This document shows positions 1-64,000 of a stretch of 64,000 nt of DNA, piece by piece; the stretch's first letter is position 1; each line of letters begins with the position of its first letter. Source of the stretch: Streptomyces alboniger (GTDB taxonomy: Bacteria > Actinomycetota > Actinomycetes > Streptomycetales > Streptomycetaceae); assembly GCF_008704395.1 (NCBI RefSeq), contig NZ_CP023695.1, positions 6,572,001-6,636,000 on the forward strand, read 5' to 3'. The translations under genes were made by a program, and so were the position numbers. The notes under the pieces were generated by a model, which saw only the letters and a program-made list of their open reading frames with translations, did no database searches and was not told the DNA's origin.

Positions 1-190
1 AGTCGCTTCGACGACATCATCGCCGTCGTCAACGACGCGGACATGCTCACCGCGGCCGACTCGGCGCTGCGCCCCAAGCTCCCCCAGGGCTGCGACGTCC
101 GCCAGCGTCTCGGCGCCGCCAGACGATGGGTTGAGCCGTCTGCGCGCGGACGTCTCCAGGGCCCGGCAGGACACGCTCAGTGACGGTTGA
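1..190 (+). CDS. C-terminal end of an unrecognised protein, probably frameshifted
   Basis: The window opens inside a gene. Reading from base 1, about 40 codons have almost 100% G or C in third position, so this frame is coding (it includes DDIIAVVNDADMLTAADSAL). At about base 119 third-position GC drops sharply in that frame, which stops at 181-183. The +1 frame then reads PDDGLSRLRADVSRARQDTL and stops at 188-190, and it looks more protein-like. I infer that the reading frame changes near the GCCGCC run at 115-120, through a real frameshift or a sequence error. I do not recognise the family. Confidence 0.4.
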   Translation, partial: VASTTSSPSSTTRTCSPRPTRRCAPSSPRAATSASVSAPPDDGLSRLRADVSRARQDTLSDG

Positions 191-363
191 CTGAAGCGGC
201 TTGGTCGAGCCGCGTCGTACGGCAGGTGCGGAAGAGCAGGTGGGGAGGGTGATGGCCCGCTCCCCAAGGCCGCGCATTCTCCCCAGCTTCTCCCCAGGGC
301 TCCGAAACAGATGCCCATGGGAGTTCGCATGAGCGAAGTTGATCATCTATTCCGAGCTGACGT

Positions 364-1524
364 CTATAGCCAGTCCCGCCGCTTGAAGATGAAGTACAAG
401 CTCACACAAACCCCCGCCATTAGCAGGATTGCGAAGGGGTACCCGGCTACCCACTTCAGCTCGGGCATGTTCTCGAAGTTCATCCCATAGATTGTTCCCA
501 CCAACGTGGGAGCAAATAGAATGGCCGCCCACGACGAGATCTTCTTGATCTCCTCGTTCTGTTCGAACCCCGCCTCCGCCAGCGCCCGCATCTCCGCGTT
601 CTGCTGCTGTGTCACCAGCGTCGCGTTGACCGTGAGGATGTCGGTCAGGGCCTGTCGGAAGCCGTCGGCCCGTTCGCTGGTGTGGGTGACGTGGTCGGCT
701 ACGTCCCTCAGGTAGCGCTGGAGTTCCTCGTCCGTGCCGTACTTCGCGAAGCCCGCCATCAGTTGGTGCAGCATGCCGACCAGGGGGCGCGTCGCGCGTT
801 GGAACTCGACCATTTCGCGGGAGAGTTCGTAGATGCGGCGGGAGACCTCGGGGTCGCCGCTGAAGACCTCGGTCTCGATCTCGTCGATGTCGTTCTGGAC
901 GCCCGCGACGACTGGGGCGTAGCCGTCGACCACCGCGTCGAGGATCGCGTAGAGCACCGCCTCGGGGCCGAGTTTGAGGAGGTCCGGGGTCTCCTCCATG
1001 CGGCGGCGGACCCCGGACAGGTCGGGGGCCGCGGCGTGCCGGACGGTGATGACGAAGTCGGGGCCCACGAAGACGTGCAGCTCGCCGAAGTCGACCTCCT
1101 CGGGGGCGTCGAGGTAGCGGGCGGCGCGCAGGACGACGAAGAGTGTCTCGCCGTACCGTTCCAGCTTCGGGCGCTGGTGGGCCTCCAACGCGTCCTCGAC
1201 GGCCAGCTCATGCAGGTCGAACTCGGCGGCCAGGGAGAGGAGTTCGGCCTCCGTCGGGCGGGCCAGGCCGATCCACGCCATTCCGTCCCGCTGCTCGCGC
1301 AGCTCCCGGAAGGTGTCCGCGAGGGAGGACGGCGTCGCCACGCGGACTCCGTCGCGGTACAGGGCCGCCTGCACGACGCTGCCCGCCTCCCGCCCGGCAG
1401 GCGCGGAGACGGAGGGTGCGTCGGGCCGCGTCTCCTCCGGCGGTGGCGCCGCCGGGGGCCGCGTCGCGCGCCGCCACGTGTGCTTCCTCGCGGGCGATGC
1501 CGGACGGGGTCGGCGCTCCGCCAT
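364..1524 (-). CDS. corA: CorA-family magnesium/cobalt transport protein
   Basis: 386 residues. A long acidic cytoplasmic domain is followed by two C-terminal membrane helices (about 325-345 and 358-378). The CorA signature GMN sits between them in IYGMNFENMPEL near residue 347, and the protein ends in the basic RRDWL tail usual for the family. CorA proteins are pentameric channels that take up Mg2+ (also Co2+ or Ni2+) at the cell membrane. The first 45 or so residues are Pro/Arg/Ala-rich and look disordered. A good ribosome site (GGAGG) lies 8-9 bases before the ATG, which supports this start. It is transcribed alone, away from the winged-helix gene on the other strand. Confidence 0.92.
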   Translation of the reverse strand: MAERRPRPASPARKHTWRRATRPPAAPPPEETRPDAPSVSAPAGREAGSVVQAALYRDGVRVATPSSLADTFRELREQRDGMAWIGLARPTEAELLSLAAEFDLHELAVEDALEAHQRPKLERYGETLFVVLRAARYLDAPEEVDFGELHVFVGPDFVITVRHAAAPDLSGVRRRMEETPDLLKLGPEAVLYAILDAVVDGYAPVVAGVQNDIDEIETEVFSGDPEVSRRIYELSREMVEFQRATRPLVGMLHQLMAGFAKYGTDEELQRYLRDVADHVTHTSERADGFRQALTDILTVNATLVTQQQNAEMRALAEAGFEQNEEIKKISSWAAILFAPTLVGTIYGMNFENMPELKWVAGYPFAILLMAGVCVSLYFIFKRRDWL

Positions 1525-1656
1525 GCTGGCCGCCTCCAGGTGAGTCGAGAGTCGAGTGTCGGTGTCGAGTGGCGTCGAACTTATGGTCTAGATGGGCACT
1601 GAGCAGGATATACGTCCCAAAAGGCGCGGGTGCGTCGTGTGACGTCACCGACGTGA

Positions 1657-1690
1657 GGGGGCAACTCTATGGAGGGGGCAACTCTATGGA
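1657..1690. repeat. Two tandem copies of a 17-bp unit
   Basis: The unit GGGGGCAACTCTATGGA occurs at 1657-1673 and again, identical, at 1674-1690, between corA and the winged-helix gene. It looks like a recent local duplication. Each copy contains ATGGA, so a start codon is duplicated too, but no convincing reading frame follows it. Confidence 0.8.
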
Positions 1691-1721
1691 TGGGCGCGGC
1701 ACGTCGACGGCGGCCCCCGCA

Positions 1722-1758
1722 CTTGCGGACCGTGGATGTCCGCAAGCCCCGCTAGCGT
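1722..1758 (+). promoter_or_regulatory. Palindromic operator plus -10 box of a leaderless gene
   Basis: CTTGCGGAC (1722-1730) and GTCCGCAAG (1738-1746) form a perfect 9-bp inverted repeat with a 7-base spacer. It ends seven bases before TAGCGT (1753-1758), a good Streptomyces -10 box lying 7 bases before the ATG at 1766. That spacing predicts transcription starting at or next to the ATG. A repressor bound to the palindrome would cover the -35 to -10 region. Confidence 0.55.
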
Positions 1759-1765
1759 GACCCGC

Positions 1766-2929
1766 ATGACCAAGACGACCAGGGCCCAGAACGGCACCGC
1801 CCCCGTGCTGGGGACGCGCGCGCTCAACCGTGCCACGCTCGACCGGCAGCTCCTCCTGCGCCGCTCCCGCGACCTGTCCGTCAAGGACGCCGTCGCCCAT
1901 CTCGTCGGCCTCCAGGCGCAGAACGTCAAGCCGCCCTACTACGCCCTCGCCGCGCGCCTCGAAGGCTTCGACCCCGCCGAGCTGTCCGCGCTCCTGGAGG
2001 CGCGCGAGCTGGTGCGCATGGTCACGATGCGTTCCACCATCCACCTGCACACGGCCGACGACGCCCGCACGCTGCGGCCGTTCGTCCAGGACGCGATCGA
2101 ACGCGAGCTGAGCGTGTTCCGCGCCGGGCTCGTCGGCGTCGACCTGCGCGAACTCGCCGGGGTCGCCCGCGAGGCCGTCGAGGCCGAACCCCGCACGATG
2201 AAACAGCTCCGCGAGGTGCTGCTCGTGCGGTGGCCCGACGCCGACCCCCAGTCGCTCGCGCTCGCCGCGCGTTGCGTGCTGCCGCTCGTCCAGGTGACCC
2301 CGCGCGGGCTGTGGCGGCGCAGCGGGCAGGTCGCGCTCACCACCCTTGAGCAGTGGCTCGCAGGCGGCGCCGCCGAGCAGGCGCCGTCGCGAACCACCGC
2401 CCGTACGCCCGACGCCATCGTCCTGCGCTATCTCGCCGCCTTCGGGCCCGCCTCCGTCAAGGACATGCAGACCTGGGCGCGGCTCACCCGGATGCGGGAG
2501 GTCTTCGAGCGGTTGCGGCCCCGGCTGCGGACGTTCCGCGACGAGAACGGCGTCGAACTGTTCGACCTGCCCGACGCGCCGCGCCCCGACGCGGACACCC
2601 CGGCCCCGGCCCGTTTCCTTCCCGAGTTCGACAACCTCCTGCTCTCGCACGCGGACCGGGCCCGCGTCGTGCCCCCCGCGTACAAGGGGCGTACGTGGAA
2701 GGGGAACTTCGCGTACTGCGTCTTTCTCCTCGACGGGTTCCTGGCCGGTGTGTGGCGGCTGGCGGAGGACGCCGGGAACGGGCGGGCCGTGCTCACCATC
2801 GAGCCGTTCGGGAAGCCGGGGCGGGCCGAGCGGGAGGAGTTGACGCGGGAGGCCGAGCGGATGCTCACGCGGATGGCCGCGCCCTCGCCCTCGTACGACA
2901 TCCGCTTCGGGGCCGTGATCGACGCCTGA
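1766..2929 (+). CDS. Winged-helix DNA-binding domain protein (HTH_42/AlkZ-like)
   Basis: 387 residues from the ATG at 1766. An in-frame ATG at 1736 exists, but it lies inside the operator and upstream of the -10 box. The early sequence LNRATLDRQLLLRRSRDLSVKDAVAHLVGLQAQ and the later VQVTPRGLWRRSGQVALTTLEQWL are typical of the winged-helix family that includes the AlkZ DNA glycosylase (which unhooks interstrand crosslinks) and many uncharacterised relatives. The AlkZ catalytic QxQ/QxD-type motif matches LQAQN near residue 50, but I cannot confirm activity. Single gene, probably leaderless and operator controlled. The role is inferred from family only. Confidence 0.75.
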   Translation: MTKTTRAQNGTAPVLGTRALNRATLDRQLLLRRSRDLSVKDAVAHLVGLQAQNVKPPYYALAARLEGFDPAELSALLEARELVRMVTMRSTIHLHTADDARTLRPFVQDAIERELSVFRAGLVGVDLRELAGVAREAVEAEPRTMKQLREVLLVRWPDADPQSLALAARCVLPLVQVTPRGLWRRSGQVALTTLEQWLAGGAAEQAPSRTTARTPDAIVLRYLAAFGPASVKDMQTWARLTRMREVFERLRPRLRTFRDENGVELFDLPDAPRPDADTPAPARFLPEFDNLLLSHADRARVVPPAYKGRTWKGNFAYCVFLLDGFLAGVWRLAEDAGNGRAVLTIEPFGKPGRAEREELTREAERMLTRMAAPSPSYDIRFGAVIDA

Positions 2930-3104
2930 CGCGTCGCGCCTCTCCGCTTGCGACACCCCCGCTCAGGGGTAGTGGGACCCGCGTCACGAGTTACACGATG
3001 CTACGTATCCGAACGCGACGCCGTGTGACGCGATGTTGCTTAACGCGGTGTTGCGTGACGTGATGCCGCGTATCTGAAGTGGTCCCGGATATCAGGAGAG
3101 AGCT

Positions 3105-4646
3105 ATGCGGACACCCATGACCGTCACGGACTTCCTCGACCGGGCGGAGCTGGGCTTCGCCGGCAGCCCCGGCGTGATCGACGAACCGCGTCAACCCGCC
3201 CCGGTGGTCCCGGAGTCGACGTACGGACGTCTCGGCGAGCGGGTCCGGGCCTGGCAGGCGGGGTTCGACGCGCTGGGCGTCGGGGAGGGCGAGCGCGTGG
3301 CCGTCGTCAGCCACAACTCCGCCCGCCTCCTTGAGCTGCTGTTCGCCGTGCCGATGAGCGGGCGGATCTGCGTGCCCGTCAACTTCCGGCTCAAGCCGGA
3401 CGAGGTCGATTACGTGGTGCGGCAGAGCGGCGCCTCGGTCCTGCTCGTGGACCCGGAGCTGGACGACGCCCTGTCGGCGGTCAAGGCACGCCACCGCTTC
3501 GTGCTCGGCGAACGGACCGAGGCCGAGCTGATGCGGTTCGGCGTCGAGCCGCGCCCCTGGGCGAACCCCGACGAGGACGCCACCGCCACGATCAACTACA
3601 CGTCGGGGACCACCGCCCGCCCCAAGGGAGTGCAGCTGACCCACCGCAACATCTGGGTGAACGGGCTGACGTTCGGCCTGCACACCCGCGTGTGGGAGCG
3701 GGACGTCTATATGCACACCCTGCCGATGTTCCACTGCAACGGCTGGGGCATGCCGTTCGTGATGGCCGGGCTCGGCGTGAAGCAGGTCGTGCTGCGCAAG
3801 GTGGACGGCGCGGAGATCCTGCGCCGCGTGGAGGAGCACGGTGTCACGCTCATGTGCGGGGCGCCCGCGGTGTGGAACGCGGTGCTGGACGCGGCCACGG
3901 CCTGGCGCGGCGAGGTGCCTGGCCGCGACCGGGTGCGGATCGTCTGCGCCGGGGCCCCGCCGCCGAGCAAGCTGATCCAGCGGGTGGAGGCGGAGCTGGG
4001 CTGGGAGTTCACGCAGATCTACGGCCTCACCGAGACGTCCCCGCTGCTCACCTTCAACCGGTCCGCGCCGGCGGACGCGGAGCTGCCGGCCGAGGAGCGG
4101 GCGCGCAAGCTCTCCCGCGCCGGGCTGCCCGCGCTCGGCGTCAAGCTGAAGGTCTCCGACGCGGGCGAGGTCCTGGCCCGCTCGAACGTCGTACTCGAAA
4201 GCTACTGGGACAAGCCGGAGGAGACCGCGGCGGCGCTGGAGGACGGCTGGTTCCACACCGGTGACGGCGGCACGCTCGACCCGGACGACGGCCACCTCAC
4301 GATCTCCGACCGCAAGAAGGACGTGATCATCACCGGCGGTGAGAACGTCTCGTCGATCGAGGTGGAGGACACCATCTTCAGTCACCCGGCGGTCGCCGAG
4401 GTCGCGGTCATCGGAGTGCCGCACGAGAAGTGGGGCGAGACGATCAAGGCCCTGGTGGTCCTCGCGGAGGGGGCGACGGCCCAAGAGGCGGACATCATCG
4501 CCCACTGCAAGCGGCGGATGGCCGGGTACAAGGCGCCGACGTCCGTCGAGTTCCGCGACGCCATCCCGCGCACGGCCACCGGCAAGGTCCAGAAGTTCAA
4601 GCTGCGGGAGCCCTACTGGGCGGGGCGCGACCGCGGGGTGAACTGA
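3105..4646 (+). CDS. Acyl-CoA ligase (AMP-binding, FadD-like)
   Basis: 513 residues, the usual length for this family. It carries the AMP-binding P-loop YTSGTTARPKGVQLTH (about 165-180), the A5 motif YGLTET, the A7/A8 region TGDGG and ISDRKKDVIITGGENVSS, and the C-terminal catalytic lysine in RTATGKVQKFKLR. The enzyme activates a carboxylic acid with ATP and transfers it to CoA. Chain length and substrate cannot be read from the sequence; fatty or aryl acids are both possible. AGGAGAG lies about 6 bases before the ATG. A second ATG four codons in is possible. Single gene. Confidence 0.88.
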   Translation: MRTPMTVTDFLDRAELGFAGSPGVIDEPRQPAPVVPESTYGRLGERVRAWQAGFDALGVGEGERVAVVSHNSARLLELLFAVPMSGRICVPVNFRLKPDEVDYVVRQSGASVLLVDPELDDALSAVKARHRFVLGERTEAELMRFGVEPRPWANPDEDATATINYTSGTTARPKGVQLTHRNIWVNGLTFGLHTRVWERDVYMHTLPMFHCNGWGMPFVMAGLGVKQVVLRKVDGAEILRRVEEHGVTLMCGAPAVWNAVLDAATAWRGEVPGRDRVRIVCAGAPPPSKLIQRVEAELGWEFTQIYGLTETSPLLTFNRSAPADAELPAEERARKLSRAGLPALGVKLKVSDAGEVLARSNVVLESYWDKPEETAAALEDGWFHTGDGGTLDPDDGHLTISDRKKDVIITGGENVSSIEVEDTIFSHPAVAEVAVIGVPHEKWGETIKALVVLAEGATAQEADIIAHCKRRMAGYKAPTSVEFRDAIPRTATGKVQKFKLREPYWAGRDRGVN

Positions 4647-5068
4647 CACCGTGAACTGACACCCCGTCGGCGCCCTCATGACGTCACATCGGTGTCTTCA
4701 ATAAACCTGCACATCGAATACGCAGTCCAGTCACGCAATTCGGCGGACGCTCCACGAAAACTCCGCCCGAATTCCCGTGCATAGGCCACAGAACGCGGTC
4801 GCGGGTGCGCGAGTGTCCGGTTTGTTGAAGGGAGTACCGTCGTGCACCCGATTTCCCTCTGTGCATGTTGTGAAGGAGCTGCCACCTCGCGGTGAACCTG
4901 CCTGCACGCAGCGGTGATGCGATGCCGCGCGCGGTCCCGGACGGTGCTTCGGCGATTGGATGCGCGCCCCGCGAACGTGCTTTGATCCTGGCCCACGCGG
5001 AATTGGCACAGCAGGTTCCGCCGGTGGGAAACACCTTTGCGACATTTATGAGAAGGGCAGCTCACGCC
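4647..5068. other. 422-base non-coding region ahead of the precursor peptide
   Basis: It begins inside two tandem copies of GTGAACTGACACC (4638-4650 and 4651-4663), so the acyl-CoA ligase stop codon is duplicated. GC is lower than in the flanking genes. It holds one very short candidate frame (4842-4895) and the AGAAGGG ribosome site at 5051-5057 for the precursor peptide. I see no clear -35/-10 pair, although a promoter for the peptide must lie here. Confidence 0.5.
4842..4895 (+). CDS. Possible 17-residue Cys-containing small peptide
   Basis: A GTG at 4842, 8 bases after a good AAGGGAG ribosome site, opens a frame MHPISLCACCEGAATSR ending at a TGA. Three of its 17 residues are Cys (CACC). 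It lies about 170 bases before the double-glycine precursor peptide. It could be a leader peptide or a chance frame; with so few codons there is no coding statistic to lean on. The case rests on the ribosome site and the Cys cluster. Confidence 0.25.
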   Translation: MHPISLCACCEGAATSR

Positions 5069-5296
5069 ATGAACAACACCCCGCAGGTCGAGACCCTCGA
5101 GATTTCCGACGCCGACCTCGACAACGTCTCCGGCGGCCTCGTCGCCGGTGTCGCGGGCAACGTCACCAGCACCGTCGACTCCATCGCCCCGGTCTCCGGC
5201 GTCGTCGCCGGCGTCGTCGGGACCGTCGAGGGTGCCACCGGCCTGAACACCGGCGCCGTCACGGGCCTGGCCTCCGGCCTGACCGCCGGTCTCTGA
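5069..5296 (+). CDS. Double-glycine precursor peptide of a bacteriocin-type export system
   Basis: 75 residues from the ATG at 5069, with AGAAGGG 11 bases upstream. Residues 1-23 form a classic leader, acidic and ending ISDADLDNVSGG, where C39 peptidases cut after the GG pair. The 52-residue core begins LVAGVAGNV. It is almost all Gly, Ala, Val, Thr, Ser and Leu, with several GxxxG-like spacings. It has no Cys, Lys or Arg and carries a small net negative charge. That is unlike the usual cationic class II bacteriocins and excludes lanthionine or disulfide formation. The peptide sits directly before an HlyD adaptor, a C39 peptidase/ABC exporter and a second ABC protein. The export route is well supported; the biological activity is unknown. 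Confidence 0.82.
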   Translation: MNNTPQVETLEISDADLDNVSGGLVAGVAGNVTSTVDSIAPVSGVVAGVVGTVEGATGLNTGAVTGLASGLTAGL

Positions 5297-5324
5297 GCCT
5301 CGGCTCGCTGAGACACCGTGATGC

Positions 5325-5357
5325 GTGAGCCCCGGAGCCGCTGGTTCCGGGGCTCAC
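5325..5357 (+). terminator. Strong hairpin between precursor gene and export genes
   Basis: GTGAGCCCCGGA (5325-5336) pairs perfectly with TCCGGGGCTCAC (5346-5357) around a 9-base loop. No T run follows, so it may act as a partial terminator. That would give more peptide transcript than exporter transcript, as seen in many bacteriocin operons (inference). Confidence 0.7.
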
Positions 5358-5391
5358 GAATGCCACCTGCGCAGGAAGGAAAAGGCGTCCC

Positions 5392-6218
5392 GTGCAGTTC
5401 CGCCAACAGGCCCTGTCCAAGTTGCAGTCGCCCGAGGAACTCGACCTGCCGGTGCGCTACGCCCGCCCCCAGGGGCTGCTCGTCCTCGCCGTCACCCTCG
5501 TCGTCATGGCCGCCGCGAGCGTCTGGGCCGTCACCGGCTCGGTCTCCTCGACCCTCAGGGCACCCGGCATCCTCACCCACGGGCAGGGCAGTTACGTGCT
5601 CCAGAGCCCCGTCACCGGTCAGGTGACCCGGGTGCGGGCCGAGGAGGGCGAGCGCGTCGCCGCGGGCGCTCCGGTCCTCGAAGTCCGCACGGATGGCGGC
5701 GACAAGGTCGTACGTGCCATCGCCGCGGGCCGCGTGACCACGCTCGTCGCCAGGATCGGCACCGTGGTCACCACCGGCGCCGACGTCGCGACCGTCGAGC
5801 GCGTGGCGGGCACCGGCGACCCGCTCCTCGCGATGCTCTACGTACCCGCCGACAGCGCGGCCACCGTCCCCGTCGGCGCCCCGGTGGACCTCACCCTCCA
5901 GTCCGTGCCCACCCAGGAGTACGGGACGCTGCGCGGCCGCGTGAAGGCCGTCGGGCGGGCCGCGCAGACCCGGCAGAGGATCACCGGCTTCCTCGGCGAC
6001 GAGGAACTCGCCGGGCGGTTCACGAAGGACGGGCCGCCCGTGGCCGTCCTCGTACGGCTGGAGAAGTCGCCCGGCGCCACGCGAGAGGGGGCATCCGGCA
6101 CCAACTCCCGCTACGCGTGGTCGGCCTCCGGCGGACCGCCCTTCGCGCTCGACTCCATGACCCCGGCCACCGGCGCCGTCCACCTCGCCGAGCAGCGCCC
6201 GATCGATTGGCTGCTTCC

Positions 6219-6222
<4 letters not shown>
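5392..6222 (+). CDS. HlyD-family adaptor of NHLM-type bacteriocin export
   Basis: 276 residues from a GTG at 5392, preceded by GGAAGGAAAAGG. A short cytoplasmic N-terminus and one membrane helix (about 28-50, LLVLAVTLVVMAAASVWAV) are followed by a barrel-sandwich region with lipoyl-like halves (ILTHGQGSYVLQSPVTGQVTRV and VVRAIAAGRVTTLVARIGTVV). It matches the plan of the HlyD component of NHLM export systems (family known as TIGR03794), which links the exporter to the outside. Its TGA overlaps the GTG of the next gene by four bases (GTGA), so the two are translationally coupled. Confidence 0.85.
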
Positions 6223-8543
<2,321 letters not shown>

Positions 8544-8544
8544 G

Positions 8545-11421
8545 GTGACCTCGGTACCGGAACACGCGTACCCCCACGACACGGTGGCCGCCGCCTTCGG
8601 CGCGCTCGGCACACCCGTCGACTGCACGGACCTGCGCAGCGTGCACCTGGAGGGCCCGCAGGTGCTGTGGCTCGTGGTTGCGGGCGCCCTCGACCTGTTC
8701 GCCGTCGACGCCGCGCAGCAGGGCCACTGGCACTTCCTCGGCCGCCTCGAACCGGGCACCCTGCTCCTCGGCCCGGCCGAAGGCCCCCAGCACACCCTGC
8801 TCGGGCGCCCCCTCCAGGGCTGCGCGCTGCGCCGCATCCCGCTGCGCGAGCTGTACCGGCCCGACTACCCCGACCACAACAACACCTGGGCGTACGAGCA
8901 GCAGTACCCCACTCGGTACGACACCCAGGACGCGGCCCTGAGCCTCCTGGAGCACGCCTTCGTACTCGGCATCGGGCGCGGCCACCGGGTCCTGTTCGAG
9001 GCCCCGCTCGACGGTCGCACCCTGGGCGACGGCGTAGGGGCCGACGGCGTGGTGACCGACGACGACGTCCTCTGGATGCCGGTCGCGCCGGGCACTGTTC
9101 AGTACGGCTCCGCCTGCAGCGCCGAGGCCGCGGGCGCCCTGCTCGTGGACGCCGTGATGTGGCAGCGCATGGTCAACCAGCAGTACCGCCTCCTTGCGAC
9201 CCTCGACCGCTGGATCGAACGGCTGGAGCGGGCCCACGAGGACCGCACGGCGGCCGGCATCAAGGCGGGCGAGAGCGTCCGCGAGCAGGCCGACCGGACC
9301 TTGATCGCCTCCATCGGCCGCGCGGGCGGGGGAAGTTCACGCCGCGCCGCTTCCAGGGGCGGCGGAGACACCACGTACGCGGCCTGCCGGCTGGTCGCCG
9401 AGGCGGCGGGCATCACGCTGGCCGACCGGGCGGACGGCGGCGCGGTGAACGACCGGCTCGACCCGGTGGAGCAGGTCGCGGTGGCCTCCCGGATCCGTAC
9501 CCGCCCCGTCCGGCTCGACGGACGCTGGTGGCGCGAGAACACGGGCCCGCTGGTGGGATACCGAGCCGCGAGCGGGACACCGGTCGCCCTGCTGTGGCGG
9601 CGCGGCGGCTACGAGTCGGTGCACCCCGCCTCCGGGCGGCGCACCCGCGTCGACCAGACCAACGCGGACGAGTTCGCACCGCGGGCCGTCATGTTCTACC
9701 GCCCGCTGCCCGAGGGGAGGCTGACGCCGTGGCAGCTCTTCCGCTTCAGCCTGCGGGGTACCGGTGGCGACGTACGCAACCTCGCGCTCGCCACGCTCGT
9801 GACGGTCGCGACCGGCGCGCTGGTGCCGCTCGCGACGGGGCAGGTGCTCGGCGTGTTCGTGCCGAACGCCGAGAAGAGCCTCGTCGTCCAGGTCTCCCTG
9901 GCCGTCATGGTCACCAGCATCGTCTCCGCGGCGTTCATGCTGCTCCAGAACCTCACCATCCTGCGGATGGAGGGACGGATGGAGAGTGCGCTCCAACCAG
10001 CCGTCTGGGACCGGCTGTTGAGGCTGCCGACCCGCTTCTTCACCTCCCGCTCCACCGGTGAACTGGCGAGCGCGGCGATGGGCGTCAGCGCCATCCGCCG
10101 GGTCCTTTCGGGCATCGGCCCCGTGGCGCTCCAGTCGAGCACGGTCGGCGCGATGAACCTCGTCCTGCTGCTGCTCTACAGCGTCCCCCTCGCCCTGGCC
10201 GCGCTGGCGATGCTCGCCGTCATCGCCGGTGTCTTCCTCGCCCTCGGCCTAGGGGAGCTGCGCTGGCAGCGGCGCCTGGTCGAGCTGGGCAACAAGCTCA
10301 ACAACCAGGCCTTTCAGACCCTGCGCGGCCTGCCCAAACTCCGGGTGGCCGGGGCGGAGAGCTTCGCGTACGCGGCGTGGGCGGAGGAGTTCGCGCGCAG
10401 CCGCGAGCTGCAACGGCGGGCGGGCCGGATCAAGAACGCGACGACTGTCCTGAACTCCGTCTACCTCCCCCTGTGCACGCTCATCATGTTCGTCCTCCTC
10501 GCGGGCCCCGCCCGGGGCAGCCTGACCGCAGGGGAGTTCCTCACCTTCAGCACCGCCGTGACGATGCTGCTGACGTCCGTCACGCAGCTCACCGGCGCGC
10601 TGATCTCGGCGGCCGCGGTGCTCCCGATGTTCGAGCAGGTCAAGCCGGTCCTGGACGAGGCGCCCGAGGTGCGGGACGCGAGCACGCAGCCGGGTGAGCT
10701 CCAGGGCGCGATCGAGGCCCGCGGCCTGTCCTTCCGGTACTCGGACGACGGCCCCCTGGTCCTCGACGACGTGTCGCTCTCGATCCGTCCGGGCGAGTTC
10801 GTCGCCGTCGTCGGCCCGAGCGGCTGCGGCAAGTCGACGCTGCTGCGCCTTCTGATCGGCTTCGACCGGCCGGTCTCGGGCAGTGTGCTCTACGACGGTC
10901 AGGACCTGGCCGCCCTGGACCAGTCGGCCGTGCGCCGCCAGTGCGGAGTCGTGCTCCAGAACGCCCAGCCGCTCAGCGGATCGATCCTGGACTGCATCCG
11001 CGGCGCGGAGTCGTTCACACAGGAGGAGGCGTGGGAGGCCGCCGCGATGGCCGGTCTCGCCGAGGACATCAAGCGGATGCCGATGGGCCTGCACACGATG
11101 ATCTCCGGCGGGGGAGCGGTCTCGGGCGGCCAGCGCCAGCGCCTGATGATCGCCCAGGCACTGATCCGCCGCCCCCGCGTCCTCTTCTTCGACGAGGCGA
11201 CGAGCGCCCTGGACAACGAGACGCAGCGCACGGTCATCGACAGCACCCGCGCCCTGAACGCCACCCGCGTCGTGATCGCCCACCGCCTCTCCACCGTCAT
11301 GGACGCCGACCGGGTGATCGTCATGTCACAGGGGCGCGTCGTGCAACAGGGGCCGCCCGCCCAGCTGTTGGCGGACACGGGCGGGCGCCTGCACGAACTG
11401 CTGAGGCGGCAGCTGCGGTGA
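8545..11421 (+). CDS. Second NHLM-type ABC transporter protein (ABC2)
   Basis: 958 residues from the GTG at 8545. The first 130 or so residues look like a cyclic-nucleotide-binding-like domain (VLWLVVAGALDLFAV, LLGRPLQGCALRRIPL), typical of NHLM ABC2 proteins (family TIGR03797). Middle residues about 390-680 form an ABC membrane domain. The C-terminal ATPase has Walker A GPSGCGKST (about 757), signature VSGGQRQRL (about 859) and Walker B VLFFDEATSALD. There is no C39 peptidase domain. It is probably the partner half of a heterodimeric exporter with the upstream protein. One base separates its stop from the DUF5954 stop on the other strand. Confidence 0.88.
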   Translation: MTSVPEHAYPHDTVAAAFGALGTPVDCTDLRSVHLEGPQVLWLVVAGALDLFAVDAAQQGHWHFLGRLEPGTLLLGPAEGPQHTLLGRPLQGCALRRIPLRELYRPDYPDHNNTWAYEQQYPTRYDTQDAALSLLEHAFVLGIGRGHRVLFEAPLDGRTLGDGVGADGVVTDDDVLWMPVAPGTVQYGSACSAEAAGALLVDAVMWQRMVNQQYRLLATLDRWIERLERAHEDRTAAGIKAGESVREQADRTLIASIGRAGGGSSRRAASRGGGDTTYAACRLVAEAAGITLADRADGGAVNDRLDPVEQVAVASRIRTRPVRLDGRWWRENTGPLVGYRAASGTPVALLWRRGGYESVHPASGRRTRVDQTNADEFAPRAVMFYRPLPEGRLTPWQLFRFSLRGTGGDVRNLALATLVTVATGALVPLATGQVLGVFVPNAEKSLVVQVSLAVMVTSIVSAAFMLLQNLTILRMEGRMESALQPAVWDRLLRLPTRFFTSRSTGELASAAMGVSAIRRVLSGIGPVALQSSTVGAMNLVLLLLYSVPLALAALAMLAVIAGVFLALGLGELRWQRRLVELGNKLNNQAFQTLRGLPKLRVAGAESFAYAAWAEEFARSRELQRRAGRIKNATTVLNSVYLPLCTLIMFVLLAGPARGSLTAGEFLTFSTAVTMLLTSVTQLTGALISAAAVLPMFEQVKPVLDEAPEVRDASTQPGELQGAIEARGLSFRYSDDGPLVLDDVSLSIRPGEFVAVVGPSGCGKSTLLRLLIGFDRPVSGSVLYDGQDLAALDQSAVRRQCGVVLQNAQPLSGSILDCIRGAESFTQEEAWEAAAMAGLAEDIKRMPMGLHTMISGGGAVSGGQRQRLMIAQALIRRPRVLFFDEATSALDNETQRTVIDSTRALNATRVVIAHRLSTVMDADRVIVMSQGRVVQQGPPAQLLADTGGRLHELLRRQLR

Positions 11422-11422
11422 G

Positions 11423-12448
11423 TCAGTCGTCGTAGTGGAGCGTGCCGTCCTCGTCCATCGTGGGGTGCATCTTCATGGGTCCGTAGGAGTCCACGTCCGA
11501 GGGGCGGGGCGGCTCCGGGCCGTCGGGGCCGACGCGGACCAGCCGCTCGGTACGGCAGATCCGGTACAGGGTGTCGCCCACGCGCGCCTCGTTGGCGTGA
11601 GCGGCGGCCTTGAACCGCTCGGCGGCCCGCGCGTGCGCCGCCTTCTCCTCGGCGTCGAATTCGTAGAGCAGCGGCCAGGATTCCGTCATCGCGTCGTACA
11701 GCAGCCGGCGGGCGTCGTGCGGGGTGGGCATCAGGGAAGTCCGCGGCGTCCACCCCGTCTTGCCGCGCTCGGCCACGCCGAAGCCGACGGGCATCAGGAC
11801 GATGCCCGGATGGGTGGTGACGGCCCGCTGGGAGTCCGCGCGTACGTCGACGGGGAAGCGCGCGCCGGTGTAGGCGAAGTCCCGCAGCCCCAGCTTCAGG
11901 GCGCTCGTCATCAGCCCCGGGGTCTCCTCGGTGGGGTCCAGGACGAAACCGGGGTCCGTGGAAGGAGCGTCGTGCCGTCCGGTCCACGACCGGTCGGGCG
12001 GTTCGGGGTCCGTCGGCCGGGGCGGCTCCAGGCCGTCGGCGCCGGTGCGCGCGAACTCGTCGCCTCGCACCACGCGGTAGCGCACGCCGCGGACCTCCAG
12101 CTCGTCGACGGGCTCGCGCTCAAGGATCGCGACCGCCGCCAGCAGATCGCGGCGCTCGGCGGGGTCGTCGGTGTCGTCCTTGGCCTTGAACCACAACACC
12201 GAGTTCAGCGCGTCCCTGGCCTGTTGGGGCATGCCGTCCACGATCGGCTTCAGCACCCGCCAGTCGGGCCCGGCCGCGGGGTCCTGCACGGCGAGACCGA
12301 AGACGGGTCCGCGGACCGCGAGATGCGGGTAACGGTACGACGCGTCCACGGCATCGGCCTCGGTCACCAGCTCGGCGGGATCGTCGCGGCGCACCAAACC
12401 GGCGTGGAGCTGGTCCAGTTGTCGCTTCCAGTCATCACCCATGCGCAT
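11423..12448 (-). CDS. DUF5954-like protein
   Basis: About 341 residues from ATG 12448 (MRMGDD; a second ATG two codons on is equally possible). The sequence reads as a soluble, acidic protein. It contains an internal duplication: [26 protein letters not shown] near the middle and [25 protein letters not shown] near the C-terminus, each preceded by an Ala/Glu-rich helix. That pattern fits the Streptomyces DUF5954 proteins as I remember them. Function unknown. It converges on the bacteriocin export genes but is on the opposite strand, so there is no evidence that it belongs to that system. Confidence 0.7.
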
Positions 12449-12530
12449 ATTGTGGTCGCTGCGCGGGGAGGGCGGGCCGAAATGCCGCAAGCGGCCGAGC
12501 GAAGAGCGTTCTCGGGGCATCCTTGACGGC

Positions 12531-14180
12531 ATGGCGCAGAAGGCGAACACGGGGCGTGACCAGGAAGCCGGGGCGGCCGGACTCGCGTACGCCCACGGCA
12601 CGAGCGGGACCCCGCTCCTCGGCGACACCATCGGGCGCAATCTCGACCGGGCGGTCGCGGCCTGGCCCGAGCGGGACGCCCTCGTGGACGTGGCGTCCGG
12701 TACCCGCTGGACGTACGCCGAGTTCGGCGACGCCGTCGAGCGGCTGGCGCGCGGGTTTCTGGGGGCGGGCGTCGGCAAGGGGGAGCGCGTCGGGATCTGG
12801 GCGGTGAACTGCGCCGAGTGGGTGCTCGTGCAGTACGCCACCGCGCGCATCGGCGCGATCATGGTGAACATCAACCCGGCATACCGCGCACATGAGTTGG
12901 AGTTCGTACTCAAGCAGGCGGGCGTGTGCGTCCTGGTCGCCTCGCAGGCCCACAAGGGCAGCGACTACCGCGCGCTCGTCGACGAGGTGCGGCCCCACTG
13001 TCCCGAACTGCGCGCTGTCCACTACATCGGGGACGGATCGTGGGACGCGCTGCTCGACGCCGCGGCGTCCGCCGGCCCGGCCGAACTCACCCTGCGAGAG
13101 GCGGCGGTGAGCTGCGACGACCCGGTCAACATCCAGTACACCTCGGGCACCACCGGCTTCCCCAAGGGGGCCACGCTCTCCCACCACAACATCCTCAACA
13201 ACGGCTACTGGGTGGGCCGTACGGTTGGCTACACCGAACAGGACCGGGTCTGTCTGCCCGTGCCCTTCTACCACTGCTTCGGCATGGTCATGGGGAATCT
13301 CGCCGCCACCTCGCACGGCGCCTGCATCGTCATCCCCGCGCCGTCCTTCGACCCCGTCGCCACGCTCCACGCCGTCGAGCGCGAGCGCTGCACCTCGCTG
13401 TACGGCGTGCCCACCATGTTCATCGCCGAGCTAAACCTCGCCGACTTCGCGACGTACGACCTGAGTTCGCTGCGCACCGGCATCATGGCGGGCTCGCCCT
13501 GCCCGGTCGAGGTGATGAAGCGGGTGGTCGCCGAGATGCACATGGAGGAGGTCTCCATCTGCTACGGCATGACCGAGACGTCCCCCGTCTCCACGCAGAC
13601 GCGCCGTACCGACGACCTGGAGCGCCGCACGGGCACCGTCGGCCGGGTCCTGCCGCACATCGAGGTGAAGGTCGTCGACCCCGCGACCGGCGCGACGCTG
13701 CCGCGCGGCGCCTCCGGCGAGCTGTGCACCCGCGGCTACAGCGTCATGCTCGGCTACTGGAACGAACCCGAGCGCACCGCCGAGGTCATCGACTCCGGGC
13801 GCTGGATGCACACGGGCGATCTGGCGGTCATGCGCGAGGACGGTTACGTCCGGATCGTCGGCCGCATCAAGGACATGATCATCAGGGGCGGCGAGAACAT
13901 CTACCCCCGCGAGATCGAGGAGTTCCTGTACGGACACCCGAAGATCGCCGACGTCCAGGTGGTGGGCGTCCCCGACGAGCGGTACGGCGAGGTGCCGCTG
14001 GCCTGCGTGATCCTGCGGAACCCCGACGAGGGCATGACGCTGGAGGACCTCCGGGCCTACTGCAAGGGGAAGTTGGCCCACTACAAGGTCCCGGCCGCGC
14101 TGCGGATCCTGGAGTCCTTCCCGATGACGGTCTCGGGCAAGGTGCGCAAGATCGAACTCAGGGAGCGGTACGGGGAGTGA
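12531..14180 (+). CDS. Acyl-CoA synthetase (AMP-binding, FadD-like)
   Basis: 549 residues from the ATG at 12531. Motifs: P-loop [18 protein letters not shown] (about 203-220), A5 [10 protein letters not shown]7 HTGDLAVM, A8 [16 protein letters not shown], and the catalytic lysine in [12 protein letters not shown] at the end. It resembles medium/long-chain fatty acyl-CoA synthetases of the FadD3/AcsA2 kind that feed beta-oxidation. It differs from the ligase at 3105: the two share only the family motifs, so they are not recent duplicates. The last 23 bases overlap the end of the acetyltransferase gene on the other strand. Confidence 0.9.
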
Positions 14181-14694
14181 CGTCCGCCGTGAGGGCGCGG
14201 CGCATACAGAGGCGGGGCCACCGGTCGAGGCCCAGCTCCGCCTCGTGCGCCCCGATCTTCCTGAGGCCGGGCGTGAGTTCGGCCTCCGTGAGCGGGCGGA
14301 AGCCGATGCGGGCGTAGTACGGGGCGTTCCACGGCACGTCGGCGAACGTCGTCAGGGTGAGGGCGGCCCTGCCCTCCGCGCGGGCCCGGTCCGCCACGTG
14401 CTCGATCAGCGCACGGCCCACCCCGCGGCGGGCGGCGCGGGGGTCCACGGTGACCTGCTCGATGTGCTCGGCGTGGTCGACGGGCTCGCTGAGCACGTAC
14501 GCGACGGGGGTGCCGTCCTCGTCCGTGGCGACCCACGCCCGCCCCGCCCGGCGAAAACGCTCCAACTCCGCCGTCGTGGGCGGCTCGTCGTCGGCGACGG
14601 CGTCCATGCCGAGGGCGCGGAAGGCCTCTCCCGCGGCGCGTTCGATGTCCTGGAGCACGGGGAGTTCGCCGGCTGTGGCGGGGCGGATCTGCAT
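14158..14694 (-). CDS. GNAT-family N-acetyltransferase
   Basis: 178 residues from the ATG at 14694 ([18 protein letters not shown]). The acetyl-CoA binding motif A is clear: [22 protein letters not shown] with the R-x-x-G-x-G/A loop, then the [11 protein letters not shown] motif B. GNAT enzymes acetylate an amine on a small molecule or protein; the substrate cannot be told. It overlaps the acyl-CoA synthetase gene tail to tail by 23 bases and is divergent from the MFS gene. Confidence 0.85.
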
Positions 14695-14743
14695 GGGGTG
14701 AGTATGGCCCGGTGAAAAACGGTTGTGCCGCCACGGTCCGGGC

Positions 14744-16033
14744 GTGGATCGTGTGCCGGTGATCGAGAGAGCGACGACCGGCGGCGGCGTCCGGCCCGAA
14801 GCGGAGCCGACCGAGGAGCCGACCGCGGAGCCGACGGTGGGGCCCGGCGCGCCGCCCGGACTCGGCCGCGGCATGGTGCTGTTGCTCGCCGTCGTGTGCG
14901 GTGTGGCGGTCGGCAATGTCTACTTCCCGCAGGCCGTCAGTCCGTTGGTCGCCGACGGCCTCGGCGTGTCGGCCGATACCGCCACGCTGGTGGTGACGGC
15001 GACCCAGTTCGGTTACGCGGGCGGGATCTTCCTCCTCGTACCGCTCGGCGACCGCCTCCCCTGCCGGCCCCTCATCGTCACGCTGCTCTCGCTCGCCGGA
15101 CTCGGCCTGCTCGGCGGGGGCCTCGCACCCGGGCTCGTGCCGCTCATCGGCGCGAGCGTCCTCGTCGGCGTCACCACCGTGATCGCGCCGATCGTGGCGC
15201 CCATGGCGGCGGGGCTGGTTCCGGAGGGGCGGCGCGGCGCCGTCACCGGCACCCTGCTCAGCGGCTCGATCGGCGGCATGCTCCTGTCCCGCGCCTTCGG
15301 CGGGAGCCTCGGCGAGTGGCTGGGCTGGCGCGCCCCCTACCTCACGACGGCGGCCCTCGCCCTGCTCCTCGCGCTCGTGCTCTCCCGCGCGCTGCCGAAG
15401 GCCACCGCGCCCTCCCGGCAGAGCTACCCCGCACTGCTCGGCGCGACCCTCCACCTGCTGCGCACCGAACCGGAGCTGCGGCGGTCCGGCTTCTATCAGG
15501 CGATGCTCTTCGGCGGGTTCTCCGCGCTGTGGACGGGCGTCGCCCTGGTGCTGACCGGTCCCGTCTACGGCCTTGGCGCCTCGGCGGTCGGCCTGCTGGC
15601 CCTGGTCAACGCCGGGACCATGATCTGTACGCCGCTCGCGGGGCGGCAGGTGGACCGGCGGGGGCCCGACGCGGTCAATCTGGTCACGATCCTCGCGGTG
15701 CTCGCGGCGGCGGCCGTCCTCCTGCTCGGCGGCCTCGGCGGGGCCATGGGCCTCACGGCGCTCGCGGTGGGGTCGCTGCTCCTGGACGTCGCGATGCAGT
15801 CGGGGATGGTCGCCAACCAGGTGCGGATCTTCGCGCTGAGCGACGAGGCGCGCTCCCGGCTCAACACGGCGTACATGACGTGCGCCTACCTCGGCGGAAG
15901 CATCGGTTCCTGGCTCGGGGCGCGCTCCTACGGCGCCTTCGGCTGGCCGGGCGTCTGCGGGCTCGTGGCGGCGCTGGCCGCGCTGGCCCTCGTACGGCAT
16001 GTGCTGCATCTGAGGACCGGCGGCGAGCGCTGA
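14744..16033 (+). CDS. MFS transporter
   Basis: About 429 residues from a GTG at 14744; nearby GTGs (14753, 14759) and an upstream TTG (14723) are possible starts. A disordered acidic N-terminus with the short repeat EPTEEPTAEPT is followed by 12 hydrophobic segments. The MFS loop 2-3 signature is present as PLGDRLPCRPLIV. The pattern is that of YnfM/arabinose-efflux-type drug:H+ antiporters in the cell membrane. Substrate unknown. It starts about 50 bases from the divergent acetyltransferase gene, so the two may share a control region. Confidence 0.82.
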   Translation: MDRVPVIERATTGGGVRPEAEPTEEPTAEPTVGPGAPPGLGRGMVLLLAVVCGVAVGNVYFPQAVSPLVADGLGVSADTATLVVTATQFGYAGGIFLLVPLGDRLPCRPLIVTLLSLAGLGLLGGGLAPGLVPLIGASVLVGVTTVIAPIVAPMAAGLVPEGRRGAVTGTLLSGSIGGMLLSRAFGGSLGEWLGWRAPYLTTAALALLLALVLSRALPKATAPSRQSYPALLGATLHLLRTEPELRRSGFYQAMLFGGFSALWTGVALVLTGPVYGLGASAVGLLALVNAGTMICTPLAGRQVDRRGPDAVNLVTILAVLAAAAVLLLGGLGGAMGLTALAVGSLLLDVAMQSGMVANQVRIFALSDEARSRLNTAYMTCAYLGGSIGSWLGARSYGAFGWPGVCGLVAALAALALVRHVLHLRTGGER

Positions 16034-16068
16034 GGCCCCGCGGCGGGCGCTGAAGGAGGGGAGGCCGG

Positions 16069-16698
16069 TCAGCGCACTCCGTGCGGGCGGAACTGGACGC
16101 TGATGCGCCCGCCGGTGGCCCGCGCCGACTTGGGGACCGCGTGTTCCCAGGTCCGCTGGCAGGAGCCGCCCATCACGATCAGGTCGCCGTGCCCGAGCGG
16201 CCTGCGGACCGTCGCACCGCCTCGGCGCGGGCGCAGCAGCAGGTCGCGAGGGGCTCCCACGGAGAGGATGGCGACCATCGTGTCCTCGCGGGCGCCCCGG
16301 CCGACGCGGTCGCCGTGCCACGCCACGCTGTCGCGTCCGTCGCGGTAGTGGCACAGGCCGGCCGTCGTGAACTCCTCGCCGAGTTCGGTCGCGTAGTGCG
16401 CGGAAAGCGCTCGGCGCGCCTCGTCGAGTACGGGGTGCGGCAGTGGTTCACCGGCGCGGTAGAAGGCGAGCAGGCGCGGTACGTCCACGACCCGCTCGTA
16501 CATCTGGCGGCGTTCGGCCTGCCACGGGACGTCCGCGGCGAGGCGTTCGAACAGGGCGTCGGCGCCGGTGAGCCAGCCCGGCAGGAGGTCGATCCACGCC
16601 CCGTCGCCGAGCACCGTCCTGCGGATTCCGTCCAGGGAGCGCAGGCGCGTGTCGTCGCTCTGATCGAAGAGTGACCCTTGGAGCTGGTGCCGTGCCAT
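16069..16698 (-). CDS. AlkB-like Fe(II)/2-oxoglutarate dioxygenase
   Basis: 209 residues from the ATG at 16698. Iron ligands fit the AlkB pattern: WHGDRVGRG supplies His and Asp, and TWEHAVPKSA the second His. RISVQFRP supplies the 2-oxoglutarate-binding arginines. AlkB enzymes remove alkyl groups from N1-adenine or N3-cytosine in DNA or RNA by oxidation. The usual N-terminal extension is short, as in many actinobacterial members. The gene is transcribed toward the MFS gene and lies just downstream of a zinc-ribbon/Mrr-like gene on the same strand (gap 65 bases), so the pair may be cotranscribed. Confidence 0.85.
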   Translation of the reverse strand: MARHQLQGSLFDQSDDTRLRSLDGIRRTVLGDGAWIDLLPGWLTGADALFERLAADVPWQAERRQMYERVVDVPRLLAFYRAGEPLPHPVLDEARRALSAHYATELGEEFTTAGLCHYRDGRDSVAWHGDRVGRGAREDTMVAILSVGAPRDLLLRPRRGGATVRRPLGHGDLIVMGGSCQRTWEHAVPKSARATGGRISVQFRPHGVR

Positions 16699-16763
16699 GG
16701 TGTCAGCGTACTCCTCGATCGAACATGTGTGCCAATTCGAAGACGGGCCCCTCGGGGCCCGCG

Positions 16764-17492
16764 TCAGGCTCCGTTCGCGATGAGGTCGTCCGCCGCGCTG
16801 TTGACCGGCTGGGGCGTGCCCGTGAGGTCCAGGATGAACAGCGGCACGTCGAGCGCGTCCGCGCGGGCGCGGGCCTCGTCCGTATATCCGGCGAGGGAGA
16901 AGAAGGCGCAGGTGGCGGGGGTGTCGTCGGTGCCGGTCGCGGCGGTGAGCCACAGGCACTCGACATCGCGCAGGCCGGTGCGGTGCAGGCCGGGGTCGAC
17001 CTGGGCCAGCATCCCGCGCGCGGCGATCCGTGTCCCCGACGGCGGGCGCCGGGCGGCGCTGCGCGTGTTGAGGTAGCCGAGCCACCGCAGATACAGCGCG
17101 GCCACGGTCACGGCGTCGCGGGTGTCACGGATGGTCACCGGCCGGAAGGCGGGGCGGGGGCGGGCCGCCGTGTTGCCGATTGCCGTGCTCGGGGCCGTAG
17201 TGGACCTGCCCGGGACCGGTGCCCCGGGTGCCGGGACGACGGGGACGCGCAGGACGGCGCCGCAGTCGCAGTCCAGTTCCGGCCGCGGCCACTGGCCCTG
17301 ACGGCCGCAGGCCCAGCAGCGGACGGTGACCCACTCGTCCGCCCAGCTCCGCTCGGTGACCGGCGTCGCGGGCACGCCCCTGGCCACCGGCGCGGTCATG
17401 GGGGCGCCGCACGCGCAGGGCAGGGGCGCGGGGGCGTACAGATGCTCGCGCAGGCACTCCGGGCACCGGACCGGGACGCCGCCGTCCGCCAT
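16764..17492 (-). CDS. Double zinc-ribbon protein with Mrr-like C-terminal domain
   Basis: 242 residues from the ATG at 17492. The N-terminal half holds two zinc-ribbon-like units: CPEC...CACG (about 8-30) and CWACG...CDCG (about 60-85). The C-terminal 110 residues (VAALYLRWLGYLNTR..., ATCAFFSLAGYTDEARARAD, VPLFILDLTG) follow the order of the restriction-endonuclease-like Mrr domain, including the F-T-x-x-A-x-x-x-A helix and the final strand. The expected catalytic D-(x)n-QxK is not visible, so it may be a binding rather than a cutting domain. Function inferred; it could take part in DNA recognition or repair with the neighbouring AlkB-like enzyme. Confidence 0.6.
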   Translation of the reverse strand: MADGGVPVRCPECLREHLYAPAPLPCACGAPMTAPVARGVPATPVTERSWADEWVTVRCWACGRQGQWPRPELDCDCGAVLRVPVVPAPGAPVPGRSTTAPSTAIGNTAARPRPAFRPVTIRDTRDAVTVAALYLRWLGYLNTRSAARRPPSGTRIAARGMLAQVDPGLHRTGLRDVECLWLTAATGTDDTPATCAFFSLAGYTDEARARADALDVPLFILDLTGTPQPVNSAADDLIANGA

Positions 17493-17623
17493 CGTCACCA
17501 CCGCCTGCCGCGCGCCGCCGCGCACCGTGCCGTCGCGCTCAGCGGGGCGACCGTCGCCCCTCGCGCCGTCTCCCGCCATCCTCCACCCGACCGGCGCCCG
17601 CCGAGGGCAAGTTGGCCCGTCCC

Positions 17624-17691
17624 TTGACGCTGTCCGGCGCACCCCCTTACATTGCTTCCATATAGCAGAACATTCTTTCCACAATGCGGAA
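17624..17691 (+). promoter_or_regulatory. gcl promoter with two 21-bp-phased operators
   Basis: A good promoter is visible: -35 TTGACG (17624-17629), 18-base spacer, -10 TACATT (17648-17653). Just downstream lie two 15-base dyads, TTCCATATAGCAGAA (17656-17670) and TTCCACAATGCGGAA (17677-17691). Their centres are exactly 21 bp apart. They cover the predicted transcription start and early transcript, which fits repression. The same element occurs in front of hyi. Confidence 0.7.
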
Positions 17692-17785
17692 ACAGAAGCT
17701 CACCGCGGGGCGCGACGGGAGCCGGATCCGCCAGCCGTATCCGGCAGCCGAAAAGCTGTCGAAGCTGTCGAAGCAGGAGAACCCC

Positions 17786-19573
17786 ATGGCTCGTATGACC
17801 GCTGCCCGCGCGGCAGTTGAGATCCTCAAGCGCGAAGGCGTCGTCAACGCGTTCGGTGTGCCGGGCGCCGCGATCAACCCCTTCTACAAGGCGCTCAAGG
17901 AGGGCGGTGGCATCGACCACACCCTCGCGCGTCACGTCGAGGGCGCCTCGCACATGGCCGAGGGCTACACCCGGTCCAACCCGGGCAACATCGGCGTCTG
18001 CATCGGCACGTCGGGCCCCGCGGGCACCGACATGATCACTGGTCTGTACTCCGCGACCGGTGACTCGATCCCGATCCTCTGCATCACGGGCCAGGCGCCG
18101 ACGCACCTGCTCCACAAGGAGGACTTCCAGGCCGTCGACATCGCGACGATCGCCAAGCCGGTCGCCAAGATGGCCGTCACGGTCCTGGAGGCCGCGCAGG
18201 TCCCCGGCATCTTCCAGCAGGCGTTCCACCTGATGCGCTCGGGCCGCCCGGGCCCGGTCCTCATCGACCTGCCGATCGACGTCCAGCAGACCGAGATCGA
18301 GTTCGACCCGGAGACGTACGAGCCGCTGCCGGTCTACAAGCCGTCCGCGACCCGCGCCCAGATCGAGAAGGCGATCGGCTTCCTCCTCGCCTCCGAGCGT
18401 CCGCTGATCGTCGCGGGCGGCGGCATCATCAACGCCGACGCCTCCGACCTCCTGGTCGAGTTCGCCGAGATCACCAACACTCCGGTCGTGCCGACCCTGA
18501 TGGGCTGGGGCACCATCCCCGACGACCACGACCTGAACGCGGGCATGGTCGGCCAGCAGACCGGCCACCGCTACGGCAACGCCACGTTCCTGGAGTCGGA
18601 CTTCGTCCTCGGCATCGGCAACCGCTGGGCCAACCGCCACACCGGCTACAAGCTCGACGTCTACACCCAGGGCCGCAAGTTCGTGCACGTCGACATCGAG
18701 CCGACGCAGATCGGCAAGATCTTCGCGCCGGACTACGGCATCGCGTCGGACGCGAAGGCGGCCCTGGAGCTGTTCGTCGAGGTGGCGAAGGAGCTGAAGG
18801 CCGCGGGCAGGCTGCCCGACCGCTCGGAGTGGGTGGCCTCCCACCTGGAGCGCAAGGAGACCCTCCAGCGCCGTACGCACTTCGACAACGTCCCGATGAA
18901 GCCGCAGCGCGTCTACGAGGAGATGAACAAGGCCTTCGGCCCCGAGACGCGGTACGTCACCACGATCGGCCTCTCGCAGATCGCGGGCGCCCAGATGCTG
19001 CACGTCTACAAGCCGCGGCACTGGATCAACTGCGGCCAGGCGGGCCCGCTCGGCTGGACCATCCCGGCCGCGCTCGGTGCCGCCAAGGCCGACCCGCAGA
19101 CGCCGGTCGTGGCCCTCTCCGGTGACTACGACTTCCAGTTCATGATCGAGGAGCTGGCGGTCGGCGCGCAGCACCGCATCCCGTACGTCCACGTCCTGGT
19201 CAACAACGCCTACCTGGGCCTGATCCGGCAGGCGCAGATCGGCCTGGACATCAACTTCCAGGTCAACCTGGAGTTCGAGAACCAGAACTCCCCGGAGCTG
19301 GGCGTCTACGGCGTCGACCACGTCAAGGTCGCCGAGGGCCTCGGCTGCAAGGCGATCCGCGTCACCGAGCCCGACGAGCTGCTGCCGGCCTTCGAGCAGG
19401 CCAAGAAGCTCGCGGCCGAACACCGCGTGCCGGTGGTCGTCGAGGCGATCCTGGAGCGCATCACGAACATCTCGATGAGCCCGACCGCGGACATCAGCGC
19501 GGTCAAGGAGTTCGAGGAGCTGGCGACGGAGCCGGGTCACGCGCCGACGGCGATCCGCCCCCTGAAGGTCTGA
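17786..19573 (+). CDS. gcl: Glyoxylate carboligase
   Basis: 595 residues, a ThDP-dependent enzyme joining two glyoxylates to tartronate semialdehyde and CO2. In the early motif [13 protein letters not shown] the catalytic Glu of other ThDP enzymes is replaced by Val at residue 51, the hallmark of Gcl. The cofactor motif GDYDFQF...NNAYLG lies at about 450-480. The start ATG has AGGAGA 5 bases upstream; the frame is open further upstream, but that part crosses the operators. Its product goes to GlxR and its isomer is handled by Hyi, both encoded 3-6 kb away on the other strand. Control is probably by the phased operators shared with hyi. Confidence 0.95.
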
Positions 19574-19585
19574 CAGCACCCGCCA

Positions 19586-19635
19586 CATCGAGAAGGGGCG
19601 GCCGACCCGAGAGGGTGGGCCGCCCCTTCTCGATG
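19586..19635 (+). terminator. Terminator of gcl
   Basis: An 18-bp perfect stem, 19586-19603 pairing with 19618-19635 (arms read CATCGAGAAGGGGCGGCC and its complement). The loop itself can pair (ACCC/GGGT). No T run, as usual in Streptomyces. Confidence 0.85.
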
Positions 19636-19673
19636 TTCCCCGCGGGGCACACCTGTTCGCGTAGCGTGGCCGG

Positions 19674-20252
19674 ATGGATTCACTTGCCGGCCTGAAGGTC
19701 ATGACCTGCGCTGACGCGTCCCGTCTTGAGGACTGGCTCGACGAGCACCACGGCGACACCCCGGGAGTCTGGGTGAAGATCGCCAAGAAGGGCGCGGGGG
19801 TGGCCTCGGTGACAGCCGCGGAGGTCAACGACGTGGCGCTCTGCTACGGCTGGATCACCGGCCACCGGAAGGCGTACGACGACGTCCACTACCTCCAGAA
19901 GATCACCCCCCGCCGTCCGCGCAGCCTCTGGTCGAAGGTGAACGTCGACCGGATCGAGGAGCTGACCGCCGAGGGCCGCATGCGCGAACCCGGCCTCGCC
20001 GAGGTCACGTTGGCGCGCTCCGACGGACGCTGGGACGCGGCGTACGAGTCGCAGCGCAACGCCACCGTGCCGGACGACCTGGCCGCCGCGCTCGCCGCGA
20101 GCCCGGCGGCTCACAAGACGTTCGAGGCCCTCACCAAGTCGGAGCGCTATGTGGTCCTGCACCGCCTGATGACGGCGAAGACCCCCGCCACCCGCACCGC
20201 GCGGCTCGAACGGATGCTGGCGCGACTGGAGTCGGGCGAGGCGATCAGCTGA
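19674..20252 (+). CDS. YdeI/OmpD-associated family protein
   Basis: 192 residues. Recognised from the layout of the family: DASRLEDWLDEHHGDTPGVWVKIAKKG, the conserved DVALCYGWITGHRKAYDD...ITPRRPRSLWSKVN block, and the C-terminal LTKSERYVVLHRLMTAKTPATRTARLERML helix. The function of this soluble family is not established; some members are linked to antimicrobial peptide tolerance. A single gene between two strong hairpins, so it is probably transcribed alone. Confidence 0.82.
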   Translation: MDSLAGLKVMTCADASRLEDWLDEHHGDTPGVWVKIAKKGAGVASVTAAEVNDVALCYGWITGHRKAYDDVHYLQKITPRRPRSLWSKVNVDRIEELTAEGRMREPGLAEVTLARSDGRWDAAYESQRNATVPDDLAAALAASPAAHKTFEALTKSERYVVLHRLMTAKTPATRTARLERMLARLESGEAIS

Positions 20253-20264
20253 GGCGGCACGAAA

Positions 20265-20302
20265 GAGCGCCGGGGTACGGGACCGTCCGTACCCCGGCGC
20301 TC
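20265..20302. terminator. Bidirectional hairpin between YdeI-like gene and katA
   Basis: GAGCGCCGGGGTACGG (20265-20280) pairs with CCGTACCCCGGCGCTC (20287-20302), a 16-bp perfect stem with a 6-base loop. It can stop transcripts from the YdeI-like gene, and from katA on the other strand after a long 3' tail. Confidence 0.8.
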
Positions 20303-20629
20303 CGGCCTGGTGCTGGTGTGAAGTTGTTGCCGCCCGACGGCGCGCGACTGGCGAAACATGCATACGTGCTGCCGGGCGGAGTTCGTGGGCCCCGCGAGGG
20401 GGTTGGGGCCGCGGCGGGTGCGACGGGCCGTGGGTTCCCCTCCCTCAGGTCGAGAAGGAATCCGCCGGACCTTGACCACCGCACTGGCTCGCAGAGCCGC
20501 CGCGGACCGTGCCCGCGCGCCTGTGTCACGTACCACCCCTCATCCGGGTTCGTGACAGCGGTGCGGGCTCAGCGCCGAAGAGTAGACCTCCCGTCAACTC
20601 ACCGGCGCAGCATTGGGTGTGACCGTGCC
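20303..20629. other. 327-base gap between terminator and katA
   Basis: No well-supported gene. On the minus strand a GTG at 20529 with GAGGGG before it opens a 94-codon frame, but that frame runs through the terminator and into the YdeI-like gene, and its third-position GC is unconvincing. The stretch would be a long 3' untranslated part of the katA message. I cannot assign a known RNA family to it. Confidence 0.4.
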
Positions 20630-22087
20630 TCAGTCCTCGCGCAGGGCGCGGACGGCTTCCGCGACGCGCTTGCCGTAGTCGGCGTCGGCGGCGTGGAAGT
20701 GGGCGAGGTTCTTCTCGATGACGTCGTCGCGGGAGACCTGCGAGAGACCGCCGGCGATGTTCGCCACGAGGCGCGACTTCTCGTCCTCCGACATCAGGCG
20801 GTACAGCTCACCGGCCTGGAAGAAGTCGTCGTCCTTGGTGTGCGTCGGGGCCGCGTGCGTACCCGTGTAGCCGGCGACCGCGAGCGGGGCGGAGAGCGGC
20901 TGGCCGGTCTCGGCCGGGCCGTCGTACGAGTTGGGCTCGTAGTTCTTGCGGTCGCGGCCGTACGCGTTGGACGCCATCAGGCCGTCGCGGCCGTAGTTGT
21001 CGGCCTTCGCCGCCCTCGGGGCGTTCACCGCGAGCTGGGTGTGGTTGACGCCCAGGCGGTAGCGGTGCGCGTCCGCGTAGGCGAACAGGCGGCCCTGGAG
21101 CATCTTGTCGGGCGAGGGGCCGATGCCCGGCACGAAGTTGTTCGGGGAGAACGCGGCCTGCTCGACCTCGGCGAAGACGTTGTCCGGGTTGCGGTCGAGG
21201 ACCAGGCGGCCGACGCGCTGGAGCGGGTAGTCCTTGTGCGGCCACACCTTGGTGAGGTCGAACGGGTTGAAGCGGTAGTCCGCCGCCTCGGACGCGGGCA
21301 TGATCTGCACGTGCAGCGTCCAGGACGGGTTCACGCCCCGCTCGATCGCCTGGAGCAGGTCGGTCTGGTGCGAGTTCGGGTCCTTGCCCGCGATCTCGGC
21401 GGCCTGCTCGCTGGAGAGGGAGCGGATGCCCTGGTTCGTCTTGAAGTGGTACTTGACGAAGAAGGCCTCGCCCTTGGCGTTCGTCCACTGGTAGGTGTGC
21501 GAGCCGTAGCCGTTCATGTGGCGGTACGAGGCGGGGATGCCGCGGTCGCCCATCAGCCAGGTGATCTGGTGCGTCGCCTCGGGGGCGTGCGCCCAGAAGT
21601 CCCAGACGTTGTCCGGCTCCTGCTTGCCCGTGAAGGGGTCGCGCTTCTGGGAGTGGATGAAGTCGGGGAACTTGATCGGGTCCTTGATGAAGAACACCGG
21701 GGTGTTGTTTCCGACGAGGTCGTAGTTGCCCTCTTCGGTGTAGAACTTCAGCGCGAAGCCACGCGGGTCGCGGACCGCGTCCGCGCCACCGAGGTTGTCC
21801 GCCACGGTCGAGAAGCGCAGGAAGACCTCGGTGCGCTTACCGATCTCGCTCAGGAAGTCGGCGTGGGTGAAGCCGGTGACGTCGTCGGTCACCTCGAAGT
21901 AGCCGTAGGCGCCCGAGCCGCGGGCGTGCACGACGCGCTCCGGGATGCGCTCACGGTTGAAGCGGGCCAGCTTCTCCAGGAGGTGCTGGTCCTGGAGCAG
22001 GATCGGGCCACCGACGCCGGCGGTGGCGGAGTTCTGATTGTCGGCGACCGGGGCGCCGGACTCGGTCGTAAGCACGCGCTTCGACAT
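20630..22087 (-). CDS. katA: Monofunctional haem catalase
   Basis: 485 residues, the size of small-subunit (clade 3) catalases, which break down H2O2. Distal haem His in [13 protein letters not shown] (about residue 55), distal Asn in [18 protein letters not shown], and proximal haem Tyr in [14 protein letters not shown] (about 335). GGAAGG lies before the ATG. The gene sits inside the urate/glyoxylate region, and its promoter carries the same 19-bp operator as the uricase operon, so its likely job is to remove the peroxide made by uricase. It is separated from glxR by a strong terminator and has its own promoter. Confidence 0.95.
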
Positions 22088-22123
22088 GGTGACCTTCCGT
22101 GCTGTGACTGCTGAGGTGCTCGG

Positions 22124-22165
22124 AGCGTAAGGAGCCCTGAACTGCTACGTCAACAGTTTGTTGAA
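22124..22165 (-). promoter_or_regulatory. katA promoter with operator over the -35 box
   Basis: On the minus strand: -35 TTGACG (22153-22148), 18-base spacer, -10 TACGCT (22129-22124). The dyad TCAACA-N3-TGTTGA (22150-22164) overlaps the -35. The 19-base stretch TTCAACAAACTGTTGACGT (22165-22147 read on the minus strand) differs at one base from the element in front of the uricase operon, and both keep the same geometry to the -35 and -10 boxes. Confidence 0.75.
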
Positions 22166-22180
22166 TTTGTGGTTGTGGTT

Positions 22181-22238
22181 CCGGGCCGCGGCGGCGCCTG
22201 GGCGCGACAGGACAGGTGTCAGCGCCGCCGCGGCCCGG
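22181..22238 (-). terminator. Terminator of the hyi-glxR unit
   Basis: CCGGGCCGCGGCGGCGC (22181-22197) pairs with GCGCCGCCGCGGCCCGG (22222-22238), a 17-bp perfect stem with a 24-base loop. It lies between glxR and the katA promoter on the same strand. Confidence 0.8.
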
Positions 22239-22255
22239 AAGTTCATGAGGAGCTG

Positions 22256-23170
22256 TTACAGCTCGGCGCCCGAGAGGCGCTCCACGGAGCGCAGCAGGGC
22301 GGAGTGGTCGAGGCCGCCGTCACCCTGGGCGCGCAGGGAGGCGACGAGCTGGGCGACGACCGCGCCGACCGGCAGTGCGGCGCCCACGTTGCGGGCGGCG
22401 TCGGTGACGATGCCCATGTCCTTGTGGTGCAGGTCGATCCGGAAGCCGGGCTTGAAGTCCCGGTTCAGGAAGTTGTCCTTCTTGCGGGTCAGCACGGTGG
22501 AGCCGGCCAGTCCGCCGTTCAGCACGTCGAGCGCGGCCTGGAGGTTCACGCCGGACTTCTCCAGGAAGACCACGGCCTCGGCGCACGCCTGGATGTTGAC
22601 GGCGACGATCAGCTGGTTGGCGGCCTTCACGGTCTGGCCCGAGCCGTGCGGACCGCACAGCACGATGGTCTTGCCGAGGGCGTCGAAGAGCGGCTTGGCC
22701 TCGTCGAAGTCGGCCTGGTCACCGCCGACCATGATGGAGAGGACGGCCTCGATGGCACCCGCCTCGCCGCCGGAGACCGGGGCGTCCAGGACGCGCAGGC
22801 CCTTCTCCTTGGCGGCCTTGGCCAGGTCGACGGAGGTCTGCGGCGTGATCGACGACATGTCGACGATCAGCGCGCCGGGCCTCGCGTTCTCCAGGATGCC
22901 GTCCGGGCCGTACGCGATGGCCTCGACCTGCGGGGAGGCGGGCACCATCGTGACGATGACGTCGGCGTCCTTGACGGCCTCCGCGATGGACTTCGCGGCG
23001 GTGCCGCCGGCGGCCGAGAGCCGGTCCAGCTTGTCCTGCTCCAGGGTGAAGCCGGTGACGGAGTAACCCGCCTTGATCAGGTTCTCGGACATGGGGGAGC
23101 CCATGATGCCGAGTCCGATCCACGCGATCGCCGGGCGGGCAGGGCGGGAGGAATCTGCGAGGTTGCTCAT
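22256..23170 (-). CDS. glxR: Tartronate semialdehyde reductase (2-hydroxy-3-oxopropionate reductase)
   Basis: 304 residues of the beta-hydroxyacid dehydrogenase family. Rossmann motif GLGIMGSPMSENLIKAG near residue 20, substrate-binding DAPVSGGEAGA (about 133-143) and the catalytic lysine in SGQTVKAANQ (about 180). It reduces tartronate semialdehyde, the Gcl product, to D-glycerate with NAD(P)H. It lies 102 bases downstream of hyi on the same strand and is probably cotranscribed with it from the operator-controlled hyi promoter. The gap between the two holds no clear promoter. Confidence 0.93.
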   Translation of the reverse strand: MSNLADSSRPARPAIAWIGLGIMGSPMSENLIKAGYSVTGFTLEQDKLDRLSAAGGTAAKSIAEAVKDADVIVTMVPASPQVEAIAYGPDGILENARPGALIVDMSSITPQTSVDLAKAAKEKGLRVLDAPVSGGEAGAIEAVLSIMVGGDQADFDEAKPLFDALGKTIVLCGPHGSGQTVKAANQLIVAVNIQACAEAVVFLEKSGVNLQAALDVLNGGLAGSTVLTRKKDNFLNRDFKPGFRIDLHHKDMGIVTDAARNVGAALPVGAVVAQLVASLRAQGDGGLDHSALLRSVERLSGAEL

Positions 23171-23272
23171 GAGGGTGCCTTTCTGACTGCGGTACTACGT
23201 CGTTCCTGCGGCGAGGATCTGACGCGGAGTAACGGGTGGGTGGGTGGGAGGCATCCGCCGCGGAGCGGCGGG

Positions 23273-24100
23273 CTAGTTCGCCCCGGACAGCCAGCCGAAG
23301 GACTCCTCGCTGGGCCGGTCCCCGGCCTTGTACTCCAGGCCGACCCACCCCTCGTAACCCGCGTCCCGCAGCTGATCGAGCAACGCCTCCAGAGGCAGGG
23401 ACCCCGTCCCGGGCGCCCCCCGCCCGGGGTCGTCCGCGATCTGCACATGCCCGGTCTTCGCGGCGTACCGCGAGATGACTGAGGGCAAGTCCTCCCCGTT
23501 CATGGACAGGTGGTACAGGTCCATGAGGAATTTCGCGTTACCGAGCCCGGTCGCGGCGTTCACCTTGTCGACGATCTCGATCGCCTTGGGCGCGCTGACG
23601 ATCGGGCAGAGCGGCGACTCAGGCTTGTTCAGGGCCTCGATGAGCAGCACCGCGCCCACGCGGTCGGCCTCGCGGGCCGCCAATACCAGGTTCTTCAGGG
23701 CGAGTTCGTCCTGGACGGCCGGGTCCACGCCGTCGACACGGTTGCCGTACAGCGCGTTGAGCGCCTTGCAGCCGAGCGACTGGGCGAAGTCCGCCGCCAC
23801 CGCGAGGTTCGCGCGAAACTTCTCGCTCTCCTCGCCGGGGATCGACAGGGCGCCGCGATCGGGGCCCGGCAGCTGCCCCGCGTAGAAGTTCAGCCCCACC
23901 AGCTGGACGCCCGCGTCCTCGATCGCCTTCTTCAGGGCGTCGAGCTCGGACTGCTCGGGGGTGGGGGCGTCGACCCAGGGCCACCACAGCTCGACCGCGC
24001 CGAAGCCGGCCTTCGCGGCGGCCGCGGGGCGCTCCAGGAGCGGGAGCTCGGTGAAGAGGATCGACAGGTTCACATTGAAGCGCTGGTCGGAGTATCCCAT
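23273..24100 (-). CDS. hyi: Hydroxypyruvate isomerase
   Basis: 275 residues of the AP endonuclease 2/xylose isomerase-like barrel family. Typical blocks are FNVNLSILFTELPLLERPAAA at the start, GAVELWWPW, LIEALNKPESPL with a catalytic Glu (about 145), and VGLEYKAGD with the second Glu (about 255). It interconverts hydroxypyruvate and tartronate semialdehyde. GGAAGGAG precedes the ATG. It is the first gene of the hyi-glxR unit and carries three phased operator copies in its promoter. Confidence 0.92.
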   Translation of the reverse strand: MGYSDQRFNVNLSILFTELPLLERPAAAAKAGFGAVELWWPWVDAPTPEQSELDALKKAIEDAGVQLVGLNFYAGQLPGPDRGALSIPGEESEKFRANLAVAADFAQSLGCKALNALYGNRVDGVDPAVQDELALKNLVLAAREADRVGAVLLIEALNKPESPLCPIVSAPKAIEIVDKVNAATGLGNAKFLMDLYHLSMNGEDLPSVISRYAAKTGHVQIADDPGRGAPGTGSLPLEALLDQLRDAGYEGWVGLEYKAGDRPSEESFGWLSGAN

Positions 24101-24116
24101 GGGGCTTCCGCGCTCC

Positions 24117-24181
24117 TTCCGTATTGCGGAAGTTCATTTCTGCTTGATGGAAGACTGCCTCCGGTTCGCGGAGGCTGTCAA
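24117..24181 (-). promoter_or_regulatory. hyi promoter with three 21-bp-phased operators
   Basis: On the minus strand: -35 TTGACA (24181-24176), 18-base spacer, -10 CAGTCT (24157-24152). Three 15-base dyads, written on the plus strand, are TTCCGTATTGCGGAA (24117-24131, strongest), TTCTGCTTGATGGAA (24138-24152, degenerate) and CTCCGGTTCGCGGAG (24159-24173). Centres at 24124, 24145 and 24166 are 21 bp apart. The third lies between -35 and -10, the others downstream, which fits repression. Confidence 0.7.
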
Positions 24182-24225
24182 GAGGGGACTGCCGAAAAAT
24201 CACGCCCCGGCAGTAGGTTGGCCGC

Positions 24226-24504
24226 GTGCGATTGAGAGTGGAGTTCACGACCGAACCCTTCGACCTCGACGAGGCCCCGGCGCATGCGCTGGTGGCCCGG
24301 GAGGTCATCCAGGGGGCCCCGCTGGACGCGGTGGACGTAGGGCCTTTCGGCAATACGGCCGAGGGTGACCTCGACGCGGTCCTGACCGCCGTCGACGCGA
24401 TGCTGCGCCAGTCCCTGGGCGCGGGAGCCACCAGGGTCTCGCTCCAGGTCAACGTGATCGGCGAACCGGGGGAGCCGCGGCAGTCGGGGGAGGCGGATAA
24501 GTGA
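24226..24504 (+). CDS. MTH1187-type thiamine-binding protein
   Basis: 92 residues from a GTG at 24226. The -10-like TAGGTT (24214-24219) ends only 6 bases before it, so the transcript is probably leaderless. The small alpha/beta fold with DVGPFGNTAEGDLDAVLTAVDAML and ATRVSLQVNVIGEP resembles the YqgV/MTH1187 family, which binds thiamine or related ligands. The link to Gcl, a thiamine-diphosphate enzyme, is suggestive only. Its TGA overlaps the next start by four bases (GTGA), so it forms an operon with the HTH protein. Confidence 0.7.
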   Translation: MRLRVEFTTEPFDLDEAPAHALVAREVIQGAPLDAVDVGPFGNTAEGDLDAVLTAVDAMLRQSLGAGATRVSLQVNVIGEPGEPRQSGEADK

Positions 24505-24863
24505 CCGGTTTCGGGGACGACCCCTTCGTCACCGCGGTCAAGCCGCTGGTGGACGCCATGGGCGGCGAGCTGATGCCGCCGGACCAGGCGGGGACCGACG
24601 ACGTGGTCCTGGCCTGGGAGGGCGAGGACGTGGTGGCCGTACGGCTGCCGCAGCTCGCCGACTCCCTGGACCACATCCTGCTCGCCCTGGAGCGCAAGCA
24701 AGGCCGGCCGCTCGCCGAGCTGGACCGCAAGGCCAAACAGGAGGTCGTGCGGATACTGGAGGCGAGAGGGGCCTTCTCGGTCCGCCACGGCGTGGAGACG
24801 GTCGCCGCCGCCCTCGGGGTGAGTCGCTTTACGGTGTACAACTACCTGAACCGCTCCACCTGA
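24501..24863 (+). CDS. Small DNA-binding protein with YheO/DauR-like HTH
   Basis: 120 residues from the overlapping GTG at 24501. The first 75 residues form a small alpha/beta part (DDVVLAWEGEDVVAVRLPQ). The last 45, KQEVVRILEARGAFSVRHGVETVAAALGVSRFTVYNYLNR, follow the HTH_22 domain of YheO/DauR regulators very closely. It is shorter than those regulators (about 200+ residues) and lacks their PAS-like part. Placed between hyi and the uricase operon and ending just before the operon's operator, it is a natural candidate for the factor binding the shared 19-bp element; this is inference. Confidence 0.7.
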   Translation: MTGFGDDPFVTAVKPLVDAMGGELMPPDQAGTDDVVLAWEGEDVVAVRLPQLADSLDHILLALERKQGRPLAELDRKAKQEVVRILEARGAFSVRHGVETVAAALGVSRFTVYNYLNRST

Positions 24864-24899
24864 GCGGGGCGGCGCAGGCCGTCCTCACCCAGCCCCCAG

Positions 24900-24935
24900 A
24901 AGGCCGCCTTCCGTTAACCGGACGGCGGCCTTTGT
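24900..24935 (+). terminator. Intrinsic terminator after the HTH gene
   Basis: AAGGCCGCC (24900-24908) pairs with GGCGGCCTT (24924-24932), continued by an inner TCCG/CGGA stem, and is followed by T and TGTT. Confidence 0.85.
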
Positions 24936-24944
24936 TACTCGAAG

Positions 24945-24988
24945 TTTTCAACAAAGTGTTGACGTGGTGTTTCGGCTGGCGTTAGCTA
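24945..24988 (+). promoter_or_regulatory. Uricase operon promoter with operator over the -35 box
   Basis: TTCAACAAAGTGTTGACGT (24947-24965) contains the dyad TCAACA-N3-TGTTGA (24948-24962) and ends in the -35 TTGACG (24959-24964). TAGCTA (24983-24988), or TTAGCT one base earlier, is the -10 at an 18-base spacing. The 19-base element matches the katA promoter element at 18 of 19 positions in the same orientation. Confidence 0.75.
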
Positions 24989-25025
24989 TCCGCAGCCCGA
25001 CCCGCACAAGGCCACGGAGGTACCC

Positions 25026-25550
25026 GTGACTTCGAGTACGACCCTGGGCCTCGCCCGGTTCAACGCCTCGGCGCGGTCCGCGGCCGCCGCCGCGCTCCAC
25101 GAGGCCTGCGCCTCATCGGCCTGGGGAAGCAAGCTGCTCTCCCGGCGCCCCTACGCCACCGTCGAGGACCTCTTCGCCGCGAGCGACGCCGCCATGGCCG
25201 AGCTGACCGCGGAGGATCTGGCCGAGGCGATGGCGGGGCATCCGCCGATCGGCCGCCCGAAGCCGGGGGACCCGACCTCGTCCCGCGAGCAGCGGGGTAT
25301 GGCGGGCGCCTCCGAGGAGCTGAAGGCCGAGATGCTCGAACTGAACCTGGCCTACCAGGAGAAGTTCGGCCACGTCTTCCTGATCTGCGCCACCGGACGC
25401 ACCGGCGAGCAGATGCGGGACGCGGTCAAGGAACGGATCGGCAACTCGCCCGAGCAGGAGCGCGAGATCGTCCGCTCCGAACTGGGCAAGATCAACCGCA
25501 TCCGCCTGACCCGCCTCGTCGAAGAGTGGAAAGAGGAAGAGAGCGCATGA
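25026..25550 (+). CDS. uraD: OHCU decarboxylase
   Basis: 174 residues from the GTG at 25026, preceded by CGGAGG. It has the family's active-site blocks GHPPIG (catalytic His, about residue 70), SSREQRGM and FGHVFLICATGRT. It decarboxylates 2-oxo-4-hydroxy-4-carboxy-5-ureidoimidazoline to S-allantoin, the last step from urate. First gene of the three-gene operon; its stop overlaps the next start (ATGA). Confidence 0.92.
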   Translation: MTSSTTLGLARFNASARSAAAAALHEACASSAWGSKLLSRRPYATVEDLFAASDAAMAELTAEDLAEAMAGHPPIGRPKPGDPTSSREQRGMAGASEELKAEMLELNLAYQEKFGHVFLICATGRTGEQMRDAVKERIGNSPEQEREIVRSELGKINRIRLTRLVEEWKEEESA

Positions 25551-25963
25551 GTACGGAGACCACCGCCTCGGTGTCCACGCACATCCTGGACACCAGCCTC
25601 GGACGCCCCGCGGAGGGCGTCGCCATCTCCCTCTCGGCCCGCGCCGGCCGGGACGCGCGGTGGGAGGCGCTCGGCGGCAGCGCGACCGACGCGGACGGGC
25701 GCTGCAAGGACCTGCCGGCGCTGCCGGAAGGCACCACCCACGTACGTCTCGACTTCGAGACCGAGGCGTACTTCCTGAAGCCGAAGAAGCAGAACAACCA
25801 GCAAGCCGAGGCGCAGCAGGACGCCCCCGCGAATCGGGACAGCGGTGCGAGCGGAGCGTTCTTCCCGGAGGTGGCGATCACGTTCGCCGTCACGCCGGGC
25901 GAGCACTACCACGTACCGCTGCTGCTCAACCCGTTCGGCTACTCCGTTTACCGAGGGAGCTAG
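25547..25963 (+). CDS. 5-hydroxyisourate hydrolase with a low-complexity insert
   Basis: 138 residues from the overlapping ATG at 25547. It is a transthyretin-like protein: STHILDTSLGRPA at the N-terminus, HVRLDFETEAYF, FFPEVAITF, HYHVPLLLNPFGYSVYRGS with the signature YRGS end. It opens the 5-hydroxyisourate ring made by uricase. It is longer than the usual 105-120 residues because of a hydrophilic stretch of about 25 residues (KPKKQNNQQAEAQQDAPANR and on, about 85-110) placed in a loop just before the FFPE strand. The insert is Gln/Asn/Ala-rich and probably disordered; the active-site motifs on both sides are intact. Confidence 0.92.
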   Translation: MSTETTASVSTHILDTSLGRPAEGVAISLSARAGRDARWEALGGSATDADGRCKDLPALPEGTTHVRLDFETEAYFLKPKKQNNQQAEAQQDAPANRDSGASGAFFPEVAITFAVTPGEHYHVPLLLNPFGYSVYRGS

Positions 25964-25968
25964 CAGAC

Positions 25969-26901
25969 ATGCCCACCATTCTGGGACAGAACCAGTACGG
26001 CAAGGCTGAGAACCGGGTCGTAAAGATCACGCGGGACGGCGACACCCATCACATCAAGGACCTGAACGTCTCCGTCGCCCTCTCCGGCGACCTGGACGAC
26101 GTCCACTACAACGGCTCCAACGCCAACTGCCTGCCGACGGACACGACGAAGAACACCTGCTTCGCGTTCGCCAAGGAGTACGGCATCGACTCCGCCGAGC
26201 AGTACGGCATCCACCTCGCCCGGCACTTCGTGGACAGCCAGCCCTCGATCCACCGCGCGCGGATCCGCATCGAGGAGTACGCCTGGGAGCGCATCGGCGG
26301 CTCCGACAGCAACTCCAAGTTCATCGGCGCCGACGAGGTCAAGCACTCCTTCGTCCGCAAGGGCCAGGAGACGCGGCTCGCCCAGATCACCTATGACGGC
26401 GAGAAGTTCGAGGTGCTCTCGGGGCTCAAGGACCTCACCGTGATGAACTCCACGAACTCCGAGTTCTGGGGCTACATCAAGGACAAGTACACGACGCTGC
26501 AAGAGGATTACGACCGTATCCTCGCCACCTCCCTGTCCACGTGGTGGCGGCACAACTGGACCGGCGACGAGCAGCGCATGCCCAGCTGGGAGCGCAGCTA
26601 CGAGCAGGCGAAGAAGCACATCCTGCACGCCTTCGTGGAGACCTACTCGCTCTCCCTCCAGCAGACGCTCTACCAAATGGGCTCGCGGGTCATCAACAAC
26701 CGCAGCGAGATCGACGAGATCCGTTTCTCCGCGCCCAACAAGCACCACTTCCGCCAGGACCTGACGCCCTTCGGCCTCGACAACGAAGCCAAGGACGGGG
26801 CCGTCTACTACGCCGCCGACCGCCCGTACGGCCTCATCGAGGCCACCATCCTGCGGGACGGCGTCGAGCCGAAGATCCCGGTCGACATGACCAACCTCTG
26901 A
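25969..26901 (+). CDS. Urate oxidase (cofactor-independent)
   Basis: 310 residues from ATG 25969, with GAGGGAG before it. Tandem T-fold enzyme: VVKITRDGDTHHIKDLNVSVALSGD, the Thr/Asp region LPTDTTKNTCFAFAKEYG (active-site Thr), HSFVRKGQETR, TNSEFWGYIKDKYTTL, and NNRSEIDEIRFSAPNKHHF near the end. It oxidises urate to 5-hydroxyisourate and releases H2O2. The following hairpin suggests that most transcripts of the three-gene unit end here, with some reading into the permease. Confidence 0.95.
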   Translation: MPTILGQNQYGKAENRVVKITRDGDTHHIKDLNVSVALSGDLDDVHYNGSNANCLPTDTTKNTCFAFAKEYGIDSAEQYGIHLARHFVDSQPSIHRARIRIEEYAWERIGGSDSNSKFIGADEVKHSFVRKGQETRLAQITYDGEKFEVLSGLKDLTVMNSTNSEFWGYIKDKYTTLQEDYDRILATSLSTWWRHNWTGDEQRMPSWERSYEQAKKHILHAFVETYSLSLQQTLYQMGSRVINNRSEIDEIRFSAPNKHHFRQDLTPFGLDNEAKDGAVYYAADRPYGLIEATILRDGVEPKIPVDMTNL

Positions 26902-26909
26902 CGCGGGAC

Positions 26910-26946
26910 GCGCGCCCCCTCCTCCCCGCAGTGGGAGGGGGCGCGC
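26910..26946 (+). terminator. Hairpin between uricase and permease genes
   Basis: GCGCGCCCCCTCC (26910-26922) pairs with GGAGGGGGCGCGC (26934-26946), a 13-bp perfect stem. There is no T run and the permease ribosome site follows closely, so it could be a terminator, a partial terminator or an mRNA stabiliser. Confidence 0.7.
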
Positions 26947-26965
26947 CACACCGGAGGGAACAGCA

Positions 26966-28384
26966 ATGGCACAGCCTGCAAAGGGGCCGGCAGACGGTCC
27001 GTGTTCCACCCCACCCGTAGGTGACGGGGGCTCAACTCCCGGCTGTCACCCGGTGGATGAGAAGCTCCACCCCTCGCGGCTCGTCCCCGCCGCGCTTCAG
27101 CACATCGCCGCCATGTACGCGGGTGTCGTCACCCCTCCGCTCATCATCGGCCAGGCCTGCGGCCTGGACACCGTGGCCCAGACCCGGCTCATCGCCGCCG
27201 GGCTGCTCATCGCCGGTCTCGCCACCATTCTGCAAACGCTCGGCGTCAAGGGTTTCGCCGGCAACCGCCTGCCCTTCGTGAACGCGGCCTCCTCCGCCGG
27301 TATCGCGCCGATCCTCGCCATCGCCGAGACCAACGCCAAGGGCGAGCAACTCCCGGCGATCTACGGCGCGGTGATGGTCGCGGGCGTCTTCTGCCTGGCG
27401 GTCGGCCCCTTCTTCGGCAAGCTCCTGCGCTTCTTCCCGCCGCTGGTCACCGGCGTCGTCATCACGCTCATCGGCGTCACGCTGATGCCCGTACCCGTCA
27501 AGTGGGCGCAAGGCGGCGACGAGACCCACCCGGACTTCGGCGACATGAAGTACCTCGCGCTCGCCGCGTTCACCCTCGTCGTCATCCTCATGTTCCAGCG
27601 CTTCGGGCGCGGCTTCCTCAAACAAGTCGCCCTGCTGGCGGGCATGTTCATCGGCACGCTGGCCGCGATCCCCTTCGGTCTCGCCGACTTCACCTCCGTA
27701 CAGTCGGCGCCGCTGGCCGCGCTGCCCACGCCGTTCGCCGCGGGTGCCCCCGTCTTCCAGCCCGCCGCGATCCTCTCGCTCTGCATCGTCATGCTGGTCC
27801 TGATGACCGAGTCGGCGGCCGGAATGCTCGCCCTCGGCGAGATCTGCGAACGCAGGACCGACGGGAGGACCATCACCCGCGGCCTGCGCACCGACGGCAT
27901 CGCCACCCTGGTCGGCCCCGTCTTCGGCGGCTTCCCGACCTCCGCCTTCGCGCAGAACGTCGGCGTCGTCTCGCTGACCCGCGTCCGCAGCCGCTACGTC
28001 GTCGCCGTCGCGGGCGCCACGCTCATCGTCCTCGGCGCCTTCCCCGTGCTCGGCGCGGTCGTCAACGTGGTCCCCATGCCGGTCCTCGGCGGCGCCGGCA
28101 TCGTCCTCTTCGGCTCCATCGCGGTCAGCGGCATCCGCACGCTCTCCGAGGCGGGCCTGGACGACAGCTCCAACATCGTCCTCGTGGCCGTGTCGCTCGG
28201 GGCGGGCATCATCCCGCTCGCCGCGCCCACCTTCTACGCGGACTTCCCCGCCTGGGCGCAGACCGTCCTCGGCTCCGGCATCAGCGCCGGCGCGCTCGTC
28301 GCGGTCTCGCTCAACCTGTTCTTCCACCATCTCGGCACCCGTGGCAGCGCCCAGGGCGCGGCCGCGGCACTCAAATCTCCCTAG
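26966..28384 (+). CDS. NCS2 nucleobase:cation symporter (purine/urate permease)
   Basis: 472 residues with GGAGGGA before the ATG. A hydrophilic Pro/Gly-rich N-terminus is followed by 12-14 hydrophobic segments. NCS2 signatures: QHIAAMYAGVVTPPLIIG (helix 1), the conserved TESAAGMLALGEICER with the substrate-binding Glu (about 290), and GGFPTSAFAQNVGVVSLTRVRSRY. It probably imports xanthine or urate with protons or Na+, feeding the 8-oxoguanine/urate route next to it. It lies 65 bases after uricase in the same orientation. A paralogue is encoded at 30086. Confidence 0.9.
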   Translation: MAQPAKGPADGPCSTPPVGDGGSTPGCHPVDEKLHPSRLVPAALQHIAAMYAGVVTPPLIIGQACGLDTVAQTRLIAAGLLIAGLATILQTLGVKGFAGNRLPFVNAASSAGIAPILAIAETNAKGEQLPAIYGAVMVAGVFCLAVGPFFGKLLRFFPPLVTGVVITLIGVTLMPVPVKWAQGGDETHPDFGDMKYLALAAFTLVVILMFQRFGRGFLKQVALLAGMFIGTLAAIPFGLADFTSVQSAPLAALPTPFAAGAPVFQPAAILSLCIVMLVLMTESAAGMLALGEICERRTDGRTITRGLRTDGIATLVGPVFGGFPTSAFAQNVGVVSLTRVRSRYVVAVAGATLIVLGAFPVLGAVVNVVPMPVLGGAGIVLFGSIAVSGIRTLSEAGLDDSSNIVLVAVSLGAGIIPLAAPTFYADFPAWAQTVLGSGISAGALVAVSLNLFFHHLGTRGSAQGAAAALKSP

Positions 28385-28396
28385 GGTCATGCCGTG

Positions 28397-28434
28397 CCCT
28401 CCCCCAAGCTCTTAAGGAGCAGGGGGGACCCCCA
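28397..28434. repeat. REP-like dispersed palindromic element
   Basis: CCCTCCCCCAAGCTC at the left and GAGCAGGGGGGACCCCCA at the right, around a short AT-containing centre. It has the form of a small palindrome that I remember from many Streptomyces intergenic regions. It occupies most of the 75-base gap between the first permease and 8-oxoguanine deaminase. Confidence 0.5.
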
Positions 28435-28459
28435 CGCCACTCACCAGTTAGGAAGCACC

Positions 28460-29842
28460 ATGGCACCTTCGGCAGACCGCATCGTCATCGAGAACGTCGC
28501 CATCGCGACCGTCGACGCCGAGGACACCGAGTACGCCTCGGGCCACATCGTCGTCAAGGGCAACAAGATTGAGTCCATTGGCGCGGGCAAGGCCCCCGAG
28601 GGCCTGGAGAACGTCGTACGCCGTGTCGACGGCACCGGGCACCTCGCCACGCCCGGCCTGGTCAACACCCACCACCACTTCTACCAGTGGATCACCCGCG
28701 GTCTGGCCACCGACCACAACCTCTTCAACTGGCTGGTGGCGCTCTACCCCACGTGGGCGCGCATCGACGAGCAGATGACGTACGCGGCCGCCCAGGGCTC
28801 CCTCGGCATGATGGCCCGCGGCGGCGTCACCACCGCGATGGACCACCACTACGTCTTCCCGCGGGGCTCCGGCGACCTCTCCGGGTCGATCATCCGCGCC
28901 GCCTCCGAGATGGGCGTGCGCTTCACCCTGGCCCGTGGCTCGATGGACCGCAGCGAGAAGGACGGCGGTCTGCCGCCGGACTTCGCCGTGGAGACCCTGG
29001 AGGGCGCGCTCGCCGCCACCGAGGAGACCGTCAAGAAGCACCACGACGCCTCCTTCGACGCGATGACGCAGGTGGCCGTGGCCCCCTGCTCACCGTTCTC
29101 GGTGTCGACCGAACTCATGAAGCAGGGCGCCGAGTTGGCCCGCCGCCTGGGAGTGCGGCTGCATACCCACGGCAGCGAGACGGTCGAGGAGGAGAAGTTC
29201 TGCCACGAGCTGTTCGGCATGGGCCCCACCGACTACTTCGAGTCGACCGGCTGGCTCGGTGACGACGTGTGGATGGCGCACTGCGTCCACATGAACGACT
29301 CCGACATCGCCGCGTTCGCCCGCACCGGCACGGGCGTCGCCCACTGCCCGTCCTCCAACGCGCGCCTCGCGGCCGGCATCGCCCGCGTGCCCGACATGCT
29401 GAAGTCGGGCGTCCCGGTCGGCCTCGGCGTCGACGGCACCGCCTCCAACGAGTCCGGCGAACTCCACACCGAACTGCGCAACGCCCTGCTGATCAACCGC
29501 CTCGGCGCCCACCGCGAGGCCGCCCTGAACGCCCGCCAGGCCCTGCGCCTCGGCACGTACGGCGGCGCGCAGGTCCTCGGCCGGGCCACCCAGATCGGCT
29601 CCCTGGAGGCCGGCAAGCTCGCCGACCTCGTCCTGTGGAAGATCGACGGCATCGGGCACGCCTCGATCGCCGACCCGGTGACCGCCATCGTCTTCGGCGC
29701 GGCGGCCCCGGTCACGCTCTCCCTCGTCAACGGCAGGCCGGTCGTCGAGAACGGCCGCCTGCTGCACGCCGACGAGGACGCCATCGCCCGCTCCACGCGG
29801 GAGGAGGCGCAGCGCCTCGCGCGGATCGCCGCCGAGAGCTGA
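28460..29842 (+). CDS. 8-oxoguanine deaminase (amidohydrolase)
   Basis: 460 residues from ATG 28460, with AGGAAG before it. Metal and substrate motifs of the cytosine deaminase-like amidohydrolases: GLVNTHHHFYQW (about 64-75), VRLHTHGSETVEEEKF, VWMAHCVHMND, HCPSSNARLAAGIARVPDM and GLGVDGTASNESGEL. The family member 8-oxoguanine deaminase converts 8-oxoguanine to urate and ammonia. Placed beside uricase and two purine permeases, this activity fits better than atrazine/guanine-type hydrolases with similar motifs. It ends just before three strong hairpins. Confidence 0.88.
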   Translation: MAPSADRIVIENVAIATVDAEDTEYASGHIVVKGNKIESIGAGKAPEGLENVVRRVDGTGHLATPGLVNTHHHFYQWITRGLATDHNLFNWLVALYPTWARIDEQMTYAAAQGSLGMMARGGVTTAMDHHYVFPRGSGDLSGSIIRAASEMGVRFTLARGSMDRSEKDGGLPPDFAVETLEGALAATEETVKKHHDASFDAMTQVAVAPCSPFSVSTELMKQGAELARRLGVRLHTHGSETVEEEKFCHELFGMGPTDYFESTGWLGDDVWMAHCVHMNDSDIAAFARTGTGVAHCPSSNARLAAGIARVPDMLKSGVPVGLGVDGTASNESGELHTELRNALLINRLGAHREAALNARQALRLGTYGGAQVLGRATQIGSLEAGKLADLVLWKIDGIGHASIADPVTAIVFGAAAPVTLSLVNGRPVVENGRLLHADEDAIARSTREEAQRLARIAAES

Positions 29843-29853
29843 ACCCAAGAACT

Positions 29854-29953
29854 CCGGTCAGGGGGGACGGCCCCTGACCGGACTTGAGCAGCCGAGCGGG
29901 CTGCTCAAGTGCCGCCCCGGAACGTGGCCCAAAGCTTCACGTTCCCGGGGCGG
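29854..29953. terminator. Three consecutive strong hairpins after the deaminase gene
   Basis: Stem 1: CCGGTCAGGGG (29854-29864) with CCCCTGACCGG (29871-29881). Stem 2: ACTTGAGCAGCC (29882-29893) with GGCTGCTCAAGT (29899-29910). Stem 3: CCGCCCCGGAACGTG (29912-29926) with CACGTTCCCGGGGCGG (29938-29953), one bulged C. They abut almost without gaps. The first is the likely terminator; the others might be in the leader of the next permease gene if its promoter lies upstream of them. Confidence 0.75.
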
Positions 29954-30085
29954 TCAGTACTACCTGGGCGCATTTCCACCACCGCACGACCGAGCAAGTC
30001 CTTGCACCAAGCACCACCCCCCACCTCCCAGAAGCGAAAAGTGCCGGCGCCCAGCCGGGGCTGGAAAACAACCGGAGGAGCCACC

Positions 30086-31549
30086 GTGGCCACTCAGCCC
30101 AGGTTCACCAAGCAAGGCACCACCCCGGACCCCGACTCCGACGAGGGGGCCATACGACCGGAAGGTATCCATCCGGTCGACGAGAAGCTCCCGCCCCTGA
30201 AGATGGCGACCACCGGCCTCCAGCACGTGGCCGCCATGTACGCGGGCGTCGTCGCCCCGCCGCTCATCGTCGGCGCGGCCGTCGGCCTCTCCGCGAAGGA
30301 ACTCACCTTCCTGACCGGCGCCTGTCTGTTCACCGCGGGCCTCGCCACCTTCCTCCAGACCCTCGGCATCTGGAGGATCGGCGCCCGGCTGCCCTTCGTC
30401 AACGGCGTCACGTTCGCCGGTGTCGCGCCCATGCTCGCCGTCGTCGACTCGACGAACGACAAGGACGACGCGCTCCCCGTCATCTTCGGCGCGGTGATCG
30501 TCGCGGGTGTGCTGGGCTTCATCGCGGCGCCGTTCTTCTCCAAGATGGTGCGGTTCTTCCCGCCCGTCGTCACCGGTACGGTCATCACCCTCATCGGCAT
30601 CTCCCTCATGCCGGTCGCCTTCGGCTGGGCGCAGGGCCCGGTGCCGGGCGCCGACGACTACGGCTCGACCAAGAACCTCGCCCTCGCGGGCATCACGCTC
30701 GTCATCGTGCTGCTGCTTCGCCGCTTCACCACCGGCTTCGTCAAGCAGATCGCGGTCCTGCTCGGTCTGGTCGTCGGCACGCTCGTCGCGATCCCCTTCG
30801 GCGTCACGGACTTCAGCCCGGTCGGTGAGGCGGACATCGTCGGCTTCCCGACGCCCTTCCATTTCGGCGCCCCGCAGTTCGCGGCGGCGGCGATCGTCTC
30901 CCTGTGCGTGGTGATGGTCGTCTCGATGACGGAGTCGACGGCCGACATGCTCGCCCTCGGCGAGATCGTGGACCGTCCCGCCGACGAGAGGACCATCGCG
31001 GCGGGTCTGCGCGCGGACTGCCTCGGCTCGGCGGTCAGCCCGCTCTTCAACGGCTTCATGTGCAGCGCCTTCGCCCAGAACATCGGCCTGGTCGCGATGA
31101 CGAAGATCCGCAGCAGGTACGTGGTCGCGGCGGGCGGCGGCTTCCTGGTCCTGATGGGCCTGTGCCCGATGGCGGCCTCGCTGATCGCGGTCGTGCCGCG
31201 CCCGGTGCTCGGCGGCGCGGGCGTCGTCCTGTTCGGCTCGGTCGCGGCGAGCGGCATCCAGACGCTGGTCAAGGCGAACCTGGAGAAGGACAACAACGTC
31301 CTGATCGTGGCCGTCTCGCTGGCCGTCGGCCTGATCCCGATCGCGGCGCCGGAGTTCTACCACGCGTTCCCGGAGACCGCGAAGATCATCCTCGACTCGG
31401 GCATCTCGACGGGCTGTGTGGCGGCCGTGCTCCTGAACCTCGTCTTCAACCACATCGGCGGGGGCCGCGACGACGACGAGGTGACGGCACCGATGGAGCC
31501 TGGCGGGGAGATCGCTCAGACGCGGATCCCCGGCCAGCCGGTGACGTGA
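30086..31549 (+). CDS. NCS2 nucleobase:cation symporter, second copy
   Basis: 487 residues from the GTG at 30086, which has GGAGGAG 5 bases upstream. The frame is open further up, but that part crosses a hairpin. It has the same signatures as the first permease: QHVAAMYAGVVAPPLIVG, TESTADMLALGEIVDR, FNGFMCSAFAQNIGLVAMTKIRSRY. It is clearly a paralogue (same loops, many identical helices) but diverged enough for a different purine preference. Separated from the deaminase by three hairpins, it may have its own promoter in the 240-base leader. Confidence 0.9.
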   Translation: MATQPRFTKQGTTPDPDSDEGAIRPEGIHPVDEKLPPLKMATTGLQHVAAMYAGVVAPPLIVGAAVGLSAKELTFLTGACLFTAGLATFLQTLGIWRIGARLPFVNGVTFAGVAPMLAVVDSTNDKDDALPVIFGAVIVAGVLGFIAAPFFSKMVRFFPPVVTGTVITLIGISLMPVAFGWAQGPVPGADDYGSTKNLALAGITLVIVLLLRRFTTGFVKQIAVLLGLVVGTLVAIPFGVTDFSPVGEADIVGFPTPFHFGAPQFAAAAIVSLCVVMVVSMTESTADMLALGEIVDRPADERTIAAGLRADCLGSAVSPLFNGFMCSAFAQNIGLVAMTKIRSRYVVAAGGGFLVLMGLCPMAASLIAVVPRPVLGGAGVVLFGSVAASGIQTLVKANLEKDNNVLIVAVSLAVGLIPIAAPEFYHAFPETAKIILDSGISTGCVAAVLLNLVFNHIGGGRDDDEVTAPMEPGGEIAQTRIPGQPVT

Positions 31550-31646
31550 TCACATACTGACTCGACCTGACTCGGCGGGGCTGCGAAGCTGGCGGGGATC
31601 TCCGGGCCCCGCGCGCCGATTCGGGCCCTCGCCGAAAGGAACCGCC

Positions 31647-32573
31647 GTGTCAGACGTGAGGTCAGACGTGTCAGACAGCCGTGGCCCACACCTCCACGAG
31701 ATCCGGGTGGCCGACGAGGGAGTCGGTCCGTACGGGATCGCCGCCGGGGCCGACGGCGCCCTGTGGCTCACCCTCAACGGCAGCGGTGAGGTCGCACGCC
31801 TCACCGTGGAGGGGGAGTTCACGCGGTACGGCCTCGGGGCACCGGAGTGCGGCCCGACCGTCATCACCCCAGGGCCCGACGGCGCGCTGTGGTTCGCCCG
31901 GACCAAGGACCACCACATCGGGCGCGTCACGGTCGACGGCAAGACGGAGGCGTTCCGGGTGCCGTCGCCCGGGAGCGGGCCCTACGGCATCACGTCAGGG
32001 CCGGACGGCGCGCTGTGGTTCACGGGGATGAACAGTGACCGGGTGGGCCGCGTGGACGCCGACGGGGAGATAGTGGAGTTCGTCCTGCCGACCGAGGGCG
32101 GTTTCCCCTCGGCGATCGCGCCGGGGCCCGATGGCGCGCTGTGGTTCACGCTCAACCAGGCGAACGCGATCGGCCGCATCGGTACCGACGGTCACGTCGA
32201 CCTCCATCCGCTGCCGACGGAGGGCGCGGGGCCGGTGGGGATCGCCTCCGACGGGGAGGCCCTGTGGTTCGTCGAGATCATGGCCGGGCAGATCGGCAGG
32301 ATCTCGGTGGACGGCCGGATCGAGGAGTTCCCGCTCCCTGACCGAACCGCGAAGCCGCACGCCATCGTCGCGACGGAGGCCGGGGACTGCTGGTTCACGG
32401 AGTGGGGAGCGAACCGCGTCGGCCGCATCACGTCAACGCCCTTCCAGGCGGCGGTGATCCAGGAGTACGAGCTTCCGACGCCGTCGTCCGAACCGCACGG
32501 CATCACCGTGGGCCCGGACGGGGCGCTGTGGGTGGCCCTGGAGAAGGGCGCGGTCGTCCGTGTCGCCTACTAG
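31647..32573 (+). CDS. Virginiamycin B lyase-like beta-propeller protein
   Basis: 308 residues from the GTG at 31647, with GAAAGGAA upstream. Seven repeats of about 42 residues with the pattern PxGIxxGPDGALWFT...NxIGRI build a seven-bladed propeller like Vgb. Candidate active-site residues His (KPHAIVAT), Glu (WFTEWGANRVGRI) and His (EPHGIT) fit the Vgb layout. Vgb linearises streptogramin B antibiotics without water. Chromosomal relatives in soil bacteria are common and often have unknown substrates, so resistance is only possible. Its stop overlaps the chitosanase stop by two bases. Confidence 0.82.
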   Translation: MSDVRSDVSDSRGPHLHEIRVADEGVGPYGIAAGADGALWLTLNGSGEVARLTVEGEFTRYGLGAPECGPTVITPGPDGALWFARTKDHHIGRVTVDGKTEAFRVPSPGSGPYGITSGPDGALWFTGMNSDRVGRVDADGEIVEFVLPTEGGFPSAIAPGPDGALWFTLNQANAIGRIGTDGHVDLHPLPTEGAGPVGIASDGEALWFVEIMAGQIGRISVDGRIEEFPLPDRTAKPHAIVATEAGDCWFTEWGANRVGRITSTPFQAAVIQEYELPTPSSEPHGITVGPDGALWVALEKGAVVRVAY

Positions 32574-33403
32574 CCGATGTGGTACGAGTCGCCGTACACC
32601 TTCCAGTCCAGCGGCGGGTCCAAGTTGAGGTTCCTCTTCCTGAGGAACACCCGCTGCGCGGTGTCGACCCGGCTGGTGTCCTCGTGGGCCTCCTCCTGCT
32701 TCATCGCCCAGACGCGCGCGTCGAGGAAGGCGTTGAGGTACTTCACCTCGTCACCGCCCTGGACCGGCGGCTTCGCCGAACGCAGCGCGCGCTTGCGGAT
32801 GTTGCGGAAGCTGGTGGAGTCGGTGCCGTCGCCGTGCATCACGATGGCGTCGTAGTAGCAGAACTGGCCGAGTACGCCGATGCCGTCCGCCTTGCCCTGC
32901 TTGACGGCCGGGTTGAAGTAGACGCGGTCGCGCTCGTCGTTCTGCGCCTTCTGGAACGCCGCGTCCTCGGCGGCGCGCTCCCAGTCGCGTACGAAGGTGG
33001 GGTCGAGCCCTTCGTGCGAGTCGGTGCCGTCGACCTCGCGCAGGGCGGGCAGGTACTTGGCGAGGACGTTGCCCGGCTTGCGCCGGGTGTACAGCTCGAC
33101 GAGGTCCAGCATGTCGCCGGTGCCGGAACAGAAGCCGATGATGCCAGCGGTGTAGCCGCGGCCGTCGTCGATGTCCTCGATGTAGCGGTAGTAGTCCTTC
33201 CAGTTGAGGCTGGAGTTCTCGGCGCTACAGACGAGTTTCATGGCGATCTCCTTCTTCGCCGGATCGTCGAGCCCGATGGCGCTCACCGCTGCCGGAGTCG
33301 CCGTCGCCGTCTGCGAGGCGATGAGCGGGCCCGCGAGGGCGGCGGCGCCGATGAAGGTGAGGAGGGTGCGGCGGGTGGGATGGGCGGGGTGGGGGGTCTG
33401 CAC
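32570..33403 (-). CDS. Secreted GH46 chitosanase
   Basis: 277 residues with a Tat-type signal peptide (PTRRTLLTFIGAAALAGPLIA, cleavage probably after TATA). The mature part matches GH46: catalytic Glu in LVCSAENSSLNWKDYY and catalytic Asp in YIEDIDDGRGYTAGIIGFCSG, then LREVDGTDSHEGLDPTFVRDW. It hydrolyses beta-1,4 links in chitosan outside the cell. Two Cys may pair. An inverted repeat in front of it resembles operators of chitosanase genes. Convergent with the Vgb-like gene. Confidence 0.93.
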   Translation of the reverse strand: MQTPHPAHPTRRTLLTFIGAAALAGPLIASQTATATPAAVSAIGLDDPAKKEIAMKLVCSAENSSLNWKDYYRYIEDIDDGRGYTAGIIGFCSGTGDMLDLVELYTRRKPGNVLAKYLPALREVDGTDSHEGLDPTFVRDWERAAEDAAFQKAQNDERDRVYFNPAVKQGKADGIGVLGQFCYYDAIVMHGDGTDSTSFRNIRKRALRSAKPPVQGGDEVKYLNAFLDARVWAMKQEEAHEDTSRVDTAQRVFLRKRNLNLDPPLDWKVYGDSYHIG

Positions 33404-33442
33404 GAGGGCCTCCTGAAGGGGGGAGTTCGTTCCGCGTACTGT

Positions 33443-33457
33443 TAGGAAGGTTTCCTA
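33443..33457 (-). promoter_or_regulatory. Operator-like palindrome before the chitosanase gene
   Basis: TAGGAA (33443-33448), three bases, TTCCTA (33452-33457), lying 40-54 bases before the chitosanase start. The form TTAGGAA-N-TTTCCTA recalls operators described upstream of Streptomyces chitosanase genes for a ROK-family repressor; that match is from memory. Confidence 0.5.
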
Positions 33458-33660
33458 CCAGAGATTGGCGGCGGCGTATACCCGTCAAGAGGCGTCAGCC
33501 CGTGCGGAGTTGGCGTCGGCGGAATGGCCGGACATCGCTCTGGCAGCCGTTCCCACTGGTCCGTACGCTCCCCTCGCTCACGCATTCCGCTTCACGCACC
33601 GCGGCTCCACGCACCACGGCACTTCTCCCACCCCCCTCCTTCGCAATGGAACGGAGAACC

Positions 33661-34308
33661 ATGGCTGGTGCACTGCTGCTGAGCGGCGCCGTCGCGGCGC
33701 TGATCGGCTCGACGCTTCCCGCGCACAGCCCGGCCGGGACCCTCGAACCGCCGCCGGACAAGATCGTGATCGAGGTCGCCACGGTGAACGGCTCGGGCTG
33801 CCCGCGCGGCACCGCGGCCGTCGCCGTCTCCGAGGACAACACGGCCTTCACGGTCACCTACAGCGACTACCTCGCCCAGGCGGGCGGCAGCGCGGACCCC
33901 ACCGCGTTCCGCAAGAACTGCCAGCTCAACCTCATCGTGTACGTGCCGCAGGGCTTCACGTACGCGATCGCCAGCGCGGACTACCGCGGCTACGCCTCGC
34001 TCCAGCCGGGCGCCAAGGGCATCGAGAAGGCCTCGTACTACTTCCAGGGCTCACCGAACACGGCCGCGAAGTCCCATGAGTTCAAGGGCGCCTACAACGA
34101 CAACTGGCAGGCCACCGACACGACCGACTGGGCGCAACTGGTCTGGGCGCCGTGCGGGGAGCGGCGCAACTTCAACATCAACACGGAGTTGCGCGTGGAC
34201 GCGGGCACCTCGGACCCCGCGAGGACCAGCTTGATGACGATGGACTCGACGGACGGCGACATCAGCACGGAGTATCACATGGCGTGGAAGGAGTGCCCGC
34301 GCCGCTGA
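33661..34308 (+). CDS. Secreted DUF4360-like protein
   Basis: 215 residues from the ATG at 33661, which has ACGGAGA before it; the in-frame ATG at 33646 has no ribosome site. A signal peptide (MAGALLLSGAVAALIGSTL) is followed by a beta-rich domain with NGSGCPRGTAAVAVSEDNTAFTVTYSDY, FRKNCQLNL, WAPCGERRNFNINTELRVD and the final AWKEC; the four Cys probably form two disulfides. This is the DUF4360 pattern. Function unknown, secreted. It overlaps the TetR gene tail to tail by 47 bases. Confidence 0.8.
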   Translation: MAGALLLSGAVAALIGSTLPAHSPAGTLEPPPDKIVIEVATVNGSGCPRGTAAVAVSEDNTAFTVTYSDYLAQAGGSADPTAFRKNCQLNLIVYVPQGFTYAIASADYRGYASLQPGAKGIEKASYYFQGSPNTAAKSHEFKGAYNDNWQATDTTDWAQLVWAPCGERRNFNINTELRVDAGTSDPARTSLMTMDSTDGDISTEYHMAWKECPRR

Positions 34309-34963
34309 ATCCCGCGCGGTGCGCCTCGATGTGGACGAGGTGCGCCGCGAGGATCTCCTCGAACGCTGCGCGGCGGTCCACTCCCAGGGGGCGGACGTCG
34401 CGGGCGAAGTGGGCCAGGGCGGGGAAGCGTTCGGGGTCGGCGCCGAGCACCGCGACGCGGAACAGCTCCATGCCCTGTTCCTGCTCCTCGGGGGTGATGG
34501 CGCTGACCCCGGCCTCGGAGGCGATCAGCGCGGCGATGAGGATCGCGATCCGGTGGTAGCGCGCCGGAATCTCCTCGTCGGGCACTCCCGCTGCGCGCAG
34601 GGCCTGGAGTACCTCTTCCATCACCAGCCGGGAACCGGTACCGCTCGACGCGTAGCGTCCCCAGACCGCGGCGAGCTGGGGCTGCTGCCGGAAGGCCTCT
34701 CTCACGCGCAGGGCCAGGGCCGTGATGCGCTGCTTCCAGTCGCCCTCGGGGTGGTAGCCGTCCACCGCGGCCAGGAGGATCCGGTCGGCGACAGCGCGCA
34801 GCAGCTCGGTCTTGCTGCGGAAGTGCCGGTAGAGGCTGGAGGAGTCGGTCCCGAGGGCCGCGGCCAGCTTGCGCACGCTGAACGAATCCGTGTCGCTCGT
34901 GCGCAGCAGCTCCGCCGCCGCGTCCAGGATCTCTTCGGTTGACCAGCGCCTTCGGCCTGCCAT
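34262..34963 (-). CDS. TetR-family repressor
   Basis: 233 residues. The N-terminal HTH reads WSTEEILDAAAELL...SVRKLAAALGTDSSSLYRHFRSKTELLRAVAD, the standard TetR domain (about 8-55). The C-terminal part is helical and ligand binding, class unknown. It is divergent from the serine hydrolase-cupin pair, and a palindrome lies between them, so it probably represses both itself and that pair. Its last 47 bases overlap the DUF4360 gene. Confidence 0.88.
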   Translation of the reverse strand: MAGRRRWSTEEILDAAAELLRTSDTDSFSVRKLAAALGTDSSSLYRHFRSKTELLRAVADRILLAAVDGYHPEGDWKQRITALALRVREAFRQQPQLAAVWGRYASSGTGSRLVMEEVLQALRAAGVPDEEIPARYHRIAILIAALIASEAGVSAITPEEQEQGMELFRVAVLGADPERFPALAHFARDVRPLGVDRRAAFEEILAAHLVHIEAHRAGFSGAGTPSTPCDTPC

Positions 34964-34993
34964 CGTGCCCCTCTCGTCGGACCTCAGCCTAAC

Positions 34994-35031
34994 TTATGCA
35001 CTTGGCGTTGCACGCACTGCGTGCATAATGA
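34994..35031. promoter_or_regulatory. Divergent promoter region with TetR operator candidate
   Basis: TGCACGCA (35009-35016), C, TGCGTGCA (35018-35025) is a perfect 17-bp palindrome. TTATGCAC (34994-35001) and GTGCATAA (35021-35028) give a wider second dyad. A plus-strand promoter TTGGCG (35002-35007), 18 bases, TAATGA (35026-35031) surrounds the palindrome. Confidence 0.6.
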
Positions 35032-35135
35032 GGACATCGGCATGCCGGGCGGACCGGCCTGCCGCTCGTTCCCTGCTGCCCTGGTCGGGCGACCGCTGCG
35101 GGACCCGGCCCGGGGAAGACGAAAGGACGCAAGAC

Positions 35136-36254
35136 GTGACGAACCCTCTGGATTCCGCGGTGTTGAACGCGGCCATCGAAGACGTCCACCGCGCCGGGAT
35201 GCCGGGCCTGTTCGCCGAGGTGCGAGACGGCGAGCAGGTCTGGCGCGGTGCCGCCGGGGCCGCCGATGTCGTCACCGGCCGCCCCGTCACCGCAGATATG
35301 CGGCACCGGGTCGGCAGCATCACCAAGACCTTCACCGCCGCCGCGGTCCTTCAGCAGGTCGAGAGCGGTCGGATCGATCTCGACGCGCCGATCGGCGGGT
35401 ACCTTCCGAAGCTGGTTCCCGGAGAGCGCGGTGACGCGATCACGGTCCGGATGCTGCTCAACCACACCAGTGGCTTCGCCGAGTACCTCCCGTACGCCTA
35501 CCCCTCCCTCAAGGCGTTCCCCGCCATCGCGGACACCGGGCCCCAGAGCCTGGACGACCACCGGCACACGCGGTTCGACCCCGCCGCACTGATCGAGATG
35601 GGGGTCACCGCACCCGCGTTCGGCCCCCCGGGCGGCACTCCGGGGCTGTACTCCAACACCAACTACCTGCTCCTCGTCGAACTCCTCGAAGAGGTGACCG
35701 GTACGACGGCCGAGCGGTACATCACCCGGAACGTCATCGAGCGCGCCGGGCTCCAGGACACCGAACTCCCCGCCGGGCCCCACGTCGACGGGCCGCACTC
35801 GCAGCTCTACGAGGCGTGGTTCGGCATGATCGACCCGCCGCGCGACTACAGCGTCTACGACATGTCATGGGTGGGTCCCTCGGCCTCGCTGATATCGACC
35901 GTCGCGGACCTAAACCGCTTCTTCGGCATGCTGCTGGCCGGGGAGATCGTCAGCCCCTCGTCACTGGCGCAGATGCGACGCACGGTCCCGGTCGTCTCCC
36001 AGGAGGGGAAGACGATCGACTACGGACTCGGCCTGCACCCGATGGAGGGTCCCGGTCAGGGCACCTTCTGGGGCCATGGCGGCACGGTCTGGGGCGGTGG
36101 AGCGCTGGCCATGATCCGTGCCGACGGCAAGCGGCAGATGGCGGTCGCGGTGAACATGCAGAGGTGGAACAGGCTCGACTCCGCCGGCAGGCCGCAGCCC
36201 CATCCCATCGACGCCGCGCTCGCGACGCTGTACCGCGTGGCGATGTACGGCTGA
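35136..36254 (+). CDS. Serine hydrolase of the beta-lactamase/DD-peptidase family
   Basis: 372 residues from the GTG at 35136, with GAAAGGA before it. Active-site motifs: SxxK in GSITKTF (about 65-70), YxN in YSNTN (about 175) and HxG-type WGHGG near 312. No signal peptide, so it is cytoplasmic and more likely an esterase-like or peptidase-like member than a cell-wall enzyme. It is the first gene downstream of the TetR-controlled divergent promoter and is followed by a cupin gene 94 bases on. Confidence 0.85.
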   Translation: MTNPLDSAVLNAAIEDVHRAGMPGLFAEVRDGEQVWRGAAGAADVVTGRPVTADMRHRVGSITKTFTAAAVLQQVESGRIDLDAPIGGYLPKLVPGERGDAITVRMLLNHTSGFAEYLPYAYPSLKAFPAIADTGPQSLDDHRHTRFDPAALIEMGVTAPAFGPPGGTPGLYSNTNYLLLVELLEEVTGTTAERYITRNVIERAGLQDTELPAGPHVDGPHSQLYEAWFGMIDPPRDYSVYDMSWVGPSASLISTVADLNRFFGMLLAGEIVSPSSLAQMRRTVPVVSQEGKTIDYGLGLHPMEGPGQGTFWGHGGTVWGGGALAMIRADGKRQMAVAVNMQRWNRLDSAGRPQPHPIDAALATLYRVAMYG

Positions 36255-36348
36255 CCGCGGGGGCGGCCGGGCCCACCAGGCCAACCCGGCCGGCCCCGAG
36301 CCGCGCACCTGACCAGATGAACGATGACCGCAGAACGGATGTATCGCC

Positions 36349-36738
36349 ATGACCGTTGCCCCGATCGATCTCTTCGCCTCCTTCGTCCACCTCGACCAAG
36401 ACGGCCAGGCGCGCGCCGTGCAACCCGTGTTCGACACCGAACGGGACGGCTGGCAGCTGATGACCTTCCATGCGGAGGCCCCTGCCGACGTCCACGCCGA
36501 CCATTGGGAAGTCCACTCCGCCGCCGACGAGGTCGTGGCCTGCCTCAGCGGCGGGATACGTCTCTACTTCCGCCCGCAGCAGCCGGGTGAGAAGGAGGAG
36601 GAGGTCGAGCTGGCGGCGGGAACGGCGGTCGTCGTCCCGCGCGGGCGATGGCACCGCATCGCACTGAACACCCCCAGCGACATCATGTCCGTCACCGTGC
36701 CGCGGGGGAGCCGTCTGGAGAAGCGCAGCGAAGCCTAG
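36349..36738 (+). CDS. Cupin-domain protein
   Basis: 129 residues. A single small beta barrel with metal-binding motif 1 HADHWEVHSAADEVVACLSGGIRLYF and motif 2 AGTAVVVPRGRWHRIAL. A glutamate-rich stretch (GEKEEEVEL) lies between them. Function cannot be told; small cupins act as dioxygenases, isomerases or ligand sensors. It follows the serine hydrolase and probably shares its TetR-controlled transcript. Confidence 0.8.
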   Translation: MTVAPIDLFASFVHLDQDGQARAVQPVFDTERDGWQLMTFHAEAPADVHADHWEVHSAADEVVACLSGGIRLYFRPQQPGEKEEEVELAAGTAVVVPRGRWHRIALNTPSDIMSVTVPRGSRLEKRSEA

Positions 36739-36790
36739 CCGGGCCCGTTGGCCCGTCACATACCCCGGGGCTCCACCCTTGGACGACCTC

Positions 36791-38425
36791 TTAGCAATGC
36801 CTCTGCCAGGGGCCTAGGTACGAACTGTCGATTTCGTATCGGCCGGCTCCTGGCACCTTGAGGCGCACCCACTCGCCCTCACGTTCGATGCAGCCGGCGT
36901 TGGTTCGCAACCAGGGCGAATAGGCGATGCGCAGACTTACCGCCCCCTGTCTCCGGGTGCGGAGGGTGAGCTTGGCGTTGTCGCTGCCGATCACAGATGC
37001 ACCAGCGCCGGTGGCCATGGGGCGGGCGTTTTTGACTGCGTAGATCCGCCAGTTGGCGTCGTGCCACACCGGCTTCAGCCAGTTGGGCTCGCTCTTTACG
37101 AGTCTGGCCTCATCCTTCGCCGCGAAGTCGGGCTCACCGGTCGGCAGAATGACGTACTTTACTGCCCAGTTGTTGAGCCAGGAGCGGTACTTCGCGGCCG
37201 AGAACCGGCCCTCGTAGAAGAGGTCACCTCGCTCCACGTCCACCTGTCGATTCCATCCACGGGCGAGATTCACATAATGGCCAAGCACGGTGGTCTCCCG
37301 GTGATTGATCGCCGGCACGACCTCCACGCGGGTTCGGTCCGCGTCCAGCCGGTCCAGCGCCGCCAGTACGCCACGCGCTTGTGTGGCCCACGCCGGCACT
37401 GGTGTCGACATCTTCGTCACATGAATGGTGTGCGACGTGACCCATTGGGTGGAGAGTACGAGTCCGACACCGAGCGCCGCCTTTTGTAGCAGGCGCCCCT
37501 TCCCGGTGAGGAGCGCGGCGAGCAGTACCGGACCGCCGAACAGCTCAGCCAGCCGGACGACATTGGCTCCCACGGGCGTGGGGATCAGTGCCGACAGGAC
37601 GACGCCGAGCGCGTAGGTCGCGGAGCTGTAGCGAAGCACCCGCCAATCAGGCGGGGCGAACGCGGCAAGCAGCACACTGAAGAGGATCGGCTTCCACAGA
37701 TCGCTCGTGGACATGGGCATCACGCCGCTGAAGGGGAAGAGCAGCGTCGTCAGGCCCACCACCGCAGTGGGAGGAGTACACAGTGCGAGGGCTTTGCCGA
37801 AGTCTCGGTTCAGGAGCCAGCCCGTGCCACACACGAGAAGGAACAGTCCTGCCACCGGGCTGGCCATCGTTGCCAGCGTGCTGAACACGCCGGCCGCAAC
37901 AAGCCGCCGGCTTCTTCCCATCAACATCAGACACGATGCCAAGGCCAGCGCGACGCCCAGTGCGAAGGTGGACCGCCCCGAAGCGACGTTGCCCCACAAG
38001 AACAGCACCGCCAGGAGCGTGGGCCACATCGGGTTGCGGATGCCGCTGCGTACGAACACGCAGCCGATCAGCCATGAAGCGGCAACACCTGAGGCCACGG
38101 TGACGGTTCGCACGCCGAGCAGTGCCATCAGTTGGGGGGCCAGGACACTGTAATTTCCTACATGGACGCCGCCGTACCAGCCGAGGCTGTAAGGCGATCC
38201 AGGGTGCTCGGCAACAAACCGGGTCCAGGAAACCTGTGCGGCGAGATCCCCGCCTCCAGTGGCGAGGAAGACGGCCCATAGGATGTATGCGGGAAGGGCG
38301 AGAATGCCGGCCGAGACGGGGACGCGATGCCGCTTGCAAAAGGGGCGCAGCCGCCTCGGCCCGACGGGAGAGCTGTTCTTTTTTTGGGCAGGCAGTCCAG
38401 TCGTCGACGAGGCAGTGGATGCCAC
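36791..38425 (-). CDS. Polytopic membrane protein of unknown function
   Basis: 544 residues. About 10-12 hydrophobic segments lie between residues 40 and 320. A C-terminal extracytoplasmic part of about 220 residues follows (RVEVVPAINHRETTVLGHYVNLARGWNRQVD, KYVILPTGEPDFAA, ending in a beta-rich stretch). That plan, membrane part then soluble tail with a motif like VEVVP...HxEAxYVA, recalls GT-C-type glycosyltransferases or 6-pyruvoyl-tetrahydropterin-synthase-related membrane proteins of actinomycetes, but I cannot assign it. GC is lower than in neighbours and codon choice is less biased, suggesting acquisition. Alone on its strand between the cupin and a broken lipoprotein gene. Confidence 0.6.
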   Translation of the reverse strand: MASTASSTTGLPAQKKNSSPVGPRRLRPFCKRHRVPVSAGILALPAYILWAVFLATGGGDLAAQVSWTRFVAEHPGSPYSLGWYGGVHVGNYSVLAPQLMALLGVRTVTVASGVAASWLIGCVFVRSGIRNPMWPTLLAVLFLWGNVASGRSTFALGVALALASCLMLMGRSRRLVAAGVFSTLATMASPVAGLFLLVCGTGWLLNRDFGKALALCTPPTAVVGLTTLLFPFSGVMPMSTSDLWKPILFSVLLAAFAPPDWRVLRYSSATYALGVVLSALIPTPVGANVVRLAELFGGPVLLAALLTGKGRLLQKAALGVGLVLSTQWVTSHTIHVTKMSTPVPAWATQARGVLAALDRLDADRTRVEVVPAINHRETTVLGHYVNLARGWNRQVDVERGDLFYEGRFSAAKYRSWLNNWAVKYVILPTGEPDFAAKDEARLVKSEPNWLKPVWHDANWRIYAVKNARPMATGAGASVIGSDNAKLTLRTRRQGAVSLRIAYSPWLRTNAGCIEREGEWVRLKVPGAGRYEIDSSYLGPWQRHC

Positions 38426-38491
38426 TGATGATTCCGTTCAGTAATTTTGCCGAGAGACCGCCCACCCTGTAGGTCAATCCCGAAGCGGCAG

Positions 38492-39332
38492 CTATTCCCC
38501 AGGAAGCGCCAGCCGGACGTTATGCAGGTAGCGCCTGTTTGAGCTTTTCAGATCATCGAAATAAGGCTTGTCTCTGTTGATCTCTATCTCCTCCAGCCTT
38601 TTCTGTCGAGAGCCAGATGGCGACCAGGTCAGTCTTCTTCTTGCATCTGACGTCAGACGCTGCGATGGCGATCTCTCGTTCTGTTGGATCGCCCTCCCCT
38701 GCCCACTTCCTGGCAGCCCCCCAGGGGGTTGCGTAGTCAAAACCGGCCGCTTTCATGCATGCACTCCACCGGGCGGCAGCGGTTTTCACGCTGTGATCGC
38801 GTTTGGCTGCGTCGAATGTACTCGACTTCAGGTCGTTGAACTTCGTGAAAGAGGTCTTTGCGCCACGTGTCAGTCTCTGGTCGGCCTGCTTCTGACAGTC
38901 TGCGGCTCGGGAAGTGGCGTCCTTCGACAGGCTCGCCAGTCGCCCCCTCATCTGTTTGACCACGCTCCTGTACTGCGGCGAGGACAGAAGCTCCGCAGGT
39001 GTGTGATATCCAAACCTACTGGCGACATTCGGCTCGACGACGCCGAAGTGGAGACGATTTCGCCAACTAGGGACACTTTTGGGTGACTTGACTAGCCCCC
39101 ACTCATGTCCCTTCTCCCGCATACATGGGCGAACCAGAGCATCAGTGGCCGCATACGTCTTGATGATGTCATTGTCAGATAATTCGTAGGAATCGAAGGG
39201 GAAGACAATGCCCCTGGCCTCTGGGGTGGGTGCAGGTACGTCCGCCTCCGCCCCGCCGTCCGCTCCAGCTCCGCCGGAGCAGCCGGCTGCGAGCAGGCCC
39301 AGGGCTACGCATGAAATATATCCCCTACGCAT
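38492..39332 (-). pseudogene. Lipoprotein gene with a frameshift near its 3' end
   Basis: From the ATG at 39332 (39338 also possible) the protein has a lipoprotein signal MRRGYISCVALGLLAAGCSGG with lipobox LAAGC. A soluble Cys-containing helical domain follows (IVFPFDSYELSDNDIIKTYAATDALVRPCMREKGHEWG, SACMKAAGFDY). In frame it stops at 38553 after TEKAGGDRDQQRQALFR. The +1 frame from the AAAA run (plus-strand T run 38599-38602) reads RLEEIEINRDKPYFDDLKSS and on to LALPGE, a typical ending, with a stop at 38492. Removing one A restores a continuous protein. Either a real mutation, slippage, or a sequence error. Similar Cys-rich lipoproteins are common in Streptomyces; function unknown. Low GC. 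Confidence 0.65.
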
Positions 39333-39360
39333 GTTCATTCTTCCCTCATTTTTAAATGCC

Positions 39361-39396
39361 GCCTGGGGGGTGCCGCGCATGCGGCACCCCCCAGGC
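39361..39396 (-). terminator. Terminator of the I36-like gene
   Basis: GCCTGGGGGGTGCCGC (39361-39376) pairs with GCGGCACCCCCCAGGC (39381-39396), a 16-bp perfect stem with a 4-base loop. On the minus strand it is followed by GGCATTTAAAAAT. It lies between the small secreted protein gene and the lipoprotein gene. Confidence 0.85.
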
Positions 39397-39407
39397 ATGC
39401 AGTTTCC

Positions 39408-39785
39408 CTAGAATCCGTTCAGGGAGCTGGCCTTGTTCGCGAAGTTGTTGTTCTCGAAGTCGGAGTCCTCGCTGTGGGGCTTTAAGCCGTAGCTCTGGCC
39501 CTGGTAGTTCACATCCTGGTGTAAGTGGACCCAGTGGCCACACCTGTTCTTGGCGGCGTTGGCGTCGTCGTTCATGGCCGAACCGCTCGACCACTTATCT
39601 CCACTGAAGGTCTTGTCGTTCCCCGAGAATGCACGGGACCCGTCCCTGAAGCCGTTCGTGTCCCAGAGCGTGAAGCACGCCGCGGCTTGCGGACCGCTTT
39701 CGGCGGCGGTCGCGGCGGGGGCGATTGCAACGAGGCTAGTGGCGCACACGGCCGCAAGGCCGAGTGAAAGAGTGAGCTTGCGCAT
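39408..39785 (-). CDS. Small secreted protein resembling peptidase inhibitor family I36
   Basis: 125 residues from the ATG at 39785, with GAGAGGAAA before it. The signal peptide MRKLTLSLGLAAVCATSLVAIAP is cleaved probably after ATAA. The mature part has the beta/gamma-crystallin-like pattern of I36 inhibitors (the SMPI type of Streptomyces): CFTLWDTNGFRDGSRAFSGNDKTF, then CGHWVHLHQDVNYQGQSYGLKPHS. Two Cys may pair. I36 members inhibit metalloproteases, but most actinobacterial homologues are untested. It has its own terminator. GC is low for the chromosome. Confidence 0.75.
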   Translation of the reverse strand: MRKLTLSLGLAAVCATSLVAIAPAATAAESGPQAAACFTLWDTNGFRDGSRAFSGNDKTFSGDKWSSGSAMNDDANAAKNRCGHWVHLHQDVNYQGQSYGLKPHSEDSDFENNNFANKASSLNGF

Positions 39786-40160
39786 TATTTCCTCTCGAAT
39801 TTTACGTCGGTAGCGAGATCCGCAGCATGGGGGCGGAATTGACTGCTCCACTTTCCGGTGGTCCCGCCGGTCGAACGCTTGAATACAAACATTGCATTCC
39901 CGTAATGGTCAACGCGTTTATGGCGGTGTCGTGGCATATGGCTAGAAGCGGTCGCCATCTGGAGGGCAACACGCCGCTGGCTGTGACGGTGGCATATGGC
40001 TAGAAGAAGTCGCTGTCTTTAGTGAAATCCGTCCGGTGAACCATCAACCGCGACCGCTTATCGTCCTCTATTTCACATAAAGTCTGTTTCGTGCGATCGG
40101 TGTGTAAGGGGCTGATAGTGCGCGCCGGGAAGAATGCTAAGTGATCTTCGCGTTTGGCCG
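39786..40160. other. Low-GC 375-base intergenic region
   Basis: It separates the I36-like gene from the GH89 gene. GC is clearly below that of the flanking genes. It contains the 18-bp direct repeats described separately and no credible reading frame. The I36 promoter must lie in its left part. Confidence 0.5.
39931..40006. repeat. 18-bp direct repeats 58 bp apart
   Basis: GTGGCATATGGCTAGAAG occurs at 39931-39948 and again, identical, at 39989-40006. Similarity continues for a few bases after each copy (CGGTCGC versus AAGTCGC). They could be paired regulator sites or remnants of a duplication in this low-GC gap. Confidence 0.75.
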
Positions 40161-42383
40161 TCAGTGTCCGAAAGCGGCGCCGCCACGCCCGGCCGTGGTC
40201 AGTCGGGCGCGCACCTGTGCCGCGATCTCGTACGTGTCACCGGTCGGCCGCGTGGCCAGGCGGCCCGGGTCGCGGGTCCAGTCGTCCTCCAAGGCGAACC
40301 AGTCGATCTTTTGGGGCGCGCGGCCTTCCGCGAGCGCGGACCGCAGTTCCTTGAAGTAGCGCTCCCAGCGCAGCCGGTACAGGCCACCGACGAGCCCCGC
40401 CCACTCGCGGTTGGCGTAGTCGCGCAGCCCGGCGTCCGCCCCGGAGCGATGGCCCCAGACGGTGAGCAAGGACAGTTGGTCATAGGCGAGTTGGTTCCGC
40501 TCCCGCGCGTCGGCGCCCCATGCCCGGGCGTCCGCGACCCAGCGGCCCAGGAGGTGGCGGGAGTCCGTGGCGACGAGCCGGTCGAGCAGGTCCATCAGGT
40601 CGAGCCAGTCGCGGGTGAGCCGGTCGAAGCGGGCCGAGTCCTTGGCGTCGTACGCCTCCTTGACGCGCGGCAGCAGGACGCGGCTGTGGTTGGAGAGCGT
40701 CTGCCGGGCGACGTCGAGGAGGTCGCGGCGGTACGCGGAGGAGTCCCGCAAGTCCCGCCGTACGGCCAGTAGTTCGCCGAGGGCGGGGGCGAACTCCGCC
40801 GGGTCGTACCGCATCTTCTTCGGTGACCAGGACGCCGCCGACCTTGCCGCGAGATCGGGGCGCGCCCCGAAGAGGCCGTCCGCGCCCTCGGCCCACTTGT
40901 CGGCTCGGGTCGTGCCGTAGGCGGTGCGGCGCAGGATGTCCCACGCGGCGGCGGCGTGCGGATCGGCGGCGCCGTACCGTGCCGTGGCCCACTCGGCGAA
41001 CCACTCCTCAAGGTCCAGGTTCCCCGTCCGCCAGGCGAGTTCCGAGAAGAGTTCGAAGGCCGCCGGGTTGTTGTCGGCCGCTTCCGGCATGAGGGCGATG
41101 CCGCTGAGAGTGCTGCCCTCCTTGGTGCGCCACTTCTCGAACAGCTCTGCCCAGACCGGGGTGTTGGCGCCGAGCGCGGTGTGGCCGCCGAAGTTCCAGA
41201 TGGAGCCGAAGGCGTAGGGCGTGGAGCCCCAGTCGGCCTCGCGGTCCGTGATGTGCGGGAAGCGGTCGGAGATGCCGTCGACGACGAGCATGTGCTTCTT
41301 GTCGACGGCGTCGGTGATGGCCTTCGGCGGGTTGTGCTGCCAGCCGAGCATCACCCAGGTGGCACCAGGGTGCGCGGTCCGCAGTGCCTTCTCGACGCCC
41401 CTGGCCGCCTCGGCCACCGGCACGTCACCTGGCTTCCCGCCCTCGTGGAGCAGGTCCATCTTGTACATCGTGGTCGGGCCGAGGAGATCGTCCTGCGTCC
41501 GGTAGAACGCGGCGGCCACGCGCGCGAAATGGCCGGTGCGCGGATCCAGCCAGTCGGGGCGGGCGAAACCCAGCCAGTTGCCCTGCGGGACCGTCCTCGC
41601 CCCCGGGTTCCTGTCCTCGAAGCCGGGCGGCACGGTCCCGAAGTAGCCCGGCAGGACCGGTGTCATGCCCAGCTCGCGCAGCCGGTCGCAGATGCGGCGG
41701 CCGAGGCGGGCACGGGCGCCGAGGAGCTGCCGGGACACGGGGTGCGGGAACGACGACATGTTCTGAAGGAGCCACCACGGCTGGTGGGCGGGGGCCGGGA
41801 TCCAGGATCTCAACTCCTCGTCCCCGTAGCCGAATTCCTGGAAGGCGCGGTGGTACACGGCATCGGCGCCGACGTACACGAGCACTTCGTTGTAGCCGTG
41901 CAGCGCGAGCACGTCCAGCTCGCGCTCCCAGTAGCTCCAGCCGTGGTACGCGTTCGTGTAGCCGTCGTTGGTGTCGTTCAGCACGAACCGGTGCGGGGTG
42001 TTCGCCCGGCCGGTGAGGGTTTTCGCGGGGGCGGGAAGCCGACGGGGCAGGCCCGACCGGCTGCCCGCCCAGGTGATGTTGGCGTGGGCGGTGTGCTTCA
42101 AGTAGTGCCGCAAGCCGGTGAGTTGGACGGCCGGGGTGGTCCCGGTGACGGTGATGCGGCCGCGCGCTCCGCCTCCGGTGACCTGGAAGGAGTCGCCGGC
42201 GCCCGGCTTCGGCGGGACGGTACGGAACGTGATCTGGTCCCAGTGGCGGGGCAGCAGCCGCCGGGCCGCGTCGGTGGCGGCGGTGCGCCGGGCGCCCGGG
42301 ACGCCGTCCGCGGTGGTGCCGGAACAGGCGACGGCGGCGGTACCGGCGAGGCCGGTGAGGAACAAGCGGCGGGGGAGGGGCAT
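40161..42383 (-). CDS. Secreted alpha-N-acetylglucosaminidase (GH89, NAGLU-like)
   Basis: 740 residues from the ATG at 42383. The signal MPLPRRLFLTGLAGTAAVACSGT combines a twin-arginine motif with a lipobox (AVAC), suggesting a Tat-exported lipoprotein. An N-terminal domain precedes the barrel, which starts at NTPHRFVLNDTNDGYTNAYHGWSYWERELDVLALHGYNEVL; conserved blocks include PWWLLQNMSSFPHPVS, PVLPGYFGTVP, TMYKMDLLHEGG and WNFGGHTALGA. The C-terminal third is helical. GH89 enzymes remove terminal alpha-linked GlcNAc from glycans. It stands alone on its strand and starts about 300 bases from the divergent transporter. Confidence 0.9.
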   Translation of the reverse strand: MPLPRRLFLTGLAGTAAVACSGTTADGVPGARRTAATDAARRLLPRHWDQITFRTVPPKPGAGDSFQVTGGGARGRITVTGTTPAVQLTGLRHYLKHTAHANITWAGSRSGLPRRLPAPAKTLTGRANTPHRFVLNDTNDGYTNAYHGWSYWERELDVLALHGYNEVLVYVGADAVYHRAFQEFGYGDEELRSWIPAPAHQPWWLLQNMSSFPHPVSRQLLGARARLGRRICDRLRELGMTPVLPGYFGTVPPGFEDRNPGARTVPQGNWLGFARPDWLDPRTGHFARVAAAFYRTQDDLLGPTTMYKMDLLHEGGKPGDVPVAEAARGVEKALRTAHPGATWVMLGWQHNPPKAITDAVDKKHMLVVDGISDRFPHITDREADWGSTPYAFGSIWNFGGHTALGANTPVWAELFEKWRTKEGSTLSGIALMPEAADNNPAAFELFSELAWRTGNLDLEEWFAEWATARYGAADPHAAAAWDILRRTAYGTTRADKWAEGADGLFGARPDLAARSAASWSPKKMRYDPAEFAPALGELLAVRRDLRDSSAYRRDLLDVARQTLSNHSRVLLPRVKEAYDAKDSARFDRLTRDWLDLMDLLDRLVATDSRHLLGRWVADARAWGADARERNQLAYDQLSLLTVWGHRSGADAGLRDYANREWAGLVGGLYRLRWERYFKELRSALAEGRAPQKIDWFALEDDWTRDPGRLATRPTGDTYEIAAQVRARLTTAGRGGAAFGH

Positions 42384-42691
42384 CGGGGGCTCCGTCGGTC
42401 GGAAGGGGCGGGTGCGCGGGGGCACATACCGCTGTATCTCTTCCCCCGCGCGCCCCCCGCCTCTAACGGACGCTGCCTGAATGCGCCCCCAAGGGGCGCG
42501 GGAAGCCACGCGACCGGCCACTACGGACGGCCATAGGCCGGAAGTCCTTGCCTACAAGGACTTGCGACCCCCGCCGCGAGGACCAACGGGCCGGCTCTTT
42601 CCGATCCGCCGGTTGGCAGTGTTGATCGATGTCCACAGGGCAGACGAGTGATCAACGATGACCGACGCCGACGCGAGAGAGTGACTGCACA
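42384..42691. other. 308-base divergent intergenic region with several dyads
   Basis: Between the GH89 gene and the ProP-like gene. AAGTCCTTG (42542-42550) pairs perfectly with CAAGGACTT (42555-42563) around four bases. GTTGATC (42621-42627) and GATCAAC (42650-42656) form a wider dyad nearer the transporter. A short GCGCCCC/GGGGCGC hairpin lies close to 42482-42498. Any of these may be regulatory; no gene is seen. Confidence 0.45.
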
Positions 42692-44173
42692 GTGAGCGCG
42701 CCCGAAGCACCAGAAACACCGGCACCGCCCGCTCCGGAGGCCGTCGCCCGCCACCGCGCCCTCTTCCGCGCCATCCACCGCCGCAAACACCCGCGCCTGC
42801 GCCGCTCGGACATCACGGTCACCGAGGAGGCCCAGGTCAAACGTGCGGTGAAGGCGACCGCGCTGGGCAACGCCATGGAGTGGTACGACTTCGGCGTCTA
42901 CGCCTACCTCGCCGTCATCATCGGCAAGGAGTTCTTCCCCTCCGGGAACGAGACCGCGCAGACCCTCTCCTCGCTCGCCACCTTCGCCGCGGCCTTCCTC
43001 GTACGCCCCATCGGCGGCATGTTCTTCGGCCCGCTCGGCGACCGCGTCGGCCGCAAGAAGATCCTCGCGCTCACCATGATCATGATGTCGAGCGCCACCC
43101 TCGCGATCGGCCTGATCCCCAGCTACGCCACTCTCGGCGTCTGGGCCCCCGTCCTCCTCGTCCTGTGCCGCATGGTGCAGGGCTTCTCCACGGGCGGGGA
43201 GTACGGCGGCGCCGCGACCTTCATCGCCGAGTACGCCCCAGACAAGCGCCGCGGCTTCTGGGGCTCGTTCCTGGAGTTCGGCACCCTGATCGGCTACACC
43301 GTCGCCGCGGTCCTCGTCACCACCCTGACCATGCTGCTCAGCGACGACGCCATGCAGTCGTGGGGCTGGCGCGTCCCGTTCCTCGTCGCGGCGCCGCTCG
43401 GCCTCATCGGCCTGTACCTGCGGCTGAAACTCGACGAGTCGCCCGCGTTCCAGAAGATGGAGGAGGGCGAGGGCCCGGCCGCCGAGCGGCAGAAGAAGTC
43501 CTTCAAGGACTCCTTCGTCGGCCAGTGGCGGGCGATGCTGCTCTGCATCGCGCTGGTCGCCGCGTTCAACGTCACCGACTACATGTTGCTGTCGTACATG
43601 CCGACGTATCTCACCCAGCTCGGCTTCGGCGAGACCGGCGGACTGATGTCCATCGTCATCGTCATGCTGATCCTGATGGCACTCATCAACTCGGTGGGCC
43701 GCCTCTCGGACCGCATCGGCCGCAAGCCGGTCCTGATGGCGGGCTCGGTCGGCTTCTTCGTCCTCGCCCTCCCCGCGTTCCTGCTCATCAAGCAGGGCGG
43801 CACGGTACCGGTCTTCGCCGGGCTGCTGATCCTCGGCCTCGCGCTGGTCTGCTACCTCGGCGTGATGTCGTCCTCGCTGCCCGCCCTCTTCCCGACGGAC
43901 GTGCGCTACGGCTCGCTCTCCATCGGCTTCAACATCTCCGTCTCGCTCTTCGGCGGTACGACCCCCCTGGTCGTCGCCGCGCTGATCGGCGCGACCGGCA
44001 ACGACCTGATGCCCGCGTTCTACACGATGCTGGCGGGCCTCGTCGGCATCATCGCGGTCGCCGCGATGAAGGAGACGGCGCGCAAGCCCCTGGAGGGCTC
44101 CCCGCCGTCGGTCGCGACGGACGAGGAGGCCAGGGAACTGGTGGCGACCCAGCGTCAGCAGTCGGAGGCGTAG
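42692..44173 (+). CDS. ProP-like MFS transporter (proline/glycine betaine type)
   Basis: 493 residues from the GTG at 42692. After a basic N-terminus (about 50 residues) come 12 membrane helices beginning GNAMEWYDFGVYAYLAVIIG, the metabolite:H+ symporter opening. MFS loops are GPLGDRVGRKKIL and GRLSDRIGRKPVL. QGFSTGGEYGGAATFIAEYAP is the family signature. ProP relatives take up compatible solutes such as proline and betaine, though others carry alpha-ketoglutarate or shikimate. Its 3' end overlaps the DUF397 gene on the other strand by 19 bases. Confidence 0.88.
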   Translation: MSAPEAPETPAPPAPEAVARHRALFRAIHRRKHPRLRRSDITVTEEAQVKRAVKATALGNAMEWYDFGVYAYLAVIIGKEFFPSGNETAQTLSSLATFAAAFLVRPIGGMFFGPLGDRVGRKKILALTMIMMSSATLAIGLIPSYATLGVWAPVLLVLCRMVQGFSTGGEYGGAATFIAEYAPDKRRGFWGSFLEFGTLIGYTVAAVLVTTLTMLLSDDAMQSWGWRVPFLVAAPLGLIGLYLRLKLDESPAFQKMEEGEGPAAERQKKSFKDSFVGQWRAMLLCIALVAAFNVTDYMLLSYMPTYLTQLGFGETGGLMSIVIVMLILMALINSVGRLSDRIGRKPVLMAGSVGFFVLALPAFLLIKQGGTVPVFAGLLILGLALVCYLGVMSSSLPALFPTDVRYGSLSIGFNISVSLFGGTTPLVVAALIGATGNDLMPAFYTMLAGLVGIIAVAAMKETARKPLEGSPPSVATDEEARELVATQRQQSEA

Positions 44174-44403
44174 CCCACGAACTCCGCCCAGGCGCGGGGC
44201 TCCAGCGAGAGCTGGGGCCCTTCCGGGTCCTTGGAGTCGCGTACGTGGATCGCCCCCGGGCAGGGGGCGATTTCTACGCAGTCGTCTCCGGAGCCGCCGC
44301 TGTAGCTTGACTTGCGCCAGGCGAGGGCGACTTCGACGCAGTCGCCGGAACCGCCACTGCTGTAGCTGCTCTTGAACCAGGCCAGTTCAGGGGTGCTCAT
44401 CAT
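44155..44403 (-). CDS. DUF397 protein with a duplicated domain start
   Basis: 82 residues. The DUF397 motif AWxKSSYSxGGSGDCVEVA occurs twice: first as AWFKSSYSSGGSGDCVEVA (about 8-26), then AWRKSSYSGGSGDDCVEIAP, which continues to the full VRDSKDPEGPQLSLEPRAWAEFVGY. So a truncated copy precedes a complete one. DUF397 proteins pair with Scr1/WhiJ-type regulators and are proposed to modulate them, in a toxin-antitoxin-like manner in some reports. ATGA overlap with the upstream regulator gene shows coupling. Confidence 0.9.
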   Translation of the reverse strand: MMSTPELAWFKSSYSSGGSGDCVEVALAWRKSSYSGGSGDDCVEIAPCPGAIHVRDSKDPEGPQLSLEPRAWAEFVGYASDC

Positions 44404-45221
44404 GCTCCTCGCATCCGCTCCAGCAGGCTCACCGAGTCCTCGAACGAGAGAGCCTGTGAGCGCATCTTGGCATACCGCATCTGGAGCATGCTGACCACTT
44501 TGGGGTCCGAGATCAACTGCCCGCTCTCCTGCCCCTCACCGTAAGCGAACCAGTTGTTCTCGGGGGTCTCCAAGAGCTGCATGGGACCGTCGAGACCGGC
44601 ATGGGTCTCGCGCTCCACGGGCATGATCTGCACCTCAATGTTCCTGCGCCTGGCAAGCGCCAGCACATGGTCGATGAGTTCCATGGTGACGTCATGCCCG
44701 CCCATGCGGCGCAGGAACAGATGTTCCTCCAAGATGAAGCTGTACGAGGTGTTCGGCCGTTCCGTGAGGAGCCGCTGTCGCTCCAAGCGGGCTGCCAGCT
44801 GCGCTTCGATCTGCTCGTCATTCAGCGGCGGAAGCTGATTGACGAACAGCGTGCGCGAATACGCCGGGGTCTGCAACAGCCCCGGAATCAACCGGCATTC
44901 GTACGTATAGAGGGCGATCGCCTCCTGCTCCAGGCGGGCCCACTGGCGGAACCAGGTCGCGAGCCCCGGCTTGCGCGAGAGCTGATTCGCTGCGAGCCGC
45001 AGCGTCCCGAACGCGTCCAGCGCCGCCTCGCAGCGGTCGACGAAGCCCGGTGGCGGGAACCTCCTGCCCTGCTCGATCGAGGCGAGGAAGTGCGAGGAGC
45101 ACCCCACCTCGTTGGCCAGCTCCTCCTGTGTCAGCCCCGCCCGCTTGCGGAAGCTCTTCAGGACCGCGCCGAAGGTCTTCAGACCGTCCGACGCCTCGGG
45201 CTCTTTGCTGCTTGACGACAT
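44400..45221 (-). CDS. WhiJ/Scr1-type helix-turn-helix regulator
   Basis: 273 residues from the ATG at 45221. N-terminal XRE HTH: FGAVLKSFRKRAGLTQEELANEVGCSSHFLASIEQGRRFPP (about 16-57). The C-terminal DUF5753-like sensor domain includes CRLIPGLLQTPAYSRTLF, RLERQRLL, YSFILEEHLFLRRMGG and MQLLETPENNWFAYGEG. Family members control development and antibiotic timing in Streptomyces together with a DUF397 partner and an AbaA-like ATPase; all three are present here. A 27-bp perfect palindrome lies between this gene and the divergent ATPase gene and is the likely binding site. Confidence 0.9.
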   Translation of the reverse strand: MSSSSKEPEASDGLKTFGAVLKSFRKRAGLTQEELANEVGCSSHFLASIEQGRRFPPPGFVDRCEAALDAFGTLRLAANQLSRKPGLATWFRQWARLEQEAIALYTYECRLIPGLLQTPAYSRTLFVNQLPPLNDEQIEAQLAARLERQRLLTERPNTSYSFILEEHLFLRRMGGHDVTMELIDHVLALARRRNIEVQIMPVERETHAGLDGPMQLLETPENNWFAYGEGQESGQLISDPKVVSMLQMRYAKMRSQALSFEDSVSLLERMRGA

Positions 45222-45306
45222 CACGGGAAACCCCCGACGCTCGTGTACCGATCCCCGCCAACGCCTCAATGGTTACGGACCGTTACCCGCGCTGTCCACC
45301 CTTTGT

Positions 45307-45333
45307 ACTCGTACGCTGACTCAGCGTACGAGT
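45307..45333. promoter_or_regulatory. 27-bp perfect palindrome between regulator and ATPase genes
   Basis: ACTCGTACGCTGA (45307-45319), C, TCAGCGTACGAGT (45321-45333): 13-bp arms with no mismatch. It sits midway between the divergent start codons, 86 and 45 bases from them. No T run follows on either side, so an operator is more likely than a terminator. Confidence 0.7.
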
Positions 45334-45377
45334 TTGGTGGCTGGTGTACGGGCCGCGGCGAGGCCACGGTGGGCGTC

Positions 45378-45848
45378 ATGCCAACGCAAGCCCGACCCGC
45401 CACCGCGACGCGGGAATTCACGCAACGTCTCAGCGCGACGCCCCGGGGCGCCCGCCTCGCGAGGCGCCTGGCCAGGTACCACCTGAACGGCTGGGGCATC
45501 GAGTACGACAGCGAACTGTCCGACACCGCCGAGGCGATCATCGCCGAGCTGGGGGCGAACGCCGCGACGCACGGACGCGTTCCCGGCCGCGACTTCGAGC
45601 TGCGCCTGACACTGAGCGCCGACACGCTCCGTATCGAGGTGACGGACACGCGGACCGAACGTATGCCCCCACAGACACCCGAACCCCCGGAGCCCGACGA
45701 GGAGTCGGGCCGGGGGCTCGTGATCGTGGCGGCGCTGGCCGCGGAGTGGGGTGTGGCGGCGCGGCAGGTCGGCAAGTCCGTCTGGGCGGAGATCCGCGCG
45801 GGGCAACCGGTGTGGTGTCGGCGTCAGAGCAGCAGGACGAGGGCGTAG
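45378..45848 (+). CDS. HATPase-domain regulator (anti-sigma-like, AbaA type)
   Basis: 156 residues from the ATG at 45378. Upstream in-frame codons exist but would include the palindrome. A GHKL ATPase of the RsbW-like group: N-box AEAIIAELGANAATHG (about 50-65), G1 box VTDTRTERMP, G2-like SGRGLVIVAALAAEWGV. Such small kinases act as anti-sigma or partner-switching factors; beside WhiJ and DUF397 genes they form a recurrent Streptomyces triad. Tail-to-tail overlap of 25 bases with the DUF6480-like gene. Confidence 0.85.
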   Translation: MPTQARPATATREFTQRLSATPRGARLARRLARYHLNGWGIEYDSELSDTAEAIIAELGANAATHGRVPGRDFELRLTLSADTLRIEVTDTRTERMPPQTPEPPEPDEESGRGLVIVAALAAEWGVAARQVGKSVWAEIRAGQPVWCRRQSSRTRA

Positions 45849-46084
45849 ACGAGGAAGAACGCCGCGATCAGCACGGAGAGGCCGAGGATCAGGGCCAGGG
45901 GGCCCTTCGACCACCCCTTCGGCGGATCGTGGGCGGGTCCGGCCCCCGACATGCCGCCCTCGGCGGGCGGGGTCTCGCCCGGTGGCACACCGCCGCCGGG
46001 CTGGATTCCTGAGGTGCCGTGGGGCTCCGGTTCCGGGTCCGGGGCCGGATCCGGGTGCTGGTCCGGGTGTGGGGGAGGAGTCAT
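45824..46084 (-). CDS. Small DUF6480-like membrane protein
   Basis: 86 residues. A disordered, acidic, Pro-rich N-terminus (PDPAPDPEPEPHGTSGIQPGGGVPPGETPPAEGGMSG) is followed by GWSKGPLALILGLSVLIAAFFLVYALVLLL, a single C-terminal membrane helix. This is the DUF6480 pattern of Streptomyces. Function unknown. It overlaps the ATPase gene at its end. The ribosome site is weak. Confidence 0.75.
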   Translation of the reverse strand: MTPPPHPDQHPDPAPDPEPEPHGTSGIQPGGGVPPGETPPAEGGMSGAGPAHDPPKGWSKGPLALILGLSVLIAAFFLVYALVLLL

Positions 46085-46209
46085 GTGAGCCAAGTTCTCA
46101 CGCCCCGCGCCGTGAGCCGGGGCGCCGCCGTGCGGCACACACGGAGTCCGGGGATACACCCCCCGGACGGGCCAGCGGGCCCCTGCTCGCCCGGCGGGGA
46201 GAGAGGGGA

Positions 46210-47667
46210 TTACTGCCCGTCCCGGGAGGGGCGCAGGATCGCGGCGGCCAGGGCGAGGCCCGCGGCGGCGATGCCGGCGGCGACCCAGAAGGCCAGCCGG
46301 TAGCCGTCGGCGGTGGCGGCGAGGGCGTCCGCGCCCCGGCCGGTGAGCGATTCCGTGCGGCTCGCGGCGAGCGTGGTGAGGACGGCGAGACCGAGCGAAC
46401 CACCCACCACCTGGGTGGTGTTGAAGAGGCCGGAGGCCAGGCCCGCGTCCTCCTCCTCGGCGCCGCCCATCGCGAGCCCCGTCACGGCGGGCATGGCGGC
46501 GGCGAAGCCCGCGCCGAGCAGCAGCATGGCGGGCAGGACGTCGAGGACGTACGAACCGTCGGCGGGCAGGCGGCCGAGGAGCGCGAGGCCGGACGTGATC
46601 AGGGCGAGGCCCGCGAGGAGCGTGCGGTGGGCGCCGAAGCGGCCGATGACCTTCGCGGACAGGCCCAGCATCAGGACGCCGATGGCGATGGGCGCGGGGA
46701 GGAAGGCGACGCCGGTCCGCAACTCGCCGAAGCCGAGGACGCGTTGGAGGTAGAGGGCGCCGATGTACTGGAAGCCGTACATCCCGGCGATCATCAGCAT
46801 CTGCACGGCGTTGGCGCCGGTCAGGACGCGGGAGCGGAAGAGGCGCAGCCGCAGCAGGGGCTTTTTTGCGCGGGCCTGACGGAGGGCGAAGGCGGCGTAG
46901 AGGAGGAGGGCACCGACGGCGAGGACGACGGTGACGGCGGTGCTGTGCTCGGCGGCGGTGACGATCGTGTAGACGGTGAGCATGAGGGCGCCGGTGATGA
47001 GGGCGGCGCCGGGGTAGTCGGCGCCCTGGCCGAGCCCGGACCCGCGGTCGTTGTCGAGGACGCGTACGGCGGCGACGAGGGCGACGGCACCGATGGGCAG
47101 GTTGATCAGGAAGATCCAGTGCCAGTTCAGGGCCTCGGTCAGGGCTCCGCCGAGGAACGTGCCGAGCGCGCCGCCCGCCGCGCCGACCGCGCTGAACACC
47201 GCGATGGCCCTGGCCCGTTCGCGGGGCTCGGGGAAGAGGGCGACGAGCATGCCGAGTACGACGGCCGAGGTCATCGCGCCGCCGACGCCTTGCAGGGCGC
47301 GGGCGGCGACGAGCACGCCCTGATCGGTGGCGACACCGCACAGGACGGAGGCGAGGGTGAAGAGCCCCAGCCCCGCCACGAACATGCGCTTGCGCCCCAC
47401 GAGGTCCCCGAGCCGCCCGACGAGCAGCAGGAGCCCGCCGAAGGCGATCAGATACGCGTTGACGACCCAGGCGAGCCCGGCCGCGGAGAAGCCGAGGTCG
47501 GCCTGGATGGCGGGCATGGCGACGGTCACGATGTTCCCGTCGATGATGGTCATCAGGAGGCCCGAGGAGAGGACCGCGAGCGAGGCCCAGGGCGACGCGG
47601 TCCCGCGGGGTGCCGGTGACCGCCGCGACGGCGCTGGGGTGTTGACCTCGGAGACGGCGTGGGACAT
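46210..47667 (-). CDS. DHA2-type MFS drug efflux transporter
   Basis: 485 residues from the ATG at 47667, with GGAGG 8 bases upstream. Fourteen membrane segments. DHA2 signatures: motif D1-like IDGNIVTVAMPAIQADL, motif A GRLGDLVGRKRMF, motif C VGGAMTSAVVLGMLVALFPEPRERARA. It exports hydrophobic compounds using the proton gradient; substrate unknown. It is divergent from an HxlR regulator that probably controls it. Confidence 0.88.
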   Translation of the reverse strand: MSHAVSEVNTPAPSRRSPAPRGTASPWASLAVLSSGLLMTIIDGNIVTVAMPAIQADLGFSAAGLAWVVNAYLIAFGGLLLLVGRLGDLVGRKRMFVAGLGLFTLASVLCGVATDQGVLVAARALQGVGGAMTSAVVLGMLVALFPEPRERARAIAVFSAVGAAGGALGTFLGGALTEALNWHWIFLINLPIGAVALVAAVRVLDNDRGSGLGQGADYPGAALITGALMLTVYTIVTAAEHSTAVTVVLAVGALLLYAAFALRQARAKKPLLRLRLFRSRVLTGANAVQMLMIAGMYGFQYIGALYLQRVLGFGELRTGVAFLPAPIAIGVLMLGLSAKVIGRFGAHRTLLAGLALITSGLALLGRLPADGSYVLDVLPAMLLLGAGFAAAMPAVTGLAMGGAEEEDAGLASGLFNTTQVVGGSLGLAVLTTLAASRTESLTGRGADALAATADGYRLAFWVAAGIAAAGLALAAAILRPSRDGQ

Positions 47668-47676
47668 GGTGACAAC

Positions 47677-47726
47677 CTCCGTAATGAGCGCCTCTGACCT
47701 GCAAAGGTGCACGACTTGTAACGGAG
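47677..47726. promoter_or_regulatory. Divergent control region of MFS and HxlR genes
   Basis: CTCCGT (47677-47682) and ACGGAG (47721-47726) form an outer dyad. ACCTGCAAAGGT (47697-47708) is an inner palindrome. Both lie between the divergent starts, where HxlR-type regulators usually bind. Confidence 0.4.
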
Positions 47727-47770
47727 TTCATCGTGGAGGCCCGCGGCGCCGGGCAGAAGGAGGCACTTCG

Positions 47771-48166
47771 ATGTCCCAGGGGAACACCGGTGTTACCTCG
47801 CAGGTCGTGAACGCGCAGGCGTGCCCGGTCCGGGAAGTTCTTGACAGGGTGGTCGGCAAATGGAGCGTCCCCATCCTCATCGCGGCCGCCCACGGCCCCA
47901 TCCGCTTCACCGAACTGGAGCGCGCCATCGAGGGCATCAGCCGCCGCATGCTGACGCTGACGTTGCGCAATCTGGAGCGGGACGGCCTCCTCAAGCGCAC
48001 CGTGCACCCCACGGTCCCCCCGAAGGTGGAGTACGAACTGACCCCGGTGGCCCATGAACTGCACGGCACGCTCCTGCGCCTCACGGGCTGGGCGGAACGC
48101 CACCGCGTGACGATCGCCGAGTCCCGGGCGGCGTACGACGAGGAGCGGGGGCTGGTGGACGCCTGA
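47771..48166 (+). CDS. HxlR-family transcriptional regulator
   Basis: 131 residues from ATG 47771, with GAAGGAGG before it. Winged-helix MarR/HxlR domain: CPVREVLDRVVGKWSVPILIAAAHGPIRFTELERAIEGISRRMLTLTLRNLERDGLLKRTVHPTVPPKVEYELTPVAHEL. The conserved Cys near the start (residue 18) is used by some HxlR proteins to sense electrophiles. Divergent from the DHA2 efflux gene, so a sensor-and-efflux pair is likely. Confidence 0.9.
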   Translation: MSQGNTGVTSQVVNAQACPVREVLDRVVGKWSVPILIAAAHGPIRFTELERAIEGISRRMLTLTLRNLERDGLLKRTVHPTVPPKVEYELTPVAHELHGTLLRLTGWAERHRVTIAESRAAYDEERGLVDA

Positions 48167-48181
48167 TCCGCGCCAGCCCTC

Positions 48182-49345
48182 CTAGCCGCAGAATTCCGCC
48201 TCGATCACCGCGTCGCTGTCCCCGGACCAGTCCCCGTTGAAGTTGAAGGCCAGCGAGTGGCGGCCGTCGGCCGTCGTGACCGCCTCCGAGGTCCAGCCGG
48301 TGATGCCGCCGTGGTGGCCCCAGACCTCGACGCCGCAGCTCAGCTCGCGCTCGGCGATACCCAGGCCGTAGCGGACCCCGGGGAGCCCCTTGGCCTCGAC
48401 GGTCGTCGTCATCTCGGCGAGCTGCTCCTTGGGCAGCAGTTTCCCGCGCAGCAGGGCCGAGAAGAAGCGGTTCAGGTCGGCGGCGTCGGAGATCATGTCA
48501 CCCCCGCCGCCGGCGCGTGTCGCGTTCAGTTCGGTGACGTCGTGGCTCGGGCCGTCCGCGGACTCGGCGAGCTTCGCGTAGGCCCGGCTGCTCGGCCGGG
48601 GCACCCGCGGGTCCGATCCGGGGACGGAGGTGGCGTGCAGGCGGAGCGGTTCGACGACGCGGCGGCGGATCTCATCGCCGTACGCGTTGCCGGTGGCCTT
48701 CTCGATCACCATCGCGGCCAGGGAGTAGTTGGTGTTCGAGTACTTCCAGGACGTGCCCGGCGCGAAGTCACGCTTGTTCGCCATGGCGTACTTCACGTGC
48801 TGGTCGAGGGTGACCGTGTCGTAACGGGTCCTGAAGAACGCGTCCTTGAGCATGTACGTCCGCACGAACTCCTTGTCATCGCGGTAGTTGAAGACGCCGC
48901 TGGTGTGGTTGAGGAGCTGGCGGAGGGTGATGTGGCGGCCGTCGTGGAGGTTGCCCCTCACCACGCCGGGCAGCCACGTGTCGACCTTGTCGTCCAGCGA
49001 CAGCTCGCCCTCCGCCTCCAGCTGGAGCAGCACCGTGGCGACGAACGTCTTGGTGATGCTGCCGATGCGGTAGTGCTCGTCGGCCGAGCGCGGCCGCCCC
49101 GTCCTGAGGTCGCCGACGCCCGACGTGCCCTTCCAGGTTCCGTAGGTGTCCTTCGCCTGCCCGACGACACCGGGGACGCCGCTCTTCACGGCGGCGTCCA
49201 TCGCCTCCCGCGTCGCACTGTGGTCGCCCGTGGCCGGGGCGGAGGCGGGTGCGGCCGGGGCGGCCAGTGCGGTGGCCGCGAGCGATGCCGCGGTGAGCGC
49301 GACCGCTCCCACCAGTCCGAGGCGCGGCCTGCGGGATGCTCGCAT
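48182..49345 (-). CDS. Secreted serine hydrolase (DD-carboxypeptidase/beta-lactamase family)
   Basis: 387 residues from the ATG at 49345. Signal peptide RLGLVGAVALTAASLAATALA, followed by an Ala/Pro-rich link. Active-site motifs: SxxK in GSITKTF (about 98), YxN in KYSNTNYSL (about 185) and HxG in VWGHHGGITGW (about 348). Homologues include the Streptomyces R61 DD-peptidase and D-aminopeptidases; a cell-wall role outside the cell is likely. The gene sits alone and converges on the HxlR gene. Confidence 0.88.
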   Translation of the reverse strand: MRASRRPRLGLVGAVALTAASLAATALAAPAAPASAPATGDHSATREAMDAAVKSGVPGVVGQAKDTYGTWKGTSGVGDLRTGRPRSADEHYRIGSITKTFVATVLLQLEAEGELSLDDKVDTWLPGVVRGNLHDGRHITLRQLLNHTSGVFNYRDDKEFVRTYMLKDAFFRTRYDTVTLDQHVKYAMANKRDFAPGTSWKYSNTNYSLAAMVIEKATGNAYGDEIRRRVVEPLRLHATSVPGSDPRVPRPSSRAYAKLAESADGPSHDVTELNATRAGGGGDMISDAADLNRFFSALLRGKLLPKEQLAEMTTTVEAKGLPGVRYGLGIAERELSCGVEVWGHHGGITGWTSEAVTTADGRHSLAFNFNGDWSGDSDAVIEAEFCG

Positions 49346-49489
49346 GACTAGGTGCGTCCTTCCGTCGAGGATCTTCGATCTTCGGCGGAAGGGACACGGC
49401 GGCAGGCGGGCGGGTTGCCTGCCGCTGAGCGGGTTGAGCGCTTTTGAGCCATGCCGGAAAGCCCACAGACGGGACTTCGCGGGCACGCC

Positions 49490-50164
49490 CTAGGCGTGGG
49501 CTCCGGTGCGCAAGGTGGCGTACAGGCTGCGCGTGCGGGAGCCGTCCGGTGCCTGCCAGGAGCCGGTGATCTGGCCGGTGACCTCTGGCGGCAGGGCGGC
49601 CGCGTGGTCCGGGGTGGGGCGCAGTACGCGGTGCAGGCGCAGGCTCATGCCCTGCGGCGCGGGCAGCTCGGTGCCGTCCTCGTCGTCGGCGGGGGTGGCG
49701 GGGGTGGCGGGGGTGGAGGCCGTGGGGGCGGGGCCCTCACCGGCGTAGGAGCGGGCGATGTCCCGGTCGGGGAGGTCGCTGGTGTTCTGGTCCTGGGCCT
49801 CGGCCCGGCCCTCGATCAGGGCCAGCAACTGAGCCGCGAGTACCGGGTCCTGACAGCCGTCGTAGGCCCAGCGCCGCCCCAGCACCCCGTGCTCCATGGT
49901 GCCGACGAGGGCGTGCTCCGCCCCGTCGAGCGGGGCACCGCGATAGGTGAGCGGCACCAGATAGGTGGTCGGCTCGGCGCCTGACGTGTCGGTGACCACG
50001 ATGAACTCGATCCCGACCTCCCCCTGCGGATCGTCCAGCCGGAACCCGCCGGCCTTGGCCAGCGCCGGTTCGCCCGAACCGGCGTACCAGGGCCGGGAAG
50101 GCAGCCAGGAGCTGAGCAACTCCAGCTTGGTCGGCTTGAGTTCGGTGTGGTGGATGACGGCCAT
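49490..50164 (-). CDS. Maltokinase N-terminal cap-like protein
   Basis: 224 residues. The opening MAVIHHTELKPTKLELLSSWLPSRPWY and the FIVVTDTSG...TYLVPLTYRGAPLDGAEHALVGTMEHGVLGRRWAYDGCQDP block match the cap domain found at the N-terminus of maltokinases (Pep2/Mak), here without the kinase part. Such stand-alone proteins are often labelled as glucan-branching related, but activity is untested. The linker contains ATPATPATP, coded by a 9-bp tandem repeat (49691-49717). Confidence 0.7.
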   Translation of the reverse strand: MAVIHHTELKPTKLELLSSWLPSRPWYAGSGEPALAKAGGFRLDDPQGEVGIEFIVVTDTSGAEPTTYLVPLTYRGAPLDGAEHALVGTMEHGVLGRRWAYDGCQDPVLAAQLLALIEGRAEAQDQNTSDLPDRDIARSYAGEGPAPTASTPATPATPADDEDGTELPAPQGMSLRLHRVLRPTPDHAAALPPEVTGQITGSWQAPDGSRTRSLYATLRTGAHA

Positions 50165-50184
50165 GGGGCTGATTCCTTCCGGTG

Positions 50185-50212
50185 GGGGCTGAGTGCTCGG
50201 GGCTGAGTGCTC
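50185..50212. repeat. Two tandem copies of a 14-bp unit
   Basis: GGGGCTGAGTGCTC at 50185-50198 and 50199-50212, followed by AGTAC. It lies 21-48 bases upstream of the cap-like gene, where its leader or promoter should be. Confidence 0.75.
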
Positions 50213-50245
50213 AGTACTGCGTGCGGGGTGCCGGCTGCTGGGGGG

Positions 50246-51061
50246 TTACGGCTTGCGGGCCACTGCCCCGTACGCGTCCACCGGCGTCGCCTCCTCCGTC
50301 TCCGCGCGCCACCGCGTGACCTGCTCGACACCCGGCTCCAGCAGTTCGAGGCCGTCGAAGAAGGCGCCGATCTCCTCGACGTCACGTACGTAGTAGGGGA
50401 TCGCGCCGCTCTTGTTGTACTCGTTCGACGCCGCGATCATGCCCTCGCTCGTGGCCGTGGAGTCGCTGATCACCAGGTAACTCCCGGACGCCAGACCGGC
50501 CATGAGCCGCGCGACCAGATCGCGGGCCTGCCGGTGGTCGGCGACGTGGCCGAGGGTGTTGAGGATGATCAGGGCCACCGGCCGCGAGAGGTCCAGCGTC
50601 TTCGCGGCCTCCCGCAGGATCGCCTCCGGGTCGTACAGGTCGGCGTCGATGTACGCCGTCTCGCCTTCGCGCGTGCTGGTCAGCAGGGCCCGCGCGTGGG
50701 CGAGAACCAGGGGGTCGTTGTCGACGTAGACGATGCGCGAGTCGGGGGCCGCGCGCTGGGCGACCTCGTGCGTGTTGTCCGCCGTCGGCAGCCCCGTGCC
50801 GATGTCGAGGAACTGCCGTACCCCCTGCTCGGCGGCCAGGTGACGCACCGCGCGGCCGAGGAAGAGGCGACTGGTACGGGCCACGTCCACCAGGCCGGGG
50901 AAGATCTCCTTGATGTGATCGCCGAGTTCGCGGTCCTTCTCGTAGTTGTCCTTGCCGCCGACGAAGTAGTTCCAGAAGCGGGCGGAGTGCGGCTTGCTGG
51001 TGTCGATGCGCGCGCGGACGTCGGCAGCGGAGCCGAGCTGCTGGGGGTCGTTGTCTGACAC
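50246..51061 (-). CDS. DUF574 SAM-dependent methyltransferase-like protein
   Basis: 271 residues from a GTG at 51061, with GGAGG upstream. The N-terminus ARIDTSKPHSARFWNYFVGGKDNYEKDRELG and the motif QFLDIGTGLPTADNTHEVAQ (SAM-binding, about 85-105), VYVDNDPLVLAHARALL and DLSRPVALIILNTLGHVAD are characteristic of DUF574, abundant in Streptomyces and used during development or in specialised metabolism. Substrate unknown. It is transcribed toward the cap-like gene with a gap of 81 bases. Confidence 0.92.
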   Translation of the reverse strand: MSDNDPQQLGSAADVRARIDTSKPHSARFWNYFVGGKDNYEKDRELGDHIKEIFPGLVDVARTSRLFLGRAVRHLAAEQGVRQFLDIGTGLPTADNTHEVAQRAAPDSRIVYVDNDPLVLAHARALLTSTREGETAYIDADLYDPEAILREAAKTLDLSRPVALIILNTLGHVADHRQARDLVARLMAGLASGSYLVISDSTATSEGMIAASNEYNKSGAIPYYVRDVEEIGAFFDGLELLEPGVEQVTRWRAETEEATPVDAYGAVARKP

Positions 51062-51247
51062 GAGAGCCTCCTGGGACCGACGGCACGTGGTTGCTCACGT
51101 GGTTCGTCATGCGTACTGCGTCATGTAGTTCGACGATCAAGCAGCAATCTAGACCACCGCACGGACCCGCAGTACCGCTGATCACCTCGCGGAAGCGGAC
51201 GCGATCCGGAAGACTGGAGGGCATCAGAACTCGGGGGCGGGGAGCGG

Positions 51248-53827
51248 TTGTTGAGGTCGCGCGCTGTGCTGGTGCTGCTCGTGCTCTGCGCGGTGCTGTG
51301 GCCCGCGCGGGCGGGAGCCGAGGAGAAACCGGCGATACCGGGGCAGAATCTGGCGGGCCTGTGGTGCCCGACCGAGGGCTCGGGCAAGGCGAGGGCGAGC
51401 GCCTCCATCCGCCTGCGGCACAGCGGCAGCGTCCACACCAAGGTGACCGCGCGGCTGACCGTCCACGTCCCGTCCTCCTGGCGGTACACCAAGTCCCTGC
51501 TGCTCAGCGAGGACACGGACGGCTACCGCCGGGCCATGCGCTGCTTCGCCCGGCCCCACGGAACGCAGCACCGCTGGTGGGGCGAGTGGCGGTCCGAGGG
51601 AAGCCCGCGGGTGAGCGCGGAGAAGGGCGGCCTGCGGGTCACGCTGGACACCTTCTCCTGGATCGACGAGGACAACGGCTGGTTCTCGCTCGGCCCCTGG
51701 AAGATCGAGCAGGGCACCGCCCACTGGCGAATCCTGTTCGAACCGGTCCCCGGCCTGCGCAGCGTGAAATGGACGAAGATCCTCGTCGACCCGGGTGCCC
51801 CCGGAGCCGAGTCCGCCACGCCGAAACCCACCACGAAGGAGGACGCCACCGCGCTGGTGTGGCGTCCCAAGGGCGAGAAGGCGCCGCCACCCGTCGCCGT
51901 ACGGCTCGAACCGGACTGGCGGCGTTCGTACGCCGCCCAGGACAACCGCTTCCTGTTCGCCAACCTCAACGACGGCGGCAACATGGCGTATACGTTCGTG
52001 GTGTCGGGACTGATGCTGTACGCGGTCGCACGACTGCGACGGCGCGCCGGGGCGAGCACCCTCGAAGCGGAATCCGCGACGACGCTCAGGGACTGGGCGT
52101 GGGTCTCGACGGGCGCCGTCATCGTGTTCGACGGCGACGCCGTCCTGTTCCGCTGGCTGAGGGCCCTCGGTGACGACGAGCTGTGGACGGCGCGGGAGCC
52201 CCGCCTCATCTTCGCCGCCTCGGTCTGCACGGCCACCCTCCTCCTGGCCTTCGCGCGGCCGCGCCGCCCCGTCGTCCTGGCGGGCGCGGCGCTGGCCGTG
52301 CCCGTACTGGCCGTCGCCTTCCAGCCGCACCTGCTCGGCCTGCCCGCCGATCTCGACGTCAGCGACGGCACGTCGTACCGCGCGTTCTACGCGCTGAGCA
52401 TCGCGGGCGGCTCGGCGCAGGCGCTCACCTTCCTCGCGGTCACGGCCGCCGCCTGGCGCCTCGCCCGCGCCGCCGATCTGATCCCGCCGAGCCGCAGGAC
52501 ACCGGGAGCACCGCGCGAACTGCTCATGCGGTACGCGGGACCGCTGATCGTCACCCTCACCCTGGCCGTCGGCGCGTGCTACATCCTGGCCGCCGAGCGC
52601 AACTGGCAGCGAGCCTCCTGGCTGAGCGACCACGGCGACCCTCAGTACGGCATCGAGCACCGCGGCGAACTGCGCGGGGACGTCACGTGGTTCGTCGTGA
52701 ACAGCCAGAACTGGTGGCTGCCGGTGTGGCTCCTCACCGGAATCGCCCTCCTCGCCGCGCTGCGCGCGGCCGCCGCACGGCCCACCGACTCACCCGTCGA
52801 GGACCGCGAGGACCGCCGCGTCCTCATGATCTTCTTCCCCGTCGTGGTCGGCATGGGCCTTGGAGTCTTCGCCAACAACGGCCTCCTGAGCGTCCTGTGG
52901 GTCTTCTTCAACATGCTGGCGCTGCGGCTCGTCCTCGCCGTCGGCGCGCGCAAGGCCGTACTCAACCGCGCACTGGAGTCCTCGACGGAGCGGCTCGGCG
53001 TCACCGTGACCGCCGCGCGACGCGCCGACATCCTCGGCCGGGCCCGCCGCTACCGCGAGATCCACGCGAAGATGCGCCGCCTCGACCACGGTCAGTCGGA
53101 CGACGACATACTCCAACGCCGCCTGCTCGAACAGGAGGTGCGGGGCCTGCACACCTGGACCGACAGCGCGGGGACCACCGGCAGGCTGCCCGCCCAGGTC
53201 TCCGTCGTCGACGTGGCGCTCGCCCTCGGGCCGCGCGACACCTGGTGGGGCAACGGCCGCAGGGCCGCCCTCCTCGCCTGCCTCCTCGGGCTCCCGGCGA
53301 GCACGGTCGTCGTCTGGTCGGGGTGGATCCGCGGCGACCACTGGCGCGCCAACCTCCACCACGGCTTCGGCCTGCCCGACATCCCCATGGGCTTTCTGAC
53401 CTGGCAGGTCTGCTGGGCGGGCGCGGGCTTCGTGCTCGGCGCGCTGTGGCGCGCGCTGCCGGGGCGACGCGGCCCGGTGAAGGCGCTGACCGTCGCCGCG
53501 GCCTACGCGCTGCCCGCCGTACCGGACGCGCTCGGGAACTTCGCCCTGGACCAGGGACACGGCGACCTGGCCCTGATCGTGGTGACGATGCTGCCCGTCC
53601 TCACGCTCACCGGCATCGCCCTGGACCTGGAGACCTTCCAGGGCGAACGCAGGTACTGGCAGAGCAGGGTCGGGCTGCTCCTGTCGATCTACCAGATGCG
53701 GTACTTCTCGCTCCAGCTCGCCTACCTGGTGGCCCAGGCGGTGGCCCTGATCACCCTCTGGCAGTTCTTCGCCGACACCGGCGGGGGGCCACCGCCCAAG
53801 GAGTTCGAGGGCGGTGGCGGCCGCTGA
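51248..53827 (+). CDS. Large membrane protein, possibly DUF6185
   Basis: About 859 residues; the start is a TTG at 51248 (or 51251) just after GGAGCGG. Signal sequence LVLLVLCAVLWPARAGAEE. A beta-rich outside domain of about 210 residues (GLWCPTEGSGKARASASIRL, LDTFSWIDEDNGWFSLGPW) is followed by 6-7 helices. Then comes a charged, coiled-coil-like cytoplasmic stretch (ARRYREIHAKMRRLDHGQSDDDILQRRLLEQEVRGL, about 595-635), and more helices to the end. I think this corresponds to the Streptomyces DUF6185 proteins, but only from memory. Function unknown. It stands alone and converges on the endonuclease gene. Confidence 0.65.
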   Translation: MLRSRAVLVLLVLCAVLWPARAGAEEKPAIPGQNLAGLWCPTEGSGKARASASIRLRHSGSVHTKVTARLTVHVPSSWRYTKSLLLSEDTDGYRRAMRCFARPHGTQHRWWGEWRSEGSPRVSAEKGGLRVTLDTFSWIDEDNGWFSLGPWKIEQGTAHWRILFEPVPGLRSVKWTKILVDPGAPGAESATPKPTTKEDATALVWRPKGEKAPPPVAVRLEPDWRRSYAAQDNRFLFANLNDGGNMAYTFVVSGLMLYAVARLRRRAGASTLEAESATTLRDWAWVSTGAVIVFDGDAVLFRWLRALGDDELWTAREPRLIFAASVCTATLLLAFARPRRPVVLAGAALAVPVLAVAFQPHLLGLPADLDVSDGTSYRAFYALSIAGGSAQALTFLAVTAAAWRLARAADLIPPSRRTPGAPRELLMRYAGPLIVTLTLAVGACYILAAERNWQRASWLSDHGDPQYGIEHRGELRGDVTWFVVNSQNWWLPVWLLTGIALLAALRAAAARPTDSPVEDREDRRVLMIFFPVVVGMGLGVFANNGLLSVLWVFFNMLALRLVLAVGARKAVLNRALESSTERLGVTVTAARRADILGRARRYREIHAKMRRLDHGQSDDDILQRRLLEQEVRGLHTWTDSAGTTGRLPAQVSVVDVALALGPRDTWWGNGRRAALLACLLGLPASTVVVWSGWIRGDHWRANLHHGFGLPDIPMGFLTWQVCWAGAGFVLGALWRALPGRRGPVKALTVAAAYALPAVPDALGNFALDQGHGDLALIVVTMLPVLTLTGIALDLETFQGERRYWQSRVGLLLSIYQMRYFSLQLAYLVAQAVALITLWQFFADTGGGPPPKEFEGGGGR

Positions 53828-53836
53828 GGAGTCAGG

Positions 53837-54655
53837 TCACCACACCTCTTCGACCCACTCCGGGTGATCGATGAACGGGTTCCTGTTGTGCTGGAACTTG
53901 TCGAATATGACCTGGTTGCGGTTCTTCTCGAAGGCGTCCGGCGGGTCCTCGGCGTTCCACTTCTTCAGGACCGACAGGCGCCCGATGGCGGGCGCGCTGC
54001 CGTTGTCCACCCGGTCGTTGGGCTCCAGGTCGGGGAAGCCGGCCTCGCCGTCGTAGCGGACGGCCATGTAGAGGATCATGCGGGCCACATCGCCCTTGAC
54101 CTCGTCGCGGGGCTCGAACGAGTCGGCGTCCGTGAGGTTGCCCGGGGCGCCGCCGACCGCGCCACCGCCGTTGTCGAAGTCCTTGTTGCCGCGGATGCTG
54201 TTGACGGTGACGTCCTCGGGGCGCAGATGGTGGATGTCCGTGCCGGGGCCGGTCGCCGTGCCGAAGTCCCCGTGGGACTTGGCCCAGACGTGCTCGCGGT
54301 TCCAGTCGCCCTGGTCGCCGCCGCTCGCGCTCTTGGCCCGTGAGGCGCCGGTGTAGAGCAGGATCACGTTCGCGCTGTTGGCCGGATCCTGGTCGGTGGT
54401 CTTCAGCGCGTCCCAGACCTGGTCGTACGACAGCTTGGTCTGGTCGCTCACGATCGTGTGCAGCGCGGACTTCAGCTCGGTGCCGGTCTTGCCGAGGGCG
54501 TCCTGGTAGTACGTGTCGTCGTAGGCGGGGGCGGCGGTGGGGGAGGCCGTGGCTGTGGGGGAGGCCGTGGCCGTGGCCGGCACGGTGATGCCGACGAGCA
54601 CGGTGGCGGTGGCCAGAGCCAGGGGCTTCCAGCGGCTTACGCGCGGGACGGGCAT
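53837..54655 (-). CDS. Secreted endonuclease I-type nuclease
   Basis: 272 residues from the ATG at 54655. Signal peptide WKPLALATATVLVGITVPATATA followed by a Pro/Thr/Ala linker with a short repeat (ASPTATASPTAAP). The nuclease core has the endonuclease I His-Me motif WNREHVWAKSHGDFG...TDIHHLRPEDVTVNSIRGNKDFDNGG, with His and Asn metal ligands. Such enzymes degrade DNA outside the cell, for nutrition or around programmed cell death. Divergent from the HerA-like operon, 276 bases away. Confidence 0.9.
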   Translation of the reverse strand: MPVPRVSRWKPLALATATVLVGITVPATATASPTATASPTAAPAYDDTYYQDALGKTGTELKSALHTIVSDQTKLSYDQVWDALKTTDQDPANSANVILLYTGASRAKSASGGDQGDWNREHVWAKSHGDFGTATGPGTDIHHLRPEDVTVNSIRGNKDFDNGGGAVGGAPGNLTDADSFEPRDEVKGDVARMILYMAVRYDGEAGFPDLEPNDRVDNGSAPAIGRLSVLKKWNAEDPPDAFEKNRNQVIFDKFQHNRNPFIDHPEWVEEVW

Positions 54656-54931
54656 GTGGGGGTGTGTCCTTTCCCGGAGGCCTCGCGTGCCGGACAGCCG
54701 TTCAAGGGGCCTGCGGTCTACGCGAGTTGACTGATCAACCATCGGGAGAGTGGCACGGGTGTGCGGACGACTGTGTGAACGTCGTGGGTCGGTCGGGTAA
54801 CGATGTCATGTACGCGGCCAAATGGGGCGTCGACGCTCGGGAGGAAAGGGGTGAATGCGCAGGTCAGGGGCGCGACTTCAGCGCGCAGAGGGGGGTGGGG
54901 AGTGCTAGCGTGGGGATGAGGAAGCGATGTC

Positions 54932-55672
54932 ATGCGTTGCCAGTCCTGCGGGTTCGAGAATCGCGTCGGCTCTGCCTACTGCGAACAGTGCCGTACCGCG
55001 CTGACCCGCCCTTGCGCCTCGTGCGGCGACCCCGTGGCGGCCTCGGCGCAGCACTGTCCGGCATGCGGGGCCCCTACTGCGGGCGGATCCTCCAGGCCCT
55101 CTCCAGCGGGCGGAGCAGCCTCCAGGCCGTACGAAGCCCCCACATCGGGCGGGCCCCCGCGGCCTAGGCCGTACGACGCCCCGACATCGTACGGAGCTGC
55201 GAGTACGTATGGGGCCCCGCCTCGGGCGACACCGCGCGAGGCACGCCAAGGCTCCGGGAGAGACCACTTCACCGGGGTCGTCCGGGACTTCCAGGCTCGC
55301 CGCGAGCAGTGGGGGAACGGCGGCGAGGAAGAGATCTGGCACTTCCGCATCGAACGCCACGACGCGAGCGGGAACGCCCTCAAGCTCATCCCGGTGGAGA
55401 TGCGCGGGCTCTCCTTCTCCGGGTCCGTGAGCAACGGCGACGAAGTACGGCTGCACGGCCGTTGGCGCGACGGGACCCTGCGCGCCGACGAGCTGACGAA
55501 CCTCACCACGCACGCGCGCGTGCGGGCCAAGGCGTACCGGAGCCTTCGCGTGCTCGCCGTGGTCCTCGCCGTCCTCATCGGCCTGTTCGTCATCGGCATG
55601 TTCGTGAGCGTCGGGATCTCGGCCTGTACGGACACCGGAGGACCGCCTCCGGGCTGGCCCACGGAGCCCTGA
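54932..55672 (+). CDS. Zinc-ribbon, OB-like, single-pass membrane protein
   Basis: 246 residues; a -10-like TAGCGT lies at 54906-54911. Order of parts: two zinc-ribbon units at 3-45 (CQSCG...CEQC and CASCG...CPACG); a Gly/Pro/Ser/Tyr-rich flexible linker with repeated YxAPTS (about 46-105); a beta-rich domain that looks like an OB fold (DHFTGVVRDFQ, KLIPVEMRG, NGDEVRLHGRWRDGTLRADELTNLTT, about 110-195); and one membrane helix at about 203-230. The N-terminus is probably cytoplasmic. First gene of a four-gene operon, one base ahead of the HerA-like ATPase, and so a candidate membrane anchor or substrate adaptor for it. Confidence 0.75.
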   Translation: MRCQSCGFENRVGSAYCEQCRTALTRPCASCGDPVAASAQHCPACGAPTAGGSSRPSPAGGAASRPYEAPTSGGPPRPRPYDAPTSYGAASTYGAPPRATPREARQGSGRDHFTGVVRDFQARREQWGNGGEEEIWHFRIERHDASGNALKLIPVEMRGLSFSGSVSNGDEVRLHGRWRDGTLRADELTNLTTHARVRAKAYRSLRVLAVVLAVLIGLFVIGMFVSVGISACTDTGGPPPGWPTEP

Positions 55673-55673
55673 C

Positions 55674-58600
55674 ATGAGCGACCCGGTGACCACGGCAGCG
55701 GTCGACTACCTGCAACGCACCAGGCTCCGTCCGCTCTGGCAGGCAGGCGCGGAGGCCGTGGTCCCCATGGCTGCGCGCCGGGCGGTGCGGGTGACCGGCG
55801 TCGGACAGCCGGTGACCGCCCAGGCCCAGCCCCCGCCCGGCAGCGGCAAGCCGTCCGACGACCCGGGCTTCGAACCGGCGACCCTGCCCCTGCTCGTGGG
55901 CCTCGCCGGAGCGGGCGCGCCCCTGGCCTTCCTCCTCGACGGCAGCGGGCAGGGGATCTCCGTCCGCCTGGGCACCTGGGCCGAGGACGGCATGGACGAG
56001 GCGGGCCTGGACGCCCGGCAGCGGATGCTGCTCGGCATCCTCGACGGCTGCTACCCGGCCGTGGGCATCACGGCGGCCGGCGTCGGCGTGCCCCGGCTCG
56101 GCTACGGCGCGCTCGCCCTCGGAGTCCCCAGCCCCGCCGTCGTCGACACCAGGGACGGCGCCCTGCCGGTGGACCGCCTCGTCCGGTCCATGAGCGGAAC
56201 GCGTTGGGCCGCACTCGTCCTCGCCGCCCCGGTCGGGGCCGACGCGCTCGGCGCCGACCGCAACCGCGTCCTCAACGAAATGCGCGTGGTGTCCTCCGCG
56301 GTCGAGGCCAAGGGCGTGAGCAGCCCGCTGGCCACGCACTACGTGGAACTGCTCCAGGCACGCCTGGAAGCCCTCGCCGACGCGCACGCGCGCGGCGGCT
56401 GGCGTACGGCCGTCTACCTCTTCGGCGAGCGCCCCGAGGACGTGACCGCCCTCGCCAGCGCCTGGCGTGCCGTGTTCTCCGGCGCGAGGTCGGTCCCCGA
56501 GCCGGTGCGCACCCTCCCGCACCCCGCCGTGCCCGGCCTGGGCGGCGGCTGGGCGCTGCCCGCCGACGCCGAGCAGCCGGGACCGAACCTGTACCAGCAC
56601 CCGTATGCCGCGCAGACCGTGCTGAGTTCGGCCCAGCTCGCCGCGTACGTGCACCTGCCCCAGCTGGAGACCCTGGGCTTCTCCGTCAGCCCGCTCGCCC
56701 GCTTCGACGTCGTCGCGCCACCCGTGAGCGGCGACGAGCACCACCTCGTCGTCGGCGACGTGCTCCACCATCACCGGGCGACGGGCACCACGTACCGTGT
56801 GCCGCTGCGCTCCCTCAGCCGGCACGTGTTCATCCCCGGCACGACCGGCTCGGGCAAGACGAACACGATCATGGGCCTGCTGATCGAGGCGACCGCGAAC
56901 GGCGTGCCGTTCCTCGTGATCGAACCGGCCAAGACCGAATACCGCGCCCTGATCGAGCACCCCGCCCTGGGACAGAGCCTCCAGGTGTTCACCGCGGGCA
57001 AGGCCACCGTCGCGCCGTTCGTCCTCAACCCCTTCGAGGCACCGGAGGGCACGACCGTCAGCGAACACCTCGACCTGCTCCGCGCCGTGTTCACGGCCGC
57101 GTTCGGCATGTGGACCCCCCTGCCGCAGATCCTGGAGCGCTGCCTGCACGAGGTGTACGCCGACCGCGGCTGGGACCTGCGGACCAACCTCAACTCCCGG
57201 CTCGACGGCGCCGGGAGTGTGACCGCGGACGCCTTCCCCACGCTCTCCGACCTGATCGCGAAGGTCACCGAGGTCATCCCCACCCTCGGCTACGAGGACC
57301 GGATCGCCGGGGACATGCGCGCCGCCCTCCTCACCCGCCTCGAATCCCTGCGGCGCGGCGCCAAGGGGGCGATGCTCGACGTGTCGCGCTCGCTGCCACC
57401 GGCCCAGCTGTTCGGCACCCCCACCGTCGTCGAGCTGGACGCCCTGGGCGACGAGGGCGACAAGGCGTTCTTCACCGGCCTGCTCCTGATCCGCCTGGTC
57501 GAACACCGCCGCGCGCAGGGGCAGTCGCGCGAACTCGTCCACCTGCTGGTGGTGGAGGAGGCGCACCGGCTGCTGGAGAACGTCCAGTCCTCGTCCTCGG
57601 AAGAGACGGCGAACCCCAAGGGGCAGGCCGTGGAGACCTTCTCCAACCTGCTCTCCGAGATCCGCGCCTACGGGCAAGGCGTGATCATCGCCGACCAGGT
57701 ACCGGTACGGCTGGCACCCGACGTGATCAAGAACAGCAATCTCAAGATCACCCATCGGGTCATCGCCGGGGACGACCGTGCCGCGCTCGCCGCGGCGATG
57801 GCCATGGACGAGGCCCAGGCCAGAGCGCTCGTCACTCTGGGGGTGGGCGAAGCCGTGGTGTTCAGCGGAGGAGACGACGCGCCCCTGCTGGTCCGCGTGC
57901 CGCCCGTGAAGGACCCGCTCTCGCCCCGCCCTCCCACCGACGCCCAGGTGCAGGAGCACATGCGGCGCTGGCGGGAGGCGGGAGCCTTCACGGACCTCTT
58001 TCTGCCGCAGCCGTTCTGCGCCGAGACCTGCGCCACTCCCGCGGCCTGCGCGGCGGCCCGGGAACTCACCGGCGACGTGTACGTCCAGCGCGTCCTGTCC
58101 CGGCTGCTCACGTCCGCCGTCGACGAGGCGGGGGCACCGGACCGGCTCCGGGACGACCTCGGCACCGCGCTGCGCGCCCGCCGCCCCGCGTCCGTACCGA
58201 CGGCCGACCTGCTGCGTGCCTTCGCGGGCCATGGCGCGGAGTGGCTCACCACCCGGCGCGGCAGCCAGCGCGGGTGGTCCTACGCCGACACCGCCGAGCT
58301 GTGCGACCGGCTGCGCGCGGTACTCCTCGACCAGGCCGACAAGGCCGACAGGACCGGCCAGGTCGACAGAACCGGCCAGGTCGACAGCACCGGCCAGGCC
58401 GACGGAACCGGCCAGGTCGGCACCGGCGGCCGCGACTCGGCCCGCGACACGGCGGCGCTCGTCGAAGCGCTCCAGCAGACGGCACGGCGCCTGCACGCCC
58501 GCCAGTTCGAGCCCTATCCCGTCTGCCACCTGGTCTGCTCGCAGGATCCGCCGCTGTGCCTGTACCGCTCGGCGGTGGCCGACCTGGTGGCGTCCCGCCG

Positions 58601-58874
58601 CTACCAGTCCCCGTGGCGGGACGCGGACCGCAACGACGCGGCCTCGGAGGACAAGCGGCGGCGCCAGACATGGGAGATCTGCCAGGACGCGGCCTACGAA
58701 CTGGTCGAATTCCCCACCGACGACATGCCGGAGGAGGCCAGGACCGCACTCGACACCGCCGCACGACGGGCCTGCCTCTGCTTCGAACAGCAGATGCTCG
58801 CCGACGACGAGCGCAAGCCGCCCCGCACCGCCCGCCGCATACTGGCCCACGTCCTCGGAGAGGCGGGCTGGTGA
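55674..58874 (+). CDS. HerA/FtsK-like ATPase with Cys-rich C-terminal extension
   Basis: 1066 residues. An N-terminal part of about 380 residues of unknown fold is followed by a HerA-type (DUF87) ATPase: Walker A GTTGSGKT (389-396), Walker B LLVVEEAH (624-631), sensor-like GVIIADQVPVRLAPDVIKNSNLKITHRV, and the C-terminal VGEAVVFSGGDDAPLLVRVPP. The last 280 residues are unusual: two Cys clusters (FCAETCATPAACAAA about 782; PVCHLVCSQDPPLC about 940) and a run of four 6-residue repeats TGQVDR-like (892-915, coded by 18-bp tandem repeats at 58347-58418). HerA/FtsK ATPases translocate DNA or protein through a central pore. No NurA-type nuclease is beside it. TGATG overlap with the next gene. Confidence 0.85.
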   Translation: MSDPVTTAAVDYLQRTRLRPLWQAGAEAVVPMAARRAVRVTGVGQPVTAQAQPPPGSGKPSDDPGFEPATLPLLVGLAGAGAPLAFLLDGSGQGISVRLGTWAEDGMDEAGLDARQRMLLGILDGCYPAVGITAAGVGVPRLGYGALALGVPSPAVVDTRDGALPVDRLVRSMSGTRWAALVLAAPVGADALGADRNRVLNEMRVVSSAVEAKGVSSPLATHYVELLQARLEALADAHARGGWRTAVYLFGERPEDVTALASAWRAVFSGARSVPEPVRTLPHPAVPGLGGGWALPADAEQPGPNLYQHPYAAQTVLSSAQLAAYVHLPQLETLGFSVSPLARFDVVAPPVSGDEHHLVVGDVLHHHRATGTTYRVPLRSLSRHVFIPGTTGSGKTNTIMGLLIEATANGVPFLVIEPAKTEYRALIEHPALGQSLQVFTAGKATVAPFVLNPFEAPEGTTVSEHLDLLRAVFTAAFGMWTPLPQILERCLHEVYADRGWDLRTNLNSRLDGAGSVTADAFPTLSDLIAKVTEVIPTLGYEDRIAGDMRAALLTRLESLRRGAKGAMLDVSRSLPPAQLFGTPTVVELDALGDEGDKAFFTGLLLIRLVEHRRAQGQSRELVHLLVVEEAHRLLENVQSSSSEETANPKGQAVETFSNLLSEIRAYGQGVIIADQVPVRLAPDVIKNSNLKITHRVIAGDDRAALAAAMAMDEAQARALVTLGVGEAVVFSGGDDAPLLVRVPPVKDPLSPRPPTDAQVQEHMRRWREAGAFTDLFLPQPFCAETCATPAACAAARELTGDVYVQRVLSRLLTSAVDEAGAPDRLRDDLGTALRARRPASVPTADLLRAFAGHGAEWLTTRRGSQRGWSYADTAELCDRLRAVLLDQADKADRTGQVDRTGQVDSTGQADGTGQVGTGGRDSARDTAALVEALQQTARRLHARQFEPYPVCHLVCSQDPPLCLYRSAVADLVASRRYQSPWRDADRNDAASEDKRRRQTWEICQDAAYELVEFPTDDMPEEARTALDTAARRACLCFEQQMLADDERKPPRTARRILAHVLGEAGW

Positions 58875-59473
58875 TGGGACCCCGGATGCTCGACAAAGTG
58901 CGCGCCGACAACGACCGCGCGGTGGAGGAATCCCGCGCCAAGGGACAGGCCGAGTACGACAAGTTCAGCAGGGAAGCGGCGGAACTGTCCGCCCAGGCCA
59001 TGGAACGGACGGGCCTGCCGGGATCGGACATCGCCGCCGCCGCGCTGCGCGCGTCGGTGGGTGATTACGACGGCTTGGCCAAAATGGGCAGCGAGCCCGG
59101 AAAGCTTCCCGGCGGTCTCGGAGGCGCGGACGGCATCGCCGTCGGTACCCCGAAGGCGGGCGCGTCCATCGAGAAGATGCTGCCGGGCACGGGCATGCTG
59201 CTGAGCGGCTCGGGCTCCACCAAGCTCGGCGAGGGCATCGATCTCGACCTGAAACTCGGCTTCCCCGGCTTCGCGCAGGACGGCGGCCGTTCCGGGAAGC
59301 CGGGGGAGGGCGGCACCGAGCTGAGACCCGAGGGACGGGAGCCCGGCGCGGACTCCGGCGCGGAGCGGTACGGGCGCGGCGCGAGCGACTTGGCGTCCCG
59401 TCCACTGGCGGGGGCGTCCGCGGAGAAGCGGGATCTCGTCGCGGACTTCATCGACCGTACCCTTCGTCACTGA
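58874..59473 (+). CDS. Unrecognised soluble protein in the HerA-like operon
   Basis: 199 residues from the ATG sharing one base with the HerA-like stop. An N-terminal helical, charged stretch (MLDKVRADNDRAVEESRAKGQAEYDKFSREAAELSAQ, likely coiled coil) is followed by a Gly/Leu/Ser-rich middle (LPGGLGGADGIAVGTPKAG, GTGMLLSGSGSTKLGEG) and a Gly/Glu/Arg-rich disordered stretch. It ends in a short helix, EKRDLVADFIDRTLRH. No Cys, no signal peptide, no membrane helix. I do not recognise the family. Tight coupling argues for work with the ATPase. Confidence 0.6.
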   Translation: MGPRMLDKVRADNDRAVEESRAKGQAEYDKFSREAAELSAQAMERTGLPGSDIAAAALRASVGDYDGLAKMGSEPGKLPGGLGGADGIAVGTPKAGASIEKMLPGTGMLLSGSGSTKLGEGIDLDLKLGFPGFAQDGGRSGKPGEGGTELRPEGREPGADSGAERYGRGASDLASRPLAGASAEKRDLVADFIDRTLRH

Positions 59474-59489
59474 CAGACCGGATGACGTC

Positions 59490-60926
59490 ATGTCCGAGCG
59501 CGACAACGAACAGACCGAACGCACCGAACAGCCGAAATCCCCGGCCGAGGGCGCGCGGGACGGGCCGGACTCCTCGGTCAGGCAGGACCGGCCGGATCTG
59601 GGCACGCCCCGGGACGCGGGCACTCACGGCACGCCCCGGGACGCGGGCACTCACGGCACAGCCCCTGGCGGCTCCCGCGAGACCGACGCGAACCGGCCGA
59701 GGCTGCCCGAGGCCTCCCCCTCGTACCGCACTATGGAGTACCGCAACGAGGACCGCCTCGCCGAGAAGCCGCCTCACACCCTGGAGTTGCGCAAGGAGGA
59801 CATGACCCCGGATGCCGTGTCCTACGTGAAGTACACGGGGACCACGGAGAACACGGCCTCGGGCGGCATGAGCGGCCCGAACGCCACGTCCTCCCCCGGC
59901 CGCACGGAAGCGGCGCCCGTACAGACCGAGGACCCGAGAGTCGCGAAGCCGGGCGAGCCCGCCGCGCAGAAGCAGGCCGAGAAGCCCGAGAAGCCCGAGA
60001 AGAAGGGGGCGGACGGGCGGACCGATACGGATGTCCGCAAGGAACTGGAGAAGAAGACGGGCAAGAGCTACAACGAACTCGTCGTGGGGCTGGGCCGGGG
60101 CCCGATCGACCCCGCCAAGATCTCGCCCCGCGACCTCGAACGCGAGCTGGTGAACAATGGCACGCTCCGGCCGATCCTGATGGACACCAAGGAGCCTGTC
60201 GTCATCGACAACGTCCTGACCCCGGACTCCTACCGGGAGCAGTGGTTCTACAACGACGGCCGCGTCGGTCCCGAGAGCAAGATCGACGCGGCCAAGGCCG
60301 CAGGGCAGCAGGCCGTCAGGGACGCCGTGGTCCAGGGGATCGCGTCCGGAATCGCCGGTATGAGGCCCGGTTCCGCGTCCGACGGCATCGTGAAGCCCGC
60401 GCCCGAGCAACGGCGGTACGAGCCCCGGCCGCCGACGACCTATGAGCCGCGCCAGGGCGCCTACCACCCCGAGCCGCCCAAGTGGGGCGGCAAAGGCCCC
60501 CAGGGACCCGAGAACAACAGTCAGCTGACGGTGCCCCGTGTCGTGACGGGCGAGGTCAAGACCGCGAACTCGATCGAGGAGGGCCGGAACAAGACGCTGA
60601 CGGAGTGGGCCGCCCAGCACCCGGAGAAGTCCTGCGTGGCCGTCGTGACGTACGACGCCCACGGGAACCTCGGCATGGAGGTCTACCTGGCGGGCGGCAA
60701 TCAGGACCTGGTCTGGCGCAACGACAACATCGGCCACATCGACCCGTCGAAACTGCCCAAAGAGGCATACCAGTCCAGCGCGTTCGGCACCAAGATAGAG
60801 CCCGCCGTGACCCAGTACGTGGGCGAATACCTCGGCCAGCACTTCCAGACCAAATCGGGCAGCGCGACGGGCCCCGACCTCGTCCCCGGCCAGTCGAAGA
60901 TGAAGTTCAACCTGATGACGAAGTAA
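59490..60926 (+). CDS. Unrecognised protein with disordered N-terminus and C-terminal globular domain
   Basis: 478 residues. The first 195 or so are hydrophilic and disordered, with a 27-bp tandem repeat (59601-59627, 59628-59654) giving GTPRDAGTH twice, and Lys/Glu/Pro runs. Globular stretches follow: VRKELEKKTGKSYNELVVGLGRGPIDPAKISPRDLERELVNN (about 190-230), a helical DAAKAAGQQAVRDAVVQGIASGIAGM, a Pro/Tyr-rich link, and a final domain of about 140 residues (RVVTGEVKTANSIEEGRNKTL, CVAVVTYDAHGNLGMEVYLAGG, AFGTKIEPAVTQYVGEYLGQHF). Disordered carrier plus compact C-terminal domain recalls exported polymorphic toxins, but no catalytic motif is recognised. Last gene of the operon. Confidence 0.6.
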   Translation: MSERDNEQTERTEQPKSPAEGARDGPDSSVRQDRPDLGTPRDAGTHGTPRDAGTHGTAPGGSRETDANRPRLPEASPSYRTMEYRNEDRLAEKPPHTLELRKEDMTPDAVSYVKYTGTTENTASGGMSGPNATSSPGRTEAAPVQTEDPRVAKPGEPAAQKQAEKPEKPEKKGADGRTDTDVRKELEKKTGKSYNELVVGLGRGPIDPAKISPRDLERELVNNGTLRPILMDTKEPVVIDNVLTPDSYREQWFYNDGRVGPESKIDAAKAAGQQAVRDAVVQGIASGIAGMRPGSASDGIVKPAPEQRRYEPRPPTTYEPRQGAYHPEPPKWGGKGPQGPENNSQLTVPRVVTGEVKTANSIEEGRNKTLTEWAAQHPEKSCVAVVTYDAHGNLGMEVYLAGGNQDLVWRNDNIGHIDPSKLPKEAYQSSAFGTKIEPAVTQYVGEYLGQHFQTKSGSATGPDLVPGQSKMKFNLMTK

Positions 60927-60936
60927 GGGCCGGCGG

Positions 60937-61359
60937 TTACAGACCGAGCAGCGCCGGGTCCACCGCCAGCGTTCTGAAGTACTCGCGCGGGTCCTCCACC
61001 ATCCGCCGCTCCTTGAGGTCGAGCAGTCCCCCGAGGGAGGAGACGGTCGCGGCGACCGTGCCGTCCGCCTTGGTGATGGTCTGCTCCATGCGGAACGTCT
61101 TGCGCTCACCCCACACGAACGCGCAGCTCACCGTCGTCTCGTCGCCCGCGCGCAGCTCGCTGCGGTAGCGGACGGTGTTCTCCAGGGCGACGGGGCCGAC
61201 GCCCTTGTCGAGGAGGTCGGTCTGCGCGATTCCGGCCGCCCGCAGCAGCGACCAGCGGGCGTGCTCGGCGTACTGGAGATAGACGGCTTGGTTGAGGTGC
61301 CCCTGCGAGTCCGTCTCGTATCCACGGACCCCGATGCTCACGGAAAACGGCTCTGCCAC
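60937..61359 (-). CDS. Acyl-CoA thioesterase (hotdog fold, 4-HBT type)
   Basis: 140 residues from a GTG at 61359. The 4-hydroxybenzoyl-CoA thioesterase motif is clear: VRGYETDSQGHLNQAVYLQYAEHARWSLL, with Asp17 in the catalytic position, then PVALENTVRYRSELRAGDETTVSC. It hydrolyses acyl- or aryl-CoA thioesters. It converges on the HerA-like operon with 10 bases between stops, and nothing suggests a functional link. Confidence 0.88.
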   Translation of the reverse strand: MAEPFSVSIGVRGYETDSQGHLNQAVYLQYAEHARWSLLRAAGIAQTDLLDKGVGPVALENTVRYRSELRAGDETTVSCAFVWGERKTFRMEQTITKADGTVAATVSSLGGLLDLKERRMVEDPREYFRTLAVDPALLGL

Positions 61360-61444
61360 GGTGTTCCCTTCAATGATCTTTGAGTCTTCCCGCCTTCAAC
61401 TACCGGACGGGGCAGGGCATTCCGGCCGGGCCCGGGGCGGCGGC

Positions 61445-62077
61445 TCACGTCCTTCTCGGCGAAGCCAGCAGATAGCGGGACCCGCCACGCGGCCCCGCGT
61501 GCTCGCCGACCTGCCAGCCCGCCCGCTCCAGCGCCGCCGCGCAGGCCCGCAGCCCGTCCGGCGACGGCTCCCGCACGGCGACCGCCTCGGGCTGCGGCGT
61601 GCCCCGCACCTCGTACCCCTCTTGGCCCGGCCGCGCGGGAGGCAGGCCCGCCGCCTCCAGGGCCAGGGCCGCCGCCTGCACGAGATGCGTACGCTCCCAC
61701 GCGCAGGGGCGGTCGCGGGCGCCGTCGGCATTCGTCATCCTGCGCAGCTCCAGCAGGCCCTCCCAGGCGCCGCGGACCTCCCGCGCGCGAGCGGCGCCCT
61801 CGCTCCCGGCCACCGCCGCCTCCGTGCCGGTGCGGGCGGCGAAGACCCCGGGGTCCGCGGACGGCCCGGCCGGATCGGGCACGGGCCGCCGAACCGCCTC
61901 GTCCCGCACGCGATGGCCCGCGGGCGACAGGAAATACGCGTGCGGCGGCCGGGGATGACGGAAGGCCAGGCGCGCCCGCACCAGGCCCGTCAGCTGGGCC
62001 GGCGTGCCGGACAGGCGGCCCGTCTCCGGGTCCGCGGCCTCGATGATCCGCCGCTGGGCGGCCGTGGGTGGCTTCAC
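61445..62077 (-). CDS. Hypothetical protein, possibly with winged-helix start
   Basis: 210 residues from a GTG at 62077 that has AAAGGGG 10 bases before it; a longer start at 62152 is possible. The first 60 residues (PTAAQRRIIEAADPETGRLSGTPAQLTGLVRARLAFRHPRPPHAYFLSPAGHRVRDE) read like a winged helix. The rest is Ala/Arg/Pro-rich and ends in ALERAGWQVGEHAGPRGGSRYLLASPRRT. I do not recognise the family. It may be transcribed with the histidine phosphatase gene 108 bases upstream. Confidence 0.6.
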   Translation of the reverse strand: MKPPTAAQRRIIEAADPETGRLSGTPAQLTGLVRARLAFRHPRPPHAYFLSPAGHRVRDEAVRRPVPDPAGPSADPGVFAARTGTEAAVAGSEGAARAREVRGAWEGLLELRRMTNADGARDRPCAWERTHLVQAAALALEAAGLPPARPGQEGYEVRGTPQPEAVAVREPSPDGLRACAAALERAGWQVGEHAGPRGGSRYLLASPRRT

Positions 62078-62185
62078 CGCACCCGCACCCCTTTCCGCTG
62101 TCCGCGTCGGTCGGCGTCGACTGCTTCCGATAGTGCCTTGTGCCACTGACATCAGGAGTTCGAGCGTTTCCGGCGATCTCCCGCC

Positions 62186-62779
62186 CTACGGCCGCAGGTT
62201 CCAGCTCGCCACCACCGGGCGTCCGTGTTCCGTGCTCAGACGGCTGATCGTGCCCGTGGCCAGGAGGAACATCGAACCGCCCGAGGCGGGCAGGCCGAGC
62301 CGCCGGGCCGTGAGAACGCGCAGGAAGTGACTGTGGGCGAAGAGGACCACGCTGCCCTCGTTGTTGGCGAGCGCCGCGTCCACCTTGGCCAGCATCCGGT
62401 CGGCGCGCTCGGCCACCTGCTCCGGGCTCTCGCCGGGGTGCTCGGGCGGGCCGGGGGCGACGCCGTCGGTGAAGAGGTACCAGCCGGGCCGGGTGCGGTG
62501 GATCTCCACGGTCGTCACGCCCTCGTACGCGCCGTAGTCCCACTCGCTCAGATCCGGGTCGACGTACGCGTCCGGGAACCCGGCCAGCTCCGCCGTCTCC
62601 CGCGAGCGCCGCAGCGGGCTCGTGAACGCCGCGCCGATCCGGAATCCGCCGACCAGCGGGGCGAGCGAGCGGGCCTGCTGCCTGCCGTTGTCCGTGAGGG
62701 GGATGTCCGTCCAGCTGGTGTGCTGCCCGGTCAGGGCCCACGACGTCTCGCCGTGCCGGACGAGGAGAAGATCGCCCAT
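62186..62779 (-). CDS. Histidine phosphatase family protein
   Basis: 197 residues from the ATG at 62779; an in-frame ATG four codons earlier (62791) is also possible. Phosphoglycerate mutase-like: catalytic LLVRHGETSW (about residue 5-14), SPLRRSRETAEL, acid residue in LSEWDYGAYEG and second catalytic His in VVLFAHSHFLRVL (about 140). Members act on sugar phosphates, nucleotides or protein side chains; substrate unknown. Confidence 0.88.
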   Translation of the reverse strand: MGDLLLVRHGETSWALTGQHTSWTDIPLTDNGRQQARSLAPLVGGFRIGAAFTSPLRRSRETAELAGFPDAYVDPDLSEWDYGAYEGVTTVEIHRTRPGWYLFTDGVAPGPPEHPGESPEQVAERADRMLAKVDAALANNEGSVVLFAHSHFLRVLTARRLGLPASGGSMFLLATGTISRLSTEHGRPVVASWNLRP

Positions 62780-62878
62780 GGTCGCGCCCATCCTGTTCTT
62801 CCGTCGGCGGCCGGACCGTCCGGCCCGGCCACCGACGAGACTGCCACGCCCCGCGGGCCACCCGCGGGGCGGGCGTGC

Positions 62879-63667
62879 CTACAGGCCCTGGGGCACCCGC
62901 GCGGGGCGGCCCGAGCCGCGGGTCAGGGCGTATCCGCCGACGCCCGCGAGCGCCGCGAGAACGCCACCGCCCGCCGTCCACAGCCAGCGCGAGGACCACC
63001 AGCCCGAGGCCCAGCCGTCCTCGGGCTCGGTCGCGGCGGCGGGCGTCTGCCGGTCCGAGCCCGCGCCCGGCACCAGCGGCTCCGCCAGCGCGCCGTCGAC
63101 GGCCTGCGCGCCGCCCGCGTCGGTCGTGGTGACCTTCACCTCGGCCCGCACCGGCAGACCGAGGTCGTCGGCCTTCAGACCGGTGACGGTGAGCCGCATG
63201 TAGTAGGTGCCCGGCAGCGGGTCGTTCGCCCACTGCTCCGACCACGCCTTGACGGTACGCAGCGTGCAGGACAGCGAGACCGCACCGGCATCCTGAGCCG
63301 CCGTCCTCCTCGGCGTGCCGAGCCGGCAGGCCTGGCGGCGCCGCAGACCGTCGTACACATCGACCTGCCAGGTGGACGCAGCGTGCCGCGCGGCGGCCTC
63401 CGGGAGCTTCACCGTGGCGTGCACGGTGGCCCGCTGCCCGGCGTCCACGGGGAACGCCCAGTACAGGTAGTCGCCCGTGGACGCCTCCGCGGAGGCGTCC
63501 TGGTCGGGGCGGATCGCGGTGGCGGTGCGGAAGGAGGTGCCCGCCTCGGACGGGGCGCCGTCGGCCTCGCCGCCGCCGTCACCGTCGGCGGCGGCGGCCT
63601 GGGGAAGGGCCAGCAGGGCGGTCGCGGCCAGCAGGGCCGCCCGTCCCCATACACGTGTCGTACGCAT
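62879..63667 (-). CDS. Secreted, membrane-anchored protein of unknown function
   Basis: 262 residues from the ATG at 63667. Signal peptide MRTTRVWGRAALLAATALLALPQAAAADG, a beta-rich outside domain (SFRTATAIRPDQDASAEASTGDYLYWAFPVDAGQRATVHATVKLP, YYMRLTVTGLKADDLGLPV, with a Cys pair), a Pro/Thr link and a C-terminal helix WLWTAGGGVLAALAGVGGYALTRG. It overlaps the upstream gene's stop by one base (TGATG), so the two form one operon and probably one complex at the membrane. Family not recognised. Confidence 0.7.
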   Translation of the reverse strand: MRTTRVWGRAALLAATALLALPQAAAADGDGGGEADGAPSEAGTSFRTATAIRPDQDASAEASTGDYLYWAFPVDAGQRATVHATVKLPEAAARHAASTWQVDVYDGLRRRQACRLGTPRRTAAQDAGAVSLSCTLRTVKAWSEQWANDPLPGTYYMRLTVTGLKADDLGLPVRAEVKVTTTDAGGAQAVDGALAEPLVPGAGSDRQTPAAATEPEDGWASGWWSSRWLWTAGGGVLAALAGVGGYALTRGSGRPARVPQGL

Positions 63668-64000
63668 CAGTTGGTCCTCCAGACCGCGAAACGCCAGCGC
63701 GAGAGCCAGCCCCAGACCAGACCGGCGACGAAGCCCACGAGGACGAGCAGCCCGAGCAGCCACCAGCCGTGGCCGAGCCCGAAGGAGGCGACGTCCGAGG
63801 CCTCGTCGGGGGAGTCGACCAGGTCGACGGCCAGCTCGACCGGCATACCCGGCGTCTTCTTCACCGACGCGGGCGCGGAGAAGGAGTTGCTGACGCGCAG
63901 ACAGACCGTCTCGGTGGCGCCGTACTTGTCGTCCTCGTCGGCGTCGTCGGCCTCCGGCCTCGGATAGCGAAGCCCCGTGGAGATCACGTCGGTGCGGCCG
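63667..64000 (-). CDS. C-terminal part of a membrane-anchored protein, cut by the window edge
   Basis: The last 111 codons are visible. A beta-rich outside segment (ETVCLRVSNSFSAPASVKKTPGMPVELAVDLVDSPD) leads to one membrane helix (WWLLGLLVLVGFVAGLVWGWL) and a short basic tail RWRFAVWRTN. Its plan matches the downstream partner. In other Streptomyces such pairs often have a VWA-domain protein upstream; that part lies outside the window, so this is only a guess. Confidence 0.65.
   Translation of the reverse strand, partial: GRTDVISTGLRYPRPEADDADEDDKYGATETVCLRVSNSFSAPASVKKTPGMPVELAVDLVDSPDEASDVASFGLGHGWWLLGLLVLVGFVAGLVWGWLSRWRFAVWRTN

Follow-up and report, generated by a model that had tools for sequence, protein, structure and literature searches.

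The window, a stretch of 64,000 nucleotides from Streptomyces alboniger, carries four genes on the forward strand, which are listed with their features in Table 1. The preliminary description had proposed a four-gene operon here, and all four genes are real. Gene 4 is not followed by an immunity gene: what comes next, 10 bases on, is a gene of the opposite strand. A scan for sigma-70 promoters and intrinsic terminators found nothing.

Table 1. Genes and features of the operon, in window coordinates
Feature	Position	Strand	Remarks
Gene 1, zinc-ribbon/OB/one-TM membrane anchor	54932..55672	+	conserved partner of the ATPase
Gene 1 zinc ribbons, residues 3–48	54938..55075	+	Cys 3, 6, 17, 20, 28, 31, 42, 45
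Gene 1 OB barrel, SSB/PriB-like, residues 107–195	55250..55516	+	
Gene 1 C-terminal transmembrane helix, residues 203–232	55538..55627	+	hydropathy peak 207–225
Gene 2, HerA/FtsK-type ATPase, 1066 aa	55674..58874	+	
Gene 2 Walker A, residues 389–396	56838..56861	+	G389, T391, G392, G394, K395 invariant in 28 sequences
Gene 2 Walker B region, residues 623–631	57540..57566	+	H623, E628, E629, A630, H631 invariant in 28 sequences
Gene 2 C-terminal region, first Cys cluster 782, 786, 792	58017..58049	+	invariant in 28 sequences
Gene 2 second Cys cluster 951, 955, 962	58524..58559	+	C951, C962 invariant, C955 nearly so, in 28 sequences
Gene 3, soluble 199-aa protein	58874..59473	+	probable accessory or second cargo
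Gene 4, candidate effector (cargo), 478 aa	59490..60926	+	
Gene 4 hydrophobic-poor N-terminal part, ~residues 1–172	59490..60005	+	candidate delivery signal
Gene 4 central module, ~residues 173–330	60006..60479	+	common to DUF4157 cargo and other ATPase-linked cargo
Gene 4 C-terminal tail, ~residues 331–478	60480..60926	+	presumed effector domain; same tail in P0126, P0129

The conserved anchor and ATPase

Gene 1 had been read as a membrane protein with two zinc ribbons and an OB-like domain, and this reading holds: residues 3–46 match Pfam DZR (1.2e-8), the barrel is of the SSB/PriB type, and one transmembrane helix is present. Many homologues of gene 1 are only about 140 aa long, and the zinc-ribbon domain is not listed for them. 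The fold of gene 1 is that of single-stranded-DNA-binding proteins, an observation that counts against a protein-export reading.

The description of gene 2 as a HerA/FtsK-like ATPase of 1066 residues with Cys clusters is confirmed by three Pfam families over the cut-off (DUF87, 4.2e-7; HerA_C, 7.5e-6; FtsK_SpoIIIE, 1.8e-5), by the invariant Walker residues, and by HERA 4d2i as the nearest solved chain in profile comparison (9.7e-12), which together place it in the HerA/FtsK superfamily. Pfam recognises one P-loop region. The conserved Cys residues form two clusters, both of which may bind metal. The protein scores below the cut-offs of the NCBIfam HerA equivalogs (NF042943, 42.8 bits against 800; NF040937, 35.5 against 800; NF040819, 31.4 against 970), and the PADLOC mad8 and HerA models match it at up to 3.5e-16. 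In total, 1194 homologues of the ATPase were found.

Genes 1 and 2 co-localise across Bacteria and Archaea. Of 94 loci searched with a one-pass profile of the OB and transmembrane parts of gene 1, 36 have a match no more than 3 kb from the ATPase (the weakest of them with E = 0.0099) and one has a match farther out; the DNA searched amounted to 0.72 Mb within this distance and to more, 0.86 Mb, beyond it. The matches come from nine named phyla of Bacteria and from three archaeal loci. An earlier iterated profile, which gave 53 of 94 loci, was replaced, having taken in distant matches and matches to the zinc ribbon only.

Variable genes behind the ATPase

The idea that the four genes form one fixed set is not borne out: wide co-conservation with the ATPase was found for gene 1 only, and genes 3 and 4 vary or are missing beside orthologues of the ATPase. 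Relatives of gene 3 occur at 5 of 111 loci and relatives of gene 4 at 4 of 111, both counts taking in the window and including one genome twice (L065 = L172), and a conserved four-gene module was rejected. The conserved core consists of gene 1 and the HerA-like ATPase, and the genes behind the ATPase are variable. Their variation follows a pattern that swappable cargo would be expected to show: the N-termini are hydrophobic-poor, and toxin-type tails occur in related loci.

Genes 3 and 4 had been taken for proteins without a known family, and neither has a Pfam match; for gene 3 the NCBIfam and PADLOC searches gave no family either. Homologues of gene 3 stand directly behind the ATPase in L065 (and its duplicate L172), L066 and L071, in the last two beside a different cargo; the probable role of gene 3 is that of an accessory or of a second cargo.

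The resemblance of the last protein to an exported effector, also suggested earlier, fits the finding that its central module is present in contractile-injection cargo. Among 1058 proteins of the 111 loci, a profile of this module matches only genes at positions +1 and +2 behind the ATPase, and it reaches a Bacteroidota locus (1.6e-10). Other tails sit behind the same module in P0127/P0128 and in P0131/P0134. Residues 167–474 of P0127, a DUF4157 protein, and 171–478 of P0128, the whole of central module plus tail, share 202 identities, and the first 120 residues of the two are unalignable (z −0.2). A relative in Streptomyces lateritius (71% over 64% of gene 4) starts inside the 3' end of an ATPase 44% identical to gene 2 and has an N-terminus unlike that of gene 4 (z 0.7). 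The first 120 residues of gene 4 resemble those of P0128 (z 5.3), whose start in turn resembles the cargo behind the ATPase in L066 (z 12.0), P0128 being compared as a protein alone. Directly, the N-terminus of gene 4 is weakly like the L066 cargo (z 2.3), P0139 (z 2.0) and other ATPase-linked cargos (z 1.0–1.8), and it shows no likeness to P0127 (z −0.8); with similarity to most ATPase-linked cargo weak or absent, no common signal sequence is shown. The tail of gene 4 has no family match, and the structure model of residues 170–478 is poor (pLDDT 55). In Pfam scans, gene 4 has no DUF4157 domain and neither gene 3 nor gene 4 matches a WXG100/LXG-type domain, the sole WxG lying at residue 332 of gene 4.

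Because the central module is common to DUF4157 cargo, one may suppose that the motor serves eCIS particles whose genes lie at another place in the genome, by loading or processing their cargo; the host genome does carry, some 1 Mb from the operon, two DUF4157 ORFs (7.65 Mb, the operon lying at 6.63 Mb). We consider this very improbable: comparison of the operon genes with that DUF4157 locus gave only matches with E of at least 0.3, five ATPase-bearing species have no DUF4157, and the domain, present in 14 of the 19 Streptomyces with the ATPase and in 190 of all 295, shows no clear association.

The N-terminal composition of gene 4 recurs at the same position in other loci. Of 48 +1 genes that lie within 60 nt, 34 encode proteins less than 30% hydrophobic over residues 2–81; with the ATPases collapsed at 60% identity the figure is 19 of 29. 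In the background set, from which proteins shorter than 100 aa and the three paralogous ATPases were left out, the same is seen in about 1% of 304 genes at a distance of more than three genes and in 8% of 60 genes at position −1. A control with other ATPases gave three usable +1 genes within 60 nt and four within 300 nt, none hydrophobic-poor and too few to lean on. The survey dropped L098, L104 and L107, where a second ATPase comes next, and the duplicates L144 (= L143) and L172; it kept both L173 and L081, whose contigs are equally long, neither with a +1 gene within 300 nt. By our home-made gene caller, 50 of the 106 kept loci, contig ends included, lack a +1 gene that lies on the same strand within 300 nt and is 81 aa or longer. 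Downstream proteins rarely carry a Sec-like segment: by a crude hydropathy test, 2 of 98 have a hydrophobic segment at the N-terminus, compared with 62 of 407 other proteins. WxG occurs in the first 120 residues of 9 of the 98, which is the background rate (11% of 407). A short motif, N-x-D-F-D-P, seen in 2 of 65 cargo N-termini, was dropped.

HerA-type motors are best known for DNA movement, which also counts against a protein-export reading. Genes 1 and 2 could form a DNA transfer or uptake machine of the Ced or VirB4-like kind, with the membrane-tethered SSB fold and the ATPase moving DNA, while the downstream genes would be passengers or would encode proteins that travel with the DNA. This is improbable in our estimation, since the hydrophobic-poor N-terminus of most close +1 genes would be needless for a pure DNA importer. 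In addition, no relaxase or pilin was evident by eye among the recurring neighbour clusters inspected, which are a subset of all clusters, and VirB6/TrbL-like genes were seen there in Ktedonobacteria only.

Toxin-type domains over the Pfam cut-off were found one to three genes behind the ATPase, namely RHS, TNT, WHH, a second WHH, Endonuclea_NS_2, Peptidase_C2 (calpain-like), Peptidase_Mx, ADPrib_exo_Tox (3.5e-28) and Zeta_toxin (1.1e-38). They come from 40 singly scanned proteins of 34 loci picked by eye, and the 11 loci of 34 that carry them are not a frequency. A WHH cargo is followed by a SMI1_KNR4 (SUKH) gene in L059; Peptidase_C2 cargo occurs in three loci, with DUF6406 next in two. With several families at one locus position and with tail exchange, the ATPase family as a whole combines a delivery part that stays constant with C-terminal toxin-type domains that vary. 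None of the 11 loci has a gene-1 match; the clearest toxins are thus those of sister clades. A tree was built without L094, and the program warned of composition and long branches. In gene-1 loci, no singly scanned protein gave a toxin-type domain over the Pfam cut-off; all that was seen there were metallopeptidase matches below it (L117, L129), HExxH motifs and the modules that gene 4 shares. In a broader set of 69 of 74 downstream proteins (short, duplicate and paralogous-ATPase rows left out), 75 families were matched, 25 of them among the matches listed, and no PADLOC family matched more than one protein.

A possible effector-delivery route

The preliminary description had inferred a DNA- or protein-moving machine in this operon, possibly for defence or effector delivery. 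Effector delivery by a HerA/FtsK-type machine is supported by the cargo pattern, the toxin-type tails and the module sharing; the antiphage option is unsupported, as PADLOC finds no partner in genes 1, 3 and 4 and no family recurring among the 69 downstream proteins. On balance, we think it probable, by a modest degree, that the operon is a two-part effector-delivery module (genes 1 and 2) together with its current cargo. Since the cargo gene is swapped between strains and in related loci often has a toxin-type end, the delivery route is probably an undescribed one.

In the proposed model, gene 1 would be a membrane-anchored adaptor whose zinc ribbons and SSB-fold OB domain lie on the same side of a single transmembrane helix, and gene 2, presumably a hexameric ring, would dock on it and pull the cargo. 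Gene 4 would be this cargo, its central module lying between an N-terminus and an effector domain at the C-terminus that is exchangeable and may be toxic; its hydrophobic-poor N-terminus would be recognised by the module of genes 1 and 2, which would then export the cargo through a putative pore to a putative target. No pore gene was identified, which counts against export.

Toxin-type enzymes might also serve as suicide effectors of an intracellular anti-invader system, in which the HerA-type ATPase captures foreign DNA and frees a resident nuclease, protease or ADP-ribosyltransferase in its own cell, an arms race driving effector diversity. The consulted part of PMC12839542 reports HerA/FtsK "capture" systems that work with effector nucleases, the PADLOC mad8/HerA matches and the HerA-type nearest solved relatives of gene 2 agree with it, and the OB and zinc-ribbon folds suit nucleic acid. 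Against it, the anchor sits in the membrane, PADLOC gives no match for genes 1, 3 and 4 and no recurring family among the 69 downstream proteins, and the SUKH-family gene after one nuclease cargo, RHS, and the DUF4157-cargo module in gene 4 are typical of delivered toxins, so that we regard this explanation as rather unlikely.

Tentatively, and with less assurance than for the operon itself, effector delivery may be extended to an undescribed class of protein-secretion system that occurs in Bacteria and Archaea, in which a HerA-type ring motor paired with a membrane-tethered SSB-fold anchor would export polymorphic effectors, recognising them by their disordered N-termini, and which would trade effector cassettes with contractile injection systems. 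In the open-licence papers searched, no description was found. Polymorphic toxins are classed by their route of travel; if the proposal is true, a HerA-family motor of many phyla, archaea included, would be one more toxin delivery system, a large set of "ATP-binding protein" and "DUF87" annotations would be explained, and the genes after the ATPase would be a genomic handle on new effectors and immunity proteins. If the cargo acts inside the cell, the family would instead be an unusually diverse HerA defence family.

Comparison with known systems

Type VII secretion uses an EccC/EssC ATPase of the FtsK/HerA superfamily, with several FtsK domains and a set of membrane partners, exports toxin cargo without a Sec signal and is common in Actinomycetota. 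The present system resembles it in motor superfamily, cargo without a Sec signal and host phylum. Its cargo N-termini show no WXG enrichment, and it may also differ in its motor, where Pfam recognises one P-loop region, and in its membrane part, which within the operon is a single-TM OB anchor. The HerA–NurA and HerA–SIR2/DUF4297 systems are built on a HerA-type ATPase core, as is gene 2, whereas here the partner is a membrane anchor; the absence of NurA, SIR2 and DUF4297 partners noted earlier was confirmed by Pfam and PADLOC for genes 1, 3 and 4.

The Ced DNA importer of Crenarchaeota also has a HerA-clade ATPase, CedD, according to the consulted part of PMC11868833, and gene 2 has a distant NCBIfam match to it; unlike in Ced, no CedA-like channel was identified here, and related loci have toxin-type cargo. 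DUF4157 is a cargo domain of eCIS and sometimes of T6SS effectors, as given in the consulted part of PMC11297309. Such cargo shares the central module with gene 4, and P0127 and P0128 have a tail in common as well, but gene 4 has a different N-terminal part without DUF4157, and the genomes show no clear association.

A further parallel is with the polymorphic toxin systems of the 2012 account (PMC3482391, consulted in part), in which toxin-type domains at the C-terminus vary behind a constant trafficking part and one tail can sit behind different delivery parts; the SMI1_KNR4 and DUF6406 genes may be counterparts of the immunity-type genes that accompany some of these toxins. Unlike in those systems, no WXG/LXG, PAAR or DUF4157 domain is recognised in gene 4. 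In the consulted part of that account, FtsK/HerA-type ATPases are named only for T7SS and T4SS, and an OB-fold-anchored ATPase such as that of genes 1 and 2 is not among them.

Distribution of the ATPase and its two-gene core

The protein search returned 1194 homologues of the ATPase, and a scan of genome contigs confirmed at least 565 stretches, of which the best 80, equal to 78 distinct loci, were taken. These 78 loci belong to Actinomycetota, Chloroflexota, Cyanobacteriota, Pseudomonadota, Planctomycetota and other groups, with Bathyarchaeota and Halorubellus, a haloarchaeon, on the archaeal side. Metagenome bins, in which contigs may be misplaced, account for many of them; for Halorubellus the contig comes from an isolate. 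Twelve further regions and four viral-labelled contigs gave 94 loci, and 17 Streptomyces loci added later brought the total to 111. Among relatives the distribution is patchy: strong matches (E < 1e-60) occur in 8 of 61 relatives and, across the phylum, in 5 of 296 genomes (own genome included in both), and matches at E ≤ 1e-20 in 19 of 295 Streptomyces species. The window ATPase matches the NCBIfam model "serine-rich protein" (NF033849) at 5.6e-33, yet far below its cut-off. In Streptomyces philanthi (L094) the ATPase was called in three pieces and kept so.

The conserved core of the system is two genes, the membrane anchor (gene 1) and the ATPase. A one-pass profile of the OB and transmembrane part of gene 1, built from the window protein and 24 homologues only (E up to 0.01), gave a match no more than 3 kb from the ATPase in 36 of the 94 loci, and a more distant match in one, the DNA searched being 0.72 Mb within 3 kb and 0.86 Mb beyond. 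These 36 loci span nine named bacterial phyla and include three archaeal loci, and most of one large block of the ATPase tree (fast method, with composition warnings) consists of gene-1 loci. Only L172 and L173 of the 17 later Streptomyces loci carry gene 1, both being copies of earlier loci. Given the SSB-like OB fold of gene 1 and the HerA motor, motor and anchor may instead handle DNA. In two gene-1 relatives the tails after the membrane helix seem, by eye, extracellular-type: PASTA-like (L086) and PKD-like (L074).

In other clades the gene before the ATPase encodes an ATPase-like protein rich in Ser/Thr, a dynamin-like GTPase or a large membrane ATPase (labels by eye). The first, a membrane protein, accompanies the ATPase in a gene-1-less clade (L056, L057, L061, L062 and others); the GTPase, of about 840–860 aa, precedes it in one clade (L063, L143 and L144), partly on viral-labelled contigs; the third stands upstream in L097–L115, L131 and L142 (Obscuribacterales and kin). 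The Obscuribacterales-type clade forms a sister system whose neighbours vary less; many of its loci have a conserved first downstream protein of about 120–220 aa, and LysM-like proteins lie downstream on the opposite strand. In L176, a 732-aa protein without Pfam match adjoins an M48 peptidase gene.

Genes behind the ATPase

The genes behind the ATPase differ in kind yet have a common, cargo-like style. Relatives of gene 3 occur in five of 111 loci (L064, which is the window, L065, L066, L071, L172) and of gene 4 in four (L064, L065, L072, L172), L065 and L172 being one genome and so counted twice. By the calls of a home-made codon-usage gene caller, residues 2–81 are less than 30% hydrophobic in 34 of 48 same-strand genes at most 60 nt behind the ATPase (19 of 29 once ATPases are collapsed at 60% identity), against about 1% of 304 genes more than three genes off and 8% of 60 genes just upstream. 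By the same caller, no same-strand first gene of at least 81 aa lies within 300 nt in 50 of 106 loci, contig ends included. The control with other HerA/FtsK-type ATPases carries little weight because it yielded only 3 usable genes. A hydrophobic segment near the N-terminus is present in 2 of 98 downstream proteins versus 62 of 407 others.

The ends of the downstream proteins appear, in part, toxin-like. Pfam matches over 69 of them (E up to 0.05) include Peptidase_Mx (4), WHH (2), Colicin-DNase (2) and, once each, Endonuclea_NS_2, TNT, RHS and caspase. Toxin-type domains above cut-off were found in 11 of 34 singly scanned loci, a set picked by eye that gives no frequency; gene 1 has no match in any of these 11.

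Toxin-type domains behind the ATPase and other located features
Feature	Locus	Coordinates	Remark
RHS	L056		above cut-off
TNT	L058		3.4e-21, above cut-off
WHH	L059		above cut-off; SMI1_KNR4 gene overlaps by four bases
Calpain-like	L061, L176, L187		above cut-off
Peptidase_Mx	L139		above cut-off
WHH/colicin DNase	L143		above cut-off
Endonuclea_NS_2	L146		2e-25, above cut-off
ADP-ribosyltransferase	L180		3.5e-28, above cut-off
Zeta toxin	L181		1.1e-38, above cut-off
RelA_SpoT-like	L179	12213-13154	two genes behind ATPase; 26.7 bits vs cut-off 27
DUF6406 proteins (85–91 aa)	L176; L187	5611-5865; 11816-12088	directly after calpain-like cargo
Repeat-rich insert (TGQVD-type units)	window	58341-58440	ATPase C-terminal part; missing from the other 27 of 28 aligned ATPases (A1)
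Upstream neighbours	window	51248-54742	DUF6185 protein (2.4e-242); opposite strand, endonuclease I family protein (4.4e-40)
DUF4157 ORFs (eCIS cargo type)	host contig G000:C1	7654756; 7657316	about 1 Mb from operon

The RelA_SpoT-like protein is a candidate alarmone-synthetase effector, and the DUF6406 proteins are candidate immunity proteins. Of the 98 downstream proteins, 10 contain an HExxH motif, versus 8 of 407 others, the gene-1 loci concerned including L117, L127, L129, L138 and L141. Metallopeptidase matches below cut-off were obtained in gene-1 loci L117 and L129 and in L132, which lacks gene 1; single scans of L141, L076 and L088 gave no metallopeptidase match, and Imm40, below cut-off, was the sole match in L138. 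Single Pfam scans of the cargo of L055, L062, L063, L070, L083, L086, L091, L127, L140, L183, L186 and the window gave nothing above cut-off.

A constant motor and anchor with variable effectors devoid of Sec-like segments fits best with a delivery system, in which the motor would export the effector cassette beside it. An intracellular HerA capture-type defence, as in PMC12839542, is a less likely alternative, since proteases, ADP-ribosyltransferases and nucleases can act in suicide too.

Exchange of modules in gene 4

Module exchange ties gene 4 to delivery cargo. An N-terminal DUF4157 (eCIS core) domain is present in 10 of its 17 homologues (self excluded), and these 10 match gene 4 in the central part, not at the N-terminus. 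The homologues P0127 (with DUF4157) and P0128 agree from residue 167/171 to the end (202 identities), and no alignment is obtained between the first 120 residues of the two (alignment score z −0.2); the same rest follows different starts, and therefore one effector unit stands behind two N-terminal parts. The start of P0128 resembles that of the ATPase-linked cargo of Herbidospora L066 (z 12.0) and that of gene 4 (z 5.3); the gene 4 start itself is weakly similar to the L066 cargo (z 2.3) and P0139 (z 2.0), and likewise to three further cargos (z 1.0 to 1.8). In Streptomyces lateritius, a gene 4 relative whose N-terminus is of a third kind (z 0.7 when compared with gene 4) starts inside the end of an ATPase 44% identical to that of the window.

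Across 1058 proteins of the 111 loci, matches to a central-module profile are confined to genes one or two places behind the ATPase, in Streptomyces proteins and one Chitinophagaceae locus (1.6e-10). The ATPase system and eCIS have cassettes in common, and their genomes no clear association, because DUF4157 is found in 14 of 19 ATPase-bearing Streptomyces versus 190 of 295 Streptomyces overall.

Relation to known systems

Full-text searches of open-licence papers turned up no account of toxin cargo linked to this ATPase family. PMC7159879 likewise makes the general point that constant components of polymorphic toxin systems serve trafficking. According to PMC12691689, signal-less Streptomyces alarmone synthetases adjoin "TrwB/TrwK" genes. 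The TrwB Pfam model matches the window ATPase just below cut-off, and because of this match and the RelA_SpoT-like cargo in one locus, the loci in that paper may be of the same kind as those described here.
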